Made by a program: the position numbers and the translations under genes. The notes beneath the pieces are model-generated. The model was not told the DNA's origin and made no database searches. It saw only the letters and a list, made by a program, of their open reading frames with translations. From Acidobacteriota bacterium (GTDB taxonomy: Bacteria; Acidobacteriota; Terriglobia; Acidiferrales; UBA7541), in contig QHZB01000232.1 of the NCBI GenBank assembly GCA_003224525.1, forward strand, positions 1 to 45,819: a DNA stretch of 45,819 bases, read 5' to 3'. Of this stretch, positions 1 to 45,819 are shown piece by piece. Position 1 is the stretch's first letter. Every line of letters starts with the position of its first letter.

Positions 1-1
1 G

Positions 2-1054
2 GTCAGGCCCGACGGGCTTTACCTCGCCATGTACTCGAAACATGCCGCCGAGCGAAAAATGTATTACCGCATTTCGGAGCCGCACAACGCGCTCGCCTGG
101 GGACCCACGTTGAGCGTAGAGACGCCGGGCTCCGACGCCAACTACGCCGGCAACAACGACACCTATGCCAACCCGTTTCGACTACCCGACGGACGCATGC
201 TCAACTTCTTTCGCGGCTTTCATCATGAGCCCAACTATATGGTCTCGCAAGACGACGGCCAGACGTGGACGTACGGCGGCCACTGGCTCTACGGAAAGGG
301 CGGCTACAGCCCGTATCTGAAATACGTGTCCGACGGCAAGGGCACCGTGCATTTTGTCGCCACGGAGGATCATCCCCGCAATTTTGACAACAGTCTGTAT
401 CACGGATATTTGCGAAACGGCACCATCTACCATTCCGATGGAGCGCGTGTCGGCGGGTTGAGTACTTCAACAGAAGCGACCATCCCCACTTGGGAGCTCA
501 CCAAGGTGTTTCAGGGAACTCCCGACAACGTCGCCTGGATGATCGATCTCGAACTCGATCGAGACGCTCGCCCTTACGTCTTGTTCTCCTGCCAAATCGA
601 CGGCCGCGGCTTGCCGCGCGGTCAGGGCGGGATGGATTTGCGCTACCACTATGCACGCTGGGACGGCACGGCCTGGCACAGCGAGGAAATCGCTCACGCG
701 GGCACTAGGCTTTACGCGGGCGAGGACGACTATTCGGGTTTAGGCGCGCTGGACCCCAAAAATCCAGACGTCGCCTACATTTCGACGGATGCCGATCCCG
801 TCACTGGTGCGCCACTCGTGAGTCAGGCCGACCGCCGCCGGCACTATGAGTTGTTTCGCGGCACCCGCGACGCACGCGCCGATAAATGGAATTGGCTCCC
901 CTTTACACGTAATTCCACTTACGACAATCTCCGCCCCATCATTCCCAAGTGGAGCGATTCAAGAACGGCGGTTGTGTGGATGCGCGGCTCCTACTCCAAC
1001 AATCACGGAGAATGGACAACCTCCGTCGTAGCTGTCATCCTGCCGCCCGCCTAG
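2..1054 (+). CDS. BNR-repeat (sialidase-like fold) protein, 5'-truncated by window edge
   Basis: The reading frame is open to the left edge of the window (VRPDGLYLAMYSKH precedes the first ATG at 29), so the true start lies outside. The 350 visible residues carry Asp-box/BNR-like blades (for example VSQDDGQTWTYGG) alternating with GKGTVHFVATEDH-type strands, typical of the BNR_4 family of six-bladed propellers found near polysaccharide-degrading enzymes. The visible frame ends with a clean TAG. Family knowledge suggests an exported carbohydrate-binding or hydrolytic protein, but no catalytic residue can be assigned from this fragment. The genes to its right (MR/MLE dehydratase, RraA-like, Gfo/Idh/MocA) fit a sugar or uronate context, which is inference. 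Fold family is fairly sure; substrate is unknown. Confidence 0.75.
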   Translation, partial: VRPDGLYLAMYSKHAAERKMYYRISEPHNALAWGPTLSVETPGSDANYAGNNDTYANPFRLPDGRMLNFFRGFHHEPNYMVSQDDGQTWTYGGHWLYGKGGYSPYLKYVSDGKGTVHFVATEDHPRNFDNSLYHGYLRNGTIYHSDGARVGGLSTSTEATIPTWELTKVFQGTPDNVAWMIDLELDRDARPYVLFSCQIDGRGLPRGQGGMDLRYHYARWDGTAWHSEEIAHAGTRLYAGEDDYSGLGALDPKNPDVAYISTDADPVTGAPLVSQADRRRHYELFRGTRDARADKWNWLPFTRNSTYDNLRPIIPKWSDSRTAVVWMRGSYSNNHGEWTTSVVAVILPPA

Positions 1055-1190
1055 ATACCCGCGCCTCCCCGATCCCTGCGTCAAGAGCAAGCGGACCTCA
1101 CTCCCGAAGCGTGAGTTAGAGGGCCACGCTAGCGGCTAGCCCCGGCTGTCCCTTGACGGGGCGAGAACGAAGGAAATCTTAAGCTTGTGT

Positions 1191-1364
1191 GTGCACATTT
1201 CTCCGAGACGATTTGCGAACCTTGAAATAAATGTGGATTTCGATACTGACGCTGGTTTGGAAAAGTTCGGCGAGGAATTGGTGGCACTGATTGCACGAGA
1301 GTACGCCGCTAAAGACAAGTTCAAAACAGTCCAGACATCCTACAAGCCATGTGAAGGACAATGA
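1191..1364 (+). CDS. possible small hypothetical protein or gene fragment (57 aa)
   Basis: A GTG-started frame with coding-like composition: RRFANLEINVDFDTD followed by LEKFGEELVALIAREY, an acidic amphipathic helix pattern. The frame is open upstream to a TAG near 1137, so a TTG at 1185, better spaced from a GAAGGA purine tract, is an alternative start. I do not recognise the family. It stands alone in a gap rich in mobile-element traces, next to a tRNA 3' fragment, so it could be a leftover of an integrated element rather than a working gene. Confidence 0.3.
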   Translation: MHISPRRFANLEINVDFDTDAGLEKFGEELVALIAREYAAKDKFKTVQTSYKPCEGQ

Positions 1365-1719
1365 AAACCAGGCGAAGCTGAAGAAAGTAATTCCTACCCT
1401 CTTCAGCTGCTCCGTCCGGATTCTCGCTGCGCACGCCGGCGCAATACGCTTCCCGTTGATACCTGCTCCATGTGTTGGGCTGGAGCGACCGCCACGGTTT
1501 CCGTGGCAACGAAGTGGGGCCATTTCAGTCCAACTTCGGTCCAATTCAAGAGCGAGATAAATGGCGCGTTCCTCTGTAAGCGACGCCAGAAGCAGCACTT
1601 AGAGTTTTTCACTGCACTTCCAAGGAACAAATTTCCGAGCAAGAGGGCGTGAGACCAAGAGGTAGCCTCTAACCCATTCACAGGAGTGCACTTGCAAGTC
1701 GTCCGTTCCTTCCTTGCTT
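1365..1719. other. gap without recognisable gene
   Basis: Short overlapping frames occur on both strands but none shows a motif, a ribosome-binding site or consistent codon use. The stretch lies between a small coding-like frame and the hairpin/tRNA-Arg fragment, and I read it as residue of a former insertion. Confidence 0.4.
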
Positions 1720-1738
1720 GAGCCACGCATCGTGGCTC
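1720..1738. repeat. perfect inverted repeat beside the tRNA fragment
   Basis: GAGCCACG-CAT-CGTGGCTC forms an 8-bp perfect stem with a 3-nt loop. It ends 5 bp before the tRNA-Arg 3' fragment at 1744. No T-run follows on either strand, so it is a poor rho-independent terminator. Its position suggests it came with the element that brought the tRNA fragment, which is inference. Confidence 0.5.
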
Positions 1739-1743
1739 GGTTA

Positions 1744-1788
1744 CTTCTAAGCAGGAGGTCGGGAGTTCGAGTCTCCCCGGGCGCGCCA
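1744..1788 (+). pseudogene. 3' half of tRNA-Arg(UCU): probable attachment-site remnant
   Basis: The segment folds as the 3' part of a tRNA: anticodon loop CTTCTAA (anticodon TCT) at 1744-1750, 3' anticodon strand GCAGG at 1751-1755, variable loop AGGTC, T arm GGGAG-TTCGAGT-CTCCC at 1761-1777, 3' acceptor strand CGGGCGC, discriminator G and CCA at 1786-1788. The 5' acceptor strand (GCGCCCG expected), D arm and 5' anticodon strand are absent: the bases before the loop (GGTTA) cannot pair with GCAGG. Homology therefore begins exactly at the anticodon loop, the usual edge of att sites used by tyrosine recombinases. The antisense reading APGETRTPDLL is a well-known spurious protein over such tRNAs. 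Confidence 0.8.
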
Positions 1789-2095
1789 GTTAAAATCCTC
1801 ACATGTCGCTGGGATAATGAACTAACGAGACGCTGCTGCCCTTTCAGCTTTGGGTCGATGGGAGTCCACCTTCGTGGTCCAAACAGGCATTTCCAACTTT
1901 TCTACTGCTGCTCGCTGTGAGCTTGGTACTTGGGGCGCGTAGATCTCCGCGGTTGTGCTACATCTCGCGCGGCCTAGCGGTGCTTGCGCCGTCTTGAGTA
2001 ATTCGCCCGAGATCCGTGAGCAGAATTGCGCGAGGGCGCCTGAAGCTACGCCACAAGCTCAGAGTGAAGGCGAGTTTGTGCCGGCGGCGCGATTC

Positions 2096-3466
2096 CTAGC
2101 TCCAGAGGCGGTCCCAGGAACGTTCATTGTCCCATTGCGGAGTAGGCTCAAAATAGCTTGTGCCGGGCGCCAGATGTTGGCGGACGACGTCTTCATTTAG
2201 AGTGACGCCAAGGCCGGGCCGGTCTGGCACTTCGATCCAGCCGCGATTGACGATAGGCGTCTTGGCTCCTTCTTGAACGATGGAGGACCACCAGGGCACG
2301 TCGAGGGAGTGGTGCTCAAGTGCCAGGAAGTTCTGCGTGGCCGCGGCGCAGTGAACGTTGGCCATGCAGCAAACCGGCGTCCCAGCGAAGTGCAGCGCCA
2401 TCGGCACGCCATATTCTTCGGCCATGTCTCCGATCTTGTGAGTCTCCAGAATGCCGCCAGCAGTGGCGAGGTCCGGCTGGATTTTACCTACGGCGTGCTT
2501 CTCGCATAGAACCTGAAATGGTTCCTTCAAATAAATATCTTCGCCGGTGAGAATGGATGTGGGGCTCTGCTCAGAGATTTGTTTTAGCAAGTCGGTATAA
2601 TTCCAGGGGATGACGTCTTCCATCCACGACAAGTTGTATTTTTCGTAGGCCTTGCCAAGGCGGATGATGGACTTGACGCCCAGATGCCCGAGATGGTCCA
2701 TGGAAAGAGGAATTTCCATTCCGACGGCGTCGCGCACGGCAGCGACATATTGCTCGAGCATGGCGATGCCTTTGTCGGTGACTTCCATCCCCAGCAGCGG
2801 ATGAGGCAACTGATTTGCTTCCCATTGATTGATGTCCGTGGGATTGGTGACCGTTCCGGGAGTGCTGGCGACCATCTCGACACCCAAATCCATTTTGAGC
2901 CAGGTTAGGCCCATGCCCTCTTTTCGCTCTTTCATTCGCCGGGCGTAGATTTTGGGATCATCAGACTCCGTGGTGTCCGCATAGAGCCTGATCTTGTCGC
3001 GGAATTTGCCGCCACCCAGCAGCGCGTAAACCGGGGCGTTGTAAACTTTTCCAGCGATGTCCCATAGCGCCATTTCGATGGCGCAGACGCCCCCGCCCTG
3101 CCGGGCGTGTCCACCAAACTGTTTGATCTTGCGGAAGATTTTGTCGAGTTTGAGGGGGTCTTCGCCGAGAATGCGGCTCTTCAGGAAAAGTGCGTAGGTC
3201 GGGCTTGCACCGTCTCGCACCTCGCCGAGGCCATAGACACCTTGGTCTGTATCAATGCGGATGATGGGACAGGGACTTGGCCCGGGCTTTACAAGTGTCG
3301 CAACGCGAAGATCGGTGATCTTGAGTTTGGAGGGGCTTGAGTTGGCATTGACGGCCTTGGGATAGGCTTCGACCACTTCACCGGCCAGCAGCGAACCGCA
3401 AAGCGCCATTGCCGAGGCCTTTAGCATTTCACGACGATCGAGCGAGTTCTCGCCGTTTTTTTTCAT
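2096..3466 (-). CDS. exported mandelate racemase/muconate lactonizing (enolase superfamily) dehydratase-like protein
   Basis: A 456-residue protein with a twin-arginine-like leader (LDRREMLKASA, then a hydrophobic stretch), followed by the MR/MLE N-terminal capping domain and TIM barrel. Visible catalytic features: LKMDLG on the second barrel strand, metal-ligand candidates in SMDHLG, MEDVIPW and GEDIY, and the later IQPDLATAGG and ALHFAG segments supplying the Asp-His dyad. The family abstracts the proton alpha to a carboxylate, commonly dehydrating sugar acids. It is divergent from the RraA-like gene at 3695, with 228 bp between them. A predicted exported location is unusual for MR/MLE enzymes but recurs in soil bacteria with TAT-tagged sugar enzymes. 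Substrate cannot be told from sequence. Confidence 0.85.
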   Translation of the reverse strand: MKKNGENSLDRREMLKASAMALCGSLLAGEVVEAYPKAVNANSSPSKLKITDLRVATLVKPGPSPCPIIRIDTDQGVYGLGEVRDGASPTYALFLKSRILGEDPLKLDKIFRKIKQFGGHARQGGGVCAIEMALWDIAGKVYNAPVYALLGGGKFRDKIRLYADTTESDDPKIYARRMKERKEGMGLTWLKMDLGVEMVASTPGTVTNPTDINQWEANQLPHPLLGMEVTDKGIAMLEQYVAAVRDAVGMEIPLSMDHLGHLGVKSIIRLGKAYEKYNLSWMEDVIPWNYTDLLKQISEQSPTSILTGEDIYLKEPFQVLCEKHAVGKIQPDLATAGGILETHKIGDMAEEYGVPMALHFAGTPVCCMANVHCAAATQNFLALEHHSLDVPWWSSIVQEGAKTPIVNRGWIEVPDRPGLGVTLNEDVVRQHLAPGTSYFEPTPQWDNERSWDRLWS

Positions 3467-3694
3467 GGCGCGAGGTCCTTTTCAAATCGCAGAGTTTTTT
3501 GGATGCGTCCAGTGGGCCCGGCTACCGGCCCGCATCATCTCAGAGAACATGCGCTCAGACAAGATTTCCCGTTTGACAAATCGTTATTCTTTTGAGAGTT
3601 TCGGGCGCAGCGAAAGATTCCGGCGATCGGGCGCGTGAGAGTATTTGACTGGTTTTCCGGGTCGCGGAGTATTCACCTTCGGAGGAACACTTTT

Positions 3695-4633
3695 ATGAAG
3701 ACCACACCTGCCTCATTCGCACGAATCGTAACGACGGCGGTGCTTGCTCTGTGCACGATGGCGCTCCTTTCCCCCAGTTCCATGCGTGGGCAATTGGTGA
3801 CTTTCACCAAGCAGGATTTGGCCGATTACACGGCGCAGAGCACGTTTGACCGGCTTCCTGACGGCAGGCCGAAGGTTCCAGACGATTTACTGGAAAGAGC
3901 GAGGGAACTTTCCTCGGAAGAAGTCTGGGCGGTGCTGGAAGAGAAGGGATTTCGCAACCAATACGCCGATGGATTTCAGATTCTGCATCCAGAAAAACCC
4001 ATGGTGGGGCGGGCATTCACCGTGCAGTTCATGCCAGAGCGACCCGATGTGAGCAAGGTTGCATCGGCCAAAGCCAAGGAACGCGGGCTCGGGTCGCTGA
4101 CCAATCAGCTGGCTATCGACATGCTCCAGCCAGGCGACGTGCTGATCGTAGACCTGTTTGGCAAGAAGGTGAACGGAACCATCGTGGGCGACAATCTTTT
4201 TTATTACATCATGAAAGCAACCCATAGTGGCGGCATGGTCGTAGATGGAAGCATTCGCGATCTAAACGGAATTTCAGAGATTGCTATGCCCGCTTATTTC
4301 AAGTCTGTCGACCCGACGCCCATTGGAAACGTGATGCTGACGGGCATCAATGTTCCGGTGCGAATCGGGGGCGTGACGGTAATGCCTGGTGATCTGGTGG
4401 TGGGTGATCGTGAGGGTGTGTATTTCCTACCACCCCATTTGGTGAAGGAAGTGCTCGACCGCGCGGATGAAATCCGCATTCATGATGAATGGACCAAAAA
4501 GAAATTTGACGAGATGAAGTACAAGTCGCGGGAAATTTATTCCACGCCATCCGATCCGGCATTGCTGCAGGAGTATAAAGAGTATCTAAAGAAGCGGTTG
4601 GAGGAAATTAGGAAACAGCGCGGTCCGCAGTGA
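3695..4633 (+). CDS. secreted RraA-like / HMG aldolase-family protein
   Basis: The start at 3695 is preferred to the longer frame from 3635 because GGAGG lies 9 bp upstream and the protein then opens with a signal peptide (about residues 1-33, ending near SSMRGQ). The RraA fold is marked by QPGDVLIVDLFGK, GTIVGDNL and the GGMVVDGSIRDLNG segment containing the Arg-Asp pair used for metal and substrate binding in HMG/CHA aldolases. A charged C-terminal helix of about 60 residues (KKKFDEMKYKSRE onward) extends beyond the usual RraA length. True RraA (RNase E inhibitor) is cytoplasmic, so an aldolase or lyase role on keto acids is more likely. It is followed after 7 bp by an oxidoreductase, suggesting an operon. 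Confidence 0.8.
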   Translation: MKTTPASFARIVTTAVLALCTMALLSPSSMRGQLVTFTKQDLADYTAQSTFDRLPDGRPKVPDDLLERARELSSEEVWAVLEEKGFRNQYADGFQILHPEKPMVGRAFTVQFMPERPDVSKVASAKAKERGLGSLTNQLAIDMLQPGDVLIVDLFGKKVNGTIVGDNLFYYIMKATHSGGMVVDGSIRDLNGISEIAMPAYFKSVDPTPIGNVMLTGINVPVRIGGVTVMPGDLVVGDREGVYFLPPHLVKEVLDRADEIRIHDEWTKKKFDEMKYKSREIYSTPSDPALLQEYKEYLKKRLEEIRKQRGPQ

Positions 4634-4640
4634 AGGAGGA

Positions 4641-5792
4641 ATGACCATGAAAGATTCCTTTGAGAATGAAATCTCACGCCGGAGGTTCATCGCCAAGGTG
4701 GGCAAGGGGTTTGTCGCAGCTAATGTGGCAGGAACATTCTTGAAGGCAGCCGCGGCGAAGGAAGTGGCCGCCGCTGATTCACCGGGGAGCAAACTTGGAT
4801 GGGCCATCGTCGGGCTGGGTAATTTGGCCATACATGAAATCCTGCCTGCTTTCGCGAAATGCGAAAAATCAAAGGTAACCGCTCTGGTGAGCGGGCACCC
4901 CGACAAAGCAAACAAACTTGCACAGCAATATGGTGTGAATCCGAAAAATATTTATAACTATCAGAACTACGACTCGATCAAAGACAACCCCGAAGTTGAC
5001 ATCATTTATATCGTTTTGCCAAACGGGATGCATGCCGAGTACACCATTCGCGGCTTTCAGGCGGGCAAGCATGTCCTAACGGAAAAGCCCATGGCCAATA
5101 CGCCCGACGATTGCCAGAAGATGATCGATGCCGGGCGCAAGGCCGGCCGAAAGTTAATGGTCGCGTACCGCTGCCGTTACGAACCCTACAACAAAGAGGC
5201 CATACGGATTGCGCGCTCCGGGGAACTCGGGCCGACTCAAGTCATCCTTGCAAACAACGGGTGGAGGGTCACCGATCCCGATCAGTGGCGCTTGAAGAAA
5301 GACCTCGCGGGTGGTGGCTCCATGATGGATATCGGCATTTACGCACTACAAGCCGCGCGCTATTTGTCCGCTGAGGAGCCCACCGAGGTGAACGCACTCA
5401 TCTACACCACTCCGAACGACCCGCGCTTCAAGGAAGTGGAGGAGAACATCAATTTCCAATTGCGCTTCCCGAGCGGGATTCTTGCGAACTGCACTTCGAG
5501 TTATGGGTACGACGCGCAGAGTCACTACCGCGTAATCGGCACGAAGGGCTGGCTGGAGATGGAGCCCGCCACCGTTTACCGGGATTTGCGGATGAGAGTT
5601 CATCGCAACGGCATTAGCGAGGAACGGAGCCTGCCCGCGCTCGACCACTTTACCCTGGAGATGGATCACATGTCTGAATGCGTGATGCAAAATAAGGAAC
5701 CACTCACGCCGGGCGAAGAAGGCCTGCGCGATCTGAAAATAATGATGGCCGTATACTCAGCTGCGAAGACGGGCAAGACTGTGAAGTTGTAG
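4641..5792 (+). CDS. TAT-exported Gfo/Idh/MocA family oxidoreductase
   Basis: A 383-residue protein with a twin-arginine signal (SRRRFIAKVGKGF), then a Rossmann NAD(P)-binding domain beginning GWAIVGLGNLAIHEILPAF. The catalytic-motif equivalent EKPMA follows GKHVLTEKP at about residues 145-152, and the C-terminal alpha/beta domain contains GGGSMMDIGIYALQAARYL. These are hallmarks of glucose-fructose oxidoreductase-like sugar dehydrogenases, several of which are periplasmic with bound cofactor. AGGAGG lies just upstream; an ATG two codons downstream (4647) is an alternative start. It follows the RraA-like gene by 7 bp, so the two are probably co-transcribed in sugar or sugar-acid conversion. 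Substrate unknown. Confidence 0.88.
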   Translation: MTMKDSFENEISRRRFIAKVGKGFVAANVAGTFLKAAAAKEVAAADSPGSKLGWAIVGLGNLAIHEILPAFAKCEKSKVTALVSGHPDKANKLAQQYGVNPKNIYNYQNYDSIKDNPEVDIIYIVLPNGMHAEYTIRGFQAGKHVLTEKPMANTPDDCQKMIDAGRKAGRKLMVAYRCRYEPYNKEAIRIARSGELGPTQVILANNGWRVTDPDQWRLKKDLAGGGSMMDIGIYALQAARYLSAEEPTEVNALIYTTPNDPRFKEVEENINFQLRFPSGILANCTSSYGYDAQSHYRVIGTKGWLEMEPATVYRDLRMRVHRNGISEERSLPALDHFTLEMDHMSECVMQNKEPLTPGEEGLRDLKIMMAVYSAAKTGKTVKL

Positions 5793-5892
5793 CCGAGCCC
5801 CCGAACGAATCGCGCGCAGCGCTTGAATGGCTCAGGGGCTCAGGATTGCAGAGAAAAGGCGGAGTGGAACACCCTTCCACTCCAAGCCACCT

Positions 5893-6418
5893 TCATACCA
5901 TCCCTTTGCCTTCGACAATATGGATATACCGGTTTGGGGCAAGATTGGTTAGCTTCTCGATACGTTTACTCGGCGCTGGCCAGTGGATCTCGAGTTCATC
6001 GATCTGTGCGGCCGCGCCAATGCCTAAGACTTCCCGCACATCATGCGAAGAGAGAGATACTAATCGGAGCATAATATAGATGACATTCTGAGAATAATGT
6101 GTTAGTGTGTTGGGCATGGGAAAACAAGATGCTCGCTCACTGCCGGCCGAAGCTCAAGAAGACCTTCGCCGACGAGTCGTTGAAGCAGTAAACCGAAAAT
6201 ATCTCGTGATCAACATTGGCGACAAACAGGTCCTGCCACCCGTCTCCGTGGAGATCGGCTGCATCCACTCCCATGCCTGAACGGGGCCGCCCGCTCTCGC
6301 TGAATCCAACACCCGCTTGCAATGCAACTTCCTCCCAATTCCAGCGGCCATTGGGGCCGGGGCCGCGATTCACAAACAGAAAATTCTGCACCGTGTCATT
6401 AGCGACGAAGAGATCCAT
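5893..6418 (-). pseudogene. decayed FG-GAP / ASPIC-UnbV (CRTAC1-like) gene
   Basis: Two separate leftward frames match neighbouring parts of one protein family. The frame ending at 6137 (6418-6137) reads [33 protein letters not shown] and [15 protein letters not shown], a typical calcium-binding FG-GAP/VCBS repeat block. The frame ending at 5893 contains SSHDVREVLGIGAAAQ and DELEIHWPAP, the ASPIC/UnbV C-terminal domain. They are in different frames, the segment between them (about 6060-6190) has lost the intervening sequence, and no upstream coding continues beyond 6418, so the gene is truncated at the 5' side and internally deleted. The intact family is exported and usually 500 residues or more. 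Confidence 0.7.
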
Positions 6419-6524
6419 CTTGAGGATTCCGGAACAAACAGAATTTCATTCACGCGATCTACTTTCACTGCGGTGGCCTGGATCTGGCTCCTTCACCCAC
6501 TAAATAGCCGGAAGGCCCTTCTTC

Positions 6525-7355
6525 TCAGGTACCCAATAGGTTCGGTTGCAGCCTCGAATAGCCTTTTTCATGCGCCCATAAACTGAGTGGAATCGCCGCC
6601 AAATCATCGACCAGCGGGATGGCGTGGCCGTCTTTTGTCAAATCGACCGTCCGGATATAAAACTGGCAGGTGTCGCAGGCTTCCACGCGAATGTGCGGCA
6701 ACTGTTCAGCAACGTACACCGGCAACTTGCCTTCGGCTTCTTCGCCGCAAGTCGGGCACAAAATACGGCGGAATTCCCATTCTTGCGAGCAGAACGAACA
6801 GAGGAGGAAGCGTTTTCCGCCGTCGCCTTCGGGGCGCAACACGCCCAGTAGCGGGCGCGCGCAGCACTGCGGACAAACTCGCACGGTCATAACCGCGGGA
6901 GCCCTCGGCGTCAATGCTGCGCGAGACTCGGCATACGGTTGCAGGAACGCCCGAGCAAGGAACTGTGCCAACGCTCCTGCTTGCTGGTCGTACTTGCCCG
7001 CAAGTTCCCAGTACGCCTCCAGGCTCGCAACCCAGGAATCCGACGGCAAAAGGGACATCTGACTGGCGGATTTCCCGAGCGCTGGCGGGGCGTGCTGTTC
7101 GATCGTGGAAAGAAATCCCCGGAAGTGGGGAAGAAGCACGGTGAGGTCGAGCGGACTCCGGAACTCGGTGCCAGGCGCGCCGCACGATTTTGCTCCGCTG
7201 GATTCCGCGATTTTGGCACGAAGTTTTTTTTGAAAGGCGGCGATGTGCTTGTAGAACTCGAGAAATTCAGTGGCGAAATAGAGTTGCGCAGCAAGACGCT
7301 CGGCGCGCCCCATTCGCGCGTCGTACTCGGTCCCACCGGTCTGTGTTGTCGTCAT
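6525..7355 (-). CDS. fdhE: formate dehydrogenase accessory protein FdhE
   Basis: The 276-residue protein starts at the ATG at 7355, which overlaps the stop of the gamma-subunit gene as ATGA; the much longer frame upstream is the antisense or out-of-frame shadow of that gene. Four CxxC pairs characteristic of FdhE are present in the second half: CPQC, CSFC, CPTC and CDTC, forming rubredoxin-like metal sites. FdhE is needed for maturation and activity of membrane-bound formate dehydrogenases (family knowledge from E. coli). Being last in the alpha-beta-gamma operon and translationally coupled agrees with that job. Confidence 0.88.
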   Translation of the reverse strand: MTTTQTGGTEYDARMGRAERLAAQLYFATEFLEFYKHIAAFQKKLRAKIAESSGAKSCGAPGTEFRSPLDLTVLLPHFRGFLSTIEQHAPPALGKSASQMSLLPSDSWVASLEAYWELAGKYDQQAGALAQFLARAFLQPYAESRAALTPRAPAVMTVRVCPQCCARPLLGVLRPEGDGGKRFLLCSFCSQEWEFRRILCPTCGEEAEGKLPVYVAEQLPHIRVEACDTCQFYIRTVDLTKDGHAIPLVDDLAAIPLSLWAHEKGYSRLQPNLLGT

Positions 7356-8014
7356 TTGCGCGGCGTGGACGAATCGCCGACGATCTCTTTGTACCAGCCG
7401 GGGTGATAGCGCTTGGCAAAAGCGATCGAAACATCGCCGCGAATGACCGAGCCAAATGCTCCGCGCTCGGCAAACACGCCCATATAGATGTGGATCAGGA
7501 ACAAGCCAATCGTGAAGAGCGCCGCCGCGGGGTGAACGATAACGGAAATGTATCTCAAGGAGCGAAGATTCCATGGGATGCGTTCCGGGAACCATAGAAC
7601 GACGCCACTCGCAAGCAACGCCACAGCGCTCCAGAAAAACCCCCAGAACAGAAACTTCTGCCCCGCGTTGTACCGTCCGGCCGGCGGCATTTTGTCGTCT
7701 TGATTCGTGCTGTAGTAGCGGACCGCTTTCCACCACTTCTTGTCCACGTCCGTGTGCTTCATTTGCGGCGCCCACATCACGTACATATTCCACACCGCCG
7801 CGAAAAAAATCAGCCCGGCCCACGGATGCAGCATTCGCGATAGCGGCGCCCCGCCCAAAATCACCGCCACCCAGAACAGCCACGGCGACCAGAACGCCAG
7901 CCCGGTCATCAGCAGGTAGATGTACGCCCCCGCGGCCACCCAGTGCGTCAATCTTTCCTTCAGCGTGTACCGGAGGACATGCCCGTGAGGAATGATCTGT
8001 TCGGATGGACTCAC
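7352..8014 (-). CDS. fdnI/fdoI-like: formate dehydrogenase gamma subunit (cytochrome b556-type membrane anchor)
   Basis: A 220-residue integral membrane protein of the FdnI/FdoI family with about four transmembrane segments (around residues 27-50, 58-80, 120-143 and 160-182). Candidate haem and quinone-site histidines lie within the membrane parts: ERLTHW, LHPWAG and IVHPAAALF with FLIHIYMG. Its role is to take electrons from the beta subunit and reduce menaquinone in the membrane. Its ATG overlaps the beta-subunit stop by 4 bp (ATGA), and its own stop overlaps fdhE the same way, so translation of the operon is tightly coupled. Confidence 0.9.
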   Translation of the reverse strand: MSPSEQIIPHGHVLRYTLKERLTHWVAAGAYIYLLMTGLAFWSPWLFWVAVILGGAPLSRMLHPWAGLIFFAAVWNMYVMWAPQMKHTDVDKKWWKAVRYYSTNQDDKMPPAGRYNAGQKFLFWGFFWSAVALLASGVVLWFPERIPWNLRSLRYISVIVHPAAALFTIGLFLIHIYMGVFAERGAFGSVIRGDVSIAFAKRYHPGWYKEIVGDSSTPRK

Positions 8015-8904
8015 GATTTCTCTCCTCCCGGATGGATGTCCTCATCCTTGCGGTCCTTCGGGCCGAATCGCAGGTAATGCACGAAGAGGCCGATCAATCC
8101 GCCAACCATTGCGACGTTGCCAAGCCACTTCAGCGGCCCCTTCCAGAGTTTTACGGTCCACGGAATACGCGGGTCCTTCGGCAGGCCACCGTAAAGTTCC
8201 GGCCGGGTAGCGTCATGCAGCACGTAAATCACGCCGGTGCCACCAACGCCCGGTGGGTCGTACACGCCGGCATTCGGGAAGTTGGAATGATCGCGAAGTT
8301 GTTTCGCGCGTCCTTCAGCAAGGAACTTCATATCGTCCTTGCTGCCGAAGTGCAGGCAGCCCGTCGGACACGACTTAATGCACGCCGGCTCCAGCCCTTC
8401 GCTCACGCGATCCGTGCACAGCGTGCATTTGAAGACGCGGTTGGTCTTCGGGTTCATCTTCGGAATGTCGAATGGGCATCCCGTGATGCAATATCCGCAG
8501 CCGATGCAGTTGGCCTGCTGGAAATCGACGATGCCATTTGTGTACTGCACGATCGCGCCGTCCGCGGGACACGCCGCCAGGCATCCCGGCTCCGCGCAAT
8601 GCATGCACTGGTTCTTGCGCATCAGCCACATCAGCGTGCCGTCTTCGCGTTCGTGCTCGTTGAAGAGGATCAGGTTCCAGTAATTCCACCGCGTCTCCGG
8701 CATGGTCTGATAGGTATTGTTGAAAACAGTTTCCCCGAACGGCAGGTCGTTCCATTCCATGCACGCCACTTCGCAAGCCTTGCAGCCAATGCATGTCGTG
8801 GTGTCGATGAGTTTCGAGACTTTATATTCGCGCTGCGTGTCTTCGCCGGGAACAGTCCCCGCGTGACCTGAGATTTTTTGGATGCGCAATATTTCCTGGC
8901 TCAT
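8011..8904 (-). CDS. fdnH/fdoH-like: formate dehydrogenase beta subunit (four [4Fe-4S] ferredoxin protein)
   Basis: The 297-residue protein carries the four cysteine clusters of FdnH/FdoH: CIGCKACEVAC, CMHCAEPGCLAACP, CIGCGYCITGCPFD and CTLCTD with CIKSCPTG. A C-terminal hydrophobic segment (GNVAMVGGLIGLFVHYL) is the single membrane anchor seen in this family. It wires electrons from the molybdenum or tungsten subunit to the membrane cytochrome b. It starts 8 bp after the alpha-subunit stop with GAGG a few bases upstream of the ATG. Cysteine content and order are complete, so I expect a functional subunit. Confidence 0.93.
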   Translation of the reverse strand: MSQEILRIQKISGHAGTVPGEDTQREYKVSKLIDTTTCIGCKACEVACMEWNDLPFGETVFNNTYQTMPETRWNYWNLILFNEHEREDGTLMWLMRKNQCMHCAEPGCLAACPADGAIVQYTNGIVDFQQANCIGCGYCITGCPFDIPKMNPKTNRVFKCTLCTDRVSEGLEPACIKSCPTGCLHFGSKDDMKFLAEGRAKQLRDHSNFPNAGVYDPPGVGGTGVIYVLHDATRPELYGGLPKDPRIPWTVKLWKGPLKWLGNVAMVGGLIGLFVHYLRFGPKDRKDEDIHPGGEKS

Positions 8905-8912
8905 GGCATCCT

Positions 8913-11900
8913 CTAGGCTTTCTCGAGCTTCACCAGGAAGCCTTTGAATTCTGGTGTGTAAGCGTTGGGATCAAAGACCGTCGGCGTGAGCAAATTCACC
9001 AGCGTCCGCGCGTCCTTGCCTTCGTCCTCGGCGATTCCCCGATAGCCTTGATGAATGGGAATGCCGATCTGGTAGATTTTTTTGCCGTCGATCATCATGG
9101 CCTTGATACGCTTTGTGACCATGGCTTTCGCGATGTACTCTCCGCGGATGCTCGACACTTTTACCTTCTCGCCCCCGGTGAGCCCCATCTCTTGCGCCAT
9201 CTCCGCGGAAATCTCCACGAACGGCTCCGGAATGAGTTGCACGTTCATGGGATTGTTCTTCGTCCAGTAGTGATAAAGCTCGGTCAGTCGATAGGTCGTG
9301 CATACCACCGTGTAACCGTCCTTCGGCGTGCCGTATTTGTCGTCCGGCGTTTTGAAGCGCTTCACCACCGGATTGTGGGTCTGCTCCGGATGAAGCGGAT
9401 TGTCAATCGGACTTTCGATCGGTTCGTAATGTTCGGGGAGCGGCCCATCGGCGAAGGCCGCTAGCGGCCCAAAGATTCGCCCTACGCCCTCCGGATTCAT
9501 GATGAACGGGCCCATGTGATCTTTCGGCTTGGAATCGATCTTGAAGTCCACTACGTCGTTGCCGGTCCATTTTTGCGTGCTTTCGTTCCACCAGACTTGT
9601 TTTCTCGTTGGATCCCAGGGCTTGCCGTCCACGTCGCACGACGCGCGGTTGTACATCACGCGCCGATTCGCCGGCCAGGACCAGCCCCAGCCCGGATGTA
9701 TGCCCAAATTTGAGGGGTCCGAAGGATCGCGCCGTGCGGTCTGATTTCCCGCCTCGGTGAACGAGCCGGAGTAGATCCAGTTGCCGCAGGAGGTCGTGCC
9801 GTCATCTTTCAGCCATGCGAAGCCGGGAACCTGCTGGCCGGCTTTGACTTGCTGCTTCGTTGCTGGATCCTCGAGATCCGCCAGCGCCTTCCCGTTGATT
9901 TCCTTCAGTACCTCGGCCAGGGGCGGATTCGATGGGACGCTGTAATTCCAAGTCAGGTTCAGGACGGGATCGGGGAATTTGCCGCCGTCCTTCTTGTACA
10001 GTTCGCGGATCTTCAAGAAAATTTGCGCGACGATCCCCTGGTCCGTGCGGCAATCTCCGGGCATCGGCAAGGCGGTATTCTTCCATAGCAGCCATCGCGC
10101 GGAATTGGTGAACGAGCCGTCTTTCTCGGCAAATCCCGCGCAAGGCAAACGATACACGGTCGTTTGAATCTGCTTCATCTCGTCCGTGCTGATCCCCGGC
10201 GACTTCCAAAACTCGCTGGTCTCGTCGGGATAAATCTCGCCGACCACCAGCCAATCCGCCTTTTTCAGCGCGTCAATATTTTTCTTGGAATCGGGACCGA
10301 TCGCTACGCCGTTCATCCCAAAGGCAAACATGCCTTTCACGATGCCGTTGTACATGTTGTCCCACAACTGCACCCACGAATAGTTGCGGTCGACTTTCGG
10401 CAGATAATCGAACGCCCATTCGTTTTGTTTTGCGGCCGCGTCGCCATAAAGGGCTTTTAGATAGCTAACCGCGAATTTCGGCGTGTTGCTCCAATAGTTG
10501 AACGAATCCCACGGGGCGGGCTTCGAGGGCGTCGGCGTAATGCGTTTCATCCAGGAGTCGAAGGAAGTGTCCGCGGGCGTGGGAACCTTCAGATAGCCGG
10601 GCAAATTGTCGAAAATCCCTGCCATGTCCGTGGCGCCCTGAATATTGGAGTGCCCGCGCAACGCGTTGACGCCGCCGCCCGCGCGGCCAACGTTGCCAAG
10701 CAGCAGTTGCAGAATCGCCGCGGTACGAATGATCTGCGTGCCGAAGCTGTGCTGCGTCCATCCGACGGCATAAATAATCGTCCCAGCCTTCTTCATGTCG
10801 CCGTCTTTGCGAATCGAAGTGTACAGGTCGGCGGCCTTAAGGAATTGTTCCTTGGGAATCCCGGTGATGCGCTCGACCATCTCCGGGGTATACCGCGAGT
10901 AATGTTTCTTCAGCAGTTGGAACACACAATTGGGGTTCTGCAGCGATAGATCAAACTCGACTTTTTCCGGCAGCCGGGGAGCAGGAGGAGCGCTTCCGCT
11001 GGGTGGATGCGCCGCGTCACTTCCTCGGCCTCCTCCTGTCCCCGCATAATTCCAGGTAGACTTGTCATAACTCTGCGTCTTGGCGTCAAAGCCGGAAAAA
11101 ACGCCATCCGTGTCGGCGGGCAGCTTGAAATCGCTTTTGACGAGGAACGCCGCGTTCGTGTAGTTGACAAGGTAATCTTTCGCGATGCGATTGTTCTCCA
11201 TAGCATAGTGAACGACGCCGCCGAGGAAGGCGATGTCCGTGCCGGCGCGAATCTGGCAGAAGAGATCGGCGACCGCGGAGGTGCGCGTGAAGCGCGGGTC
11301 GACGGAGATTATCTTTGCATTGCGTGTACGTTTCGCTTCGACCGGCCACTTGAATCCGCAGGGATGGTTCTCGGCAGGATTACCGCCCATGATGAGCATC
11401 ATGTCGGTATTTTTCATGTCCACCCAGCCGTTGGTCATCGCCCCGCGTCCGAACGTTGGTCCCAAACTTGAGACCGTGGGGCCGTGTCAAACTCTGGCCT
11501 GGTTTTCCAGGTGCACGACCCCCAGGGCGCGCATCGATTTCACAACCAGATAGTTAAACTCATTGGTGTCGGTACAGCCGCCGATCCAGGCGACCGATTC
11601 CAGCCGGTTCACCGTGTGTCCCGAGGCATCCTTCTCGACGAAAGTCTCATCGCGCGTCTTTTTCACGCGCGCCGCGATTTCGCTAATCGCATCGTCCCAC
11701 GAAATGTCCTGCCATTCGGTGCCCCCCGGCCGGCGCACCAGGGGCTTCAGCAGGCGTCGGTCGTTCATGATCTCTTGCTGCAGCGAGGAACCCTTCGGGC
11801 ACAGCGTGCCGCGGTTGGTCGGATGATCGGGGTCACCCTCGACGTGCACCACCTGCGCGGTCACATTCTTCGCGCGGTCGCCGATCGTGTAGATGATGGT

Positions 11901-12068
11901 GCCGCAGCCCACCGCGCAGTACGGGCAGGTCGACCGTGTCTCGCTCGCCCGCGCAATCTTCAGCGTGCGCAACTGCGCATACGCCGGCTTCAAATCGAAG
12001 CCAAACACCGCGGCTGCAGCTCCCCCAATGGTTGTTAACTTCAGGAAATCACGGCGGGTAGGATTCAT
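8913..12068 (-). CDS. fdnG/fdoG-like: formate dehydrogenase alpha subunit, selenocysteine-containing, TAT-exported
   Basis: Two collinear frames (12068-11490 and 11486-8913) are one gene of 1051 residues interrupted by an in-frame TGA at 11489-11487, read as selenocysteine 194; E. coli FdnG has Sec at 196 in the same HLENQARV-U-HGPTV context. The N-terminus has a twin-arginine leader (NPTRRDFLKL), then the [4Fe-4S] ligands CPYCAVGCG and LCPKG, and the bis-MGD domains. The ATG at 12068 is preferred to 12086 because GGGAG sits 7 bp upstream. It oxidises formate on the periplasmic side, feeding the beta and gamma subunits. A selB/selA/selC set must exist elsewhere in the genome; none is in this window. 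Confidence 0.95.
11458..11475 (-). promoter_or_regulatory. bacterial SECIS hairpin for formate dehydrogenase
   Basis: Directly after the TGA, the message folds as GGTCTC-AAGTTT-GGGACC: a 6-bp stem (one G-U pair) with a 6-nt loop containing the G-U characteristic of SelB-bound loops. It starts 11 nt downstream of the UGA, as in E. coli fdhF and fdnG. This supports Sec decoding rather than a nonsense mutation. Confidence 0.85.
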
Positions 12069-12126
12069 GCTGGGACTCCCATCCACGAGAAGTAAAGTGA
12101 GGTAGGGTGCGCCTCGCGGAATCTAT

Positions 12127-12155
12127 TTAATAGAACTTGGCAGGCAGTGTGTCAA
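12127..12155 (-). promoter_or_regulatory. sigma70-like promoter of the formate dehydrogenase operon
   Basis: On the minus strand there is a perfect TTGACA (12155-12150), a 17-bp spacer and TATTAA (12132-12127). The predicted start of transcription is near 12120, about 50 bp before the alpha-subunit ATG. The rest of the 12087-12611 gap holds no gene that I can support; three scattered CACACAAA/TTTGTGT-like words were seen without a convincing dyad. Confidence 0.65.
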
Positions 12156-12611
12156 GCGATGATTTCTGAAAATTCGCAGGGACTCCAAGGGCTCAAATTT
12201 CATGTGTCCATCAACTCGTCCCGCGCATCTCACACAAATTCCTTGATGTGTTTTGCTCCTCCGGCAGCCGATTATCTGCCCAAAGTTTCAATCACCAGGC
12301 GCGCCGGCTCCGCGGGAGCAACCGCCCGCGCCTTTCTTCTATTCCGTACGGGTGTTCCTGTGTCGAATCACACAAATCCAGGCCTTCCTGCCATTTTGGG
12401 GTCCTGCCAGCCCTGGCATGCCTTGGACTAACGCCCCTTCGGAGCCGGCCGTCCGCCGGGCACTAAAAAGGAATTTCAGCCCGAATCGCCGATTGCTGGG
12501 TTACAATGGTGGGTTCCCCGATCCTGTACCGAGCCATTTGTGTAATTTTCTGGCTCTGCCGTACGTAACCTAAGTTGTGTCTTTGCATCGATACAAGGAG
12601 CCCGCGGCCCC

Positions 12612-13868
12612 ATGGCAACTTCACAAGTCTCCGCAAAACCTGACCTCGGATCTCTCCGCATCCACGATGGCCAGCGGAGCAAGACTGGAACTGGCAAGCG
12701 GGTCATTTTCGCCGCCATACCGGTCCTCATTTTCGCGGGTATAGTCGTTGCCGCCTACGCTTTCCGCAGTCAGAAGCCGATGGTGGAGGTTGCCACAGCC
12801 ACGAAGCCCGAAGCAGGCGGCCGACAGACTGCCCTGAATGCCAGCGGCTACATCACGCCTCGACGTCGCGCCACCATCGCTGCCAAGATTACCGGCCGCG
12901 TCACCGGGGTATTCTTCGACGAAGGCACACGCGTTGCGGAGGGGCAGCTCCTTGCCACGCTCGATGATGCCGACGTCAAGCGCTCCCTCGATTCCGCCAA
13001 AGCCGACCGCGACGCCTCCCAAGCCGCCATCGCCGACTATGAGGTTCAGCTTAAGAACGCGCAGATTCTGCTTCATCGCGCGGAGCAGCTTCAGAAAGCT
13101 GGCGTGCAGACACAAGAGGCCCTGGACAACGCTGCGACGGCTGCGGACAGCCTGAAGGCCAAAATTGAGCTCGCCAAGCAGCAGGTGGCGGCCTCCGAAG
13201 CGCGCATCGGCGTTGCGCAACAGGCCGTGGACAATTGCACGATTCGCGCACCGTTTGCGGGCATTGTCGTGTCCAAGGACGCGCAGGTTGGCGAGATGGT
13301 CTCGCCGAATTCCGCCGGTGGCGGCTTTACACGCACCGGCATTGCGACGATTGTGGATATGAAATCTAACGAAATTGAAGTCGACGTCAACGAGTCGTAC
13401 ATTGCGCGCGTCGAAAACGGCCAGCAGGTTACAGCAACTCTGGATGCCTATCCGGACAAGCCGATTCCTTCTAAAGTGCGGACGGTCATCCCCACGGCCG
13501 ACCGGCAGAAGGCCACCGTCAAGGTGCGTATCACCATCCTGAATCTGGGAAAATACGATTTCATTTTGCCGGACATGGGCGTGAAGGTGGCTTTCCTGGA
13601 AAATGAGCGGCCCGCAGCAAAGGACAAGAGCAAAGACAAGGGGCCGCAGGCGGTGGCGTTCATCCCCAAGGGCGCGGTGCGCTCCGATGCGAATGCTTCT
13701 TTTGTCTTCCTGGTTCGCGATGGAAGAGTCGAGCGCCGCGCCGTAAGCCTCGGCATGGATCGCGGAACGGACGTCGCGATACTGGCGGGCGTCACCCCTG
13801 GTGACTCGCTGGTCGTCAAAGGGCCTGAAAGTTTGCATGATGGTGACAAAATTGAAATCCGTCAGTAG
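12612..13868 (+). CDS. periplasmic adaptor (HlyD/MacA-like) of an ABC exporter
   Basis: A 418-residue membrane-fusion protein with one N-terminal membrane anchor (about residues 34-53), a lipoyl half-motif (ITGRVTGVFFDEGTRV), a heptad-rich coiled-coil hairpin around residues 115-205, the second lipoyl half (CTIRAPFAGIVVSKDAQVGEMV), then beta-barrel and membrane-proximal domains. It forms the periplasmic part of a tripartite exporter. It is first in an operon with an ATPase (9 bp downstream) and two FtsX-type permeases, the arrangement of DevBCA and MacAB-like systems. No outer-membrane TolC-like gene is adjacent, so it may share one. AGGAG lies about 11 bp before the ATG. Confidence 0.9.
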   Translation: MATSQVSAKPDLGSLRIHDGQRSKTGTGKRVIFAAIPVLIFAGIVVAAYAFRSQKPMVEVATATKPEAGGRQTALNASGYITPRRRATIAAKITGRVTGVFFDEGTRVAEGQLLATLDDADVKRSLDSAKADRDASQAAIADYEVQLKNAQILLHRAEQLQKAGVQTQEALDNAATAADSLKAKIELAKQQVAASEARIGVAQQAVDNCTIRAPFAGIVVSKDAQVGEMVSPNSAGGGFTRTGIATIVDMKSNEIEVDVNESYIARVENGQQVTATLDAYPDKPIPSKVRTVIPTADRQKATVKVRITILNLGKYDFILPDMGVKVAFLENERPAAKDKSKDKGPQAVAFIPKGAVRSDANASFVFLVRDGRVERRAVSLGMDRGTDVAILAGVTPGDSLVVKGPESLHDGDKIEIRQ

Positions 13869-13877
13869 GAGCCCAGC

Positions 13878-14621
13878 ATGATTCGAGTCGATGGACGAGA
13901 CGAATCACCTAGCCTCATCCGAGTCCGCGGTTTGAACAAGACCTACAGCCGCGGCGGCGAGAAAATCCAGGTCTTACAGGGTCTGAACCTCGACGTGGAC
14001 AAGGGCGACTTTGTCGCTTTCATGGGCCCCAGCGGCTCCGGAAAGACCACGCTGCTGAATCTCCTCGGCGGTCTCGACGTGCCCTCAGCGGGCAGCATCA
14101 CCGTCGACGGCGACGAAATCACGCACATGTCGGGGAGCAAGCTGACGCAGTGGCGGGCCCGCCACGTCGGCTTCATCTTCCAGATGTACAACCTCATTCC
14201 CGTGCTCACCGCCTATCAAAACGTCGAGCTTCCGCTTCTCTTGACCAAGCTGTCCAAAGCGGATCGCCGCAAGCACGTCGAAACCGCTCTTGGCGTCGTC
14301 AATCTGGCCGATCGCATGCATCACTACCCCCGTCAGCTCTCCGGCGGACAGGAGCAGCGCGTCACTATCGCTCGCGCCATAGTTTCCGACCCCACCTTCC
14401 TGCTCTGCGACGAGCCCACCGGCGACCTGGACCGCAAGAGCGCCGATGAAATCATGGCCCTCATCGATGAGCTGGTCGGCAAGTACAATAAAACGATTCT
14501 GATGGTCACGCATGACCCGGTTGTTGCCGCGCGTGCACACACCACACTGCATTTGGAGAAAGGCGTGCTCATCGAAGGCGACAAATCCAAACAGGCGGTT
14601 CTGGCCGGAGGTGCCGCATGA
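13878..14621 (+). CDS. ABC transporter ATPase, MacB/LolD-type
   Basis: The 247-residue nucleotide-binding subunit has all core motifs: Walker A GPSGSGKTTLLN, Q-loop in GFIFQMYNL, signature LSGGQEQR, Walker B LLCDEPTGDLD and the H-loop MVTHD. The DLDRKSADEIMALI segment after Walker B is typical of the MacB/LolD/FtsE class that powers mechanotransmission rather than substrate passage through the membrane domain. AGGAG precedes the ATG by about 7 bp. Its stop overlaps the next permease start as ATGA, giving translational coupling. Confidence 0.94.
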   Translation: MIRVDGRDESPSLIRVRGLNKTYSRGGEKIQVLQGLNLDVDKGDFVAFMGPSGSGKTTLLNLLGGLDVPSAGSITVDGDEITHMSGSKLTQWRARHVGFIFQMYNLIPVLTAYQNVELPLLLTKLSKADRRKHVETALGVVNLADRMHHYPRQLSGGQEQRVTIARAIVSDPTFLLCDEPTGDLDRKSADEIMALIDELVGKYNKTILMVTHDPVVAARAHTTLHLEKGVLIEGDKSKQAVLAGGAA

Positions 14622-15766
14622 AATTCAGCCGCTTGATCCTCGCCAATCTGTTCCGCAAGAAGGTTCGCCTCATCCTCACCATCGGCTCTTTTGCCGTCGC
14701 TCTGGTACTCTTCACCTTTCTTGCCGTGGTGAAGAGCGCCTTCAGCCGCGGCACGGAAATCGCCGGCGCGGACCGCCTGATCGTCGTCAGCCGCATCGGT
14801 CTTATGCAATTAATGCCGATCTCCCACCGCGACAAAATCCTTGCCATTCCGGGCGTCAAGGCCGTCACCCACAATCACTGGTTCGGCGGTGTTTATCAGG
14901 ATGAAAAGAACTTCTTTCCGCAGTTTGTCATCGACCCCGAAAATCAACGCCAGGTGATGACTGAGCTTGTGGTACCTGACGAGCAGTGGAACAATTTCAT
15001 GAAAGACCGCCAGGGCGCCATCGCGGGCGCCCGCACGGCCGCACGCTTCCATTGGAAAATTGGCGATCGCATCCCCATCAAAACAACTCTGTACGGCGGC
15101 GGCTCTTCGGAGTTCAATCTCGACGGGATTTATCACAGCGATCGGCCCGGTGGCGACGAGAGCCAGTTTTGGCTGCAGTGGAAATATTTTGACGAGAACG
15201 CACCAGCTGTGGTCAAGAGCACGGCCGGATGGTACGTGGTTAAGCTGGATAGCCCCGATGACGCCGTCCGAGTTGCCAAGGCCATTGACGAAAAGTTTGC
15301 CAACTCGTCGTTTGAGACCAAGACCGAGACGGAATCTGCCTTCGCCGCATATTTCGTCAAGCAGTTCGGAAACATCGAGCTCTTAATCCTCACCATCGGG
15401 AGCGTCGTTTTCTTTACGTTACTCTTAGTTACCGGAAACACTATGGCTATCTCTGTGCGGGAGCGCACCTCAGAACTGGCGGTCCTAAAAGCCATTGGCT
15501 TTTCCGGGCGCGCTGTCCTTTTCTTCGTTCTGGCAGAGTCCGTGGTCATCGCCCTCGTTGGCGGTTTCCTAGGCTTGACGCTGGCCTACTTGGCCATCCC
15601 TGTTATCGGCGTGGCTCTCACCGGCCTTCTGCCCCCTCTGATTCTTTCCAAGTCGCTCCTGACGATTGGCCTTGGTTTCGCCCTCTTTGTTGGCGCCGCC
15701 AGCGGCCTGCTGCCGGGGATCGGCGCCATGCGTATGCGCGTCGTTAACGCGTTGAGGAGAGCCTGA
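14618..15766 (+). CDS. FtsX/MacB-type ABC permease (first of two)
   Basis: A 382-residue permease with the four-helix topology of the MacB/DevC family: one N-terminal transmembrane segment after RKKVRLILTIG, a large periplasmic domain of roughly 200 residues, and three C-terminal transmembrane segments containing the family signature SVRERTSELAVLKAIGF in the cytoplasmic loop. It probably pairs with the following permease as a heterodimer. The start codon overlaps the ATPase stop, and its stop is one base from the next ATG. Cargo is not evident from sequence. Confidence 0.92.
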   Translation: MKFSRLILANLFRKKVRLILTIGSFAVALVLFTFLAVVKSAFSRGTEIAGADRLIVVSRIGLMQLMPISHRDKILAIPGVKAVTHNHWFGGVYQDEKNFFPQFVIDPENQRQVMTELVVPDEQWNNFMKDRQGAIAGARTAARFHWKIGDRIPIKTTLYGGGSSEFNLDGIYHSDRPGGDESQFWLQWKYFDENAPAVVKSTAGWYVVKLDSPDDAVRVAKAIDEKFANSSFETKTETESAFAAYFVKQFGNIELLILTIGSVVFFTLLLVTGNTMAISVRERTSELAVLKAIGFSGRAVLFFVLAESVVIALVGGFLGLTLAYLAIPVIGVALTGLLPPLILSKSLLTIGLGFALFVGAASGLLPGIGAMRMRVVNALRRA

Positions 15767-15767
15767 A

Positions 15768-16937
15768 ATGGCCATTCCACTCGTTTACAACGTTCGGAGC
15801 GTCAAAGCTCGCTGGACCTCCACAATCGTTGCGGTGGTGGGGATTGCCGGAACCGTGGGTGTCTTCGTTGCCATGTTGTCGCTCGCGCGCGGATTCAGAG
15901 CCACACTTGTTTCTTCCGGCTCCGCGGACAACGCGCTCATCACCCGCGCAGGGGCAACGTCCGAAATGACCAGTGGAGTCTCTCTCGATTCGGTCAAAAT
16001 TATCCAGGATGCTCCAGGCATCGCTCGTGGGGCCGACGGCCCGTTGCTGACACCGGAGGCTGTCCTGATGGCGCCGATTCCATTGCGATCCACCGGCACG
16101 GATGCCAACGTTGAGCTTCGCGGTGTCGCGCCAAACGTTTTTGCCATTCGCAGCAATGTCAAAATCATCGAGGGCCGCATGTTTCGGCCTGGTCTGTCCG
16201 AGCTCATCGTCGGCAAAAACGCCAAGGCGACCTATTCGGGCTTGACTCTGGGAAGCGCCATTGGGCTTGGTAGCGCACGTTGGCAAGTGGTGGGTATCTT
16301 TGACGCCGGCGGAAGCGCCTTCGATTCCGAGGTTTGGGGCGACGCCCACCTCCTGAACGGCGCCTATAAGCGTCCCGACACTTTTTCTCAGTCCGTTACC
16401 GTGCACCTTGCTTCGCCTGCCGCCCTTCAACAATTGAGGGACACTCTCACTGCCGATCCGCGTTTGAATGTGGACGTAACCCGCGAAATCGACTACTACG
16501 CCAAGCAGTCCACGCGCATGACCCAGCTCATCACTATACTTGGCGGGTTTGTCGCGTTGATCATGGCCATTGGCGCGGTCTTTGGCGCTCTCAACACCAT
16601 GTACTCCGCCGTCGCCGAACGCGGACGTGAAATTGCCACCATGCGCGCGCTCGGCTTTAACTCTTGGAACGTCGTCCTCTCATTTCTCTTTGAAGCTCTC
16701 TTGATTTCTTTTGTTGGCGGCCTCGTTGGCTGCCTCGCCGTTCTGCCCCTCAACGGCCTGACCACCAGCACCATGAATTTTCAGACTTTTTCCAACCTGG
16801 CCTTCGCCTTCAAGATCACCCTTGATCTTCTTTGGATGGGCGTTCTCTTCGCTCTGGTCATGGGTGTCCTCGGTGGCATGCCCCCCGCAATCCGCGCTGC
16901 AAGCCGTCCCGTGGCCACAGCCCTCCGCGAATTGTAG
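15768..16937 (+). CDS. FtsX/MacB-type ABC permease (second of two)
   Basis: A 389-residue paralogue of the preceding permease with the same topology: an N-terminal transmembrane helix after SVKARWTSTIVAVV, a periplasmic core domain, then three C-terminal helices with the conserved AERGREIATMRALGFN loop. Two different FtsX-type subunits in one operon suggest a heteromeric exporter rather than a MacB homodimer. It closes the four-gene operon. No terminator with a clear T-run was found before the convergent gene at 17020. Confidence 0.92.
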   Translation: MAIPLVYNVRSVKARWTSTIVAVVGIAGTVGVFVAMLSLARGFRATLVSSGSADNALITRAGATSEMTSGVSLDSVKIIQDAPGIARGADGPLLTPEAVLMAPIPLRSTGTDANVELRGVAPNVFAIRSNVKIIEGRMFRPGLSELIVGKNAKATYSGLTLGSAIGLGSARWQVVGIFDAGGSAFDSEVWGDAHLLNGAYKRPDTFSQSVTVHLASPAALQQLRDTLTADPRLNVDVTREIDYYAKQSTRMTQLITILGGFVALIMAIGAVFGALNTMYSAVAERGREIATMRALGFNSWNVVLSFLFEALLISFVGGLVGCLAVLPLNGLTTSTMNFQTFSNLAFAFKITLDLLWMGVLFALVMGVLGGMPPAIRAASRPVATALREL

Positions 16938-17019
16938 CGGCAAGTGCATCCCCAACTGCCAAGACAGAGTCATGTAAGACGGTGGCATCCTATGGATTAT
17001 TTCTCAAAACTCAAACTGA

Positions 17020-17448
17020 TTAATCGGCGAGCTTCAATTTTTCCAAGTACGCGCTAAAGGCAGCCTTTACCTTGGGAGGATCGGGCGGTTTGCCCTTCGC
17101 GTCGGTGATCAGAGAGATAAAATCGTCCATGGCCTTGTCGATCTGTTCAAACAGGCCATGATTGGTCTTCGAAAGCGCCGTATCTCCGCCATAGTCTTCC
17201 GCTTTGTCCCACACTCTTTCGAGCACCTTGGCCATTAGCGCGGCCGCCGCCAGGTCGCCTTTCTGGAAATCCGCATAGACGTGTTGCGCCAGGGCGCGGT
17301 ACGCTCCCATTTTCGAGTTATCCACGCCATTCTGTTGTGCGACCTTCTTCCCTTGCCCCCAAGCCGGTGCGTTGGCCGCGCCGGCCGTAAGCAAAACAAG
17401 AAGCAAAGCAAGGAGGGGCCGGATCGTTCTGTAGGTAGGGAATGTCAT
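17020..17448 (-). CDS. secreted hypothetical protein, helical
   Basis: The start at 17448 is chosen because GGAG lies 5 bp upstream and the 142-residue product then has a clean signal peptide (TIRPLLALLLVLLTAG, cleavage near AWGQG). The mature part is predicted mostly helical and acidic/basic mixed (YADFQKGDLAAAALMAKVLE, AMDDFISLITDAK), without cysteines. I do not recognise a named family; it resembles small periplasmic helical proteins. It converges on the exporter operon, with no shared direction, so context gives no function. Confidence 0.65.
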   Translation of the reverse strand: MTFPTYRTIRPLLALLLVLLTAGAANAPAWGQGKKVAQQNGVDNSKMGAYRALAQHVYADFQKGDLAAAALMAKVLERVWDKAEDYGGDTALSKTNHGLFEQIDKAMDDFISLITDAKGKPPDPPKVKAAFSAYLEKLKLAD

Positions 17449-17785
17449 TGCTTCTCCGTGGCTCACGAATTGGTTTGTCTCGCGAGCGCCTGAATTCACA
17501 TGAGCTTTCGCCTGCAATATTTTTTAGCACGATTCGAAAGAATTTGAACCCTGTGGGTGAGCCCGTCTGTGAGCAAAAGGGTACGTATACCCGCTGTGTG
17601 CTTCGAATCGGTCTCAGCTGGTATGGGGAATTCGGGTGGAGCACCCGCAAGCTCGCCGGGCGGCAGAACCCATATCCAATCCTTTACTGCCATTTTCGAA
17701 TCCGTGCTTTACACTTGCTTATCATGTCCTTTGACGATTCAAGGACTGCGACCCTAGCCTAGGTAGGAAGGATCCTGGCAGCCGC
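17449..17785. other. divergent intergenic region
   Basis: The stretch separates two divergently transcribed genes and should hold promoters for both. A TTTACA word near 17708 lacks a matching -10 at the right distance. No further gene, repeat or RNA is supported. Confidence 0.3.
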
Positions 17786-18124
17786 ATGAACCCTCTTGGA
17801 AAACCGGCCGCGGACAAGCAACGCTGCGTATTTTGCGGTAAGTACATGGCCGGGCATCTGAAGCAGTGCCCCTTTTGCCGCGAGGCAGTTCCGCAGGTGC
17901 AATTGTCTCGTCGCACAGGTCCCGACGGTCGCCATCAAATCCGGCGCGGACTGCTCTACATGCTTCTCGCGGGTGTGATTCATTACTTCGCGGGCGGCTA
18001 TAGCATGCCTTTCCAGCTTCCCGTTCTCATCCTGCCGCTGGTGACAGATTACCTCTCGCCGCTGCTTTTCTTGGGTGGTCTAGGAATGACGATCTACGGC
18101 CTCTTCCTCCGGATTAAATCCTGA
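17786..18124 (+). CDS. zinc-ribbon small membrane protein
   Basis: A 112-residue protein with an N-terminal double-cysteine zinc ribbon (CVFCGKYMAGHLKQCPFC at about residues 14-31) followed by two hydrophobic segments (LLYMLLAGVIHYFAG and LLFLGGLGMTIYGLFL). The architecture, a zinc ribbon on the cytoplasmic side of a small helical membrane protein, is common among unnamed bacterial proteins, and no specific role can be given. The ATG follows an unremarkable upstream region with a GGCAGC purine patch. It is monocistronic as far as can be seen. Confidence 0.7.
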   Translation: MNPLGKPAADKQRCVFCGKYMAGHLKQCPFCREAVPQVQLSRRTGPDGRHQIRRGLLYMLLAGVIHYFAGGYSMPFQLPVLILPLVTDYLSPLLFLGGLGMTIYGLFLRIKS

Positions 18125-18355
18125 TCCATTTTCCGCCTCTTTGGCGTTGGCATTCGAACCAGCAAAGCTTTCCGAAAGCCAGGCAGGAGAAATGCCGGGC
18201 GGACAAGGAAACCTGTTCGAAAGGCCAGCGTGACCGATTGGAGTAGTCCCCTGCATTCGAATGCTCCCCCCGGCGCCGGCGCGTGGCCTACTAGCAGTGA
18301 GGCCGCATCCGGCAGCCTCCAAAATTGTCGCGATACATTCAATAGAGGAGTAACT

Positions 18356-18928
18356 ATGAAAAGATCATCGTTGGTTGTTGCATTCGTGGCGTTGGGTGTT
18401 TCCCTGTCCATGACGATTGGTGCGGAACGCGCCGGGGCGCAAGGTCCCGCGGGCGCGGGCGCTTCCACAGCGGCGCAGGGAAGTTCGAGCTCCTCGGCCT
18501 CGCATAGCTCGCGCTCCCTCAATCCCATCAAGTGGGTGAAGAGAGACAAGGGTTCCAAGAATTCCCCCGATTCGAACGGCAGCAGGAGCGACGTCGAAAA
18601 AAAGCTGACGCCCAAGCTGCGGGCCCAGGGTATCTTGCCGGCCAATTCGAACGCCACCGATGCTTGCGCGCCTTTCACCGCGCTGAATGAATGTCTCGCC
18701 GCGCTCCACGCCAGCTACAATCTCGCATTGGAGTTCATTTGCCTGCGCGCGAATGTGACGGGCGTGCACTCCAACGCCGATCTGTCCGGGTGCAAAGGGG
18801 CGATCGCCGACCAGGCCCAGAGCCTGAAAAAGGCGATACATGAGCTGAGTCCCAGTGCCGACGCAAAGGGAGCAGCCAAGAACGCCGAGCAACAAGCCAA
18901 GGACGATCTGAAGGATCTCGGCGCGTAA
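18356..18928 (+). CDS. secreted Ser/Ala-rich hypothetical protein
   Basis: The ATG at 18356 has AGAGGAG just upstream and opens a signal peptide (VVAFVALGVSLSMTIGAERA, cleavage near AGAQG). A low-complexity Gly/Ala/Ser linker (QGSSSSSASHSSRS) follows, then a basic stretch and a C-terminal helical domain with three or four cysteines (TDACAPFTALNECLAALHAS, FICLRANV, LSGCKGAI) that may form disulfides. The last 35 residues are Ala/Lys-rich helix. No family is recognised. Just downstream, at 18970-18984, lies a small CTCGGC-GAA-GCCGAG hairpin without T-run. Confidence 0.7.
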   Translation: MKRSSLVVAFVALGVSLSMTIGAERAGAQGPAGAGASTAAQGSSSSSASHSSRSLNPIKWVKRDKGSKNSPDSNGSRSDVEKKLTPKLRAQGILPANSNATDACAPFTALNECLAALHASYNLALEFICLRANVTGVHSNADLSGCKGAIADQAQSLKKAIHELSPSADAKGAAKNAEQQAKDDLKDLGA

Positions 18929-19125
18929 GGCCGAAGCCGGAGAAAAATCTCAACGCGGTTGAACAGAGTCTCGGCGAAGCCGAGGAAAACTTGCACGAAG
19001 TCGAAACGGGGCGGCGCCGGTGAAGGCATCCGCCCTGTTTTATTTGAAATTCACAACCGTTGCGGCTTCGGGCCCTTGCCTTTTAAATGCCAGAACCATC
19101 CGGAAACAATCTTGCGACGAGCGCA

Positions 19126-20970
19126 TCACGATTGCACGTAACCAGACCCTGCCAAAGCGGAGGGGCCGGAATGCTGCCCCGGCGCAGAAGAAGGTGAGGC
19201 ATCTGGGGAAGACCCGGAAGAAGCAGCGGCTGAGGCGGAGTAGGGGGACGCAGCCGACAAGGGGACATCGGTGTCCGACGTGGCAGCGGCTGCTGCAGCG
19301 CGGTAGCGCACGATGAGAAGCGTGAGGTCGTCGGCCTGGTGGGCGCCGCGGGCGAAGTTTTCGACGGCTTCGAGGACGCATTTCTGGAGTAGCTCGAGGG
19401 GGCACTCCAACTGGCCGGTGAGGAGTTCCTTGAGGCGCGGGATGCCGAACAATTGCTCGTCGGGATCCATGGCCTCGGTGACGCCGTCGCTGAAAAGCAC
19501 GAGGGTGTCACCAGGCTCGAGCTTCAGGCAAACGGCGGTGTATTGCGCTTCGGGAACGAGGCCGACGGGATAGGAGCCTTCGGTAAAGGCCTCTTCGGCA
19601 ATGCCGCGGCGGATCAGGAAAGGCGAAGGGTGGCCGGCGTTAATGTATTCGAGATGGCCTTCTTGATCGAGAATGCCGAAGAACATGGTGGCGTAGCGGC
19701 CGACCTCCGAGTGATCGCACAGGAAGCGATTGACATGATTGAAGACGCGCGCGGGATCGGTGCCGACAGTCATGCCAGAGAGCGCGCCCTGAAGCATGGT
19801 GGTAAGAAGCGCGGCGCCGAGTCCCTTGCCGGATACGTCAGCTATGAGAAAAGCGGTGCGGCCATCGCAAAGCGGGAAGACATCGAAGTAATCTCCTCCC
19901 ACCGATAAGCAGGGAAGATTGAAGCCTGTGACGGAGAGGTGCGGATATTCGCGGAAATCGCGCGGGAGAAGAGCTTGCTGAATGTCGCGGGCAATGTTGA
20001 TCTCCTGCTCGAGGCGCTGGCGCTCGCGTTCGCGTTCGACGAGGCGGGCATTATCGAGAATGCTGGCGGCGTCGGCCGCCAGGGCGTCTAGGATCTGACG
20101 GTCGAGTTTCGAGAAAGCGGCAGGACGGCGCGAATCCAAATACAGGACGCCGAGAAAATCACCGCGCTTGAGGTCGACCATGGATTCCTGAGTACTGGCG
20201 CGGGACAAGGCGTAAAGAGGAATCACGACGACGGCGCGCAGGCGCTGCGCGACGATGCTCTGCGCGGCCTGCAAATCCACGTCGGCTTGCGCGAGGTCTT
20301 CGGTGATGACCGGAGACTGCTGCTTCAGCGCGAGCTGGATGGCGGTCTGGCTAGGCGTGAGGCTTTCAGGGGGAAGACGAAGTCCGCCACTGCGCCGCGC
20401 GAGTTTTACTTTCAGGGCGCCGGCGCAATCGGTTTCGAGTAGCAAACCGCGATCGGCGTCGGTGACGGATACGGCGTGATCCAGCATGTGGCCGAGCACC
20501 ACGTCGAGAGGGAGCTGGGAATGGAGCAGTGAGGTCGCTTCAAGGAGACGCTTGAGCTTGATCAGGCCGCCGGCCGGCTCCGAGCTGGTGATGTGCTCCA
20601 TGCGGGTGAGCAGTTGTGGAAGGGAATCGTCGTCCGAACTTTTGGCGGAGCGGAAGATGATCTCGTAGGAGTCGTCCAGGCCGAAGGTGATGGCGTCGCC
20701 ATCCTGGAGTTCACGACTTTCGACTCTTTCGCCATTGACGAAGAGGCCGCGGCGCTGGCCGCGATCTTCGAGATAGAAACGATTAGCTTCGATCACCACC
20801 GCGGCGCAATTGCGGGAAATGCGGCGGTCGGAGAGCTGCAAGTGGTTGCCGGTCTCGACGCCGCGGCCGATCATAAACGGCGTTTGGGTGATGCGGGCGT
20901 AGCGGCGCGCGCCGTCGGGGGAGACGACTTCGAGAACTGCTTCACCGGCTAGGGGAACGGTGTCAGGCAT
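19126..20970 (-). CDS. FHA-GAF-PP2C (SpoIIE/RsbU-type) serine phosphatase
   Basis: The start is placed at 20970 (MPDTVPLAGE) because the FHA domain follows at once and upstream residues look non-coding; the product is 614 residues. FHA domain at about 10-105 (GRGVETGNHLQLSDRRISR, the phosphothreonine-binding face), GAF domain about 150-330, short coiled coil, then a PP2C/SpoIIE domain about 370-570 with metal-site motifs VGGDYFDV, DVSGKGLGAALL, LFSDGVTEA and ADDLTLLIV. The tail is about 45 residues of Ser/Ala/Pro low complexity. Such proteins dephosphorylate anti-sigma antagonists or other targets in response to signals sensed by GAF. Its partners are not adjacent. Confidence 0.9.
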   Translation of the reverse strand: MPDTVPLAGEAVLEVVSPDGARRYARITQTPFMIGRGVETGNHLQLSDRRISRNCAAVVIEANRFYLEDRGQRRGLFVNGERVESRELQDGDAITFGLDDSYEIIFRSAKSSDDDSLPQLLTRMEHITSSEPAGGLIKLKRLLEATSLLHSQLPLDVVLGHMLDHAVSVTDADRGLLLETDCAGALKVKLARRSGGLRLPPESLTPSQTAIQLALKQQSPVITEDLAQADVDLQAAQSIVAQRLRAVVVIPLYALSRASTQESMVDLKRGDFLGVLYLDSRRPAAFSKLDRQILDALAADAASILDNARLVERERERQRLEQEINIARDIQQALLPRDFREYPHLSVTGFNLPCLSVGGDYFDVFPLCDGRTAFLIADVSGKGLGAALLTTMLQGALSGMTVGTDPARVFNHVNRFLCDHSEVGRYATMFFGILDQEGHLEYINAGHPSPFLIRRGIAEEAFTEGSYPVGLVPEAQYTAVCLKLEPGDTLVLFSDGVTEAMDPDEQLFGIPRLKELLTGQLECPLELLQKCVLEAVENFARGAHQADDLTLLIVRYRAAAAAATSDTDVPLSAASPYSASAAASSGSSPDASPSSAPGQHSGPSALAGSGYVQS

Positions 20971-21477
20971 GGGCGAAACCCAATGCGGGAATTGTAGCAT
21001 GCGCGAGGAGGCATTGAGGCGGCGAGGTAGAAATGGCGGGCCCGGGGCAGGGATCACCATCTGCTTCCTGCTTAACAAAAGAATCGCCCCACCCCTCTTT
21101 AGTATGGAACAGCGGATTCTAAAGGGGTTGCGCTGGCGTTCTTCGGAAGTGCGGATCCCAAAAGACTTAGCAGAGCGTGGTTTATGACGAGTAACCAGAC
21201 AGGAGTGAAGGCGCTGCTAACATAGGAACACGGAATCCTTGGGACTGCGGATTCCGGAGCGGAGCAGCTGGGATGGAGGGGGAGTTTCAAAATTCACGCC
21301 TGCGCGGGTAATAGATCTGTCGGATGTGTACTGAGTTGTAATTCAAATGAGCCGTGAAAAAGTAGCGGAACCCCAGACGAGGAATTTTCCACCCTGCGCT
21401 CTTATCGAGGCGCACCTGGCTTGATAGCGGAAGGTGCGTCACTCGTTTCCGGGCTGGCGGCGCTCAGAAAAGTGACA
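20971..21477. other. intergenic gap with imperfect GGATTCC repeats
   Basis: No coding frame is supported. GGAATCC (21232-21238) and GGATTCC (21249-21255) form a 7-bp inverted repeat with a 10-nt spacer, and related words (GCGGATTC, GCGGATCC) recur from 21110. No T-run follows, so a terminator is not claimed. It should contain the upstream region of the phosphatase gene. Confidence 0.3.
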
Positions 21478-22560
21478 TCATTTTGGAAACGGGCCGGCCA
21501 TGATCGGCCCGGGCAATAGGGGCTCCCAGGCTTTCTTGCAATGAGCACACTGCACTTGCGGGTGGCCGGAGTCACTGGGCCCTGAGTCTTGGGTGACTGC
21601 AAACGAGTTTTTCTTATCGCAGTAAGGGCAAATGACATCGACCATAACGTGGAGGGGCGTGAGTGTGGTCCCCATTTGAAGGGTTTTTTCCGGGGCCTGA
21701 CGGTTCTCCTTTGGCAGCGATTGCGTTTTCCTGCCAGCCCGCTTGCTGGCGTACAGAGCTTCATCGGCGCGCGCAAGCAATTCCTCCGGACGCTCGCCCA
21801 TTTCGTACTGTTTCCATCCTGCCGAGAAGGTGACGGGAATCTTCTGGCCATGCCAGTTCACTTCCAACGAACCGAGGCGTGCTAACACAAGTTGCAGCTG
21901 CTCCAAGGTGCACTCCGGAAGCAGAACAAGAAACTCGTCGCCCCCCAACCGAACAGCCAGGTCGGCCCCCCGGACGACTTTGTTCAAACGGGCGGCAAAT
22001 TCCAGCAATACTTGATCACCAGCCGGATGGCCATGCGTGTCGTTGATCTGCTTGAAATTGTTCAAGTCCAACGTGAGGACGGTCAGGGGATGCCCCTTGC
22101 GTTCCGAGCGAGCCACTTCCGCGGCCAGGCGTTGCTCGGCAAAACGGCGGTTGTACAGACCGGTCAGTGGATCAACCATGGCTAGATTGCGGAGAAGCTC
22201 GGAATGACCTTGTTTCTCGGCGAGCTGACGGCGAAGTCGCTTGATGAGAATTTGTTGGGAGATCGTATAGATATTGAAAATGACGACCAGAGCAATCAAA
22301 CCAAAAACAGCTTCGACCATCTTGATCTTAAAAATGGTGTCCGCTCCTTCACGCACTGCGGGGAGAGCGAGCGCGATGACCGCAAAGGCGAGAAGGAAAA
22401 TAACAAAGATAGAATAGCCCCAGACCCACCAGTCGCGCTTCTCGATTCGACGAAATTCGTTTGCAAGCTCTCGATCGCGCGCCTTTAGAGACGGCGGGAT
22501 GGGTTGGATGTAGGGGTCACTCATGGGGTGGAGAGGGAGGCCAAGAAATTCACCGTTCAT
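21478..22560 (-). CDS. membrane diguanylate cyclase with C-terminal zinc ribbon
   Basis: The protein has two N-terminal membrane helices (WWVWGYSIFVIFLLAFAVIA and AVFGLIALVVIFNIYTI), then a GGDEF domain with an intact active site (RLGGDEFLVLLP) and an RxxD inhibitory site (RGAD) five residues before it, so synthesis of cyclic di-GMP with product inhibition is expected. A C-terminal extension ends in a zinc ribbon (CPYCDKK and CAHCKKAW), an unusual addition. ATGs at 22560 and 22524 are both possible starts; neither has a clear Shine-Dalgarno. A PilZ-domain gene about 2 kb away is a plausible effector, by inference. Confidence 0.9.
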   Translation of the reverse strand: MNGEFLGLPLHPMSDPYIQPIPPSLKARDRELANEFRRIEKRDWWVWGYSIFVIFLLAFAVIALALPAVREGADTIFKIKMVEAVFGLIALVVIFNIYTISQQILIKRLRRQLAEKQGHSELLRNLAMVDPLTGLYNRRFAEQRLAAEVARSERKGHPLTVLTLDLNNFKQINDTHGHPAGDQVLLEFAARLNKVVRGADLAVRLGGDEFLVLLPECTLEQLQLVLARLGSLEVNWHGQKIPVTFSAGWKQYEMGERPEELLARADEALYASKRAGRKTQSLPKENRQAPEKTLQMGTTLTPLHVMVDVICPYCDKKNSFAVTQDSGPSDSGHPQVQCAHCKKAWEPLLPGPIMAGPFPK

Positions 22561-22797
22561 TCAAGTTAAGCCTATTGAAAACACCGGTCAAGGCTAATTC
22601 GGCGTAATTTACTATATTAGGTACTTCCAGGATTTAGGCCAAGTTGAGGCCTATCTGCCCGGCGGATGTCTCAGTAAAATGCCAGGTACGAAGCAGTTAC
22701 GGGGAGCCGCTGGGCTTCGGCCAAGAGTCCCATCTGGTTAGTACTCCTGTCCCATTGGCCAGGCTGGAGCATCTCGGTAAGATGCAGTTGAACAAAA

Positions 22798-23205
22798 ATG
22801 GTCTCGATCTTCATCCTAGTGTTCGCCGTAACTGCCCTGGTGAGATTCGGAATCTCGCAATGGCGCGCGATTTGGATATCGGCCGCCAATCAGCAGCTGT
22901 CTGACTCGCTGCAGCTAACGGCGGGAATTGATGGCGCGGCCATTGGCGCCGCCGATTTCAGCACACTCCTCCAGTTCTGCAGCGAGGTATCTCCTGATTT
23001 GAAAAAGGCAAGCCCATGGCTTAGAGAAGTGTCGGCCTACTATCGGGCTATGACGACATTCGAGCAACTTTTCAGAGTGAAGGTTCCCTCCATTTCTTCA
23101 TGGGCGAAGGGCGAAATGCAGATCTGCTCGCGCTATGCGGCGGTGGTTCTTGACCAAAGTCTCTCCATGAAAATGGAGCGCCGGCTTGCGGCGCGCGCCA
23201 ACTGA
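22798..23205 (+). CDS. hypothetical protein with one N-terminal membrane helix
   Basis: A 135-residue frame beginning with a hydrophobic segment (VSIFILVFAVTALVRFGI) followed by a soluble helical part (FSTLLQFCSEVSPDLKKASP, WLREVSAYYRAM) and a basic tail (MKMERRLAARAN). Codon use is consistent with neighbours and there is no competing frame. I recognise no family. It lies alone, divergent from the diguanylate cyclase with about 240 bp between them. The ribosome-binding site is weak (AAGATGCAG region). Confidence 0.5.
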   Translation: MVSIFILVFAVTALVRFGISQWRAIWISAANQQLSDSLQLTAGIDGAAIGAADFSTLLQFCSEVSPDLKKASPWLREVSAYYRAMTTFEQLFRVKVPSISSWAKGEMQICSRYAAVVLDQSLSMKMERRLAARAN

Positions 23206-23394
23206 CTCAAATAAGGCGGGTTCCACCTCCCTTCGAGATTCAGGCAAGCGCCGCAGATGCGAATCCATCTTCAGGGTATTTTCACGATCGCGGGGTGGAG
23301 TTCCCAGATCGTTTGCACCTTCGCGGAGCCGCGGTTGTGGTCAAAGTCTTCAAAGGCCATCCCTAGGACATCCACTGGCAAGGCGAGTGGCAGT

Positions 23395-23854
23395 TCACCG
23401 TTTCGTCAGCTGGGATTGAGCATTCTGGCGAGCGCTGCAGAATTCACTATCCACAGGGGTTTCCACGATGACTCTCGGAGCGCTCTTGTCCGCGGTCATA
23501 GAAATCTCGAAGTGCACATCGCAGTCGGCGGCATTGACACTCGCTCCCTGTAGAAATGCAGTTGCTACATGGAACATTTGAAGCTCCCGCCCCGTTCGCG
23601 ACGCATCCGGGTGCGACGATGACGTCCTGCGTCCAACTGAGAATGGTATCAACCCCAATCTCTTGCGCAGCAATGCCGGGAATCGGGACGTGCTTCGCCA
23701 AATGGCGGAAATCAAGAATGTCCGGCTCGATCGGGCGGGCATTTGCAAAAAGATCCTCAGGATTCGGCTGCAGCACGCCATAGGCGGTGCCATTGCAGCC
23801 GACGCTCAGTAACCCCAATACCGTCAGGAATCCCACTACCAAAGTACGTTTCAT
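23395..23854 (-). pseudogene. frameshifted lipoprotein-like gene
   Basis: From an ATG at 23854 the frame encodes a lipoprotein signal (KRTLVVGFLTVLGLLSVGC, lipobox LSVGC) and about 80 further residues up to DTILSWTQDVIVAPG. Beyond that, natural-looking sequence (RELQMFHVATAFLQGAS, DCDVHFEISMTADKSAP, VIVETPVDSEFC) continues in another frame to a stop at 23395. A single-base indel near the CCGGG at 23607-23611 would restore one protein of roughly 152 residues. Either the gene is inactive or the base call is wrong. No family recognised; outer-membrane or periplasmic location is expected from the lipobox. Confidence 0.6.
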
Positions 23855-23885
23855 AGATGCACCTATATGTTTGATGCCTAAGGCA

Positions 23886-24188
23886 CTAGAAGGGCGTGCC
23901 CGGATATTCATCTATAGCCGTTTCAAGGACAGCTCCAGGGTGACTGCCGGTTGCTTTCACGCCGACCGGAGTGAAAGACCGGAGTGAAAGGATGACCGGG
24001 AAAGGAAAGATGCCGCGCTCTCGGCCAAAGTAAGTTTTCGGCTGCTTTAGAGCGTTTACTTGATGCACTTTTGGGGGCTTTACCGGATGGACAGTGACAC
24101 TTCGTACCGTGACTGTGGAGGCCGGAGCGGGGAGTACGGGATGAGGTCCATCCAGAGATTGCTGACGGCTGGGTCCTCTTTCCTGCAC
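23886..24188 (-). CDS. possible hypothetical protein upstream of the lipoprotein-like gene
   Basis: A 100-residue leftward frame ending 31 bp before the lipoprotein start. The middle and end (STVTVRSVTVHPVKPPKVHQ, RSFTPVGVKATGSHPGAVLE) look plausibly coding, with strand-forming valine/threonine patterns, while the first 20 residues do not, so the real start or frame upstream is uncertain and a frameshift near 24130 is possible. A 13-bp tandem repeat (GACCGGAGTGAAA twice, 23964-23989) lies inside. No family assigned. Confidence 0.25.
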   Translation of the reverse strand: MQERGPSRQQSLDGPHPVLPAPASTVTVRSVTVHPVKPPKVHQVNALKQPKTYFGRERGIFPFPVILSLRSFTPVGVKATGSHPGAVLETAIDEYPGTPF

Positions 24189-24391
24189 TTATTGGAGAAG
24201 GCTGCGGTGTCGATTTGGTGCCCCGAGTTGTGGGAGTGACCAAATCCACAGATCAAGAACCAGAGGGACAAGTTGAGTCCCTCTGGCCATCCTACTGATT
24301 CGACCGTATCGATGCGAAGAATGCGACTAGCGTTTTTTCTGCTGGTCCATTCGAAGCAAATCTAAGGCAACCCGGCTGGCAAGGACCACTA

Positions 24392-24647
24392 ATGACCGAG
24401 ACTCCAACCTACCCATACCTCGCGAGGCGTCCAAGGGTGGCCACGTCACGCACGCTGATATGGACTGAAGAGCCGCGTTTTCAGGTATGGGGTTGCCCCC
24501 GATGCAGATGGGTGTTCCATCCTTCGGGGTCACCCGACGGCCAAGTCGCTTGAGGGAATGAAAGAGGAGTACGCGCGGCTGCGCGATAAAGAACTTGCCG
24601 CCCATGTTTGCGCTGAAGATCCCAGAGCCAGCATGGCAAAGGCCTAA
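24392..24647 (+). pseudogene. small CxxC protein gene with a frameshift
   Basis: From ATG 24392 a 53-residue frame (TPTYPYLARRPRVATSR, then PRFQVWGCPRCRWVFHPSGS) stops at 24553. In another frame, overlapping from about 24520, KSLEGMKEEYARLRDKELAA and HVCAEDPRASMAKA continue to a TAA at 24647. Joined, the two parts give an about 85-residue protein with a WxCxxC motif, a WVF-x-PSG turn and a charged helix ending in HVC, a layout I associate with unnamed small proteins of Acidobacteriota. One inserted or two deleted bases near 24535 would explain the break. Also too short for routine gene calling. Confidence 0.5.
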
Positions 24648-24703
24648 CTGGCGCGGCGGCCTGGAGGCGGGGCCGCCGGATCGCGGGGAAGAAAGAAGCC
24701 GCC

Positions 24704-25090
24704 CTAACGGGACGGTGCTAGGAAAAGAGGCGCCCTCCGAGTCTGACTGCACGCCAAAGCGCGAATCCGGTTCATTAGTGCTACCAGGTTCGGGCAGTCC
24801 CGGTCGGTTATTGCCGTGAATTTCAAACCCACTCCGCCGTTGGGAATCAGATGTTGCACGACGGCTTCGACCCTGATCTGTCCTTCCCGAACGAGAAAAT
24901 CAAGCTTGGCCTTCTCGCCCACGGGCCGCGGAGTTGGCGTGGAGAGGAATAGCCCTCCCACGCTCAGGTCGCAAACACGGGAAACATCATCCATTCCATA
25001 GCAGCTCCAATAAACCCACACATCGTCGCCCGTCTCGACTCGAGAAACCATTCTTCTGGAATAGCTTATTCTTGCCGGCGCGGTTGCCAT
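24704..25090 (-). CDS. PilZ-domain protein
   Basis: A 128-residue single-domain protein. The RxxxR loop (RMVSR near residue 13) and the DxSxxG motif (DLSVGG near residue 42) that bind cyclic di-GMP are both present, followed by beta strands ending in GVGLKFTAI, the usual PilZ C-terminal strand. It is therefore a likely cyclic di-GMP receptor. The diguanylate cyclase at 21478-22560 and the polysaccharide synthase operon near 38 kb are possible upstream and downstream partners, by inference only. The ATG at 25090 is followed directly by a basic N-terminus, as usual for PilZ. Confidence 0.82.
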   Translation of the reverse strand: MATAPARISYSRRMVSRVETGDDVWVYWSCYGMDDVSRVCDLSVGGLFLSTPTPRPVGEKAKLDFLVREGQIRVEAVVQHLIPNGGVGLKFTAITDRDCPNLVALMNRIRALACSQTRRAPLFLAPSR

Positions 25091-25337
25091 GTGGATCTCC
25101 TCAGGCCCTGCAGATTTGGGCGGTTAATTGAGAGAACGAACGACCCGACGCAAGGTTATTGCGGACAATACCCAGATCTTCCGGAGCAGACAATCAGGGG
25201 AATACCCTAATTGCTATACAGGATTTACCTGCTCGTGGGATTGGTGCAGCTGCAATAGTAAGAAAAACCGCGCTCCTGCCACGTCGCGGTATTCGGGGGC
25301 CGGGGGAGAAGGGCGTGGGAGCGTTGCACCCCCCATG

Positions 25338-26621
25338 TCAGGTGGTAGTTTTGTGTGGAGAAAGGCTTTTAGCTTTGGCGGGCTCAAGATTGGGGAGGAA
25401 GGCGGTAAGGATGCCTATGGCCGGGAGGTATGAGCAGAGGTAGTAAACAAAATTGAGGCTGGTGAGGTCCACGAGTTTGCCAAGAAGGGCCGCGCCGATG
25501 CCGCCCATGCCAAAGGCGAAGCCGAAGAATAGGCCGGAGACGGCGCCGATTCGTCCGGGCAGGAGTTCCTGAGCGTAGACCAGGATGGCGGAAAAGGCGG
25601 AGGCCAGGATCAGGCCGATGATGACGCTGAGGACGCTGGTCCAGAAAAGATTGGAGTAGGGCAAGAGCAAAGTGAACGGTAAAACGCCGAGTATGGAAAC
25701 CCAGATGACGTATTTGCGGCCGATTTTGTCGCCCACGGGGCCGCCGATGATGGTGCCGGCGGCGACGGCGCCGAGAAAAATGAAAAGGTGGAGCTGAGCG
25801 CTCTGAAGAGACACGTGAAATTTGCCCATCAGATAAAACGTGTAATAGCTCATCAGGCTGGCCAGGTAGAAAAACTTCGAAAACATGAGAGCCACCAGGA
25901 TGGCAAGCGAGAGCGCGATTTTGCCGGTGGGCAAAGTGGCATGGGCATGCGCCGGGGGCATTGCGGCGAGACTCGCGGGGTCGGCGGTGAAGGATTCTGG
26001 TGAATAGGATTTGTGATGTTTCGTCCAGGTGCCGATGTTCGCGAGCAGGAGAATCCCGAAGAAAGCCAGAAACGAAAACCACGCGAGACTTGATTGTCCC
26101 TTGGTGAGCACGAAGGCGGCGAGAAGCGGACCGAGCGCGGAGCCCGCGTTGCCGCCGACCTGGAAAAGCGATTGCGCCATGCCGTGCTGCCCGCCGGAAG
26201 CCATGCGCGCGACGCGCGACGATTCCGGGTGAAACACGGCGGAGCCGATACCCATGAGGGCTGCGGCGGTGAGGACGGTTGCGTAGCTGGGGGCCAGCGC
26301 CAAAGCGAGTAGGCCAGCCAGGCTGATACCCATGCCCACAGCGAGGGAATAGGGTTGAGGGCGGCGGTCGGTATAGAGACCGACGAGCGGCTGGAGGACG
26401 GAGGCGGTCAATTGCAACGTGAGGGCGATCAAGCCCACCTGGCCGAAATCGAGATGGAAGGAGTTCTTGAGGAGCGGATAGATCGCGGGGATCAGTGATT
26501 GCAGCGTGTCGTTCAGGAGGTGGCAGAAGCTGATGGTGAGAAGAATTTTGAAGACGGTCTTCTCGCCAGTGTCTCCCGGAGCGGCTGCCCGAATTGCAGT
26601 CAAGTTTGTGTCGCTAGCCAT
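25338..26621 (-). CDS. MFS exporter, fosmidomycin-resistance (Fsr)-like
   Basis: A 427-residue, 12-helix major facilitator. Family traits of Fsr are visible: SFCHLLNDTLQSLIPAIYP at the start of helix 1, the loop 2-3 element GLYTDRRPQPY, and GSAVFHPESSRVARMASGG in helix 4, with the second-half motif GGPVGDKIGRKYV. Fsr-type proteins export fosmidomycin and related compounds; here the natural substrate is unknown. A long cytoplasmic loop (about residues 200-235) separates the halves. It lies 45 bp downstream of the class-IV aminotransferase gene on the same strand, so co-transcription is possible. Confidence 0.9.
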   Translation of the reverse strand: MASDTNLTAIRAAAPGDTGEKTVFKILLTISFCHLLNDTLQSLIPAIYPLLKNSFHLDFGQVGLIALTLQLTASVLQPLVGLYTDRRPQPYSLAVGMGISLAGLLALALAPSYATVLTAAALMGIGSAVFHPESSRVARMASGGQHGMAQSLFQVGGNAGSALGPLLAAFVLTKGQSSLAWFSFLAFFGILLLANIGTWTKHHKSYSPESFTADPASLAAMPPAHAHATLPTGKIALSLAILVALMFSKFFYLASLMSYYTFYLMGKFHVSLQSAQLHLFIFLGAVAAGTIIGGPVGDKIGRKYVIWVSILGVLPFTLLLPYSNLFWTSVLSVIIGLILASAFSAILVYAQELLPGRIGAVSGLFFGFAFGMGGIGAALLGKLVDLTSLNFVYYLCSYLPAIGILTAFLPNLEPAKAKSLSPHKTTT

Positions 26622-26666
26622 CTAGAGCCGGAGTCCCTGAAGCAGTGGCGAAGGGCCGCATAGTTT

Positions 26667-27536
26667 TTATCTGGCTGCCGAGGTCAGGCGGCGCGAGACG
26701 TAGTCGGCGACGTAGGCGTCGAAAAGATCGTTGAGGCGTTCGCAGACCGGACCGGGAGCGGGGATTTTGGTGCCGGCAATTTCGCCGACGCTGATGAGAT
26801 TGCGGTTTGTGGAGGAGATAAAGACTTCGTCGGCGGAGTAGAGGTCTTCGGGACGAAGCGCCTGCTCCAGGACGGAAACGCCGGCTTCCGGTGCAATTTC
26901 CATGAGGATGCCGCGGGTGACGCCTTCGAGGCAGCCGGAGTTGAGCGGGGGCGTGAGCACCTTGCTGTCTTTGACGGCGAAGATGTTTGCGGACGTGCAT
27001 TCGGCAACTTCGCCGCGCTCGTTGAGCACCACGACTTCGTCGAAACCTTCCTTCGCTGCTTCCGCAACGGCCCAGACATTGTTGAGCCAGGAAATGCTCT
27101 TAACGCCGGCCAGAGGAGACGCGGCGTGGCGGCTGTTTTCGCGGAGCGCGAGGCGCACGGTTTCGCGATGTTCGGGGAGGCCGGCGGTGTAAATGATGAG
27201 GTCGACCTGTGATTGCTTTTCGTCGCTCTGCCAGTAGCCGACGGTGTTGTAGACGAAATAGATGCGCGCGCAACCTTCGGTTACTTTGTTGGCGCGAATG
27301 ACTTCGTGGAGATGGACGCGCACTTTGGCCGCGCTGTAGGGCATGGGGAGGCGGGTGAGGTTGGCGTCTTTTTCCAGGCGGCGCCAGTGGCGCTCGTAGG
27401 CGAAGGCTTCGCCGCGGGAGATGCGCAGCGTCGTGAAGATGCCCCAGCCGCAGATTAGACCGGCCTGTCCGGGAGAAAGGCGAACTTTCTCGATGGGCAG
27501 CAGGCTGTCGTTGTGAAAGACGTTCGAGTGAATCAC
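26667..27536 (-). CDS. class IV PLP aminotransferase / aminodeoxychorismate lyase-like
   Basis: The 289-residue protein has the fold-type IV layout: GWGIFTTLRISRGEAFAYERH near the N-terminus, the PLP lysine in GVKSISWLNNV (about residue 144), and the cofactor-binding ERGEVAECTSANIFAV segment, followed by GCLEGVTRGILMEIA. Branched-chain aminotransferase, D-amino-acid aminotransferase and aminodeoxychorismate lyase (PabC) share these features. The length and the EGVTRG pattern fit PabC or a general class-IV enzyme, and sequence alone does not decide. No pab or ilv genes are adjacent. Start at 27536 gives a complete N-terminus. Confidence 0.85.
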   Translation of the reverse strand: MIHSNVFHNDSLLPIEKVRLSPGQAGLICGWGIFTTLRISRGEAFAYERHWRRLEKDANLTRLPMPYSAAKVRVHLHEVIRANKVTEGCARIYFVYNTVGYWQSDEKQSQVDLIIYTAGLPEHRETVRLALRENSRHAASPLAGVKSISWLNNVWAVAEAAKEGFDEVVVLNERGEVAECTSANIFAVKDSKVLTPPLNSGCLEGVTRGILMEIAPEAGVSVLEQALRPEDLYSADEVFISSTNRNLISVGEIAGTKIPAPGPVCERLNDLFDAYVADYVSRRLTSAAR

Positions 27537-27641
27537 CTAAGCCTCACGAAAAGAGTTCGAAACTGCCTTCTATTGTATCCGAAAACCATATTTTGAACCG
27601 GGGAGGAGAGAAACCGCTGCCGCTCAACCAGAGGGAAAATA

Positions 27642-27669
27642 ACGAGGGCGGCCCGAAGCCCGCCCTCGT
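27642..27669 (-). terminator. rho-independent terminator of the TonB-receptor gene
   Basis: On the minus strand, ACGAGGGCGG pairs perfectly with CCGCCCTCGT. The apex holds a C(TTCG)G tetraloop after one G-G mismatch, and TATTTT follows. It begins 21 bp after the stop codon at 27690. Confidence 0.85.
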
Positions 27670-27689
27670 CGGAAAGTTCTTCTTGATTG

Positions 27690-30600
27690 CTAGAAGCGCA
27701 GCTTCAAAGCAAGTTGTAGCTGGCGGGAAGATCCGGCATCCGCCGTCGGGAAGCGTGTGGCCGTAATCGCTCCGAACGAAGAACTGATGATCTTGGGTCC
27801 CGTGGGGCTTGCCGGGTTTGTTACGTAGATGAGGGAACTGCTAGTGAATCCGGTGAACGGGCCGGGCTGGGCAAAATTCGGATGGTTGAGGACATCAAAG
27901 GCGTCGACACGAAATTGCAGGTTGAATCGCTCTGTAAGCTTCGTGTTCTTCACAACGGCAAAATCCACATCGGTAAATCCAGGACCTGTGAAAGCATTGC
28001 GTCCGAGATTGCCGAATCCGGTCTGCGCGTTATCCGCAACCGGGAAAGCCGCCGCAGCACTGGAGAGATCGAACCAGTGCGCCGGATCGCCCGTCACCAC
28101 GAGAGGCGCAAAAATGGCCGGACGCACGGTGTTTCCCACACCGTTGAGCGTGGCCGTAGCGAGGACGATGTTAAAGGGATTGCCGGTTTGCGTTGTGACG
28201 ATGGAGGCGACTTCCCACCCAGCTACCAGCCGGTTGCCTTTGAACGGCAGTTCATAGATGGCGTTGGCCACGAACCGATGGCGCACGTCAAAATCCGAAC
28301 TTCCGCGTTCGCCGGGAACATTGGTGCTGTCCTGCATGACCACGGCTTCCGCATTGCGGGAGTTGTCGTCAATCGAATGGGAGTACGTGTAAGAGGCGTT
28401 GAACTGCAAGCCGTGTGAAAAGCGCCGATTGGCCGTGACCCAGAGAGCGTGGTAGATGGAATTGCTCGAGGAGTCGCGCTGGTTGATGATCGGCCCGAGG
28501 CCCGTGAGGGGAAGAATCGAGCCTTGCAGCACTTTGAAGGGCCTGGTGAGGGCGTTGCCGGGAACGGTAGGCTGATTCAGATTCCGATCGATCTCCAGAT
28601 GAGTTCCCTTGACCCCGAAATAGCCGACCATGATTCCCGTATCTTTCGTGATCTGATGCTGGACGTTCAGATTCCACGACTGCATGTTGGCGTTGCGGAA
28701 ATCATGGTTAACGGTTAGTGGCGTAATGCTGGATGGAGTTCCGCTGAAGAGCGGACCGAGAGTCGAGACCGGCGCGGGAGCCGCCGCCGGAAAATTGGCG
28801 CTGATGGGAAACGCAAATGGAGGATTGGAGGCCAATGCGGTAATCAGGCCGGTGATGGGCTGATCCACTTGATAGCCGTAGCCGCCTCGTATGATGGTCT
28901 TGCCGTTATGAAAAGTGTCCCAGGCAAAGCCCACCCGGGGCTGAAAGTTTCTTGAGTTCTGGTTGTAAATACTGTCGAGGCCGGCGCCGACGCGTAACAG
29001 GGAATCGGTCGCCGGGTCAAACACCACGAATCGGTTCATGGCTTCGCCGGGGGTCATGTTCCAGGCATAGCGAAGCCCGAGTTCCAGGGTCACGGAAGGC
29101 ATTACCTTGTAGCTGTCCTGGGCGAAGAAATCCAGGGCATTGGCGGTGATGCGGCTCGCTACATTTCCGATTGTGCGCGCAGCGGAGTCCACATTGCCAT
29201 TGATGAAGTTGGTTGTATTGTTAAAGATCAATTGTCCCGGATCGTTGTTAAAATTATTGTTCCGGAAGTTACGGAATTCGCCCCCGAACTTAAAGGAGTG
29301 GCGGCCGCGAATGTAATTCAAAGTGTCGCCGAGTACGGCGGTCAGATCGCCGCGGCCTTGCGGGAAGTTCCGCTCGGCGCCGAAAACAAGCCCCAAATCC
29401 TGGATTCGGATCACGGGAACGAACTGCATATTGGGACCCAGCGCACCCCCAAGATTGATGCTGGCCGGAGACGTCGGATTGTTAGGGCTGAAGAGAATGT
29501 GAATGCGGTTCACACCCAAGCGAACCTCGTTCACCAAGGTAGAAGAGAAAACGTGAGTCTCGCCGAGGGTGAAAACCTGGCGGTGGCCCTGTCGGGTGTC
29601 CCCGAACCCCGGAATGTTGGCGCCCTGCGTAGGCTCCTGGCGAAGATCGTTTTGATTGGCGTAATAGCCATGGATGCGATCCGAATTGCCGATGTTGTGG
29701 CTGATATCAGCGGTACCCTGATCAATGTTGACAGGAGCCGTAGCCGAGCCGAAGAAAGCTGGCGACGCACCGATCACGCCGTTGGCGGCCGGAATGAGGG
29801 TGAGGAGGCCCTGCGCAGCAGCGCTGCCGGAAGTCTGAATCTGGGTACGTTGCGCGTCCGAGAGAACCTGGTTGGCAGTGCTGAGCCCCTGGCGGTGACG
29901 GAGGCCTTCATAACTCAGGAAAAAATAGGTCTTACCGCGTTTGATCGGTCCGCCGAAATCGCCACCAAACTGATTGCGCTTCAGAAGCGACTGCGGATTT
30001 GGCGCGCCGGTTGACGTAAACTGCGGATTGAAGAAATTGCGCGCGTCGAACCAGTTATTCCGCAGATAGTCGTAAGCCTCACCGTGAAACTGTTCCGTGC
30101 CCGAACGTGTGGCGATGTTTACGATGGATCCGGAATTCCGTCCGTATTCGGCGCTATAGGTGGAGTTGTCGATCTTGAATTCAGAAACCGTGTTGATTGT
30201 GGGCTGAAAGGTCACCTGATTCTGTACCATGTCATTCAGGTTGATGCCATTGATCATGAAATTGATGGCGTCTTCGCGGCCGCCGGCGGTGTTAAATGCG
30301 AAAGATCCTTGACCGCGAAGCGGCGCCGTGAGGAACCCGTTGGATGGTGGAGTCACCGTGCCGGGAACGAGTAGGGCCAAATCAACGAAGTGCCGGCCGT
30401 TCAAGGGGATTTCCTGAACCACGTTTTGATTGATCACCTGGCCCACGCTCATGGTCGTCGACTCAATGACCGCCTGCGTACCTTCCACAATGACAATCGC
30501 ATCTGAGGTAGAGATTCTTAAGCCGAAGTTCTGGACCGCGTTCTGGCTTACGTCCAGGATCACGCCATTCGCGATGGAGTGCTGGAATCCCTGCATCTGG

Positions 30601-30848
30601 ACTTCAACACTGTAACTGCCAGGTGGCAACGCAGGTACTTCGTAATACCCTTCGGAATTGCTCGCGACGGTTCGTTCAATGCCGAGGGCAGAATTCTTCA
30701 CGACTACCTTGGCGCCTGCTATTACTGCGCCGCTCTCGTCGGTTACCGTGCCCTTGATGCTTGCCGTTGTTTGCGCAAAGGCGGCACTACTCAAGCTACT
30801 CAGCGCGAAAACAAACAAACAGAGGCGTAGGAAAATTTTCCGTGTCAT
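27690..30848 (-). CDS. Oar-like TonB-dependent outer-membrane receptor
   Basis: The start at 30848 is chosen over 31007: GAGGGG lies 8 bp upstream and the protein then opens with a signal peptide (IFLRLCLFVFALSSLSSAAF, cleavage after AFAQ). A carboxypeptidase-regulatory-like domain follows (SIKGTVTDESGAVIAGAKV, about residues 28-105), then the plug with LNGRHFVDLALLVPG and a large beta barrel ending in the outer-membrane signature QLQLALKLRF. At 1052 residues it matches the Oar/adhesin-type receptors expanded in Acidobacteriota, thought to import oligosaccharides or peptides. It is a single gene with its own terminator, not paired with a SusD-like gene. Confidence 0.92.
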   Translation of the reverse strand: MTRKIFLRLCLFVFALSSLSSAAFAQTTASIKGTVTDESGAVIAGAKVVVKNSALGIERTVASNSEGYYEVPALPPGSYSVEVQMQGFQHSIANGVILDVSQNAVQNFGLRISTSDAIVIVEGTQAVIESTTMSVGQVINQNVVQEIPLNGRHFVDLALLVPGTVTPPSNGFLTAPLRGQGSFAFNTAGGREDAINFMINGINLNDMVQNQVTFQPTINTVSEFKIDNSTYSAEYGRNSGSIVNIATRSGTEQFHGEAYDYLRNNWFDARNFFNPQFTSTGAPNPQSLLKRNQFGGDFGGPIKRGKTYFFLSYEGLRHRQGLSTANQVLSDAQRTQIQTSGSAAAQGLLTLIPAANGVIGASPAFFGSATAPVNIDQGTADISHNIGNSDRIHGYYANQNDLRQEPTQGANIPGFGDTRQGHRQVFTLGETHVFSSTLVNEVRLGVNRIHILFSPNNPTSPASINLGGALGPNMQFVPVIRIQDLGLVFGAERNFPQGRGDLTAVLGDTLNYIRGRHSFKFGGEFRNFRNNNFNNDPGQLIFNNTTNFINGNVDSAARTIGNVASRITANALDFFAQDSYKVMPSVTLELGLRYAWNMTPGEAMNRFVVFDPATDSLLRVGAGLDSIYNQNSRNFQPRVGFAWDTFHNGKTIIRGGYGYQVDQPITGLITALASNPPFAFPISANFPAAAPAPVSTLGPLFSGTPSSITPLTVNHDFRNANMQSWNLNVQHQITKDTGIMVGYFGVKGTHLEIDRNLNQPTVPGNALTRPFKVLQGSILPLTGLGPIINQRDSSSNSIYHALWVTANRRFSHGLQFNASYTYSHSIDDNSRNAEAVVMQDSTNVPGERGSSDFDVRHRFVANAIYELPFKGNRLVAGWEVASIVTTQTGNPFNIVLATATLNGVGNTVRPAIFAPLVVTGDPAHWFDLSSAAAAFPVADNAQTGFGNLGRNAFTGPGFTDVDFAVVKNTKLTERFNLQFRVDAFDVLNHPNFAQPGPFTGFTSSSLIYVTNPASPTGPKIISSSFGAITATRFPTADAGSSRQLQLALKLRF

Positions 30849-31400
30849 TGATGATCCCCTCGAAGCAACAACCATGGCTTTATTCCTCCCAAGTAAGAAG
30901 CGAGACCGGAAGAGCACAGTGAATATTCCTTGGCGCGATTTCGCGGTGCTGGCCTGGAAAAATGCACCGCGGAAGTGGCACAGTCCAATGCAACTCCTTG
31001 TAAGCAATCAGAACTCACTCATGCGGGACGTGTGGGGTCCCTCGTTGGATGGTTCGCAATCTCAATGCCAGACGGAGAGGGGATAATTCCGCCAAGAAAG
31101 TCAGCTATGTCAATGGCTTATGAAAGTAGCGGGGTATATAAGAACGCTGGTAGCAACTTGGGGTACCAAAAACGGAAGCCACTTATTGAATCTCGTAGGT
31201 GCTTTACAAGTTGTTTAGAATAATTCTGTTAGCCGTAAATCAGCGAAACCGATCATCGCATATCCATCGAGAAGTGGCAGTCCAACAGACCCAGTGAGGG
31301 GGAGGGGCTCAACTTTCGCGGATGGAGAGTCCCAGTGTAGTAAGCGGACAAAGGTTATTCCGGCAGGCGTGCTGGTGAAATCCGTTCTAGGCGAAAATTT
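30849..31400. other. intergenic region upstream of the TonB receptor
   Basis: This 552-bp stretch separates the start of the receptor from the stop of the LysM gene, both leftward. A-T rich words near 31210-31230 (TTTAGAATAATTC) may include the promoter, but no -35/-10 pair is convincing. No gene or repeat is supported. Confidence 0.35.
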
Positions 31401-32426
31401 CTACGGCTTGCAGCTGGCCGGCAGGAGCAGCAATTGGCCTTCGTAGATGACGTTTGCATCGTGGACGGCCGGATTCGCATGAGCGATACAGGACCAGTAG
31501 GAGGCGTGACCGAGCTGGGTTTGCGCGATCTTTGACAGCGTGTCGCCCTTGCGAACGGTAATTTTTGTCGCCGTCCGGAGAGAAGAGACTACCGCCGGCA
31601 AGTAGATTTGGGAGCCCGCCACGATGTGGTTGGCGTCAACGATGCCCGGATTGACGGCCAGGAGGTCGTGCCAGCGGAGACCTTTGCCGAGGTTCTGTTG
31701 TGCGAGTCTCCAGAGGGAGTCCCCGGGCCTTGCCGTCACGACACTTAATTTTGCCGGAGCCGCGGGAACGATGGGCGCTGCCGGCTGCGAAGGCGTTACC
31801 CGAACGGCAGGCGCACGCGAAGGCATCACGAGCGCAGGAGCCGAAAAGAAAACCTTTGGGCGCTCGAAGGGCGAGCGCTTCACCGGTGGTTGGTAAGGAG
31901 CGAAGCGCGGCGGAGCAGGTTTGGAAAACGGCGGACGCAGCTGCATCATCAGAGGTTTAGGTGCAGCGAGCACCGGTGTATCGGCAAAGGGAAGGTGGAA
32001 CTCTGCGGACTGCTGAAGCTTCTGCGACTGCTTCTGTTTGCGGAAACGACGAGCGACGTCACCGAGGGGAGCGTCAGGGGGAAGTGACTGCGCGTCGACA
32101 GCTTCCTGGGCTTTTTCCGCCGAAGGAGGAGCCAACTGATTTTTCTTTGCCTCCACCTGAGCGCGATCTTCCGGCGTGAGGATCCGATCGCGCTTTAGAT
32201 CCTGCTCGGTGTACACGTGCTTGGATTTCTTCTGCTTACTTTCCTTCTGGGCGCGTTCCTGACGAGCCGCTTCCGCGACGTCCTGAGCGGAGCATTGCGT
32301 GACGCCAAAAACGGCGCAGGATACAAATACAATTCCGGGTAAGCACAAACTAAGGCACCGGCGCGAGAGCCTTGCGGCTGTCGAGGGGCCAGTCACGAGA
32401 GGAGTTTCGAGATCAGTTCGTAGCAT
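31401..32426 (-). CDS. secreted protein with two LysM domains
   Basis: The start at 32426 (MLRTDLETPL) is preferred because a TATAAT box at 32468-32463 would leave the upstream ATG at 32453 without a leader. The 341-residue product has an N-terminal hydrophobic export signal (LPGIVFVSCAVFGV), a charged Lys/Gln-rich segment, a proline-rich linker and two C-terminal LysM modules (TARPGDSLWRLAQQNLG with AGSQIYLP, and VRKGDTLSKIAQTQLG with EGQLLLLP). LysM binds peptidoglycan, so a cell-wall-attached periplasmic role is expected. No catalytic domain is present. The second module has an extra cysteine pair (WSCIAH, PASCKP) that may form a disulfide. Confidence 0.85.
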   Translation of the reverse strand: MLRTDLETPLVTGPSTAARLSRRCLSLCLPGIVFVSCAVFGVTQCSAQDVAEAARQERAQKESKQKKSKHVYTEQDLKRDRILTPEDRAQVEAKKNQLAPPSAEKAQEAVDAQSLPPDAPLGDVARRFRKQKQSQKLQQSAEFHLPFADTPVLAAPKPLMMQLRPPFSKPAPPRFAPYQPPVKRSPFERPKVFFSAPALVMPSRAPAVRVTPSQPAAPIVPAAPAKLSVVTARPGDSLWRLAQQNLGKGLRWHDLLAVNPGIVDANHIVAGSQIYLPAVVSSLRTATKITVRKGDTLSKIAQTQLGHASYWSCIAHANPAVHDANVIYEGQLLLLPASCKP

Positions 32427-32462
32427 GTCAAACCGACCACGGGGGAACACCACTTAAGAAGA

Positions 32463-32468
32463 ATTATA
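32463..32468 (-). promoter_or_regulatory. extended -10 box for the LysM gene
   Basis: On the minus strand TGTATAAT reads as an extended -10 (TATAAT at 32468-32463). The -35 region (TGCCCA-like) is weak, as tolerated by extended -10 promoters. Transcription would start near 32456. Confidence 0.45.
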
Positions 32469-32776
32469 CAGAAAGAGGCCGCATTTGGGCACCGAATTTT
32501 TTTCGTAGTTGCACTTAGGGCTGCCTGAAAAGAAACCCTCCGATTTTCCCTGCACCGCCTGACAGTTCTCCGTCACTTTGAAGAACTTGTTCAGCAGACC
32601 CTACGAAACATTCTCCAGCAAGTCTGCATTCTTTCTTTATTTCATTTGAGGACTGACGGACCTCTGTTGCGTTATGATTTGCACCCAGGTGATTCCGCGC
32701 GGCGGTCAGCTGCGTTTCCGCAGTGCCTGGCACTGTGTTTGCTCACACCTGGAGCCCGGCAAGGAGTACAGGAACA

Positions 32777-34873
32777 ATGAGCAGCAAGCAAGGCTTTTCA
32801 CGCCGACAGTTCGTTTCTTCGGCCATCTCTACCGCCGCGGCTTCTTGCTTGCCGATCGGACGGGACCTCTTCACAGATCTTGCAACTCCCAACAGTGGAA
32901 CACGTGAAATCGCTCAAGACTCCCCAGTTGTTCTGACGACTACTCCTTCTTGGCGGGACCAGGGCATTCTCAACCTCACAAAGTCGCCGTACGCCAAACT
33001 GAGGAACGTACCGGCGCATGCCGTCATGATCGAAAATGGTTTTTGGGCGCAGCGCCGCGAAGTCAACGTCAACAAGAGCATTCCTTCCATGGGCAAGTTG
33101 CTAGAAGCCAACGGGCGGATGGACAATTTCCGCCGCCTCATCGGGAAGAGCCCTGCGGCGCAGCGCGGGCCGGTGTACTCCGATTCCGATGTTTACAAGT
33201 GGATGGAGGCCGCCGGCTTTGTTTTGCAATCCGGCGAGCGTCCCGAGCTCCGCACCGCGGTGGACAAAATCGCGAAGGACGTCGTGGGCGCGCAGCAGCC
33301 GAACGGATACTTGAACACCTATTTCGTCCGCGAACATGCAGCTGAACGAATGGAGCCGAAAACCCAGGAGTGGGGCCACGAGCTTTACAACATGGGCCAT
33401 TTCCTGCAGGGCGCCACGGCCTACTACCGGGCTACAGGCGACCGGACTTTACTCAACGCCGGAATCCGCTTCGTAAATGACTTCCTGCTATCCGATTTCG
33501 GTCCCGGCCCGGATAAGAAACCCCTGTACTCAGGCCATCCAGAAATGGAATTGGCTTTGGTCGAGCTATATCGAATGACCGGCGACAGACGACATCTCGA
33601 CCTTGCGGGCTACCTTCTCGCCGGCGACTCGCGGATTCACGTGAAGCGGCCTTGGGATGATGTCTATCATTTTTGCGGGACTCCCTTCACTTCGCGAACG
33701 CATCTCGAAGGTCACGCCGTGCGGGCCATGTACGCTTGCTGCGGCGCGGCCGACTATTACCTGGAAACCGGCGATCCCGCCTATTGGAAAACACTCGACG
33801 TTTTGTGGAAGGATCTCGTCACATCGCAAATGTACGTCACCGGTGGAGTCGGGGCGCGCAGCGACGGCGAAGCTTTCGGCGATCCTTTCGAATTGCCCAA
33901 CGCCCGGGCCTACGGGGAAAGTTGCGCGGCCATCGGAAACATGATGTGGAATTGGCGCATGCTCGCCGCCACGGGCGAAGCCAAATTCGCGGACGTGATC
34001 GAGCGCGCGCTCTATAACGGCATCAATTCCGGCATGTCCCTGGACGGCACACTCTACTGCTATCGCAATCCGCTGGCGTTTGATCCTTCCCATGGCGACA
34101 AAATTCGCAACGATTGGTACGACACGACCTGCTGTCCGCCGAATCTGGAACGCACCTTGGCCTCGCTGCCGGGATATTTTTACAGCACCAGTGGCGACGG
34201 CATTTATCTCCACCTCTTCGACAATTCTGAACTCGACTGGCATCTCGAGAGCGGTGGCGGCTTGAAAGTCCGCCAGAGAACAAATTATCCATGGGATGGC
34301 AGCGTGGAAATTGTCCTCACGCCCGCCGAACCCACCGAGTTCACGTTCTTCCTGCGCATCCCTGGATGGACTGACAGCGCGCAAGTCGGCGTCAATGGAA
34401 AGGCTGTCACAGGCGCCACTTCCGGCCAGTATCTTCCAATTCGCCGCCGCTGGTCCGCCGGCGACGTGATTCGCGTGCAATTTAATATGACACCCCAACT
34501 TCTCGAGGCCAACGCACAAATCGCCGAGAACAACGGCCGCGTGGCGGTTCAGCGCGGACCACTCGTGTACTGTTTGGAACAAATCGATCAGCCGGAAGGC
34601 GTGGCTTTGAAAGATGTGGCGTTGAGCCTGGGCCCGAAATCGGGGGCGCAATTCCAGGAAGAATTTCAGAAGGAGCTGCTTGGTGGAATCATCGTGCTGC
34701 GCCATGCAGGCGCGGATTACGGAGAGGCTGCGGAGCACGGCCTCCTCTACTTCCGCTATTCGAACGAGGCTCGAAAATCCAAGCCTCTCTCTCTAACTTT
34801 CATTCCGTATTACGCCTGGGCCAACCGCACCGCGACCCCTATGCAGGTTTGGACTCCCATATCGAAGACGTGA
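32777..34873 (+). CDS. GH127 beta-L-arabinofuranosidase-like glycoside hydrolase (DUF1680), exported
   Basis: The ATG at 32777 has AAGGAG about 10 bp upstream and opens a twin-arginine leader (FSRRQFVSSAISTAAASC); the longer frame from 32723 is rejected. The 698-residue protein has the GH127 (alpha/alpha)6 barrel (GYLNTYFV, HELYNMGHFLQGATAYYRAT, GHAVRAMYACCGAADYY). The zinc-thiolate catalytic set can be seen: Glu381-x-Cys383 in YGESCAAIGN and Cys452-Cys453 in DTTCCPPN, matching Glu338/Cys340/Cys417/Cys418 of HypBA1. A C-terminal beta-sandwich follows (FFLRIPGWTDSAQVGVNGKA). It probably removes terminal L-arabinofuranose from plant glycans in the periplasm. Confidence 0.93.
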   Translation: MSSKQGFSRRQFVSSAISTAAASCLPIGRDLFTDLATPNSGTREIAQDSPVVLTTTPSWRDQGILNLTKSPYAKLRNVPAHAVMIENGFWAQRREVNVNKSIPSMGKLLEANGRMDNFRRLIGKSPAAQRGPVYSDSDVYKWMEAAGFVLQSGERPELRTAVDKIAKDVVGAQQPNGYLNTYFVREHAAERMEPKTQEWGHELYNMGHFLQGATAYYRATGDRTLLNAGIRFVNDFLLSDFGPGPDKKPLYSGHPEMELALVELYRMTGDRRHLDLAGYLLAGDSRIHVKRPWDDVYHFCGTPFTSRTHLEGHAVRAMYACCGAADYYLETGDPAYWKTLDVLWKDLVTSQMYVTGGVGARSDGEAFGDPFELPNARAYGESCAAIGNMMWNWRMLAATGEAKFADVIERALYNGINSGMSLDGTLYCYRNPLAFDPSHGDKIRNDWYDTTCCPPNLERTLASLPGYFYSTSGDGIYLHLFDNSELDWHLESGGGLKVRQRTNYPWDGSVEIVLTPAEPTEFTFFLRIPGWTDSAQVGVNGKAVTGATSGQYLPIRRRWSAGDVIRVQFNMTPQLLEANAQIAENNGRVAVQRGPLVYCLEQIDQPEGVALKDVALSLGPKSGAQFQEEFQKELLGGIIVLRHAGADYGEAAEHGLLYFRYSNEARKSKPLSLTFIPYYAWANRTATPMQVWTPISKT

Positions 34874-35113
34874 ACCTTGAGCTGCAGCATAATTCCTGAG
34901 CCGGTAAAAGGTCGGCATAAAGCGGCGCCGAGGGTTCTTCCTTTCCCAAAATCCCGGTCGATTCTGGACCGCAGCCCACTTTCTGACAAGCCGACTAAGC
35001 GACCAAGTGGCTGTCGGATTCGAAGTGCTTTGTGCCGCCAGCTGCAAAGTGGCTCGCCATTGCGAAGCGAATAGGGTGGCATTCTTTCCGTAGCTATGCC
35101 GACCTCCCGATGC

Positions 35114-35139
35114 CGGCTATTCCGGGGCCGGAATAGCCG
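35114..35139. repeat. 26-bp near-perfect palindrome at integrase remnant
   Basis: CGGCTATTCCGG (35114-35125) and CCGGAATAGCCG (35128-35139) are perfect 12-bp inverted arms separated by GG. The recognisable integrase homology starts right at its right arm, so it marks a rearrangement boundary. It is not a terminator, having no T-run. Confidence 0.7.
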
Positions 35140-35443
35140 TAGAACGTTCGCAACCCTGCTAAAGGGCAGCGGTGAGGACGTTAAGACCACTCAGGAACTG
35201 ATGCGCCACGCGAACAGCAGATTGACGCTAGACGTGTACGCACAGGCTCTCACGCCCGCAAAGCGTGCAGCGCACCTGAAGGTGTTTCCAGCCCGACCAA
35301 AATTTGTGAACATATACACAAAAACCTTATCTAGAGCGGTTAGCCCGAGGTCTGGGGGTGTTGCCCTTGAGCGCGACGAGCTGTTACCCGGACGAGGTTT
35401 TCGATCAACGAGCTCCGGCGAAAGCAACGAAGAATCGGGTTAG
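35138..35443 (+). pseudogene. C-terminal remnant of a tyrosine recombinase (phage-type integrase)
   Basis: About 50 residues match the end of tyrosine recombinases: RRTFATLLKGSGEDVKTTQE, LMRHANSRLTLDVYAQAL and TPAKRAAHLKV. The conserved region around the second Arg, the HxN/H-type box (RHANSR) and the catalytic Tyr (DVYAQ) are recognisable, but the N-terminal domain and first catalytic Arg are missing and the upstream sequence is unrelated. The last 45 residues, after ARPKF, do not look native. It is thus a broken integrase, the main evidence that the 35-43 kb segment entered by site-specific recombination. Confidence 0.75.
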
Positions 35444-35689
35444 AAGGAGTCCCATTGCTGGCAACATAGCCTTGTTGCCATCGCAAACTGACTGTGGACG
35501 ACAAGAACCCGTGCTGTTAATTTCAAAGGAAAACAGGATTTTGGCGAACCCAGGACCAATTCAAAGCCCAAACCGATGCGCTCGGCCACTTCTGTCTGAA
35601 GCACGAAAGCGTGTCTTTGCGCGCCATTACAAGAAGTCTGATTCTTCCACGAAGAGCTCACGCCGACATTCTCGCGGCCAACGCGAGAA

Positions 35690-36160
35690 GTGACCAGTCA
35701 ACGACGAATTCGATTGTTCTTGGACTCGAACGTCCTCACCGGAGGCATTGTTTCTCGGTGGGGCCTCGACAAGGCCGCCCTGTCGCTGTGTGCGGCGCGA
35801 CTTTGCAGACTGGCCCTGGCGGAGGTTGTTCGCGATGAGGTAGAAGAGAATCTGTTGATCCACGCGGAGCGTTTGCCCTCTTTGGAAGCCAACGAGCTAA
35901 TTGAACACTATCGTCGGCTCGTCAAACTGACCAATCCTGAGATGGCCCCCTACCCGGGCGAGGCGCTTGTAAGGTCAAGCCGTCACCCGATCCGGCACGC
36001 CGCGGACGTCCCCATACTTCTTTCTGCTATGGCCAGCAAGCCGGACTGGTTGTTAACGCACAACACCAAGCATTTCACCCAGGCGGTCGCAAAGCGTACT
36101 GGACTGCGGATCACGACCCCTGCGGAGTTCTTCCGAACTCTGTCCTCATTACTGCGCTAG
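35690..36160 (+). CDS. PIN-domain protein (putative ribonuclease toxin)
   Basis: A 156-residue protein with a PIN fold: RLFLDSNVLTGG supplies the first metal-binding Asp, EVVRDEVEENLL the conserved Glu region, HAADVPILLSAM the next Asp, and DWLLTHNTKHF the last strand before the C-terminal helix. It begins with GTG overlapping the stop of an upstream frame (GTGA); that frame (ending ...SRRHSRGQREK) is not recognisable as an antitoxin, so the partner is uncertain or absent. The Shine-Dalgarno is weak. PIN proteins of this kind cleave RNA. Its place beside an integrase remnant suits a mobile-island stability gene. Confidence 0.7.
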   Translation: MTSQRRIRLFLDSNVLTGGIVSRWGLDKAALSLCAARLCRLALAEVVRDEVEENLLIHAERLPSLEANELIEHYRRLVKLTNPEMAPYPGEALVRSSRHPIRHAADVPILLSAMASKPDWLLTHNTKHFTQAVAKRTGLRITTPAEFFRTLSSLLR

Positions 36161-36267
36161 CCCAAGAGCAAAAACCTACGACAAAATAACGCGCGAGGAG
36201 CAGGCCCGGAAGGACGCGGCCAAACTCAGGTGAGGCGGGGGCACCCACTTTTTTGCGGACGATTCGC

Positions 36268-36651
36268 TCAAAAGTTTCTTGAGGTGGCTCTGCCCTCGAA
36301 GGCACTTCGTGTCGATGCAATCTTGTCGTGCTGTTGCGCATCCGTAAGAGTGGACAGATGCGGATGTGTGCGAGTGTGAGCGGCAATTTCATGACCATTC
36401 GCCTGCATGGCAAACATTTGACCGCTCGATATGTAGGATTCCAGGCCCAGCTTTTGGGTGATTATGAACTGTGTTGTCTTGAGTCCCGCTGCGTCGATGA
36501 TGGGCATGCCATTGACGAAGGAAGATTCAAAGCCATCATCAAAATTGATCGACACCACTCCTTCCGCTGCGGGAGATACCGGGGTTTCCACGTTTCCCCC
36601 GGCGTACCCAATCAGGAACATGCACGACAACAAGATGCTAAAAGTTCGCAT
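36268..36651 (-). pseudogene. truncated NodB-type polysaccharide deacetylase, last gene of the polysaccharide operon
   Basis: The start overlaps the end of the TolC-like gene by 14 bp. A signal peptide (FSILLSCMFLIGYAGG) precedes a NodB domain N-terminus: the metal/catalytic motif INFDDGFESSF (Asp-Asp) at about residue 36 and the zinc-binding HTRTHPHLS (H-x3-H) at about residue 93. After DKIASTRSAFEG the frame loses family resemblance and stops at 127 residues, whereas NodB domains need about 200; the motifs for the remaining substrate groove are gone. The break sits about 110 bp from the PIN gene, probably an island rearrangement. It would have deacetylated the nascent polysaccharide in the periplasm. 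Confidence 0.75.
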
Positions 36652-37693
36652 CCAAAAACTCCTGGAGCTTACTCATGCGGAATTCAACGTCCCCGATTTC
36701 CACGCGGAGGACCATCTGATCAGCGATCAACTGATTCCGAAATGCGATGGCATTGCTCGTGTCCACACTCTCCAGTGAACGCAGATTAGCTTCAATCTCC
36801 TTATCGTGCTTATGCAAAATGACCAGTTCTGTCCTCTCAATCTCCAGGGTGTCGGTGATTTGGTGCTTCAGGATTGCGGCTTGATTAACAACATCATCAA
36901 ATTGTGTCTGTTTCCAATTGACGTAAGCAGTTTCGGACTGATCAATGTGCCTGGTGATGGCGCGGCGCCCCAAGTTGTAGCTTAGATTAAATTCTCCGTA
37001 GGCTCCAAAGGACGATACGCCGCGTGCCACGGAGGATATCTGACGGTGGGCCCCGCCGTTAAGCTTAATGTCCCAACCGCTCTGCTTTTCCAGCTTGTCA
37101 GTGGCTTGTAGATTCGCAGCCTCCGCGGCCAGCTTATCCGTAATCAAAACTTTGATGGATGTATCGCTCAGCGGAGGGACATAAGGCGAAGCTATCCCCG
37201 TCAGCGCAGCAGTGCGGCTGGTATCAAGGCGCACTTTTGCTCCTTCTAAGGCGTACAGCGCCGGACGCGTCAGATTTTGCGCCTCAACCAGCTTCATGTT
37301 GTCCGCGATGAGCGCATCCAGCTTATCCGAGGCGGCCTGGATGAGGTCCAATCGATTACGCAGGATGTCCTTCTCTATGCGCGGGAGCGCGTAGATAAGA
37401 TGTTGTTGTGCCTCCGTTGTGGCCTTGTACAGGTCACAATTAGTTTTCGCTGCCTTCATCACCAAACCAGATTTCATAACGTCTGACAGGCTGTCGGAGA
37501 CTCCGAAGACCAATTGCGGTGGCGTTCCGGTGCTGGGCTGTATCGGTCCCAGCAAAGCCGATGGCGTGCGGAGAAGATCCCGTCGCCCGGCTGCCTGTTC
37601 CGCGACGTATTTGCAGTAGGCAATTTCCGCTTCGCTTTGCGCAAAGGCGCTGACGGGGGCCAGAAGGATGGCCACTAGAAGGAAGGCTTTCAT
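36638..37693 (-). CDS. TolC-like outer-membrane export protein of the polysaccharide operon
   Basis: The start at 37693 gives a clean signal peptide (KAFLLVAILLAPVSAFAQ); a GTG at 37714 overlapping the previous stop is an alternative. The 351-residue product is dominated by long amphipathic helices (KLDALIADNMKLVEAQNL, LAAEAANLQATDKLEKQ, DDVVNQAAILKHQITDTLE) with a strand-rich centre (AYGEFNLSYNLGRRAI), the pattern of one TolC-family repeat unit. Full TolC proteins are usually 420-500 residues, so this is short. It sits between an HlyD-like adaptor and a deacetylase, overlapping the latter, so it is best read as the outer-membrane channel for the product of the synthase. Confidence 0.7.
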   Translation of the reverse strand: MKAFLLVAILLAPVSAFAQSEAEIAYCKYVAEQAAGRRDLLRTPSALLGPIQPSTGTPPQLVFGVSDSLSDVMKSGLVMKAAKTNCDLYKATTEAQQHLIYALPRIEKDILRNRLDLIQAASDKLDALIADNMKLVEAQNLTRPALYALEGAKVRLDTSRTAALTGIASPYVPPLSDTSIKVLITDKLAAEAANLQATDKLEKQSGWDIKLNGGAHRQISSVARGVSSFGAYGEFNLSYNLGRRAITRHIDQSETAYVNWKQTQFDDVVNQAAILKHQITDTLEIERTELVILHKHDKEIEANLRSLESVDTSNAIAFRNQLIADQMVLRVEIGDVEFRMSKLQEFLDANF

Positions 37694-37704
37694 GGTTTTC
37701 TCGG

Positions 37705-38757
37705 TCAGATCCACAACGGCTTGCGCCTTACAAACAGCACCTTGTCCTTGGCCGCTTCCTCTTCCGTCAAGCTGAGTTGGATGAGGGAGCCACGCAACTC
37801 GGACTTGAAGAATGGAAATGGATTGTTGGTCTTTTCCTCATCCGTAAAGATTTGCTGCACGGTTCCCACGTTGCGGCAGAGGATCATACTCAGGTAGCAG
37901 CTGTAGACTTCCGCTCCCTCGTGGACTTTGGCCTGATTCTCATAAGGGATGAATGCAAACCTCACGTCATGTTTGGTTGCCAGGAAATACGGGCTGTTCT
38001 GTGCTGTGGCAATAGCAGCTCGCAGTTGGGCGATTTGGACTTCATCCGAACGGAGTTGCTCCTCGCCGGAGGTAATCTGAATAGAGAGTTGCACAATATC
38101 GCTTTTCAGTTCTGCCTCTTTCGAGAGAGCGTCAACCGTTGACCCATAATCCGGCGTCTTCTGGCGCACGTTGTCGCGAAGTAAGACCTCCGCAATCCTC
38201 CCGTCCGTATAGGTGTTCCGGGTTTCCCGCAACTCCGTCTTGGCTATGGCCGCGTCCCCCTTGGTGATAAGGCCGGCCCCTAGGTCCTTGTCAATCTTGG
38301 CTTCAATTTCCTTAACTTCATCAAGAATGCGCAGGGTGGCGGCCATATCCTCGGTCTTCTGCATGTTCAAGTTCTTCAGCTCCGAGGCGTCCACGACGTT
38401 TGCCGAACTTTGCAGGTACAACGCCGTTTGAAATTTCTGGTCAAGCAGGTCCAAACTGGCTTTTGACTTCTTCAAATCACCCAGGCTGTCACGAAGGCGG
38501 TCCCGGTCCAGCACCAGCGCGGTCATGTTCTGTTGGCTGGTAACTAGCTTCGCCGTAAGGTCCAAAATCTTGTCATTGGTGGGAGCGACGATAAACGGAG
38601 CCACCCAAGAAGTGTTGAGAGCAAAGAAGATTTGAACAAAACCGTACGACGCGACGAACGCCAGGATAGCGTACAAGGTGACTACCGCGGCCGCGCGATA
38701 CATAGGAACGGCCAATTGATGGGCTCCCCGGAAGACTCTCGCGCTCAGGATTTTCAC
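37705..38757 (-). CDS. HlyD/Alg44-like membrane-fusion adaptor of the polysaccharide operon
   Basis: A 350-residue protein with one N-terminal membrane helix (AAAVVTLYAILAFVASYGFV), a lipoyl-like segment (WVAPFIVAPTNDKILDLTA), a long coiled-coil hairpin from about residue 70 to 225 with heptad leucines, then a second lipoyl/barrel part (NSPYFLATKHDVRFAFIPYE, KVHEGAEVYSC). It ends in a basic strand (LFVRRKPLWI). There is no PilZ domain, unlike Alg44. Its start overlaps the synthase stop as ATGA. Family knowledge suggests it bridges the inner-membrane synthase to the TolC-like channel; this coupling is inference from gene order. Confidence 0.75.
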   Translation of the reverse strand: MKILSARVFRGAHQLAVPMYRAAAVVTLYAILAFVASYGFVQIFFALNTSWVAPFIVAPTNDKILDLTAKLVTSQQNMTALVLDRDRLRDSLGDLKKSKASLDLLDQKFQTALYLQSSANVVDASELKNLNMQKTEDMAATLRILDEVKEIEAKIDKDLGAGLITKGDAAIAKTELRETRNTYTDGRIAEVLLRDNVRQKTPDYGSTVDALSKEAELKSDIVQLSIQITSGEEQLRSDEVQIAQLRAAIATAQNSPYFLATKHDVRFAFIPYENQAKVHEGAEVYSCYLSMILCRNVGTVQQIFTDEEKTNNPFPFFKSELRGSLIQLSLTEEEAAKDKVLFVRRKPLWI

Positions 38758-39968
38758 CTTTGTTCTCCTTGAATTAGCGTTGTGTCTCTAGCTCCGCCCC
38801 ACCCGTCCGAATCCAACGTAAGCAGGGCTGCCGGGACCATGAATAAAGTTCGTATAATCCCCCAAGTACCGTAAAGCGCCACGCGCATGGGATTTATCTT
38901 CACGGTTTGTTCCGGGTGAAAAAGGTTTACTGTCCAGATTGCCAACACTGCAATTGCGACTAGACTACTGGTCATTTTCACCAAGGCTAGGGCCGGGTTA
39001 TCCATAGAAAGTAGTACAGCGATTCCCATGAGAAGACTCAGTGGACTCAAAAAGTAAGTGTAGAGAGCCATTGGCTTGTTCATGCGCACATTGGCGCGCA
39101 GATTGAAAATCGTTTTGACGAAATCCGCGAAGCTGCTGCGCTTCCACCGAAGCTGCTGACCCCAATAGCCGTTGAAGGTGTTGGGCGCGGGGGTCCAGCA
39201 CTTCGCTTTTAGGTTGATGTACGTGTCATACCCGCGCAAAAGCGTCTGGTGGGTGATAAAGCGGTCTTCTCCGTAGCGTACAGGCACCCCCAGCCAATGC
39301 CGCGCTTCAATATCCGCAATGAGTTCCAGGAACAGGCTTCGGCGAATAGCGGACATACAACCGCTTACACAAGCCACGGACTTGAAGTAGGCTTCGGGAA
39401 TTTTCAACAGCCGGAAGAAAACATAATAGATATAGACCTGGAAGATGGTCAGGGCGTTGTCATCAGGATTAGAGATACCGACGGAGCCGCCAACCAAAGC
39501 CATTTTAGGGTTCGTGAAGCAGGCCATCAGTTCGCACATAGCATCCTTTGCCATGATTACGTCGGAATCGACTGTGACGATGATTTCCGACGTGGCTGTC
39601 TGTACTGCGGAGAGAATTGTCCTTCCCTTCCCTCGATTAACGTTGTTGGGCCGGGACTCGACATTCGGGAAATACGCCACCGCCTTAGCAATCCACCTCA
39701 GACTCTCTCCGACGTCCTTTGAGCAGTCATCCATTACGACGACGTGATATTTGTCAACGGGATAGTCGGTCTGGCAAATACTCTCAATGGTGTCGTAGAT
39801 GGCTTTCCCTTCGTTGTAACAAGAGATGAGCACCGTCACCGTTGGTTTGAGCGTGTAATCTTTCTTTAAACTTACGTCCTTGGACGATAGGTAGATGATC
39901 GCGGCCAAGGACAGCTGAACGATCCAGAGCAGGATAAATAGGTAGGGCAGCAGCGTCAGTAAATTCAT
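38754..39968 (-). CDS. processive GT2 polysaccharide synthase (hyaluronan/chitin/NodC-like)
   Basis: A 404-residue membrane glycosyltransferase with one N-terminal helix (residues 5-26), a cytosolic GT-A domain and about three C-terminal helices forming a channel. Processive-synthase motifs are complete: ISCYNEG near 48-54, DD at 80-81, the DSD at 134-136, GCMSAIRR at 203-210, GEDR at 233-236 and QQLRW at 271-275. This order matches hyaluronan, chitin and poly-beta-linked polysaccharide synthases; the sugar cannot be told from sequence. It overlaps its neighbours on both sides by ATGA, so it is made in step with the adaptor. No cyclic di-GMP-binding domain is present in the operon. Confidence 0.9.
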   Translation of the reverse strand: MNLLTLLPYLFILLWIVQLSLAAIIYLSSKDVSLKKDYTLKPTVTVLISCYNEGKAIYDTIESICQTDYPVDKYHVVVMDDCSKDVGESLRWIAKAVAYFPNVESRPNNVNRGKGRTILSAVQTATSEIIVTVDSDVIMAKDAMCELMACFTNPKMALVGGSVGISNPDDNALTIFQVYIYYVFFRLLKIPEAYFKSVACVSGCMSAIRRSLFLELIADIEARHWLGVPVRYGEDRFITHQTLLRGYDTYINLKAKCWTPAPNTFNGYWGQQLRWKRSSFADFVKTIFNLRANVRMNKPMALYTYFLSPLSLLMGIAVLLSMDNPALALVKMTSSLVAIAVLAIWTVNLFHPEQTVKINPMRVALYGTWGIIRTLFMVPAALLTLDSDGWGGARDTTLIQGEQR

Positions 39969-40783
39969 GATGGATCCACAGAGTAATCAAATACAACCTG
40001 AACATTGTCACTACGCAACCCGACAGGGCCGTGAAGCTGTAAGACCATAGCCGGCAGCGTTCCCCGCCAAACCTCTCTTCCGTCAACGGTGACCTTCAGT
40101 TCCTGGCCGTCAAGATCGGCTGCCAGTATGTGCGGCTCGTCAACGCGCAGGGCTGGGGGATCGGTCTTGAGTTCCGCCCTGATGTTATTGATATAGCCGC
40201 GGTCCAGACACTCCTCGTGAGTGCGTTGGCCGGGATTGGTTTTCACGGATACGGCAATCCTTTGTGTGTCGAAGTTCCACATCACGTAGACTAAGTTGCA
40301 GATGTCCTGGGCTTTCAGCTTGATACCAAACTGGTGACGGATTTCGCCACTTCCCAAACGGGAAACTTCCCGGGAAGGGCCAAGGTAAGCAAAATTTACA
40401 ATCACCTGCTGTGGAGTGTTCCGCTTAAGAGTTGCGCGCATTTCCTTCGACTGCGTCATCAAGCGATTGCCCGCAGCCTTCTCAATGCGGCCGTCCGAAA
40501 CGTTCCAGTCTCTTTGTTCGGTCTTTAGCCCTTCCCCTCGCAGAAAGATATCCCCGGTGACTCCGGAGGTTAGGAGTACAAGAATCTTGGGGGATTCGGC
40601 TGAAAGAGAATCGTCGGCGCCTTCAAGCGCGCCGTCGGTGACTTCAAAATTGGAAAGCTTAGTTTTCTCCTGGGTTTGTTGGGCCCATGGAGAGTGGCTA
40701 AGAGTTGCGGCGACCGCTGCAACCGCCAAAGTTGCGAAGATACGCGTCTGCATCATCCTCAAATCCCCCCGGATCAGAACCAT
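39965..40783 (-). CDS. secreted beta-sandwich protein, first gene of the polysaccharide operon
   Basis: A signal peptide is visible (IFATLAVAAVAATLSHSPWA, cleavage near WAQQ). ATGs at 40783 (AGGAG just upstream) and 40756 are both possible starts. The 230-residue mature part is strand-rich (GDIFLRGEGL, HQFGIKLKAQDICNLVYVMW, LKVTVDGREVWRGTLPAM, VGLRSDNVQVVFDYSV), resembling concanavalin A-like jelly-roll domains that bind or cleave glycans. I cannot name the family. It overlaps the synthase start by ATGA and has a broken partial copy just upstream at 40865-41070, so its lineage duplicated locally. A periplasmic polysaccharide-binding or trimming role is inferred. Confidence 0.65.
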   Translation of the reverse strand: MVLIRGDLRMMQTRIFATLAVAAVAATLSHSPWAQQTQEKTKLSNFEVTDGALEGADDSLSAESPKILVLLTSGVTGDIFLRGEGLKTEQRDWNVSDGRIEKAAGNRLMTQSKEMRATLKRNTPQQVIVNFAYLGPSREVSRLGSGEIRHQFGIKLKAQDICNLVYVMWNFDTQRIAVSVKTNPGQRTHEECLDRGYINNIRAELKTDPPALRVDEPHILAADLDGQELKVTVDGREVWRGTLPAMVLQLHGPVGLRSDNVQVVFDYSVDPS

Positions 40784-40864
40784 AACTCCTCTCGTACCCG
40801 TCGAACGTCCACCGGCTCATCAAACGAAGCTCCTTGTCCTTGGCTGCCTCTCCTCTCGTGGAAG

Positions 40865-41070
40865 CTAGGTTCGCAACTTTAAGCCGAACTGATGGCGAAT
40901 CGAGCCGCCCCCGAGCCTTGAAGTTTCCTTGGTCGGCCCTGAGTAAGTAAAATGAACCGCGATACTCCTGCCCGTTGTACCGCGAATCGTCGCTCTCATT
41001 CCTTTCTGCTAACTTCATACCGACCATCCCGGGTCTCGTCGATGCGGCCGTCCGAGACGTCGAACACGTC
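40865..41070 (-). pseudogene. frameshifted fragment paralogous to the adjacent secreted gene
   Basis: Reading leftward from 41070, one frame gives DVSDGRIDETRDGRYEVSRKE, then after a one-base loss near 41000 another gives MRATIRGTTGRSIAVHFTYS, GPTKETSRLGGGSIRHQFGL and KLRT with a stop at 40865. The neighbouring intact protein reads NVSDGRIEKAAGN, then SKEMRATLKRNTPQQVI, and GPSREVSRLGSGEIRHQFGI in the same order. The match covers only the middle third of the gene, so this is a truncated, frameshifted paralogue. Typical quotations here are kept short; the alignment is by eye. Confidence 0.75.
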
Positions 41071-41528
41071 GCTCGCCCGATGGGCCAGAACCTAGCCACA
41101 CCCGTGCTATCTCCGCATGGCGTTCTGCGGTAGCCTCGGCGGAGCAATCTGGCGATGAGCAGGTCTACTCTGCGCCGAATGTGAAGTGGTAGACGCCGAG
41201 CCTCACTGGATCACTCACACAGGGAGGTCGCAGCGGTGACTGCAACTTGATAGCTTCTTGGCTCGCTCATACAGGACCCCTGCCCTGTTTTGGTGCAATG
41301 AGGGTACCAAAGCCCGCAGCGGGCAGCGCTCCCCGAGGCCGGCCTCGGAATCTGAGGAATCAGGCTCGGTGCCCTTTTACTTGAATGATCCAATGCAGCG
41401 CCCGATCGCCTCTAAGTCCCAACCCTGCAGGCTATTAGTAGGAAGCTTAATTTAACATGGGTGGGCCCTCCAGATTCAAGGCCTTGGGGGGAATGGCTCA
41501 CTTGGAGAACTGGTTTTTTGCTCCGCCG
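41071..41528. other. gap without recognisable gene
   Basis: No frame with a motif or ribosome-binding site was found. GC-rich dyads such as CCCGCAGCGGGC near 41310 occur. The stretch should carry the upstream remains of the duplicated gene or of the element that truncated the RelE-like toxin. Confidence 0.3.
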
Positions 41529-41650
41529 CCAGTACTAGACGCCACAGACCAGTACTAGAAGCCTAGCCCGTACCCTAAATGGGTAAACGGATTCCCCTAG
41601 GTCACCTGGCTCCACAGGCCAGAAACTCAGTAGTACAATTGTACTAGTAC
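41529..41650. repeat. cluster of GTACTA-type repeats and palindromes
   Basis: CCAGTACTAGA occurs twice (41529-41539 and 41549-41559), spaced exactly 20 bp. TAGTACAATTGTACTA at 41631-41646 is a perfect 16-bp palindrome, and GTACTAGTAC at 41641-41650 is a perfect 10-bp palindrome overlapping it. All share GTACTA/TAGTAC, so it may be a multi-site protein-binding region. Which gene it serves is unclear. Confidence 0.6.
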
Positions 41651-41697
41651 CTTACTATCGAGGGGATGATATTCTAATCAGGGCGTGGCGAAAATTT

Positions 41698-41820
41698 TCA
41701 AGGGTCGTCCAGCTTGGCAACCCGCGCATGAAGGAACTTCAGGATGCGCTTGCTGTGCTGCTCGTCGAGTTTGTCGAGTTGCCGGTCAACCTCGGTTGAC
41801 AACTCAACGCTGTAGGCCAT
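41698..41820 (-). pseudogene. truncated RelE/ParE-type toxin
   Basis: The 40-residue frame starts at ATG 41820, overlapping the antitoxin gene by 17 bp, and reads AYSVELSTEVDRQLDKLDEQ then HSKRILKFLHARVAKLDDP before a TGA. This is the start of a RelE-superfamily mRNA interferase, which normally runs to about 85-90 residues with the catalytic C-terminal strands after this point. The sequence beyond the stop shows no continuing homology in any frame, so the gene was cut by a rearrangement and should be inactive. The antitoxin beside it is intact. Confidence 0.8.
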
Positions 41821-42028
41821 GACGTTTCACGACGTCCTTCAGCGGGATGGTCTGGTCTTCACCGCTACGGATGCGTTCCAGCGCGCCTTCAGCCAGATAC
41901 ATGTCCTCGAGATCCTCCAAGTGTTCGAGGATAGCTTCACGGACATAGTAGGTTTTGGTGCGCCCGGTGCGCCGGGCCAGCTTCTCAAGTCGTTTTTCAA
42001 TGGACTGCGGCAGTCGAATAGCCAGCAT
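41804..42028 (-). CDS. ribbon-helix-helix antitoxin (RelB/CopG-like)
   Basis: A 74-residue protein starting at 42028 (GAGG five bases upstream), not at the longer frame's ATG at 42073. The N-terminal ribbon-helix-helix reads MLAIRLPQSIEKRLEKLARR with TKTYYVREAILEHLEDLED, a typical DNA-binding dimer, and the C-terminal tail (ERIRSGEDQTIPLKDVVKRH) would wrap the toxin. It overlaps the truncated toxin by 17 bp. The palindrome at 42038-42053 is the probable operator for autorepression. With the toxin broken, it is an orphan antitoxin that may still act as a repressor. Confidence 0.88.
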   Translation of the reverse strand: MLAIRLPQSIEKRLEKLARRTGRTKTYYVREAILEHLEDLEDMYLAEGALERIRSGEDQTIPLKDVVKRHGLQR

Positions 42029-42037
42029 AAGTGCCTC

Positions 42038-42053
42038 GCTATACAAGTATAGC
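42038..42053. promoter_or_regulatory. operator/promoter palindrome of the antitoxin
   Basis: GCTATAC-AA-GTATAGC is a 7-bp perfect inverted repeat 10 bp upstream of the antitoxin ATG. On the minus strand it also contains TATACT-like -10 sequence, so binding by the ribbon-helix-helix dimer would block transcription. Confidence 0.7.
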
Positions 42054-42133
42054 ACACCGTGAAGGTGGATCAAGGTGAGGGCGAACCTGGCGAAGGGCGG
42101 CGTGGATTAGTTGGAAGCCTTACACACAAGCGC

Positions 42134-42694
42134 TTATCTGTAAAACAGAACTTTCCCGGAAGGATTGAGTTGTTGCAGGAAATCAAAATCAAGAACATTG
42201 CGGGTGAGCACGGAGCAGCCATGCTTTCTAGCTGTGGCGAATAGCAAGGCATTGTTCAACACCCGGCGTCGCTGGTCGCTCCTGTATCCCTGCAGCCGGG
42301 CGAGTGTACCGGACAGCATTCCCGCTTCTCGCCATATTTCAGAATCAGTTGCGAGTGTGCGATGGCTTGGCCGCCGTTCGATCACCGCAACAACCTGTTC
42401 CATGATCCCGCGTGTCTGCGCATGTGCGGGGTCAAGTAGACCGCAGGTTGCCGCTAGTTCCGCTTCTGTTACAGGCGAATGCCACGCCTGGGCCGCCCGG
42501 AGCAAGGCGTCTCCCCTTCGTGGAAAGCGGTTCTGGAGAATGTCGATATAAACCGTGGTGTCGTACAGCAGCTTGGTGGTCCGACTGCCGGCGGACTCGA
42601 TGAAGTCGAGTTCCGATTCGGGGCGCGGTTTGAGCGGTGTTCGGTGCTTTTCGAGCTTAAGACGTCTAAGGGTGCTCTGAAATTCAGAATTCAA
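42134..42694 (-). CDS. PIN-domain toxin, VapC-like
   Basis: The frame is open further upstream, but the likely start is a TTG at 42694, inside the end of the antitoxin gene and preceded by GAGG, giving 186 residues. The PIN core reads KLLYDTTVYIDILQNRFP (first Asp), VTEAELAATCGLL (Glu), ALLFATARKHGCSVLTRN and VLDFDFL (final Asp pair). This matches VapC-type ribonucleases that cleave tRNA or other RNA. An extra N-terminal segment of about 35 residues precedes the core. It overlaps its antitoxin partner by 11 bp, the classic arrangement. Confidence 0.8.
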   Translation of the reverse strand: MNSEFQSTLRRLKLEKHRTPLKPRPESELDFIESAGSRTTKLLYDTTVYIDILQNRFPRRGDALLRAAQAWHSPVTEAELAATCGLLDPAHAQTRGIMEQVVAVIERRPSHRTLATDSEIWREAGMLSGTLARLQGYRSDQRRRVLNNALLFATARKHGCSVLTRNVLDFDFLQQLNPSGKVLFYR

Positions 42695-42992
42695 GGTCAG
42701 CCTCGTGGTCGATGGTGCCACGGCGAGCAAGCAGCCACTCAGCGTAGTCGTCAGCGACCGCAATGTTAGCCAACGCCAGCTCGATGAGATCGGTATCAGA
42801 AACAACTCCGGTGCGCTTCTTTGCCTGCGCCACCAGGGCCTTAGGCATTCTACCCCGGACCACTTGGTTCCTTTCCCCGCGCAACAGGCCTTGCTCTTCG
42901 GCGATGACCATCACCTCACGGAGCTTACGCGGTCCGCTAATGCGCGTGCTTTTTCCTATTCTCGAAGTTGCAGATTGAGCGACACGTTTCAT
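42684..42992 (-). CDS. antitoxin partner of the VapC-like toxin
   Basis: A 102-residue basic protein with AGGAG about 7 bp before its ATG. The centre (VVRGRMPKALVAQAKKRTG, then VSDTDLIELALANIA) has the strand-helix-helix pattern of ribbon-helix-helix DNA-binding antitoxins, and the C-terminal DDYAEWLLARRG is the toxin-binding tail type. The gene lies directly upstream of, and overlaps, the PIN toxin. Two copies of TGTAGCACACA upstream are candidate operator sites. It resembles antitoxins of PIN pairs, though the exact family name is not certain. Confidence 0.7.
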   Translation of the reverse strand: MKRVAQSATSRIGKSTRISGPRKLREVMVIAEEQGLLRGERNQVVRGRMPKALVAQAKKRTGVVSDTDLIELALANIAVADDYAEWLLARRGTIDHEADLEF

Positions 42993-43017
42993 ACTGTTCT
43001 CCTAGCTTTGCTATTCT

Positions 43018-43049
43018 GTAGCACACACTAGCCTTTATTGTAGCACACA
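43018..43049. promoter_or_regulatory. direct-repeat operator upstream of the VapBC-like pair
   Basis: TGTAGCACACA occurs at 43018-43028 and 43039-43049, spaced 21 bp, i.e. two helical turns on one DNA face, within 60 bp of the antitoxin start. This suits cooperative binding by an antitoxin dimer. Confidence 0.6.
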
Positions 43050-43153
43050 TCTCGACATTTCATTTGGAGGTGGATCGAATCCAGCCGTGACCATCGCAAC
43101 ATCCCTCGAGGGTGAATTCCTTAGCCTTCATGCTGACAGCCCACAGAACAAGC

Positions 43154-43197
43154 ATCCCAAGCTTCGGACGTGGGTTCGATTCCCATCGCCCGCTCCA
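43154..43197 (+). pseudogene. 3' half of tRNA-Gly(CCC): probable attachment-site remnant
   Basis: The segment reads anticodon loop ATCCCAA (anticodon CCC) at 43154-43160, 3' anticodon strand GCTTC, variable loop GGAC, T arm GTGGG-TTCGATT-CCCAT at 43170-43186, acceptor 3' strand CGCCCGC, discriminator T and CCA at 43195-43197. The 5' acceptor strand GCGGGCG and a D arm are not found in the preceding 90 bp; the bases before the loop (CAAGC) pair only partly. A complete gene is therefore absent, and this is again a half tRNA starting at the anticodon loop. It lies at the right edge of the toxin-antitoxin/polysaccharide island. Confidence 0.75.
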
Positions 43198-43314
43198 TAA
43201 AGCCTGTTGATGCAGTTGGCTTTGAGCGGTGAAAGCTACGAACCGGAAGAAGGAGTGAATCGCGGCCAACCGAACGTTCCGGCGGCCACCATTTACGATA
43301 CAAGTAGGCAGGCT

Positions 43315-43806
43315 CTACCGCCGGCGATGTTCATGTTCGTTGATGAAATCGCTCAGCTTCTCCGGATCGATTTTCACCTGCATCACCACCGCTTCATCAG
43401 GTTCCACGCTCACCAGCAGCAGCTTCATGTCATTGCCGTCGGCTTTGGCGTAAATGTAGGTATGCTCGCCGCTGCGGCGCGAGAAGCTTCTCACCAGCGG
43501 CTGCCAGCCGGACGAGCCCGCTTGCTGCACCAGCTCGTCCAGCCGGTTATCCAGTTCCGGCCCGGACAAATGCTGGTCCTCAAAAATGGCTATTTTGAAG
43601 AGTTTCACCCCGCCTACGTGCGTGCACTTCACCACCACTCCCGCAAACGACATCAAAAACCGGTAATTCCGATGCACGTGATACTCCGCTTCGATGTGCC
43701 GCACGATTCTCCCGAAGTCGTCCGCACTCAGGTCTTCCGCAAGCGCGAAAAAGCCGAAGATGATAAGCAACAGGCTGGCCGCCCGGTTTACGCTAGCTGT
43801 TGTCAT
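43315..43806 (-). CDS. DUF4252 protein (copy A)
   Basis: A 163-residue exported protein with a signal peptide (ASLLLIIFGFFALAEDLSA) and a DUF4252 domain (FKIAIFEDQHLSGPELDNRL, then SGEHTYIYAKADGNDMKLLL). It ends VKIDPEKLSDFINEHEHRRR, the native C-terminus of this gene. It starts with an ATG overlapping the stop of the upstream chimeric gene. All but the last 17 codons are contained in a 925-bp segment repeated exactly upstream. DUF4252 genes often follow an ECF sigma factor and anti-sigma in this phylum; the molecular role is not known. Confidence 0.82.
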   Translation of the reverse strand: MTTASVNRAASLLLIIFGFFALAEDLSADDFGRIVRHIEAEYHVHRNYRFLMSFAGVVVKCTHVGGVKLFKIAIFEDQHLSGPELDNRLDELVQQAGSSGWQPLVRSFSRRSGEHTYIYAKADGNDMKLLLVSVEPDEAVVMQVKIDPEKLSDFINEHEHRRR

Positions 43807-45215
43807 GGGACGCCTCCGGTGATGTCCTTTTCTTGGGATGTTCTTTCTCTTTGTTCTCGGGAATCCCGAATTTTCCGCCCAGAGCGCTCAGCTTATCCAG
43901 GTCCACCGGGCCGACAATATTCACCACCGTCAGCTCCTTCGGTTCGGCCACCAAGATCGCGATGCCCGCAATGTTATTGTGGGCGTCTTTCATTACGTAA
44001 ATCTCGTTGTTCTCATTGGCGCGCTTGTCCCGGTTTTCCACGATTTTGCTCCAGCCCGGTGCGGCAAGCTGCGTGCGGATTTCCTCCACATCGGCGGCGC
44101 TGTACTGATTCGGCTGCTCGAATTCGAAGTTCTTAACGTAAATTCCCTTCAGATTCTTGATGAGGTCTTTTGCCTGGCCGCTTTCCGGATCGTCCTTATC
44201 CATATCCAGAAACTTTGCCGCCAGTTGCAGCATGTCGCCATCGAGCGTCACGTTGTTGACCTCCACCGCCTTGGCGCTCAGCTTTTCCAGATCGATTTTC
44301 ACCTGCATCACCACCGCTTCATCAGGTTCCACGCTCACCAGCAGCAGCTTCATGTCATTGCCGTCGGCTTTGGCGTAAATGTAGGTATGCTCGCCGCTGC
44401 GGCGCGAGAAGCTTCTCACCAGCGGCTGCCAGCCGGACGAGCCCGCTTGCTGCACCAGCTCGTCCAGCCGGTTATCCAGTTCCGGCCCGGACAAATGCTG
44501 GTCCTCAAAAATGGCTATTTTGAAGAGTTTCACCCCGCCTACGTGCGTGCACTTCACCACCACTCCCGCAAACGACATCAAAAACCGGTAATTCCGATGC
44601 ACGTGATACTCCGCTTCGATGTGCCGCACGATTCTCCCGAAGTCGTCCGCACTCAGGTCTTCCGCAAGCGCGAAAAAGCCGAAGATGATAAGCAACAGGC
44701 TGGCCGCCCGGTTTACGCTAGCTGTTGTCATGGGACGCCTCCGGTGATGTCCTTTTCTTGGGATGTTCTTTCTCTTTGTTCTCGGGAATCCCGAATTTTC
44801 CGCCCAGAGCGCTCAGCTTATCCAGGTCCACCGGGCCGACAATATTCACCACCGTCAGCTCCTTCGGTTCGGCCACCAAGATCGCGATGCCCGCAATGTT
44901 ATTGTGGGCGTCTTTCATTACGTAAATCTCGTTGTTCTCATTGGCGCGCTTGTCCCGGTTTTCCACGATTTTGCTCCAGCCCGGTGCGGCAAGCTGCGTG
45001 CGGATTTCCTCCACATCGGCGGCGCTGTACTGATTCGGCTGCTCGAATTCGAAGTTCTTAACGTAAATTCCCTTCAGATTCTTGATGAGGTCTTTTGCCT
45101 GGCCGCTTTCCGGATCGTCCTTATCCATATCCAGAAACTTTGCCGCCAGTTGCAGCATGTCGCCATCGAGCGTCACGTTGTTGACCTCCACCGCCTTGGC
45201 GCTCAGCTTTTCCAG
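43366..45215. repeat. perfect 925-bp tandem duplication
   Basis: 43366-44290 and 44291-45215 are abutting direct repeats, identical everywhere I compared them. The unit runs from within the last codons of DUF4252 gene A to within the first codons after the signal of gene B. The join (ATCGATC|TGGAAAAG on the minus strand) shows almost no overlap, while both parents share AAGCTGAGCG just beside it. Confidence 0.9.
43793..44731 (-). CDS. chimeric two-domain DUF4252 protein created by tandem duplication
   Basis: A 312-residue fusion. Residues 1-149 are identical to DUF4252 copy A including its signal peptide, up to VVMQVKID; from LEKLSAKAVEVNNVTLDGD on, it is identical to copy B without its signal. 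The joint falls in KID-LEKLS, keeping the frame, so a double-DUF4252 secreted protein is predicted. Start and stop overlap the flanking genes by 14 bp, as in the parent arrangement. Nothing is lost: intact B lies upstream and intact A downstream. The exact identity means the event is very recent or an assembly error. Confidence 0.75.
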   Translation of the reverse strand: MTTASVNRAASLLLIIFGFFALAEDLSADDFGRIVRHIEAEYHVHRNYRFLMSFAGVVVKCTHVGGVKLFKIAIFEDQHLSGPELDNRLDELVQQAGSSGWQPLVRSFSRRSGEHTYIYAKADGNDMKLLLVSVEPDEAVVMQVKIDLEKLSAKAVEVNNVTLDGDMLQLAAKFLDMDKDDPESGQAKDLIKNLKGIYVKNFEFEQPNQYSAADVEEIRTQLAAPGWSKIVENRDKRANENNEIYVMKDAHNNIAGIAILVAEPKELTVVNIVGPVDLDKLSALGGKFGIPENKEKEHPKKRTSPEASHDNS

Positions 45216-45326
45216 GTGATCCAGCTTCAACCGCGCATCCTGCGCGCTTGCGGGAAGCGCCACGCAGAACAACGCCAGTCCCACAAGAAGCCCGACCAAT
45301 CCATTCCTTCTCTCAACGATTCTCAT
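44718..45326 (-). CDS. DUF4252 protein (copy B)
   Basis: A 202-residue exported protein: signal peptide (GLVGLLVGLALFCVALPASA, cleaved near ASAQD), then LDHLEKLSAKAVEVNNVTLD and the DUF4252 core (LIKNLKGIYVKNFEFEQPNQ, AADVEEIRTQLAAPGWSKIV, EIYVMKDAHNNIAGIAILVA). It ends in a Lys/Glu-rich tail (NKEKEHPKKRTSPEASHDNS). It starts 21 bp after the anti-sigma-like gene and overlaps the next gene by 14 bp. A role in an ECF-controlled envelope response is inferred from position only. Confidence 0.85.
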   Translation of the reverse strand: MRIVERRNGLVGLLVGLALFCVALPASAQDARLKLDHLEKLSAKAVEVNNVTLDGDMLQLAAKFLDMDKDDPESGQAKDLIKNLKGIYVKNFEFEQPNQYSAADVEEIRTQLAAPGWSKIVENRDKRANENNEIYVMKDAHNNIAGIAILVAEPKELTVVNIVGPVDLDKLSALGGKFGIPENKEKEHPKKRTSPEASHDNS

Positions 45327-45347
45327 AGCCTTATCTCCTCAGTTCAC

Positions 45348-45704
45348 TTACGGGGCCTGCGACGTCTTCACTCGTTCGATAACGTGGTTCAACTTCGCGT
45401 TCGTAATGCGCAACGCCACCAGCGCTTGCTGCTTCGCGGCTTCTCCTTCCCGCCACCCCTGAACGTTTCGGTAGTGCAAAAAGCCCAACGAGCCGCCCAC
45501 GATCAGCATCGCGGCAACAGCGCTCGTCAGCGCGGGCCGCAACCAACGCCTGTGCCAGAGTTCGCCGAGCCGGCTTGCGGTTCTTGGGGCAGCCGTGACT
45601 CGCGCTTGTCGTTGAATGACATGCGCCATCACTCTCTCGGTAAATGGTTCGCCCGGATCCTTCCGCCGCAGTGCAGCGCTAAGATCGTCTTCAGAAAATT
45701 GCAT
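45348..45704 (-). CDS. single-TM anti-sigma-like protein
   Basis: A 118-residue protein with an N-terminal cytoplasmic part (EDDLSAALRRKDPGEPFTER, then VMAHVIQR), one membrane helix (PALTSAVAAMLIVGGSLGFL) and a short periplasmic helix (AAKQQALVALRITNAKLNHV). The start overlaps the stop of the upstream ECF sigma gene by 14 bp, the usual place for an anti-sigma factor. No zinc-binding anti-sigma motif is present, so the assignment is by position and topology. It probably holds the sigma factor at the membrane. Confidence 0.7.
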   Translation of the reverse strand: MQFSEDDLSAALRRKDPGEPFTERVMAHVIQRQARVTAAPRTASRLGELWHRRWLRPALTSAVAAMLIVGGSLGFLHYRNVQGWREGEAAKQQALVALRITNAKLNHVIERVKTSQAP

Positions 45705-45819
45705 AACGTGCCTCTTTCAATTTGCGCGTCAACTTTCCCCGCAGTTCCTCAAGCGTGCGGTGAAGTGTGCTCTTCACTGTGTTCACCGGCATGTTCAGGA
45801 GTTCTGCGATTTCGCCCGG
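45691..45819 (-). CDS. ECF sigma factor, C-terminal part (window edge)
   Basis: Only the last 42 residues are inside the window: PGEIAELLNMPVNTVKSTLH, the helix-turn-helix of sigma region 4, followed by RTLEELRGKLTRKLKEARYA. The HTH helix (MPVNTVKSTLHRT) recognises the -35 element. The gene continues beyond the right edge. It heads the leftward operon with the anti-sigma-like and DUF4252 genes. Confidence 0.85.
   Translation of the reverse strand, partial: PGEIAELLNMPVNTVKSTLHRTLEELRGKLTRKLKEARYAIF

Follow-up and report, generated by a model that had tools for sequence, protein, structure and literature searches.

The stretch of DNA analysed here (the window) comprises 45,819 nt of the Acidobacteriota contig QHZB01000232.1, and five minus-strand open reading frames that overlap or nearly touch one another occupy positions 36268-40783, in agreement with a preliminary description of five leftward, tightly packed genes. 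Gene A (39965-40783) encodes a secreted protein of 272 aa without a family match and overlaps by 4 bp with B (38754-39968), the 404-aa product of which is a GT2 synthase by its motifs and Pfam match and is placed on the NodC/HAS side by a phylogenetic tree. B in turn overlaps by 4 bp with C (37705-38757; 350 aa), most likely the gene for a membrane-fusion-type adaptor, as judged from hydropathy, a structure model, Foldseek and a hairpin-tip motif. The ATG start of D lies 11 bp beyond the end of C; D (36638-37693, 351 aa, or 358 aa if a GTG start extends it to 37714) encodes a predicted TolC-fold outer-membrane channel, identified from a structure model, and overlaps by 14 bp with E (36268-36651), a NodB-type polysaccharide deacetylase remnant of 127 aa that was recognized by Pfam and has lost its 3' half. 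As had been supposed from the outset, PilZ is absent from the locus: a Pfam scan of all five proteins detected no such domain.

The two outer genes have a narrow distribution. Among the relatives, A was found only in one close relative (locus L023), the contig of a second one (L024) beginning within B, and a sequence search of solved structures retrieved no relative of its product. We also considered A as a homologue of the GH16-like protein described below for Burkholderiales and rejected this, as a profile comparison gave no match. E matches Polysacc_deac_1 (1.7e-16), and its intact counterparts in two close relatives are 248 aa long; homology to E in the window breaks off abruptly near position 36318, and the missing half of the gene was not found anywhere else in the genome, which confirms the reading of E as a deacetylase cut short. 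A is thus an accessory gene, and both A and E are confined to a close subgroup. Because they occur only in the closest relatives, the module comprises three genes, B-C-D, and the five-gene operon originally proposed has to be abandoned.

Conservation of the B-C-D set

B, C and D occur jointly in 23 Acidobacteriota loci, in the order B-C-D at all 21 loci that have B on the contig. The remaining neighbouring genes vary, and we found no recurrent fourth gene beside the set in Acidobacteriota. In addition, 13 Burkholderiales clusters keep the set with a reshuffled gene order, including C-D-UGD-GH16-B, UGD-C-D-B, UGD-B-D-C-GH16, UGD-B-C-D and B-C-D-UGD. Here UGD denotes a nucleotide-sugar dehydrogenase, a TviB-like UDP-sugar dehydrogenase encoded in every one of the 13 clusters, and GH16 a secreted GH16-like protein that is often present, belongs to no Pfam family and gives only weak beta-glucanase matches in NCBIfam. 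Named isolates with adjacent B, C and D genes include Granulicella sp. S156, Paraburkholderia diazotrophica and Caballeronia sordidicola. The cassette is rare, so that its conservation is judged from about 36 loci, some of them closely related. Since the set recurs in two phyla, it is more than a chance arrangement, and because Burkholderiales keep it in several different orders, functional linkage is favoured over inherited order. The expectation that a synthase-adaptor-channel set would recur in unrelated genomes was therefore borne out. A genome search for a BcsC-type porin with the BCSC_C model (PF05420), confined to this porin type and with a positive E. coli control, gave no match. A putative PilZ protein upstream in L023 (2055-2756), suspected by eye, was dismissed, as it has no Pfam match. 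A search of a limited literature collection found no paper on this gene set in Acidobacteriota or Burkholderia.

The synthase

B displays the features of a processive GT2 enzyme, namely the motifs DDCS (80), DSD (134), GEDR (233) and QQLRW (271), all four invariant across 20 members, together with four hydrophobic segments in the hydropathy profile, one N-terminal and about three C-terminal. With a Pfam GT2 match at E 1e-21, these motif positions substantiate the initial assignment of B as a GT2 synthase carrying DSD, GEDR and QQLRW. In the tree, all 20 cassette synthases tested form a single clade (support 97/98), the sister of which consists of NodC and an Enterococcus faecium HAS-like GT2 (96/98) and which is separate from PgaC, BcsA and BgsA.

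This position raises the question of whether B might make a short, NodC-like or modified oligomer in the cytoplasm, with C and D acting as a type-I-like exporter whose pump is encoded elsewhere. NodC is one of the curated models that all 20 cassette synthases match and is the top model for B of the window, a NodB homologue is present in the close subgroup, and the oligomers made by NodC are exported through NodIJ, with nodI adjoining nodC in the comparison locus L110. However, B scores far below the cut-off of the NodC equivalog TIGR04242 (130 versus 550 bits) and falls in a clade apart from NodC; no ABC, RND or MFS gene recurs next to B-C-D; and, since every Burkholderiales cluster includes the dehydrogenase, a hetero- or uronic polymer is indicated rather than a chitin oligomer. 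We therefore regard oligomer export as unlikely and favour B as the synthase of a polymer.

The TolC-fold protein and the probable adaptor

D has the TolC fold. The AlphaFold2 model (pLDDT 83) contains two helix-hairpin-helix repeats like those of TolC, each with the element order helix, beta hairpin, helix. In Foldseek searches, OprN (E 1e-9) and TolC (E 2e-8) were retrieved and all matches below E 0.001 were TolC-family channels, with modest whole-chain TM-scores of 0.36-0.50, while VIA-align gave Z 13-14 along residues 22-358; the leading matches were all TolC, OprM or CusC. The earlier label of a TolC-like protein thus stands, on a full-length structural match whose leading PDB hits are all of this family. 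At 358 aa, against 428 aa for TolC, D is the shorter protein, and its sequence is divergent: Pfam OEP (PF02321) does not match D of the window and matches one of 19 family members (7e-4), and no relative was retrieved in a sequence search of solved structures. Its N-terminus is hydrophobic and resembles a signal peptide.

C has a single hydrophobic region, an N-terminal transmembrane segment at about residues 17-47, followed in a low-confidence model (pLDDT 70, pTM 0.43) by a very long alpha-hairpin (61-160 and 166-253) and a C-terminal beta domain with a conserved FVPYxN, G and two Cys. This layout of membrane anchor, long alpha-hairpin and beta domain is that of HlyD/EmrA-type proteins, as far as such a model can show. 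The nearest structural match is EmrA (Foldseek, 9.7e-6), followed by MacA; the match lies mostly in the coiled coil, and VIA-align scores coiled coils of all kinds equally for C. Moreover, the hairpin turn carries the motif DLxAGLITK in 32 of 33 members, which resembles EmrA NANLIGREELQHA, and in profile alignments of C against the membrane fusion proteins of its own genome the sole notable alignment was this hairpin-tip motif, a weak one (P 3.8e-4). The hairpin is flanked by short stretches, WxAPxILSP before and SPYYLA after, that are not modelled as a lipoyl domain; a degenerate or absent lipoyl domain, as in C, is atypical of membrane fusion proteins. The proposal of an HlyD-like adaptor consequently holds for layout and best structural match and may hold for the tip motif, but fails in every sequence test for HlyD. 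The family is not among the 25 Pfam families listed for 19 members, profile comparison (hhalign) with BgsB and with EmrA gave no match, and a sequence search of solved structures returned no relative. As neither these tests, Pfam on C of the window nor the own-genome membrane fusion proteins gave a family-level match, we rejected an HlyD label by sequence.

The missing HlyD signature would also suit C as a chain-length or co-polymerase factor, either PCP/Wzz-like or BcsB-like, that forms no bridge to D, so that D would work alone or with another adaptor; other envelope proteins likewise combine a beta domain with long coiled coils. Such a role appears distinctly improbable, as C has only the N-terminal hydrophobic region and not the second C-terminal transmembrane segment of PCP proteins, EmrA and MacA head its structural matches, its tip motif resembles membrane fusion proteins, and C and D adjoin in every locus.

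A model for synthase-driven export

Taken together, we consider it likely that B, C and D constitute a synthase-driven trans-envelope polysaccharide exporter. By analogy with HAS and BcsA, for which pushing of the growing chain through the synthase's own membrane helices is established, B would polymerize a nucleotide sugar and extrude the chain. C, which a single segment anchors to the inner membrane, would surround or receive the chain, its long alpha-hairpin spanning the periplasm and its tip docking on the periplasmic mouth of D, whose TolC-fold tunnel may then let the chain cross the outer membrane. The force would come from chain elongation, and no ABC, RND or MFS pump would be required. 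The analysis establishes the gene set, its conservation, the fold of D and the clade of B; physical coupling, passage of the chain through D and the product are what we infer from these parts.

The cassette thus bears on the question of chain extrusion by a polysaccharide synthase through a TolC-type tunnel via a pump-type adaptor; the idea becomes testable because all three parts, including a dedicated channel, are adjacent in named isolates. If the model is correct, synthases of the NodC/HAS branch would have a route across the outer membrane, and a sugar chain could leave soil bacteria directly, by way of components familiar from drug pumps. We know of no such route, nor of dedicated outer-membrane parts, for NodC/HasA-type synthases: NodC products exit via NodIJ, and Gram-positive HAS needs no outer-membrane part. 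These enzymes include the sister clade of B and, on an E. faecium plasmid (L111), also pair a GT2 with a HasB-type nucleotide-sugar dehydrogenase; the B cassette, by contrast, co-encodes adaptor and channel. Similarly, EmrAB-TolC and MacAB-TolC share the long-alpha-hairpin adaptor and TolC-fold channel, with a transporter as inner-membrane partner where the cassette has a polymerizing synthase.

Comparison with known exporters

The combination of synthase, adaptor and TolC-type channel had been thought undescribed, which proved incorrect. A tripartite XcsA-XcsB(HlyD-like)-TolC exporter was proposed for cellulose of Thermosynechococcus vulcanus (Maeda et al., 2018; reviewed in PMC12430437), in which the cellulose synthase XcsA is of BcsA type and contains a PilZ or PCR domain; the review describes the cyanobacterial genes as scattered, TolC as not co-encoded and the model as experimentally unvalidated. 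The likeness lies in GT2, HlyD-like adaptor and TolC-type channel, whereas B is a NodC/HAS-side enzyme and not a BcsA-type synthase with PilZ/PCR, and D is a dedicated, divergent channel within the cassette; XcsA and XcsB are known here by description. BgsA-BgsB of Sinorhizobium/Rhizobium, a two-gene operon for a mixed-linkage beta-glucan, likewise pairs a GT2 with an HlyD-domain protein, BgsB being thought to expel the glucan and BgsA having a C-terminal c-di-GMP-binding domain; the portions of these descriptions available mention no outer-membrane partner (PMC9495663, PMC7902896). BgsA groups with BcsA in our tree and C has no detectable similarity to BgsB. In the alginate system Alg8-Alg44-AlgK-AlgE, a GT2 polymerase works with the inner-membrane PilZ protein Alg44, whose periplasmic domain is membrane-fusion-like (PMC3815931), but the outer membrane is crossed by the beta-barrel AlgE with the TPR lipoprotein AlgK and not by a TolC-fold tunnel. 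That B-C-D is a plain Xcs or Bgs system transferred to Acidobacteriota is hardly credible despite the three equal roles, given, with Xcs compared by its description, the tree position of B, the lack of PilZ and the failure of C to match BgsB even profile-to-sequence.

What is new in the proposed B-C-D exporter is that one cassette unites a synthase of the NodC/HAS side with a TolC-fold channel dedicated to it. On balance, we lean towards a separate, dedicated secretion class in which such a synthase acts with a divergent adaptor and a TolC-fold tunnel of its own, encoded by a compact cassette of patchy distribution in Acidobacteriota and Burkholderiales. The sugar may well differ by lineage. 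Because a TviB-like UDP-sugar dehydrogenase is always encoded in Burkholderiales, the product there would be a uronic-acid-containing polymer, while the NodB deacetylase of the window's closest relatives suggests an N-acetylhexosamine. In the window itself, the deacetylase gene E is broken.

Conserved module and gene layout

The five open reading frames that the preliminary description placed on the minus strand at 36268-40783 are all present exactly as it had them, on a contig (C441, 1-45819) of a 6.5-Mb genome in 516 contigs. They encode a secreted protein (A), a GT2 synthase (B), a probable adaptor (C), a channel-like protein (D) and a NodB-type deacetylase (E), the last identified by a Pfam scan, while curated-family scans of the window proteins gave no match for A, C or D. 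A/B and B/C overlap by 4 bp each and D/E by 14 bp; an 11-bp gap separates the end of C from the ATG of D, for which an alternative GTG start gives a 10-bp overlap with C. The conserved module consists of three genes, B, C and D, because A and an intact E accompany this trio only in close relatives (A at locus L023, intact E at L023 and L024).

Scanning the C alignment against 84,980 species genomes yielded 26 loci. Profile searches of the locus ORFs found C paired with D in each of the 23 Acidobacteriota loci, with B directly upstream of C-D in every one of the 21 whose contig reaches that far; no recurring neighbour besides B, C and D was found around them. These loci include L033 (CAJCHZ010000030.1), titled Betaproteobacteria yet the same contig as in genome G038, which is placed in the window's own genus, and the title seems to be wrong. 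In one Acidobacteriota genome (L050/L051, G178:C12) the adaptor gene is broken by an in-frame TGA, and the adaptor ORF is also split in L044.

The three families also cluster with a nucleotide-sugar dehydrogenase (UGD) in Paraburkholderia, Caballeronia and other Burkholderiales, in the orders C-D-UGD-GH16-B (L016, L045, L046, L069), UGD-C-D-B (L068), UGD-B-D-C-GH16 (L070-L072), UGD-B-C-D (L073, L074, L076) and B-C-D-UGD (L075, L080). Because the set is kept while its order changes, this is strong evidence that B, C and D are functionally linked. The dehydrogenases tested had TviB as their top-scoring model, at 392-469 bits and so short of its 592-bit cut-off, and exceed the general NDP-sugar dehydrogenase cut-off; the GH16-like label reflects an ExDxE motif that is invariant across the aligned sequences, together with weak NCBIfam hits to beta-glucanases. 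At L045 (6450-7736), L046 (6164-7489), L048 (6454-7743) and L069 (7463-8695) the cassette is immediately preceded by an EAL-domain gene, upstream of C, which suggests c-di-GMP control of the Burkholderiales cassette, although the cassette lacks PilZ. One genome of the Paraburkholderia family (G569) has two different copies, L075 and L076, each with a separate dehydrogenase gene.

The distribution is patchy: counting the centre genome each time, the cassette occurs in 7 of 95 genomes of the window's order and 2/396 of the phylum sample around it, and in 10 of 299 genomes of the Paraburkholderia family, 2/399 of its order sample and 2/398 of its phylum sample.

Synthase, probable adaptor and channel

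B has all four processive GT2 motifs and Pfam GT2 matches, and 20 of 20 aligned B proteins match the NodC and PgaC models; for the window's B, NodC is the best model, at a score far under the NodC cut-off. We placed 20 cassette synthases in a maximum-likelihood tree with NodC, PgaC, BcsA, BgsA, a HAS-like E. faecium GT2 and own-genome GT2s, a small reference set that leaves out curated HAS, Alg8 and XcsA. All 20 form a single clade (97/98) whose sister is NodC plus the HAS-like protein (96/98), with BcsA and BgsA elsewhere, and the module therefore looks, from these sequences, like one old dedicated system rather than the result of repeated recruitment. At L111, on a conjugative Enterococcus faecium plasmid (NZ_CP034948.1, 1-2256), the HAS-like GT2 adjoins a nucleotide sugar dehydrogenase, and Lactococcus plasmids carry similar GT2s.

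The proposed membership of D in the TolC family survives. A structure model built on 25 relatives (pLDDT 83) predicts a TolC fold, with elements ordered as in TolC: a helix, a beta hairpin (52-75), a long helix (76-144), helices, a second beta hairpin (214-246) and further helices. Every Foldseek match with E < 0.001 is a TolC-family channel, and VIA-align gave Z 13-14 across residues 22-358, well over unrelated rows.

For C, described as an HlyD-like adaptor, the adaptor architecture is supported and HlyD membership by sequence is not, as no HlyD signature was recognisable in sequence comparisons. A single N-terminal hydrophobic region serves as membrane anchor, and a low-confidence model predicts a long alpha-hairpin (61-160 and 166-253) followed by a C-terminal beta domain, with EmrA alone under E 0.001 in Foldseek and MacA next. 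Against membrane fusion proteins, profile comparison gave a single notable alignment, located at the hairpin turn on DLxAGLITKxDA, a motif kept in 32 of 33 members and resembling EmrA NANLIGREELQHA. C is thus likely a divergent membrane-fusion-type adaptor. The window also encodes a second membrane fusion protein, a canonical one of the HlyD_D23 family, at 12834-13550, outside the cassette.

Comparison with known systems and proposed mechanism

The combination had been regarded as undescribed, but it has precedents. An XcsA-XcsB(HlyD-like)-TolC tripartite exporter was proposed in 2018 for cyanobacterial cellulose, and a 2025 review presents it as without experimental validation and with genes outside a single operon (PMC12430437). 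BgsB is described as having an HlyD-like domain that may form a channel for mixed-linkage glucan (PMC9495663), and the periplasmic domain of Alg44 is MexA-like (PMC3815931). B-C-D differs from these systems in its synthase branch, in a cassette without PilZ, in how far its adaptor has diverged, and in encoding a TolC-fold channel of its own within that cassette. A genome search confined to porins of the BCSC_C type found none.

Sequence or model establishes the gene set, its conservation, the TolC fold, the synthase clade and the loss of half of E. We propose that B, C and D may work as one machine, in which the hairpin tip of C would dock tip-to-tip on D, the polysaccharide chain would pass through D and polymerisation would supply the force for its export; the product type of B is likewise putative.

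Other features of the contig

Aligned with intact relatives, E lacks half its gene. Homology ends abruptly near 36318, the sequence beyond it (36268-36318 included) is unrelated, and the break adjoins a PIN-domain-like (PIN_3-like) gene on the other strand (35690-36160). The missing half was not found in the rest of the genome, and the break may have arisen either by a genuine rearrangement or where the assembler joined two sequences. A tandem duplication of ~925 bp at 43207-45326, which may be genuine or an artefact of assembly, produces chimeric DUF4252 ORFs, with long identical stretches common to the ORFs at 43838 and 44763 and to those at 43315 and 43793. A GH127 beta-L-arabinofuranosidase-like gene (32723-34873) lies close to the operon and is encoded on the other strand.

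Follow-up and report, generated by a model that had tools for sequence, protein, structure and literature searches.

The locus studied here raises the question whether an exact tandem repeat, lying near the end of a draft contig and joining two neighbouring genes in one reading frame, is a real and recent duplication or a product of assembly, and by which route it could have arisen. The window, that is, the whole stretch of DNA analysed (45,819 nucleotides), is the complete contig C441 of a soil Acidobacteriota draft genome consisting of 516 contigs (6.47 Mb, 98.15% complete, 2.8% contamination). The features of the locus are given in Table 1.

Table 1. Features of the duplicated locus, in window positions
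Feature	Position	Strand	Remarks
Gene A	43315..43806	-	163 aa; DUF4252-like; intact; full-length single-copy orthologue in the sister species G017, 3 aa differences
A-type 16-mer, left edge of unit	43350..43365	.	codes EKLS near the C-terminus of gene A
Duplication unit, copy 1	43366..44290	-	925 bp; covers the initial 441 bp of gene A plus the fusion's B half
Fusion gene	43793..44731	-	312 aa; in frame; two DUF4252 stretches
Novel junction	44275..44290	.	B-type 16-mer, then A-type sequence; crossover at base 44290
Duplication unit, copy 2	44291..45215	-	925 bp; covers the fusion's A half plus the final 498 bp of gene B
Gene B	44718..45326	-	202 aa; DUF4252; intact; leader-like N-terminus; 2 aa differences from G017
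B-type 16-mer, right edge of unit	45200..45215	.	codes EKLS just past the leader-like stretch of B
Putative anti-sigma factor	45348..45704	-	118 aa; weak NCBIfam anti-sigma match (1.8e-4); same position in 29/29 relatives' loci
ECF sigma factor gene, 3' end	45691..45819	-	cut by contig end; whole gene on contig C453 (L003:429-1058)

The 925-bp repeat and the fused gene

Alignment of the two copies revealed 0 mismatches in 925 positions, and the copies abut with no spacer between them, in agreement with a preliminary description of this DNA which had reported an exact tandem duplication. Since the period-925 run extends over 926 bases (43365-44290 against 44290-45215), the phase of the unit is ambiguous by one base. 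A repeat scan of the same genome covered 81 unmasked stretches with 848,975 called bases (stretches were taken from 101 of the 516 contigs, 20 were masked, and long contigs except the window were included up to 20 kb). No other exact direct repeat exceeding 156 bp was present in these sequences, and chance is therefore excluded. The next largest direct self-match in the scanned stretches (L053:5008-6973) is 469 bp long and 95.7% identical, with a spacing of exactly 1500. A chimeric origin of the unit from two strain versions was also considered and ruled out, because the versions of the segment differ by 1.4-2.3% whereas the two copies are identical. A 20-bp motif occurs five times in 43349-45218 (at least 73% identity), near the ends of the DUF4252 domains and at spacings of 535 and 390, so that segments of 390, 535 or 925 bp could be duplicated or deleted in further events.

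The fusion gene consists of residues 1-147 of gene A followed by residues 38-202 of gene B, without overlap between the two parts, and the peptide QVKIDLEKLSAK that spans the joint is absent from both parents. The junction thus lies inside the coding sequence of both genes and yields an in-frame product of 312 residues, as the preliminary description had read it; its statement that both parents were left intact also holds, as they match full-length genes of G017. The fusion overlaps each of its neighbours, gene B and gene A, by 14 bp, and a GGAGG sequence resembling a ribosome site precedes its ATG. Because the unit includes the overlap between the end of B and the start of A, both gene junctions keep this overlap together with the GGAGG-ATG start.

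In the comparison with PF14060 (DUF4252), gene B scored 69.7 bits, above the curated cut-off of 23.9, and the fusion scored 89.2 bits in two stretches, while gene A alone reached 22.4 bits, just under the cut-off, and is called DUF4252-like only. The earlier naming of the product as a DUF4252 fusion is thus right for gene B and for the two stretches in the fusion, but goes too far for gene A by itself. The A and B proteins align at 28% over 68 residues (E 8e-07). Both N-termini carry, as judged by eye, leader-like hydrophobic stretches, of which the fusion would retain that of A and drop that of B. A search for solved structures matching gene B gave none at E up to 1.

The sequences at the edges of the unit are CGCTCAGCTTCTCCGG (A) and CGCTCAGCTTTTCCAG (B), and at the junction the B version runs directly into A sequence. 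These two 16-mers are identical at 14 of 16 positions, but exact identity at the crossover itself amounts to 1 bp; within the block, identity is unbroken over at most 10 bp, in a run that stops 6 bp short of the crossover. When all pairings of A and B 16-mers were scanned, the pair used was the joint best at 14/16, the remaining pairings of that score being those of A with a similar motif at the far end of B. When break points were drawn at random from the region, 2 out of 200,000 draws gave 14/16, with any draw that overran the end being passed over. The homology at the break points is therefore insufficient in length for ordinary homologous recombination, and with 1 bp of identity at the crossover, template switching or a different short-junction route is suggested. 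We consider such an event likelier than ordinary RecA crossing-over. The term "unequal recombination" in the preliminary description is accordingly only loosely right. As both stretches code EKLS in the same frame, the site of recombination accounts for the fusion being in frame.

Relatives, sister species and age of the duplication

A and B are members of an ECF sigma/anti-sigma/DUF4252/DUF4252-like operon that is common in the class. The best rows of a class search with PF14060 provided 29 loci of relatives, the sister species G017 among them. All 29 have the sigma factor, anti-sigma factor and B genes, and 19 have an A gene within the DNA examined; in the other 10, A may be elsewhere or absent. 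A and B were found in one frame in none of the 29 loci, and these relatives thus gave no sign of the fused gene as an old family trait. In the search of 399 class genomes, the fusion protein was matched in 171 at E 0.001 and PF14060 in 134, and among the matches listed the window alone matches the fusion end to end (residues 1-312). The 5' half of the ECF sigma gene had no second match in a search of the genome, in which contigs shorter than 3 kb were masked as N.

Within the genus, the proteins are encoded in one of 35 other genomes, that of G017 (contig QHYI01000008.1, 'Acidobacteria bacterium isolate gp2 AA92'), so the operon occurs in 2 of 36 genomes including the window's own. The remaining two DNA matches in the genus are 24-50 bp long and lie just beside a tRNA-like stretch. 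G017 carries B then A once, with 98.2-98.5% DNA identity over the unit and both flanks; it is thus the single-copy sister genome that the preliminary description had proposed to look for, and the single copy is taken as the ancestral state. The unit differs from G017 at 16 sites, while the two copies differ from each other at none. Had the duplication been as old as the split from G017, about as many differences would be expected between the copies, and we infer that it is young. Against G017, gene A has a pS of 0.062 and a pN of 0.008, and gene B a pS of 0.030 and a pN of 0.004; from these small counts both parents look to be under purifying selection.

The segment bearing the operon (window 43177-45819 together with positions 1-1071 of C453/L003) is 98-99% identical to G017, whereas elsewhere G017 and the window's genome share 71-84% in long matches of the stretches tested, and the his genes of C453 match another G017 contig at 74%. 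This contrast suggests recent movement, and the segment has probably been moved between species a short time ago. Contamination or misbinning, the rival to this view, is weakened because in C441 as well as in C453 the segment continues into DNA divergent from G017. The left limit of the segment lies within a tRNA-Gly 3'-end fragment that recurs in genome G000 and is likely to be an attachment site for islands. This tRNA-Gly(CCC) fragment (43149-43230) is repeated in C33, C516 (twice), C264 (as a complete tRNA-Gly) and C214. A PIN-domain gene with a small upstream gene, resembling a toxin-antitoxin pair, adjoins it (42134-42992). At the right limit there is the remnant of a large serine recombinase (L003:1170-2261; PF07508, zinc ribbon), and 17 further matches to DNA within L003:1067-1227 occur in the genome. 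An Acido-Lenti-1 RNA (RF01687) is located near the G017 operon (L023:482-527); this RNA was not found in the window or C453.

Assembly and alternative readings

The preliminary description had left room for an assembly artefact, and this caveat was fair. The draft contains short N gaps, C441 ends 604 bp past the repeat, and in a draft of 516 contigs with a contig end so near, the copy number is unproven. The start of contig C453 lies 48 bp beyond the repeat, and positions 45263-45819 of the window overlap L003:1-557 at only 97.7% (13 of 557 positions differ). At 14 variable sites, C453 and G017 agree against the window at 9, C453 stands alone at 4 and G017 alone at 1. Such an overlap indicates either mixed strains or a segment present in two copies. 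Matches of 97-99% were likewise seen near the ends of other contigs (L061 with L078, and the terminal part of L063 with an internal part of L073), which favours strains over two copies of the segment.

It is conceivable that the population has one copy and that the second was introduced by the assembler or in a subsequent repair step. The N gaps, the contig end and the discordant neighbour beside the repeat are consistent with this, an exact repeat of 925 bp is hard to place twice using short reads, and a paper on genome curation counts errors in repeat number, and sequence duplicated at scaffold gaps, among the common local errors (PMC7111523). The Angelo grassland study describes 250-bp paired reads at about 500-bp spacing, assembled mostly with IDBA-UD (PMC6784897); if G017 stems from that study, its reads could not span 925 bp, a link suggested for G017 by its sample-style name. 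On the other hand, the join needed would be new sequence with 1 bp of exact overlap, coinciding with the joint best homeologous pair instead of an N, and the junction offers no assembler overlap of usable length. Moreover, at each of the 6 N gaps of at least 10 bases in the sampled contigs, the 1-kb flanks on the two sides had no 15-mer in common, and the scan described above revealed no further exact direct repeat longer than 156 bp. The junction is therefore hard to explain as an assembly error, and we regard an artefact as unlikely. A very recent, real tandem duplication with a short junction is in our opinion the best explanation and a probable one.

This explanation is refined, and partly overlapped, by the reading that the junction is real but varies in the population, part of which would have one copy and part two or more, the contig showing one of these states. 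The 97-99% matches between contigs (C441/C453 and the pairs named above) are signs of mixed strains, and direct repeats of about 925 bp are expected to change in number by recombination. No direct sign of more than one state of the locus was seen in the sample, and we hold this variant to be possible but tentative. With it included, that the duplication is real and recent may be called quite probable. Identity of the copies alone cannot tell youth from gene conversion, and an old duplication kept identical by conversion, with a fusion of selected function, would agree with the purifying selection suggested for the parents by the small counts. However, G017 lacks the duplication at 98% identity, as do all 29 loci, and conversion would have had to reach the last base of the unit, so this origin seems highly unlikely. 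Of still lower probability, and hardly to be credited, is a site-specific or transposon-borne duplication tied to the movement of the segment. The operon does lie on a probably recently moved segment, beside the tRNA-Gly fragment and the truncated serine recombinase, but the edges of the unit are inside two coding sequences, away from the segment limits at 43177 and C453:1071. A duplication at an element edge was ruled out, as 42000-45819 contains no inverted repeats of at least 20 bp and the two ends of the segment in G000 share no 10-mers.

Proposed origin and comparison with known systems

For the recent tandem duplication preferred here, we propose the following course. In an ancestral operon of the order sigma/anti-sigma/B/A, a DNA end, either growing or broken, would have found a partner 925 bp away through two 16-bp stretches of similar sequence. 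One of these follows the leader-like part of B and the other is located close to the end of A, and the two encode EKLS in the same frame. Continued copying, by template switch or RecA-independent recombination, would then have doubled B except for its first fifth and A except for its last tenth, giving B, the A-B fusion and A, each with its own start signals and 14-bp overlaps. The fusion would presumably be translated in the same operon as the A leader, the A domain and then the B domain without leader, and might be exported. Most likely the duplication is neutral or mildly dosage-raising, and is readily lost via recombination between the 925-bp repeats. The earlier phrase "clear example of gene birth" is not sustained, because identity of the copies speaks only for recency. 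We consider it very doubtful that a newly moved sigma/anti-sigma/DUF4252 operon is under remodelling in a wild soil population, with recombination between the A-end and B-start motifs serving as a built-in frame-keeping site for domain-repeat proteins, and with a 312-residue protein that is made, exported and alters the signalling of its sigma factor.

If reads confirm the duplication, a fresh gene fusion will have been caught before its copies diverged, at a stage where the parents, the sequences at the break points and, in the sister species, the ancestral state can all still be read. The case would then also show how an in-frame fusion, otherwise an accident of one in three, becomes likely when paralogous domains carry similar motifs at their ends.

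The operon resembles the clusters PG_0214-PG_0216 and PG_0985-PG_0987 of Porphyromonas gingivalis in its order of sigma factor, small protein and DUF4252 (PMC10101095). The NCBIfam models sigma_PG0214 and GFO_1090 match the sigma factor (87.8 bits, curated cut-off 130) and gene B (42.2 bits, curated cut-off 150), respectively, both below their cut-offs. The genes of these sigma/putative anti-sigma/DUF4252 clusters are described as rising together in one P. gingivalis mutant, and more so under peroxide (PMC10101095); unlike in those clusters, a second DUF4252-like gene follows here. In respect of mechanism, the junction is like those of microhomology or template-switch rearrangements in Escherichia coli, which are too short for homologous recombination and for which homeologous recombination or template switching is offered as a route (PMC3161906). 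Those cases are selected lac amplifications with accompanying changes, many of them far larger than the present one (PMC3161906).

The closest parallel is provided by sigH of Staphylococcus aureus, for which short-junction tandem duplications of roughly 1 kb per unit (1210 bp in one clone) are reported (PMC3486894). In both systems the original genes remain intact on both sides, the 5' part of the downstream gene is joined in frame to the 3' part of the upstream gene, and the new gene comes under the start signals of the downstream gene (PMC3486894). Four features of that type, namely a spacerless direct tandem, break points of short homology, intact parents with an in-frame chimera and a single-copy ancestor, were found at the present locus; expression of the chimera, reversibility of the duplication and independence of RecA also belong to that type. 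The sigH junctions use exact repeats of 7-8 bp, whereas here there is 14/16 homeology with 1 bp exact at the crossover, and the parts joined here are two paralogous domains, unlike in sigH (PMC3486894). The sigH events were obtained under laboratory selection, with the fusion protein seen by Western blot and reversion observed, while the present case is read from the sequence of a wild draft genome (PMC3486894). Since the mechanism has already been described in bacteria, the locus would, if confirmed, be a clean natural example and no new principle; the duplication is ordinary in kind and neat in detail.
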